Part shown: one piece after another, positions 1-11,705 of the stretch
Layout of the letters: the number at the start of each line of letters is the position of its first letter
Position numbering within the stretch: the first letter of the stretch is position 1
Assembly: GCA_002887195.1 (NCBI GenBank)
Contig: PJAB01001883.1
Coordinates: 1 to 11,705, forward strand
From: Chrysochromulina parva
Lineage: Eukaryota > Haptophyta > Prymnesiales > Chrysochromulinaceae
Reading direction: 5' to 3'
Length of the DNA: 11,705 nucleotides
The notes under the pieces: model-generated
What the model was told of the DNA's origin: nothing
The model's input: only the letters and a program-made list of their open reading frames with translations
The model's database searches: none
Position numbers and translations under genes: made by a program

Positions 1-240
1 GAGATCGAACCCCCGAAGCGGCCGCCGTGGGCGTCCTTGCGCGGCACTCGAGGGGCGCGACACCACGTGTCCATAAACTCTATTTGGGGGGCGTCGGTTT
101 AATGACGCGGCGCTCAACACCGCTGTGAAACAAACAAACGACTGTCGCGTCTGTCGTGTTAACGCACAAACGCGCACACTCTCCGGGCCCCCAAGCACGA
201 GGGCCTCTATCGCAATGGACGGAGGTGTGGCCATTACCCG
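1..240. other. Unassigned left edge
   Basis: No gene is supported here. For a minus-strand transcript ending after 241 this would be the 3' flank, but no AATAAA or TGTAA-type processing signal is visible on that strand. Short open frames run in from the left edge on the plus strand (stops at 75-77, 100-102 and 126-128, depending on frame), too short to judge as the tail of a neighbouring gene. Confidence 0.4.
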
Positions 241-2127
241 TTAATCGGCAAGGGGTGGTTTCAAACAACCGGCGCCTTCCTCGACGCGGCGGCGAGATTC
301 CGCGATCCAGAGATTGAGGGCCGCAAGATGAAGGAGGTCGCGCGCCTCTTCAAGTGAATGGCTCGCCGCTTCGTTGGTGACACATTGGAGCAGCGCCTTG
401 CCAGCGGTTTCAGGCTCGAGGGTGGTGCCAGGGCTCCTCGGCTGGCTGAGAACCTCTGACAGATCCGACAGGGCTGGAGCGAGTTTTTGCTCGAGACGGC
501 GCCGTTGCTCGTCGAGCCTTTCAAGCAGAGGTGGATGGACGCCACTTGACGAAACTTGTCGAGGTGGATGGACGCCGGCCTTCGAACGAACCGGGCTGCC
601 TCCCAGCCGTGGTATCCCTTCCGGCCCGGCCAGACGAACCGGGCTGCCTCCCAGCCGTGGTATCCCTCCCGGCCTACGAGCGAGCGGCGCCGACCCAGAC
701 GCCGGTCGCGCTCGAAGTCGCTTCTGCCCCTCGTCCGGCTGATGTAACGGCTGATGTAACGGCTGATGTAACGGCTGATGTAACGGCTGATGTAACGGCT
801 GATGTAACGGCTGATGTAACGGCTGATGGCCGGCCTCGCCAGCGCTCTCGTCCGAGTCAGAGTCCGTCGCCGAGTCGGCGCCTGCCGCCGAGTATGCGCC
901 TGCCGCCGAGCCGCAGTCTATGGAGCCCGCAAGGGCGCCTGAATCGGCGCCGAGCCGCAGTCTATGCAACCATGACATAGAGCGGCGAGCTTGAACGGAC
1001 GCATGGAGCTCGCCACTAGAGCGCTGCTGCGTCAGCTCGTGCTTAGTCGCCGTTCGCTCTGCATTGTTCTTGAAGAGCAGGGCGATCTTGATCCCTGCGC
1101 TGCGCTGCTGAGCTGTACTGCAAGTAGATCGCGAGATGGGAGGGGTTTCGTCACGTCGAGTTTCGTCACGTCGGAGGCAGCTGCATGTGGATGGCGAGAT
1201 GGCACTTGATGAGGTTGGAGCCGCAGGACCTGCACGTGGAACTCCAAAACCATCGCCCGGTTCGGGATGACGCTCGTCTATGTCGTCCTCGCCGTGCCCC
1301 CCAACTTCATCGTCCTCCCCTCTACCTCCTCGTCCCCGCCCCTGCTCTCGGCATTTCTCATCGGCATCGACAGCACCCCCCGTGAGGAGAAGGCTCGGTG
1401 GTGCAGGGGCGCTGTGGTTTGCCAGCTCGGCATAGCTGCGCTGCAAAGGCAAGTGCCCGCGCTGAGCATGCGCATGGCGCTGAAGGCAATCGTAGGCGAT
1501 TCTGCGAGAGGCGATCATCGGAGCCGACAACGGGCGCGGAATAGACCGAGAGCGCGATGCCAATGGATACGTAGCCTGAGGAGGGGCGGCGACGAGAGCG
1601 GCAACAATGGCCCGTGCCTGGGTGGAGGCGGCTGTTGTTGCTGCCAATTCTGGAACTCGAGATGGAAGTGCGCTGCTGATCACCGGCGAGGTCAAGTGGA
1701 CCACCTCGCCATTCGGAGCATGTGACGAGTCGCTGTACACGCGGACTTCACCTTGGAAACTGAGCCCCGACTTGCTAGGCCGCCACCCAAATGCTCGAGG
1801 GTCGGCATTCGAACGCCACGGTTTGCGTGTCCTAAAGGGCTGGGGCAGGATCAATGATGGCTTCGGCTTATGAATATGCGAGTTGCTGATCGAGAGCGTT
1901 TGCTGTACTCGTGCAGCTGATTGATCACTTGGTTGCAGGCCATCGCGAGAGACAGCGGTTGCCTTGGAGCTGGTGACGCGGCGTGATGGTGGCGAAACTA
2001 GGCTGGCCCGTCGCGATAAAGTGTCGCCGAGCTGTCGATGCAGCGGCCCTTCACTGTGCGGGTTAGTCATATACGACCCTTGCTTCTTTGTCGTTCGCGA
2101 TGAAAATCTTGTAGTTGTCCTCGGCAT
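241..2127 (-). CDS. Hypothetical low-complexity, repeat-containing protein (uncertain gene)
   Basis: This open frame of 628 codons starts at the first in-frame ATG (2125-2127) and ends at TAA (241-243). The frame is open a further 33 codons upstream to a TAG at 2227-2229, but without another ATG. I recognise no domain. Most of the product is rich in Ser, Arg, Ala and Pro and looks disordered. Residues about 436-464 are a run of His-Gln-Pro-Leu units encoded by a 12-bp minisatellite. They are followed by two copies of a Gly-Ile-Pro-Arg-Leu-Gly-Gly segment and two of a Gly-Val-His-Pro-Pro segment. The last 95 residues look more like folded protein: a charged helix around 534-560 (LERLDEQRRRLEQKL) and a second amphipathic helix around 592-616. 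The main repeat periods (12, 15, 18, 33, 48 bp) are multiples of three, which favours translation. Against it, the start context is weak, no homologue is recognised, and the low-complexity sequence could be an open frame by chance. Introns may be hidden in it. It lies about 150 bp downstream of the channel gene on the same strand. Confidence 0.4.
   Translation of the reverse strand: MPRTTTRFSSRTTKKQGSYMTNPHSEGPLHRQLGDTLSRRASLVSPPSRRVTSSKATAVSRDGLQPSDQSAARVQQTLSISNSHIHKPKPSLILPQPFRTRKPWRSNADPRAFGWRPSKSGLSFQGEVRVYSDSSHAPNGEVVHLTSPVISSALPSRVPELAATTAASTQARAIVAALVAAPPQATYPLASRSRSIPRPLSAPMIASRRIAYDCLQRHAHAQRGHLPLQRSYAELANHSAPAPPSLLLTGGAVDADEKCREQGRGRGGRGEDDEVGGHGEDDIDERHPEPGDGFGVPRAGPAAPTSSSAISPSTCSCLRRDETRRDETPPISRSTCSTAQQRSAGIKIALLFKNNAERTATKHELTQQRSSGELHASVQARRSMSWLHRLRLGADSGALAGSIDCGSAAGAYSAAGADSATDSDSDESAGEAGHQPLHQPLHQPLHQPLHQPLHQPLHQPLHQPDEGQKRLRARPASGSAPLARRPGGIPRLGGSPVRLAGPEGIPRLGGSPVRSKAGVHPPRQVSSSGVHPPLLERLDEQRRRLEQKLAPALSDLSEVLSQPRSPGTTLEPETAGKALLQCVTNEAASHSLEEARDLLHLAALNLWIAESRRRVEEGAGCLKPPLAD
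528..576. repeat. 33-bp-period direct repeat (two copies)
   Basis: The 16-bp unit gaggtggatggacgcc occurs identically at 528-543 and 561-576, 33 bp apart. The period equals eleven codons and keeps the minus-strand frame, giving two Gly-Val-His-Pro-Pro blocks in the hypothetical protein. Confidence 0.85.
586..674. repeat. 48-bp-period direct repeat (two copies)
   Basis: A 41-bp segment at 586-626 recurs at 634-674 with a single T/C difference. The period is 48 bp, or sixteen codons. On the minus strand it encodes two near-identical blocks containing Gly-Ile-Pro-Arg-Leu-Gly-Gly-Ser-Pro-Val-Arg. The near-identity indicates a recent duplication. Confidence 0.9.
737..828. repeat. 12-bp minisatellite, seven perfect copies plus a partial
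   Basis: The unit ggctgatgtaac repeats seven times without a mismatch (737-820), followed by a partial eighth copy (821-828). On the minus strand all three frames are free of stops through the array, and the frame used by the hypothetical gene reads His-Gln-Pro-Leu repeatedly. On the plus strand two of three frames hit TGA or TAA in every unit. There are no spacers, so this is a tandem array and not CRISPR. Perfect homogeneity suggests recent expansion and likely copy-number variation between strains. Confidence 0.95.
878..910. repeat. 18-bp-period short direct repeat
   Basis: The unit gcgcctgccgccgag is present at 878-892 and again at 896-910. The period is six codons. On the minus strand it contributes to the Ala/Gly/Ser-rich segment (SAAGAYSAAGA-like) of the hypothetical protein. 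A related segment, gccgagccgcagtctatg, occurs at 905-922 and 949-966, offset by 44 bp, which does not preserve frame. Confidence 0.75.
1145..1173. repeat. 15-bp-period tandem duplication
   Basis: The segment gtttcgtcacgtcg occurs at 1145-1158 and 1160-1173, giving a five-codon duplication read as Arg-Arg-Asp-Glu-Thr twice on the minus strand. It is another small in-frame expansion within the same low-complexity frame. Confidence 0.8.
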
Positions 2128-2274
2128 GCAATTGAAGGGTTCAGGATGACGCGTGTTCACACCTTGTTGGAAGTGTTGTGTGGGTGTGATTTCTAACACA
2201 AGGTCAAGGACCGGACCGAACGACACCTAGCGTCCAAACACCACAAACACAGGCGCAACCGAAAAGGCTCGCAA

Positions 2275-5200
2275 TCAGCACGACCACGAGCAAGGGCGCA
2301 ACGTGGAGCCCATCAACTCGATCTTATCCATCCCCTCGTCCCCTTTGACCGGTACTGCTCTCGGCTGGCCGCCCTCGAGCTCGCCGAAGGCGTTGCTCGC
2401 GGCAGTGGGCATTTCAAGCGATTGGCCGCTGCTGGCCCTGGAAATGTCCATGGCCATGCGTGGAAGGTTGCGCCCCCCGTGGGCAATCTGGCCGCAGCAC
2501 GCTGCAGGCGCCCCTCGGCTGATTGGCCCGAGCTCGTCTGGAAACTTGCTGCACAGCCCCTTCCACACGCCAAGGCTTAGTCCAAACAAATGGCAGTGCG
2601 TCGTCGCCTCGACGTGCATTGCGCTCAGCACGGGAGCCAACGGCCCGCTGAAAGCAAGCATCTCTGCCCCCACATAGTTCACACCCTCATTTCGGCCGAT
2701 GAGGTAGGAAGAGAGCGCGGGCATGCCCGTGCTGCTGGCATCCCGGTCGGTAATTTTGCGGTTCGCCATGGATGAGCTGCTGCGGGGCGGCGCCTGCCGG
2801 AACATGTTCGGCAGGCGCCGACCCCCCGCACGGAGCTTGCCCAAATCAACAAGGTAGAGCTTGACGGCGGGATCACCCTTCGTGATGACAGTATCGCCCT
2901 CCAGGAAGAGCTCCGGACGGAGCGCGACGCAGAGCTCGATGAGCGGGAAGAAGGTGAGGCTGCTGAGCGCTGGCACACAGAGAATGTTGTTGCGGTGCAT
3001 CCAAAGGCCGATGTCGCGGAGCAAAAAGGGTGGGAGCGCCTCTGTCAAGGATGTGTGCGAGACGCGCGGGTTGGACGAGATCAGCCGGTAGTAGGCAGTG
3101 ATGCGCAGAACCAGATCCGATGGCAGCTGGTGATGCGTCGTGTAGTGCTGGAGGTAGTCAGTCTGTGTCTTGAACATCTCCTCCTCGCCGTCGTTCAAGC
3201 GCACCAGCGAGGAGATGAGGCCGATGAGGCAGGCGAAGAGTGATGCCGAAATAAGCGAGAGCAACATCGCGAAGACCGTCTCGAGTGCGTTCTGCGGCCG
3301 CACGTCGCCTAAGCCGACAGTGCTCATGTGCGACAGTGTGAAGTGGACTGCACGAAGGTACGAGAGGCCCACGTTCGAGTGCGCCCAATCGGCGTCTTTC
3401 CATGCGATGTCCTCGGTCATCCAGTTGCGCCCCAGCGCGGACTTGGGGAGCGTGTACGCGTCAAAGAGCCAGAGGCATGCAAACCCATGGCAGACGTAGA
3501 CCCAGAGGCACGTAACCACCGCGAGGCGCGCCTGGCCACTCGAGAGATGAAGTTGGGGTGGCAGCAAGGCGAAGGCCACGCGGCAGTGCTCGAGGATGCG
3601 CGAGCAGCGCAGCAGCCGCGGCAGGCGCAGTAGAGCCACCGCGAGGAGGATCGTCTTCGTGTCGCTCGTCACAGCCAGCCCGATCGGCGCCAAGGCTTCG
3701 TAGGGCAGCGAAGCGAGCAAATCCAGGCGCAATTTGACCTGCACATAGTGCGTGCGAATCGCCGTGTGTGAGAGCTCCGACTGCATGAACGTTTCGCGCC
3801 CTGGGGGGAGGAAGGGGAAGCAGTAGGCGCGCAGCAACGAGTCGCACAGAAGGATCACATCGATCGACCACTGCGGTACGAGCGCGGCCCATGCGTTGGC
3901 GACGCTCAAAGGACTTCGCGGCCCGAACACGGCGATGAGAAAGGGGATCGAGGTGGCTAGAATGGCCGTTGTCAGTGCCATCACGAGCTCCCACAGCTGC
4001 CTCGGCAGCGTCGAGGGTGGGAAGATGTATCCATAACTCGATGGCTGCTGGATGGGGACATCGCCGGTCGATGAGGACCTCTTGGACGCCTCCGACATCT
4101 TGCATGGTGCAGCGTGCCCTGGAGTGCTGTCACCACGGAGGATGGCTTGCTCGCGGACGATGCGCTCGTTGGTTGAGCGGTAACAGGCATCGATGGATCG
4201 CACAAGGGACTCGAGTTTGGCAAGGTAAGCCGCGTCGCGATGCAGACCAAAGAGCGCGCACGCCGCGTCAAGCTGCGTGCGCGTGAGCTGAAGGACAACA
4301 GCACGCGTCACCGCGCGGACCGAGGCGTTGCGCGCGGTGCCTTGGAGAAAGAAGGATACTTCACCGAGCACCGCGCCTGGGCCAACGGTGCCCACGACCG
4401 TCGACTTGGTGTGCTCAAAGTGGTCCTTGGCGAAGCCCATTTTCTCTCCCATAAGCGCTTCGGCTTTCCTTCGGCGATTAACGGGCGCCGAGAGCGAGGG
4501 ACGGCGACCGGCCGTGAGCACCTCGAAGACGCCCTCGACAATGATGTACATATCTTGCGTGCCTTTATCGCCCTCGAGCATGAGCAGCTCGCTGGGGGTG
4601 ATGACGATGCCGCGCATCTCATTTGTAATGTGGCCGAGGACGGCCCGCGGCAGCAGGTCTGCTAGCTTCGTCTTCGAGAGCAGCTCGAGCCGAATTGCTT
4701 TGGAGGTCTCGAGCTGGAGCTGTGGCGGGAGCTTGTTGAGTACAGCTTTATCCTTGTCGGCGCCACGGTAGTGCGACCAGACGAGGAAGCGGACGACGCG
4801 CTGCTGCAGTGGTGGCGGCACGGCGTAGCTCATCATGACCTTTTCCATGCTCGTCTGCACCATCGCATGCTCGTACTCCTCCTGGTCGAGTCGCGCGATC
4901 GCGTTCACGATGACGCCAAGACCTGTCGACGACAATGTCGAACCAGCAACAATGAGGAAGATCATGTAGTACGTCTCGGGCATCGTGTCGGGAACCATAT
5001 CACCAATTGGCACGACCACGAACGTGCCAATCGAGATGTAGAGACCGCGAAGCCACGCGAGCACCGCCAGAGGCTGGCAACGCGCCGCGCCCTCGAGGAC
5101 GACGACGTCGCGCGCCCACCACGAGTACGCTTGCCACGTGTGCGCGCTCGTGTTCGTCACGAAAGAGGCATCGAACTCGCGCCACCCGATGTACGCCCAC

Positions 5201-8200
5201 ACGCATGCCGAGAGGTGTGAGAGCATGATGACGATAAGCACGAGACGGCCGAGGCGCACATGCTGCATAGTCATGGCCGGCGACTGATTGAGCAGCCACA
5301 CCTCGATGTTATACGTGTGGCGTGGCAGGAAGACGAGCAGTGGCAGCCGCAGCACCCAGATGATGCTCACAGCTGTCGTCATCGCGTCGGACACGGCGTC
5401 GCCGCCGTCGCGCACGCCAGCCATCGCAATGGAGAGGGCGTCGAGGACGAGCACGACGGCAAGAAGGAGCACCGCAAAGGGGAGCATGCCGTGTGCTCCA
5501 TGCCACGCAGCAGTTGGCTCGTCCAACGTCTCCACCTTGCCCGCCGCGCTCCCGCCCAAAGTACGCAACTGAACCCCAAGCAAGTCAACGCCAATCGCCA
5601 CGTCGACAAGGAAATCGAAGATACACAGGCCGACCGTGTCAGAGTACGATTCCTGCGCGGCGACCGTACTCGGGTCACAGCTGTCTGCGACGTTAGGCAG
5701 GGGATGTATACTACTGCCGTTCTGAAGTGCCGCCGACCATTCGGCAGGCACGGCAAAGTGGTTGGAGAGAGACGCTCGGAACGGGTCGCCGAACAGCCGA
5801 TAGAGGAGTAGCAGGCACAACAGAAGCGACCAAACGTGCGCAGAGCGCAGCTTCGCGGCCCAGCCATCTAGTGTTCGAAGAAGGCGCTGCAGTCGCAGCC
5901 CGCGCCCGCGTGCCGCCCCGACTTTGGCTGTGCCATCTGTCGCGATGAACAGGGCGGTCTCGTTGATGCGGCGTTCGGCGAAGCTGCTCGAGACAAAAAC
6001 ATCGTCGGCCCCCATGCACTTGAGGAGCTTTGGCGACTTGACGAGATTGCGGCAAATCGCCTTGTCACGCTCGCAGCTCGCTAGATACCCCTCGCGTGCA
6101 TGCTCCTTGATCGTGGTCTCGAGCTCGGGAAAGCGGCTCAGCAGATCATCAAAGGACTTACGGCGGAGCACCAGGCACTCGCACAGCCTAATACCAATCA
6201 TGTCGCAACGATGCATGGCACAGAGCACAAACTCCTCTGCACCGATGCTGCCGCCATTTTGGATCTTCTCGAGCAGGATCGTATCCGAGCTCGGATCCGC
6301 ATCGTCCGGTGAAGACGGCGTGTCGCCGGCCGCCCGCAACTTTGGTGTGGTTGTCAACTCACTGAGATTCGTCGAGCGGCCACCAAACGATTCGGCGAGA
6401 TCAACATCATCCTCAAACCTGCGTCGGGCTGACGGGCTCTCACTTCTGCTGCTGCTGATGAAGAGACCATCTAAGAGCCCGCGGCTGCCGCGGTCAGTAA
6501 CCAGCGACCCCAGACGTTTAAAGCTCGCTGGCTGACTGGCTTCATTGAGCTCCGCCTCGTGATAGCCCAGGGGCACGTCTGGCGGTGCACTGGCGGCGTC
6601 TACATCGCCTGCGCGGCTCGCGAGGCGCATCCTTCGGTGCACCTCACCGCGCTCGAGGAAGATAATCCCGGTCGTCGCGTCGCCAGTCTTCGCGATGAAA
6701 AAGTTGGGCACGGTCAGCTCGACGCGCAACGAAGCGCCCACTCCGACCAGGAACGCCTCCGAGGAGTCGCAGAAGCACGAAACCGAGCGCACAATGTCCA
6801 GGTACAGGTGCGCGGTCGCGAGCGAGTGGAGAGAGGGCGGCAGCGAGCGCAGCAGCTGGGTCTCCGTGCGAATCCGCTCGCCGAGCTTGGAAAACATGAT
6901 GATCTGCGAGCGCAACGGCTCGGCGATAAGGTTGCGGTGCACGAAGTCACGCACGACCGTCGCGTGCTCGGCGCGCGCCGCCATTGCATCCACCAGCAGT
7001 GACATCATCGCGCCCGTAAATGCTGGGTACAGCAGCGCGCCGAAAGTGATGAAGATCGACGCGACCCACGTTTCGGCGATCGTTTTGGGCACGATGTCGC
7101 CGAGACCCATGGTGCTCACTGCCACAATCATCCAGTAGAGCGAGCGCAAGTATGAGTAAAAGGGGTTCGATTGGTCATCCGGATAAGCATCGCTGGCCTC
7201 GCGCAGGTAGACCGCATCTTGCATGAGCCATGATTGCGTGCTCAAGTCCGACGCGCTGATCGAGTCGCTATCGATGAGGCCGAGCCACAGCCAGACGCAT
7301 GCGCCCCAGTGACAGACGACAAAGAATTGGATCATCATGCAGGTCATGCAACGGATGTGCTTAGGCGGCGGCTCGAGCCACAGCCAATTATCTTGCATGA
7401 GCTCGACAATCTCGCTCATCCAACTCCCCGCACAGCGCAGCCGCACCAGTCGCGGTAGCATGAGCGCCGGCACCCACGATTGCGACGGATGCCAAGCGTA
7501 CCCTACCCATTCGTAGGGCAGGCAGCACACGATGTCGATTGCAACCCAGATGCGCTGCTTAAGCGTGGGACGGTGCGACTGCTTGCGCTGGACCATCACT
7601 TGGTGCCTCAGTTGGTTGAGATTGACCGCAGCGATGCGATCGCTGATCCCGTTGAGCTCACTCCAGAGCTGCAGCCAGAGCACGAGGTCCGTCACGATGT
7701 CGACAGCGAGCCAAGAGAGCTCAAGGCCTGAGCGCGACTCGAAAGCGACACGGACGGGCAGTACCAGAGCCAGATAGGAGACAGCCAGCAGGCGCAGCGC
7801 GAGCCAAAGGCTCGGCAGCACAAACCGCCACCAAGCCCGCCCGTCTTTGCGAGCCGCCTCGGCCTTTCGAGCCAACGTCATCTTGCTTATGATGCCGTGC
7901 AAGGCGTGCACGGATGACGTTGGCCTGGATGGCTGTAAGGGGCCAACCCTCGACAGGGTGTCGGGTTCGCATGCCACTGGTATCGCTGCCTCCGACGCAC
8001 GGGTCGAGGCATGCCTGGGCGCCGCTGCGTCTAGCGTGGCGGGCGAAAAGGTGTGTGGCGGTGGTGCAGCGCTCGGGTTGCGAGCCGCCATCAGACGCTC
8101 GACGTCCTTGCTGTGCAAGGCAAGCACCTCCACGAAAGTCGTCGCACGGAAATCGCTGCTCACTTCAACCGCACGTGTTGCAGCGGCAGGCAGAATACAG

Positions 8201-9819
8201 TTGCCCTCGTCGTACGTGCGAATGGTGTGGAGATGACCGCCTGATCGCCTCAGAAAGCGCGACATCGAATTCACTGAGGGCCGGCGCACGCGCGAGCTTG
8301 GCTGGCTCACATTCACGCTGTTCGGATTGCCCTCCAGCAGGCCAGATTCGACGACCATCCCGCGGACGAGCAGCCACGCGTTCGTGCATATCAGTGGCGT
8401 CATCGTGGCGGTACCATCCTCGGCGATGGACGAGCACTTGATCAAGTACTCATCCTTTGTGTAGAGCACGGGGGAGAGCAGCTCGGCGAGGGCGGAAATC
8501 GTGTCGGGGTCCGACCGCGCGAACGCGGGGATGGAACGCAGCAGCTTGTGATTGAGTGCAAAGATCACTTCAATCCGGAGGGACGAAGGCAGCCCCGCAA
8601 AGAACGTGCTCTCGTTGGCGCCACGCAGATAGAGCCATTGGTACTGCAGGTACTCCCGGAGACGCCGGGCGAGCTCGGGGGGGATCTTGCGCTTCCTTAT
8701 AAAGGCATCTGTACGCTCGACACGTGCCTGCCACGAATCCTTCATCTTGTCAGAACGCATCAGCTCTGCCATCAACAACCCGACCGCGCCGGACGCTGTG
8801 AACGTGCTCATAAACATGACAGCTATGGTGAAGACCATCTCGTCCCATTTGGTGGGCACGATGTCGCCAAGGCCGACGGTGGTCATCGTGCCACACGCCC
8901 AGTAGTACGCGCGTGCATAGTGTAGCCAGTACTCTGCGGCCACAAAAGAAATCGAACGCAAGCAGGCGAGGTGAGCTGCCGCATCGCGTGGTCGGCACCC
9001 ACCCGGCTGCTGCGCACCGGTGGGGCGCGCGGCGAGGGGGCTCGCTTCCTGCCAGCCCGACGTGTCGCCGGACCAGGTGCCCACCGCCTGCCATCCGCAA
9101 GCAACCAGATGCACGAGCAGGACATAGACGGGAACGTAGGAGGATAGCCGCGCCCAGCCAACCGTGAATCCCGCCTTGTGCCGCATACACCAATATGCCG
9201 CGCGAATTGCATCCGGAAGGTGCATGAGGCGCATGAGGCGCAGAAGCGAGACGGTCGTCCATGTGCGGAGCGACGCGTTGCCGAGCAGAACAAATAGATC
9301 GACGGGCACCCATGCAACTAGCCGGCTTAGAACCTTGAGGATGGCCAGACAAAGGCGCAGGTTGCGCGAGCACTTGGTATCTTCGTCATCATCGTTGCCC
9401 TCGCCCGCTTCAAGGCGGTGCTCGTTGAGCTCTGACGGTGAACGCGTCACCTCCGGAGACTGAGTCACGCGCCTGCGCGCTTGGTTGCGCACCAGACGAG
9501 TCGAGCGGAGTACTAGGAATGCGACGTCCACGAAGTAGAGAGAGACGCAGTAGCCAGCAAGCTCAGGATACTGCAATGCTGGCCGGTCGGTGTATTGATC
9601 CCAGCCAATTGACGTGAAGGCCGAGCGGAACGGAAGCAGGACAGCGTGCACCATGATCAGGCTGCCGCTAATCAAGTGGAACAAGGTTTCGGTCCAGTTG
9701 AGCGCTGCGACGTTCTGTGCTTTGAGCTCCTCTTGTTGCGATGCTGCTGGCCTCTTGTTGCGGTCCAGCATAAAGGACGCGACCGAACGCCATTGTGACT
9801 TTCGCCCAGGTCCCTTCAT
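2275..9819 (-). CDS. Four-repeat (pseudo-tetrameric) cyclic-nucleotide-gated-type cation channel, CNGK-like
   Basis: One uninterrupted frame of 2514 codons. The ATG is at 9817-9819 with an in-frame TAG upstream (9847-9849), and the stop is TGA at 2275-2277. The product is a membrane protein with four homologous units, each with six predicted membrane helices, a re-entrant pore, a C-linker and a cyclic-nucleotide-binding-like domain. Repeat 1: S1 about 43-68, S2 88-108, S3 154-178, S4 187-210, S5 222-248, pore GLGD 316-319, C-linker 360-430, degenerate binding domain 432-580. Repeat 2: S1 about 665-692, pore GLGD 905-908, binding domain about 1015-1230 with a long Ser-rich insertion (1066-1185). 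Repeat 3: S1 about 1324-1342, pore PIGD 1604-1607, binding domain about 1690-1865 with EGD at 1749-1751 and the phosphate cassette around Glu1820, Arg1830 and Ser1833. Repeat 4: S1 about 1942-1966, pore GLGD 2169-2172, then a binding domain with an intact barrel half but no cassette arginine. The layout matches sea urchin sperm CNGK, a cGMP-gated K+ channel encoded as one chain of similar size. K+ selectivity and the cyclic-nucleotide ligand are inferred. Family assignment is strong and the exact function is not. Confidence 0.9.
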   Translation of the reverse strand: MKGPGRKSQWRSVASFMLDRNKRPAASQQEELKAQNVAALNWTETLFHLISGSLIMVHAVLLPFRSAFTSIGWDQYTDRPALQYPELAGYCVSLYFVDVAFLVLRSTRLVRNQARRRVTQSPEVTRSPSELNEHRLEAGEGNDDDEDTKCSRNLRLCLAILKVLSRLVAWVPVDLFVLLGNASLRTWTTVSLLRLMRLMHLPDAIRAAYWCMRHKAGFTVGWARLSSYVPVYVLLVHLVACGWQAVGTWSGDTSGWQEASPLAARPTGAQQPGGCRPRDAAAHLACLRSISFVAAEYWLHYARAYYWACGTMTTVGLGDIVPTKWDEMVFTIAVMFMSTFTASGAVGLLMAELMRSDKMKDSWQARVERTDAFIRKRKIPPELARRLREYLQYQWLYLRGANESTFFAGLPSSLRIEVIFALNHKLLRSIPAFARSDPDTISALAELLSPVLYTKDEYLIKCSSIAEDGTATMTPLICTNAWLLVRGMVVESGLLEGNPNSVNVSQPSSRVRRPSVNSMSRFLRRSGGHLHTIRTYDEGNCILPAAATRAVEVSSDFRATTFVEVLALHSKDVERLMAARNPSAAPPPHTFSPATLDAAAPRHASTRASEAAIPVACEPDTLSRVGPLQPSRPTSSVHALHGIISKMTLARKAEAARKDGRAWWRFVLPSLWLALRLLAVSYLALVLPVRVAFESRSGLELSWLAVDIVTDLVLWLQLWSELNGISDRIAAVNLNQLRHQVMVQRKQSHRPTLKQRIWVAIDIVCCLPYEWVGYAWHPSQSWVPALMLPRLVRLRCAGSWMSEIVELMQDNWLWLEPPPKHIRCMTCMMIQFFVVCHWGACVWLWLGLIDSDSISASDLSTQSWLMQDAVYLREASDAYPDDQSNPFYSYLRSLYWMIVAVSTMGLGDIVPKTIAETWVASIFITFGALLYPAFTGAMMSLLVDAMAARAEHATVVRDFVHRNLIAEPLRSQIIMFSKLGERIRTETQLLRSLPPSLHSLATAHLYLDIVRSVSCFCDSSEAFLVGVGASLRVELTVPNFFIAKTGDATTGIIFLERGEVHRRMRLASRAGDVDAASAPPDVPLGYHEAELNEASQPASFKRLGSLVTDRGSRGLLDGLFISSSRSESPSARRRFEDDVDLAESFGGRSTNLSELTTTPKLRAAGDTPSSPDDADPSSDTILLEKIQNGGSIGAEEFVLCAMHRCDMIGIRLCECLVLRRKSFDDLLSRFPELETTIKEHAREGYLASCERDKAICRNLVKSPKLLKCMGADDVFVSSSFAERRINETALFIATDGTAKVGAARGRGLRLQRLLRTLDGWAAKLRSAHVWSLLLCLLLLYRLFGDPFRASLSNHFAVPAEWSAALQNGSSIHPLPNVADSCDPSTVAAQESYSDTVGLCIFDFLVDVAIGVDLLGVQLRTLGGSAAGKVETLDEPTAAWHGAHGMLPFAVLLLAVVLVLDALSIAMAGVRDGGDAVSDAMTTAVSIIWVLRLPLLVFLPRHTYNIEVWLLNQSPAMTMQHVRLGRLVLIVIMLSHLSACVWAYIGWREFDASFVTNTSAHTWQAYSWWARDVVVLEGAARCQPLAVLAWLRGLYISIGTFVVVPIGDMVPDTMPETYYMIFLIVAGSTLSSTGLGVIVNAIARLDQEEYEHAMVQTSMEKVMMSYAVPPPLQQRVVRFLVWSHYRGADKDKAVLNKLPPQLQLETSKAIRLELLSKTKLADLLPRAVLGHITNEMRGIVITPSELLMLEGDKGTQDMYIIVEGVFEVLTAGRRPSLSAPVNRRRKAEALMGEKMGFAKDHFEHTKSTVVGTVGPGAVLGEVSFFLQGTARNASVRAVTRAVVLQLTRTQLDAACALFGLHRDAAYLAKLESLVRSIDACYRSTNERIVREQAILRGDSTPGHAAPCKMSEASKRSSSTGDVPIQQPSSYGYIFPPSTLPRQLWELVMALTTAILATSIPFLIAVFGPRSPLSVANAWAALVPQWSIDVILLCDSLLRAYCFPFLPPGRETFMQSELSHTAIRTHYVQVKLRLDLLASLPYEALAPIGLAVTSDTKTILLAVALLRLPRLLRCSRILEHCRVAFALLPPQLHLSSGQARLAVVTCLWVYVCHGFACLWLFDAYTLPKSALGRNWMTEDIAWKDADWAHSNVGLSYLRAVHFTLSHMSTVGLGDVRPQNALETVFAMLLSLISASLFACLIGLISSLVRLNDGEEEMFKTQTDYLQHYTTHHQLPSDLVLRITAYYRLISSNPRVSHTSLTEALPPFLLRDIGLWMHRNNILCVPALSSLTFFPLIELCVALRPELFLEGDTVITKGDPAVKLYLVDLGKLRAGGRRLPNMFRQAPPRSSSSMANRKITDRDASSTGMPALSSYLIGRNEGVNYVGAEMLAFSGPLAPVLSAMHVEATTHCHLFGLSLGVWKGLCSKFPDELGPISRGAPAACCGQIAHGGRNLPRMAMDISRASSGQSLEMPTAASNAFGELEGGQPRAVPVKGDEGMDKIELMGSTLRPCSWSC
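4300..4650 (-). other. Best-preserved cyclic-nucleotide-binding domain (channel repeat 3)
   Basis: This segment encodes the part of the channel that best matches a working cyclic-nucleotide-binding domain. The beta-barrel half has Glu-Gly-Asp at 1749-1751, followed by Met-Tyr-Ile-Ile and Glu-Gly-Val. The phosphate-binding cassette reads LGEVSFFLQGTARNASVRA, with Glu1820, Arg1830 and Ser1833 at the positions that contact cyclic nucleotide phosphate and ribose in this family. An insertion between the two halves carries an RRPS motif (1772-1775). The domain follows the PIGD pore repeat. The equivalent regions of repeats 1, 2 and 4 each lack the cassette Glu, the cassette Arg, or both. Confidence 0.75.
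4996..5025 (-). other. Divergent pore motif of channel repeat 3 (PIGD)
   Basis: The selectivity-filter segment of repeat 3 reads Val-Val-Val-Pro-Ile-Gly-Asp-Met-Val-Pro, with Pro1604, Ile1605, Gly1606 and Asp1607. The other three repeats read Thr-Val/Met-Gly-Leu-Gly-Asp. Repeat 3 has therefore lost the first filter glycine and the preceding threonine but kept the second glycine, the aspartate and the downstream Val-Pro. The frame is open on both sides, so this is a substitution and not a frameshift. Confidence 0.85.
9222..9239. repeat. 9-bp tandem repeat encoding the S4 helix of repeat 1
   Basis: The unit gcatgaggc is present twice in tandem (9222-9230, 9231-9239), followed by a related gcagaagc. 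On the minus strand it encodes the Leu-Arg-Leu-Met-Arg-Leu-Met-His part of S4 in channel repeat 1, placing Arg194, Arg197 and His200 every third residue. The three-residue spacing is characteristic of voltage-sensor helices. Confidence 0.7.
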
Positions 9820-9980
9820 CCTGAGGCAGCCGCAGCGGCTCTTCTTCTAAGGCGTGGTGGAGATGAGCACAACCTCTGGGACGAGGTCGCAGGATCGCTC
9901 CACGCACTCCCAAGAGGCGGGACGCGAGGCGGGTTGCGACTCTGGACGCCTTCGACCAGCCAGGAGCCAGGTAAGTTTTT

Positions 9981-10019
9981 CCAGCAACAAGTTTTTCCAT
10001 ATTTGGAAGGTTTTGCTGG
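9981..10019. other. Imperfect inverted repeat (hairpin-forming) in the AT-rich island
   Basis: The outer arms ccagcaa (9981-9987) and ttgctgg (10013-10019) are perfectly complementary. The inner arms ttcca (9995-9999) and tggaa (10004-10008) enclose the four-base loop tatt. The intervening bases form an asymmetric internal loop. It lies about 160-200 bp upstream of the channel start codon, so it may act as DNA (a factor-binding palindrome) or lie in the 5' untranslated RNA. Its role is unknown. Confidence 0.55.
9997..10006. promoter_or_regulatory. CArG-box-like motif (CCATATTTGG) upstream of the channel gene
   Basis: The ten bases ccatatttgg fit the CC(A/T)6GG consensus bound by SRF-type MADS-box factors. 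The site is at the centre of the AT-rich hairpin, about 180 bp upstream of the channel ATG, where a promoter element could be. MADS-box factors are widespread in eukaryotes, but their presence in this organism is not shown. A single ten-base match is weak evidence. Confidence 0.3.
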
Positions 10020-10284
10020 CGAGTGAGAATAATCTCAGCACACGCACTCTCGCACACAGGGCCCAGGAAATGACTCGTGTAGACCGGCGGTGGTCTCACA
10101 AGTCGAGAGCCGCCCAGGGCTCTACAGGCGCGGCCCCACCATGGTTCTCTGCACGCCGCAACTACAGCTCATATTCCCCACACTCCATTCCTCCACTGCT
10201 CCTATCCCCTCCACACGTCTCCGACTCCACTTCCAGCACACCCAGTTCCGACCCGGCTTGTATGGGCGGGCGCCGATGAGCCTC

Positions 10285-10306
10285 CATCATCATCTCATCA
10301 TCATCT
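10285..10306. repeat. 11-bp tandem repeat (CAT/CTC-rich microsatellite)
   Basis: The unit catcatcatct occurs twice in tandem (10285-10295, 10296-10306), just past the stop codon of the right-hand minus-strand gene. On that strand it reads as a GAT/GAG-rich stretch at the beginning of the 3' untranslated region. The period is not a multiple of three, in keeping with non-coding sequence. Confidence 0.7.
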
Positions 10307-10312
10307 CACCAT

Positions 10313-11705
10313 TCACTTGAGCAGCATGGGCGCTGAGAACTTAGCAACGCGCTCCACCTCCTCATGGCGCAGAAGCTGCGCGGCAGGCGTCCCTAGGATG
10401 GTCTCCCCGATGATGAGCGAAGAGCGCTCGAGCTTCTCGATTGGGTTGGCATTGCGCAGGACGACTGTGTCGATGAGCGAATCGTCGAAGCAGTGCGTCG
10501 TGCACAGCACCACGTGAAGCGACGCGCAATCAATCGGGAGAGTGCCGGAGCGCGAAAGGCCGTCGAGCAAGTCGAAGGCGGCGGCTTTCCCACTCTTCTG
10601 CTCCGCCTCACCGAGCGTGCTGTTCGTTGGTTTGGCCAGAAGCGCCTTTTGCGAGCGCTTCTGCCAGATCGGGCCCACCTTGATCGTTGTTGCGCGCAGC
10701 GCACCATCGACATCATGTTCCTCGAAGCGCGCGTCGAGTTCCGCAGGAACTTTGGTGAAATCGACTGCACCACCTTCGGCGCCTCCGCCGGCCTCCGGCG
10801 CCAGGGGAGCCTCTTTGGGCTCAAGCTTGGCTGTGGGAAGCTTGGCTGGCGCAGACGACGTACTCTGCGGCACGGATGCTGCTGAATCACAGCTCGCTGA
10901 ATCGTAGCTCTTGAGATTCGCCCGCGGCGGAGGCGCTCCGAACCCCCCCCCGGCGGGGGGGGGATATCCCCCCCCGGCGGGGGCTCCGAAGGCTGCGGGT
11001 GCGGCGCCAAAGCAGGCAGCGCCGCCGCCAAAGGCCATCGGCGCGCTGCATGGCATGCTCATGCAGCATGGCATAGCCTGGGGGCGCGGTGGTGCGGGGG
11101 GTGGTGCACATGCCATGCGGCGCGCTACCGAGTGGCTGCGCACTACCGAGTCATCAGAGTATTCCTCCTCCGAATGGGCCACCATGTGGCGAGGGTGAGC
11201 ATATTCAAAGGCCTGCTTCTCCGCTGCCACCTCCGCCTTCTTGGCCTCGTCGATCGTCGTCTTGATCGCCGCCACGTGTGCCTTGACCGCCGTGAGCTTC
11301 TCGGCGGCCGGGGCGTTCGCGTCGCCGTCGTACGACAGCAGATCGGACGGAATCTGATAGTCAATAAAGAGTTCGAGGAGGGTCTCGGTGAGCGCGGTCT
11401 CCTTGACGAGTGAATCCGGTGGCAGTCGGAGCAGCCTCTCGAGCTGCGGCTTGAGCTGGAGGACGAGCAGCCCAAAGACAGTCCCCTCAAGCTGCATCGA
11501 ACGGTACGCCTTGCAGAAGCGCTGCTGCTCCGGGGAGAGGGAGGCGATCGCGTCGCGGAACTCGGCGGCGGAGGGGAGGGTCTCGAGCATCAGCGGGATC
11601 GTGAGCTCGTCCTTGTTGCGCACGATCATCGCGTGCTGCGGCTGGAACGTGTTGTTCGGGCCGAGCCGTCCGATGAGCAGCATGAAGCACGAGAACTGGC
11701 GCGCC
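10313..11705 (-). CDS. Conserved uncharacterised protist protein, 3' portion (5'-truncated by the window)
   Basis: The frame is open from the window edge to TGA at 10313-10315, giving 463 visible residues. Met at 11681-11683 is probably internal, because the frame continues upstream (ARQFSCF) to the edge. Numbering from that Met, residues 1-120 form a conserved module with landmarks such as NKDELTIP, LSPEQQRF, LKPQLERLL and YQIPSDLLSYDG. A helical stretch at 125-160 could be coiled coil. Residues about 165-305 are low complexity: Pro/Gly/Ala-rich with a Met/Cys cluster at 204-216. Residues 306-446 form a second conserved module (WQKRSQKALL, AFDLLDGLSRSG, LPIDCASLHVV, FDDSLIDTVV, NPIEKLERSSLI). 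From memory, both modules occur together in proteins of ciliates, oomycetes, haptophytes and other algae, often at the C-terminus of longer proteins and without known function. I do not assign a function. Confidence 0.8.
   Translation of the reverse strand, partial: ARQFSCFMLLIGRLGPNNTFQPQHAMIVRNKDELTIPLMLETLPSAAEFRDAIASLSPEQQRFCKAYRSMQLEGTVFGLLVLQLKPQLERLLRLPPDSLVKETALTETLLELFIDYQIPSDLLSYDGDANAPAAEKLTAVKAHVAAIKTTIDEAKKAEVAAEKQAFEYAHPRHMVAHSEEEYSDDSVVRSHSVARRMACAPPPAPPRPQAMPCCMSMPCSAPMAFGGGAACFGAAPAAFGAPAGGGYPPPAGGGFGAPPPRANLKSYDSASCDSAASVPQSTSSAPAKLPTAKLEPKEAPLAPEAGGGAEGGAVDFTKVPAELDARFEEHDVDGALRATTIKVGPIWQKRSQKALLAKPTNSTLGEAEQKSGKAAAFDLLDGLSRSGTLPIDCASLHVVLCTTHCFDDSLIDTVVLRNANPIEKLERSSLIIGETILGTPAAQLLRHEEVERVAKFSAPMLLK
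10943..10983. repeat. Alternating homopolymeric C and G runs inside a coding region
   Basis: The plus strand reads C9 (10943-10951), GGC, G9 (10955-10963), ATAT, C8 (10968-10975), GGC, G5 (10979-10983). Adjacent runs are complementary, so each can fold into a perfect G-C hairpin with a three- or four-base loop. The G9 run on either strand could also join a quadruplex. On the minus strand it encodes two Pro-Pro-Pro-Ala-Gly-Gly-Gly blocks in the linker of the protist protein. Homopolymers like this are prone to polymerase slippage and assembly error. Confidence 0.9.

Follow-up and report, generated by a model that had tools for sequence, protein, structure and literature searches.

The window analysed here, a stretch of 11,705 nucleotides, carries on its minus strand one long open reading frame that the original prediction read as a single-chain, four-repeat channel of the cyclic-nucleotide type, and the question raised is whether such a channel shares one origin with the CNGK channels of animals or was fused separately. 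The explanation preferred here, which is considered reasonably probable, is a genuine gene from an alga, photosynthetic and most likely a haptophyte, encoding a pseudo-tetrameric, probably K+-permeable cation channel of the CNBD superfamily, asymmetric, with one putative ligand site, in repeat 3, and belonging to a lineage that would be separate from, or a very early split from, the near-symmetric animal CNGK.

The window makes up the whole of contig C1883, on which the gene is a single uninterrupted frame of 2514 codons (Table 1). Under the local base composition, and with codons treated as independent, the chance of a frame this long staying open is about 10^-31, and each of the remaining five frames is interrupted there by 37 to 91 stops. 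The GC content is 76% at the third codon position versus 47% at the second, which is the pattern of a coding gene. Two homologues, P0002 (99% identity) and P0003 (90%), begin at residue 17 of the window protein, which is its second ATG; the true start may therefore be window position 9771, and the first 16 residues of the 2514-aa protein may be untranslated.

A Pfam scan of the protein (E-value cut-off of 10 per stretch) located Ion_trans, Ion_trans_2 and cNMP_binding at four places each, with whole-protein E-values of 4.5e-35, 1.2e-26 and 1.7e-18, respectively, and the predicted single chain of four 6TM–C-linker–CNBD units was thereby borne out. The pore-to-pore spacings, recomputed, were the 589, 699 and 565 residues originally given. 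The binding-like domain claimed for each repeat was found as a cNMP_binding stretch in all four, but the four are unequal: a genome-wide PF00027 scan at E ≤ 0.001 listed a single match on the contig, in repeat 3 (4258–4413, 36.1 bits). A PDB search gave 176 sequences at E ≤ 0.1, of which the best 60 were CNBD channels (SthK, KCNH, HCN, CNG and SKOR), in agreement with the predicted relation to this superfamily. The best-matching stretches fell in repeats 1, 2 and 4, and the best PDB match of repeat 1 was SthK (residues 300–468, E-value 1.2e-22 for the stretch). SthK and related single-repeat CNBD channels consist of four separate subunits, each with a canonical filter, whereas the window protein is one chain. 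Its 6TM pore units followed by C-linker and CNBD place the protein in the CNBD superfamily, its four repeats set it apart from tandems with exactly two, and its four cNMP_binding stretches set it apart from Cav, Nav and NALCN, which are not known to have a CNBD or C-linker. Its identity as a four-repeat CNBD channel is held with high confidence.

Table 1. Features of the channel gene, with positions in the window and residues of the encoded protein.
Feature	Position	Strand	Residues	Remarks
Four-repeat CNBD-type channel gene	2275..9819	-		2514 aa, ATG to stop, four Pfam repeat sets
Repeat 1	8200..9702	-	~40-540	limits by eye; 6TM, C-linker, CNBD with insert
Repeat 1 filter	8863..8883	-	313-319	TTVGLGD
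Repeat 2	6085..7857	-	~655-1245	limits by eye; 6TM; CNBD insert of roughly 100 residues
Repeat 2 filter	7096..7116	-	902-908	STMGLGD
Repeat 3	4150..5865	-	~1319-1890	limits by eye; 6TM; best-kept CNBD
Repeat 3 filter	4999..5019	-	1601-1607	VVVPIGD, degenerate
Repeat 3 phosphate-binding cassette	4318..4377	-	1815-1834	Glu1820 and Arg1830
Repeat 4	2512..4029	-	~1931-2436	limits by eye; 6TM; most basic S4
Repeat 4 filter	3304..3324	-	2166-2172	STVGLGD

A homologue search with the full-length protein scored 7989 candidates and identified five proteins. P0002 and P0003 matched over the full length, the latter with the same repeat layout, as did the 3860-aa P0006 (41% identity, full length, same layout), and P0004 and P0005 were fragments, with 55% and 59% identity across roughly one quarter of the query length. 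Residues 285–475 as query returned P0002 and P0003 only. A profile search at E ≤ 0.001 returned ten proteins, among them P0007 to P0013 as new and neither P0004 nor P0005. P0007 is a fragment of the window family carrying repeats 1 and 2, and P0013 was left out of the comparisons, its precomputed Pfam list being free of CNBD. The stretches of Ion_trans and cNMP_binding by Pfam numbered four and four in P0010, four and two in P0011, and three and two in P0009. In P0009 repeat 4 is incomplete, its beginning having been read from the sequence, and the four repeats of P0008 were likewise read from sequence, in place of a Pfam scan. The cores of the four repeats were 90–95% identical to P0003 and 38–49% identical to P0006; against P0003 the C-terminal tail was the least conserved part (73%).

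Four trees were calculated from individual repeats, and P0002 is absent from all of them. Tree 1 (31 rows, filter columns in) was made without the 8 rows of P0003, P0005 and P0007, which are near copies or fragments; tree 2 (30 rows, voltage-sensor columns added, filter dropped) without these and P0012; and trees 3 and 4 (32 rows each, with filter columns in and with seven filter columns dropped, respectively) again without P0003, P0005 and P0007. The repeats of the window protein (P0001) and of P0006 were one-to-one orthologous with 100% bootstrap in the four trees, P0004 likewise for R3 and R4.

The repeats of the window protein proved as highly diverged as predicted, with a mutual identity of 17–21% (mean 19.4) in the pore-to-C-linker part. 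The corresponding means were 24.2 in P0006, 24.0 in P0008, 23.5 in P0009, 20.3 in P0011 and 32.9 in P0010; P0011 is thus equally diverged, and the window protein does not stand alone in its low repeat identity. A fusion confined to haptophytes, independent of all other tandems and arising when one local gene with a single CNBD repeat was duplicated, is on these grounds rather unlikely, since the repeats are no more similar to each other than to the single-repeat SthK (21–29% identity) and in none of the four trees formed a common clade, R2 and R4 joining weakly (66/81) in tree 1. Moreover, L042, one single-repeat CNBD gene sampled from the same genome, was not close to any window repeat (tree 3), and R1 joined R1 of another protein, P0009, in three of the four trees. 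Such a fusion would nevertheless accord with the AU tests, in which the four window-family repeats forced together were not rejected (p = 0.19 in one test, p = 0.22 with tree 3), with the recurrence of tandem fusion many times among such channels, as stated in a 2020 survey (PMC7576140), and with the mostly unstable deep joins to other protist tandems (trees 2 and 4).

Some of these joins would favour common descent with P0009 and P0008. R1 joined P0009_R1 with 94/89 in tree 1, 86/94 in tree 3 and a starred 95/90 in tree 4, the join being absent in tree 2; R4 joined P0008_R4 in trees 3 (92/78) and 4 (88/73); P0008_R2 joined P0009_R2 in tree 4 (90/66); and R3 joined P0009_R3 in trees 1 (78/74) and 3 (93/79), both with filter columns in. 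Wherever clades of the window family with P0009 or P0008 occurred they were between repeats of the same number, and tree 2 contained no such clade with either protein. The R3–P0009_R3 join was lost once the filter columns were removed (trees 2 and 4), when R3 adjoined P0011_R2 of Triparma (85/87 and 86/79), a repeat of different position; P0011_R2 was inside the R3 group of tree 1 as well (87/78). In an AU test the window family and P0009 together were not rejected (p = 0.22).

Among 300 bootstrap trees of tree 4, the nearest window-family repeat was R1 for P0009_R1 in 100% and R4 for P0008_R4 in 96%. P0008_R2 and P0009_R2 were nearest to R4 (73% and 74%), P0008_R3 to R2 in 57% and to R3 in 40%, P0008_R1 to R2 in 46%, and P0009_R3 was tied between R2 and R3 with 46% each. 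The pairing of repeats by equal number was further ranked by HMM among the 24 possible pairings, over the whole repeat, the voltage sensor, the pore and the S6–C-linker part. With the three repeats of P0009 it ranked 3, 17, 1 and 3, that is, top in the pore and near chance in the voltage sensor; with P0008 the ranks were 5, 12, 2 and 6, and in each of the four parts R3 of P0008 scored highest against window-family R4; and with P0011 they were 14, 4, 17 and 9. Common descent appears likely with P0009 and possible with P0008. We tentatively propose, as a conjecture that is less probable than the explanation preferred above, that four-repeat CNBD channels have a second, ancient lineage spread over distant protists (the window family in haptophytes, P0009 and P0008). 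It would have been fused independently of CNGK and would have lost its fourfold symmetry before these groups split; repeat 3 would have taken on a regulatory role, its filter non-canonical and its ligand site, in several members, the sole one left. If true, one nucleotide would gate an asymmetric pore, with a domain specialisation much like that of Cav and Nav.

The broken symmetry is seen in the selectivity filters, where the degenerate motif of repeat 3 lacks the Thr and the first Gly of TxGxG. Across ten proteins the first filter Gly was present in 8/8 of R1, 8/8 of R2 and 8/8 of R4, and in R3 in two of nine (P0010 and P0011). The R3 sequences without it belong to P0001, P0003, P0004, P0005, P0006, P0008 and P0009; five of the seven losses are in one family, so they represent three lineages and not seven events. 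In five proteins of the window family the R3 filter reads VVVPIGD, LIIPIGD or AVIVIGD, and in P0006 the filters from R1 to R4 are GFG, GFG, VIG and GYG. Counts of Lys and Arg in S4, made in windows of 20 to 25 residues chosen by hand, were 3, 3, 2 and 5 in repeats 1 to 4.

Such a filter could spoil K+ selectivity, and the chain would then either not conduct, acting as a scaffold for sensing, or conduct cations without selectivity, a reading to which the altered R3 filters of the five family proteins and the charge-poor S4 of repeat 3 would fit. It is nonetheless unlikely: the first filter Gly of repeats 1, 2 and 4 is kept family-wide and, together with the core identities to P0003 and P0006, this indicates a pore under constraint. 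In the preferred explanation of an asymmetric, probably K+-permeable channel, the four complete repeats and the precedent of CNGK suggest that the single chain would fold into four pore quarters, of which repeats 1, 2 and 4 would supply the usual K+-channel filter. Because repeat 3 lacks the Thr and the first Gly, the filter would be asymmetric (3+1). According to the survey cited above, the selectivity of a channel is not readable from sequence alone (PMC7576140). Voltage sensing would proceed mainly via repeat 4, as the charge of its S4 suggests.

The ligand sites are similarly unequal. Residues of the phosphate-binding cassette were read by alignment to the cassette of SthK, with uncertain placement for poorly scoring repeats; thus read, the Gly-Glu and Arg are not present together in repeat 1, Ala replaces Glu in repeat 2, and both Glu and Arg are absent from repeat 4. 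The score against SthK was weak for R3 of the window protein (z 2.6) and higher for R2 (z 7.4), though R2 is without the Glu, and R3 of P0011 was weak as well (z 3.3). Gly-Glu and Arg occurred together in R3 only in P0001 and P0003, and in R3 and not R4 in P0004 and P0005, for which these two repeats were examined; elsewhere they occurred in P0008 in R3 only, in P0009 in R2 only, in P0010 in R1, R2 and R3, and in P0011 in R3. In P0006 they were together in none of the repeats, R3 having lost both Glu and Arg. Identities in the cassette region, for R3, R4 and R2 respectively, were 74/75, 54/56 and 47/60 to P0003, 61/75, 42/56 and 31/60 to P0004, and 29/71, 26/56 and 25/59 to P0006, in which R3 is no better kept than the others.

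With repeat 3 as the one intact cyclic-nucleotide site, a single molecule bound there would open the gate: one cAMP or cGMP would move the C-linker ring, as the residues and the example of sea urchin ApCNGK suggest, and the CNBDs of repeats 1, 2 and 4 would be structural. Gating by this one site is judged an evenly balanced proposition. Ligand gating is not kept family-wide, given the R3 of P0006 without cassette Glu and Arg, which speaks for at least one loss of this step or against its being general. The genome holds 10 matches to class III cyclases and 101 to CNBDs, so that cyclic-nucleotide signalling is likely in it, and this does not specify the nucleotide for the window protein.

In layout, four 6TM-CNBD repeats on one chain, the window protein equals CNGK (sea urchin sperm, zebrafish sperm, choanoflagellate), in which most filters are of the K+ type. 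In the published accounts ApCNGK has GYG or GFG filters, is K+ selective and is opened by cGMP bound at the third CNBD (PMC4749565), and CNGK repeats are described as near-identical and near-symmetric, with equal and short linkers (PMC6259924). The window protein, in contrast, has GLG in repeats 1, 2 and 4 and PIG in the broken filter of repeat 3, and its repeats are strongly diverged, unequally spaced and furnished with differing CNBD inserts. The only CNGK-like four-repeat protein compared, and provisionally the stand-in for CNGK, was P0010, which resembles CNGK in its filters and in the likeness of its repeats. These formed their own clade in trees 1 to 4 (98/92, 98/92, 96/87 and 100/99), with internal pairs 1+4 and 2+3 (97/77 and 96/63 in tree 1; 91/48 and 90/37 in tree 4). 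The survey of 2020 reports one clade for the CNGK of metazoans and choanoflagellates, in which repeat 1 is near 3 and repeat 2 near 4 (PMC7576140). Since the pairs of P0010 are not these, P0010 may not be CNGK, and the comparison with it is provisional.

Two outcomes had been foreseen for a tree of the repeats, a one-to-one grouping with CNGK under common origin and a grouping of the four with each other under independent fusion, and neither was obtained: the window repeats did not pair with those of P0010, nor did all four come together. AU tests rejected window-family R3 with P0010 R3 (p = 0.0001) and, marginally, R1 with P0010 R1 (p = 0.043), and the HMM ranks of the pairing by equal number with P0010 were 17, 23, 12 and 12 of 24 (whole, voltage sensor, pore, S6–C-linker). 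Orthology with the animal and choanoflagellate CNGK, through one old fusion that predated the eukaryote supergroups and later diverged past recognition in haptophytes, is therefore quite improbable in view of these rejections, the separate P0010 clade and the filters, repeats and linkers of published CNGKs. The equal overall layout speaks for it, as do the third CNBD, the only one to bind ligand in ApCNGK (PMC4749565) as predicted here, the joint clade of window-family and P0010 repeats, which was not rejected (p = 0.11, tree 3), and the doubt over P0010 itself.

One-chain four-repeat CNBD channels are already known, and what is new here is a CNBD family that is four-repeat, algal and strongly specialised. 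In the literature searched, which took in a minority of subscription journals, no four-repeat CNBD channel was found described from any organism other than animals and choanoflagellates. The combination makes two questions testable, namely the number of times that one-chain CNBD channels have originated, and the consequences of losing symmetry in a K+-type filter and in ligand binding. Cav, Nav and NALCN are likewise one-chain 4x6TM channels with specialised, asymmetric repeats, and in a 2018 review the domains of CNGK are described as without obvious specialisation, unlike those of Cav and Nav (PMC6259924). Tandems with two CNBD repeats are recorded by the 2020 survey in dinoflagellates and oomycetes, and four-repeat ones in metazoans and choanoflagellates (PMC7576140). 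The two-repeat protist tandems share with the window protein the tandem 6TM-CNBD arrangement, diverged repeats and, in some, partial decay of the CNBD, but have two repeats and not four and belong to other lineages, a separation made here by description. P0011 of Triparma laevis f. inornata (annotated as hypothetical or CNBD protein) is also algal and one chain, yet it has the first filter Gly in all four repeats, and these do not pair cleanly one-to-one with those of the window protein.

That separate genes were read as one frame through an artefact of gene model or assembly is scarcely credible, the frame being uninterrupted and the repeat order equal in P0002, P0003 and P0006. The absence of introns stood, as the frame is unbroken, but as a distinguishing trait it did not: genome-wide scans covered 45.07 Mb in 2199 contigs, and 17 contigs carried four Ion_trans matches apiece within a stretch that, to judge by its length, is one open frame. 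None of 476 pattern matches in viral contigs encoded a relative, and AlphaFold gave no usable fold (mean pLDDT 33.6 for R3+R4 with five sequences, 29.9 for R1+R2 with four).

The antenna-protein family PF00504 had 58 matches in the genome, some being pieces of one gene, which marks the organism as photosynthetic and agrees with the alga or protist first supposed. The genome is most likely that of a haptophyte, judging mainly from one antenna protein elsewhere in the bin, and C1883 could be mis-binned. This C37 antenna protein scored 287.7 bits to chain A of 9JJ8 and 9UEN of E. huxleyi, 270.2 to 8Z11 of Isochrysis galbana, 235.2 to FCPI-7 of 9UH3 and 183.7 to the Euglena polyprotein 9VFJ, and at most 169.3 to the remaining single-unit chains among the best 60 of 138 matches; these lower-scoring chains included those of red algae (9KC5, 7Y5E), a cryptophyte (7Y7B), a diatom (6LY5), a dinoflagellate (8JW0) and a brown alga (9YGV). 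The source organisms of 9UEN, 9JJ8 and 8Z11 are as given in PMC12716418 and PMC13219633, and that of 9VFJ is as given in PMC12577709. The signal was less clear in two further antenna proteins, for both of which Euglena polyproteins were top by bits. Among single-unit chains, E. huxleyi was first for the second protein (103.1 versus 97.6 for the next non-haptophyte), and for the third 9UH3 had 89.8, Isochrysis 87.1 and E. huxleyi 86.2. Twenty 10-kb pieces of G000 had a GC content of 61–68%, and six of the eight frames scanned in them held a Pfam family at E ≤ 0.001.

The small algal genome that holds the window (G000) appears, from its open frames, to carry many four-domain channel genes without introns. 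With 138 of 286 candidates scored, at least 17 of its contigs contained four Ion_trans matches each; to judge by length, the four lie in a single uninterrupted reading frame, which spans between 1458 and 3086 aa.

Among the proteins found, the best look-alike of CNGK, the four-repeat one-chain CNBD channel of animals and choanoflagellates, is by its sequence P0010, a EukProt entry with a transcript-like name, in which the four repeats have GYGD filters, three cassettes are intact and mean identity between repeats is 33%. The 2228-aa protein P0011 of Triparma laevis f. inornata, annotated as hypothetical or CNBD-containing and nothing more, includes four Ion_trans stretches and is predicted to be a four-repeat channel in one chain, from a bolidophyte. 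In P0006, the full-length homologue of the window channel (41%), the Glu and Arg of the phosphate-binding cassette were absent from R3 as well, and none of its repeats had both residues together.

Neither frame flanking the channel gene matched a Pfam family above cut-off. The upstream 456-aa frame also had no NCBIfam match, and its sole match in the genome was itself; the downstream 661-aa frame, which contains a minisatellite, may not be a gene.

Elsewhere in G000, the single-repeat gene L042 has the filter TSVGYGD, and in trees it was close to none of the window repeats. On another contig, C2143, the best class III cyclase match is accompanied by an Ion_trans stretch that reads through six stop codons.

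Features in the window and elsewhere in G000
Feature	Location	Strand	Remark
456-aa frame	window 10313-11683	(-)	upstream of channel gene, same strand
661-aa frame	window 241-2226	(-)	downstream of channel gene
Minisatellite	window 736-828		perfect, 12 bp, 7.8 copies; within 661-aa frame
L042	C239:16200-18600		single-repeat 6TM-CNBD gene, 617 aa, frame open at one stretch end
Ion_trans stretch	C2143:587-1738
Class III cyclase match	C2143:5395-5988
Contigs with four Ion_trans matches	C1759, C77, C121, C540, C411, C660
Contigs with four Ion_trans matches (continued)	C751, C66, C67, C1649, C949, C203
Contigs with four Ion_trans matches (continued)	C1234, C1447, C1077, C1890, C432
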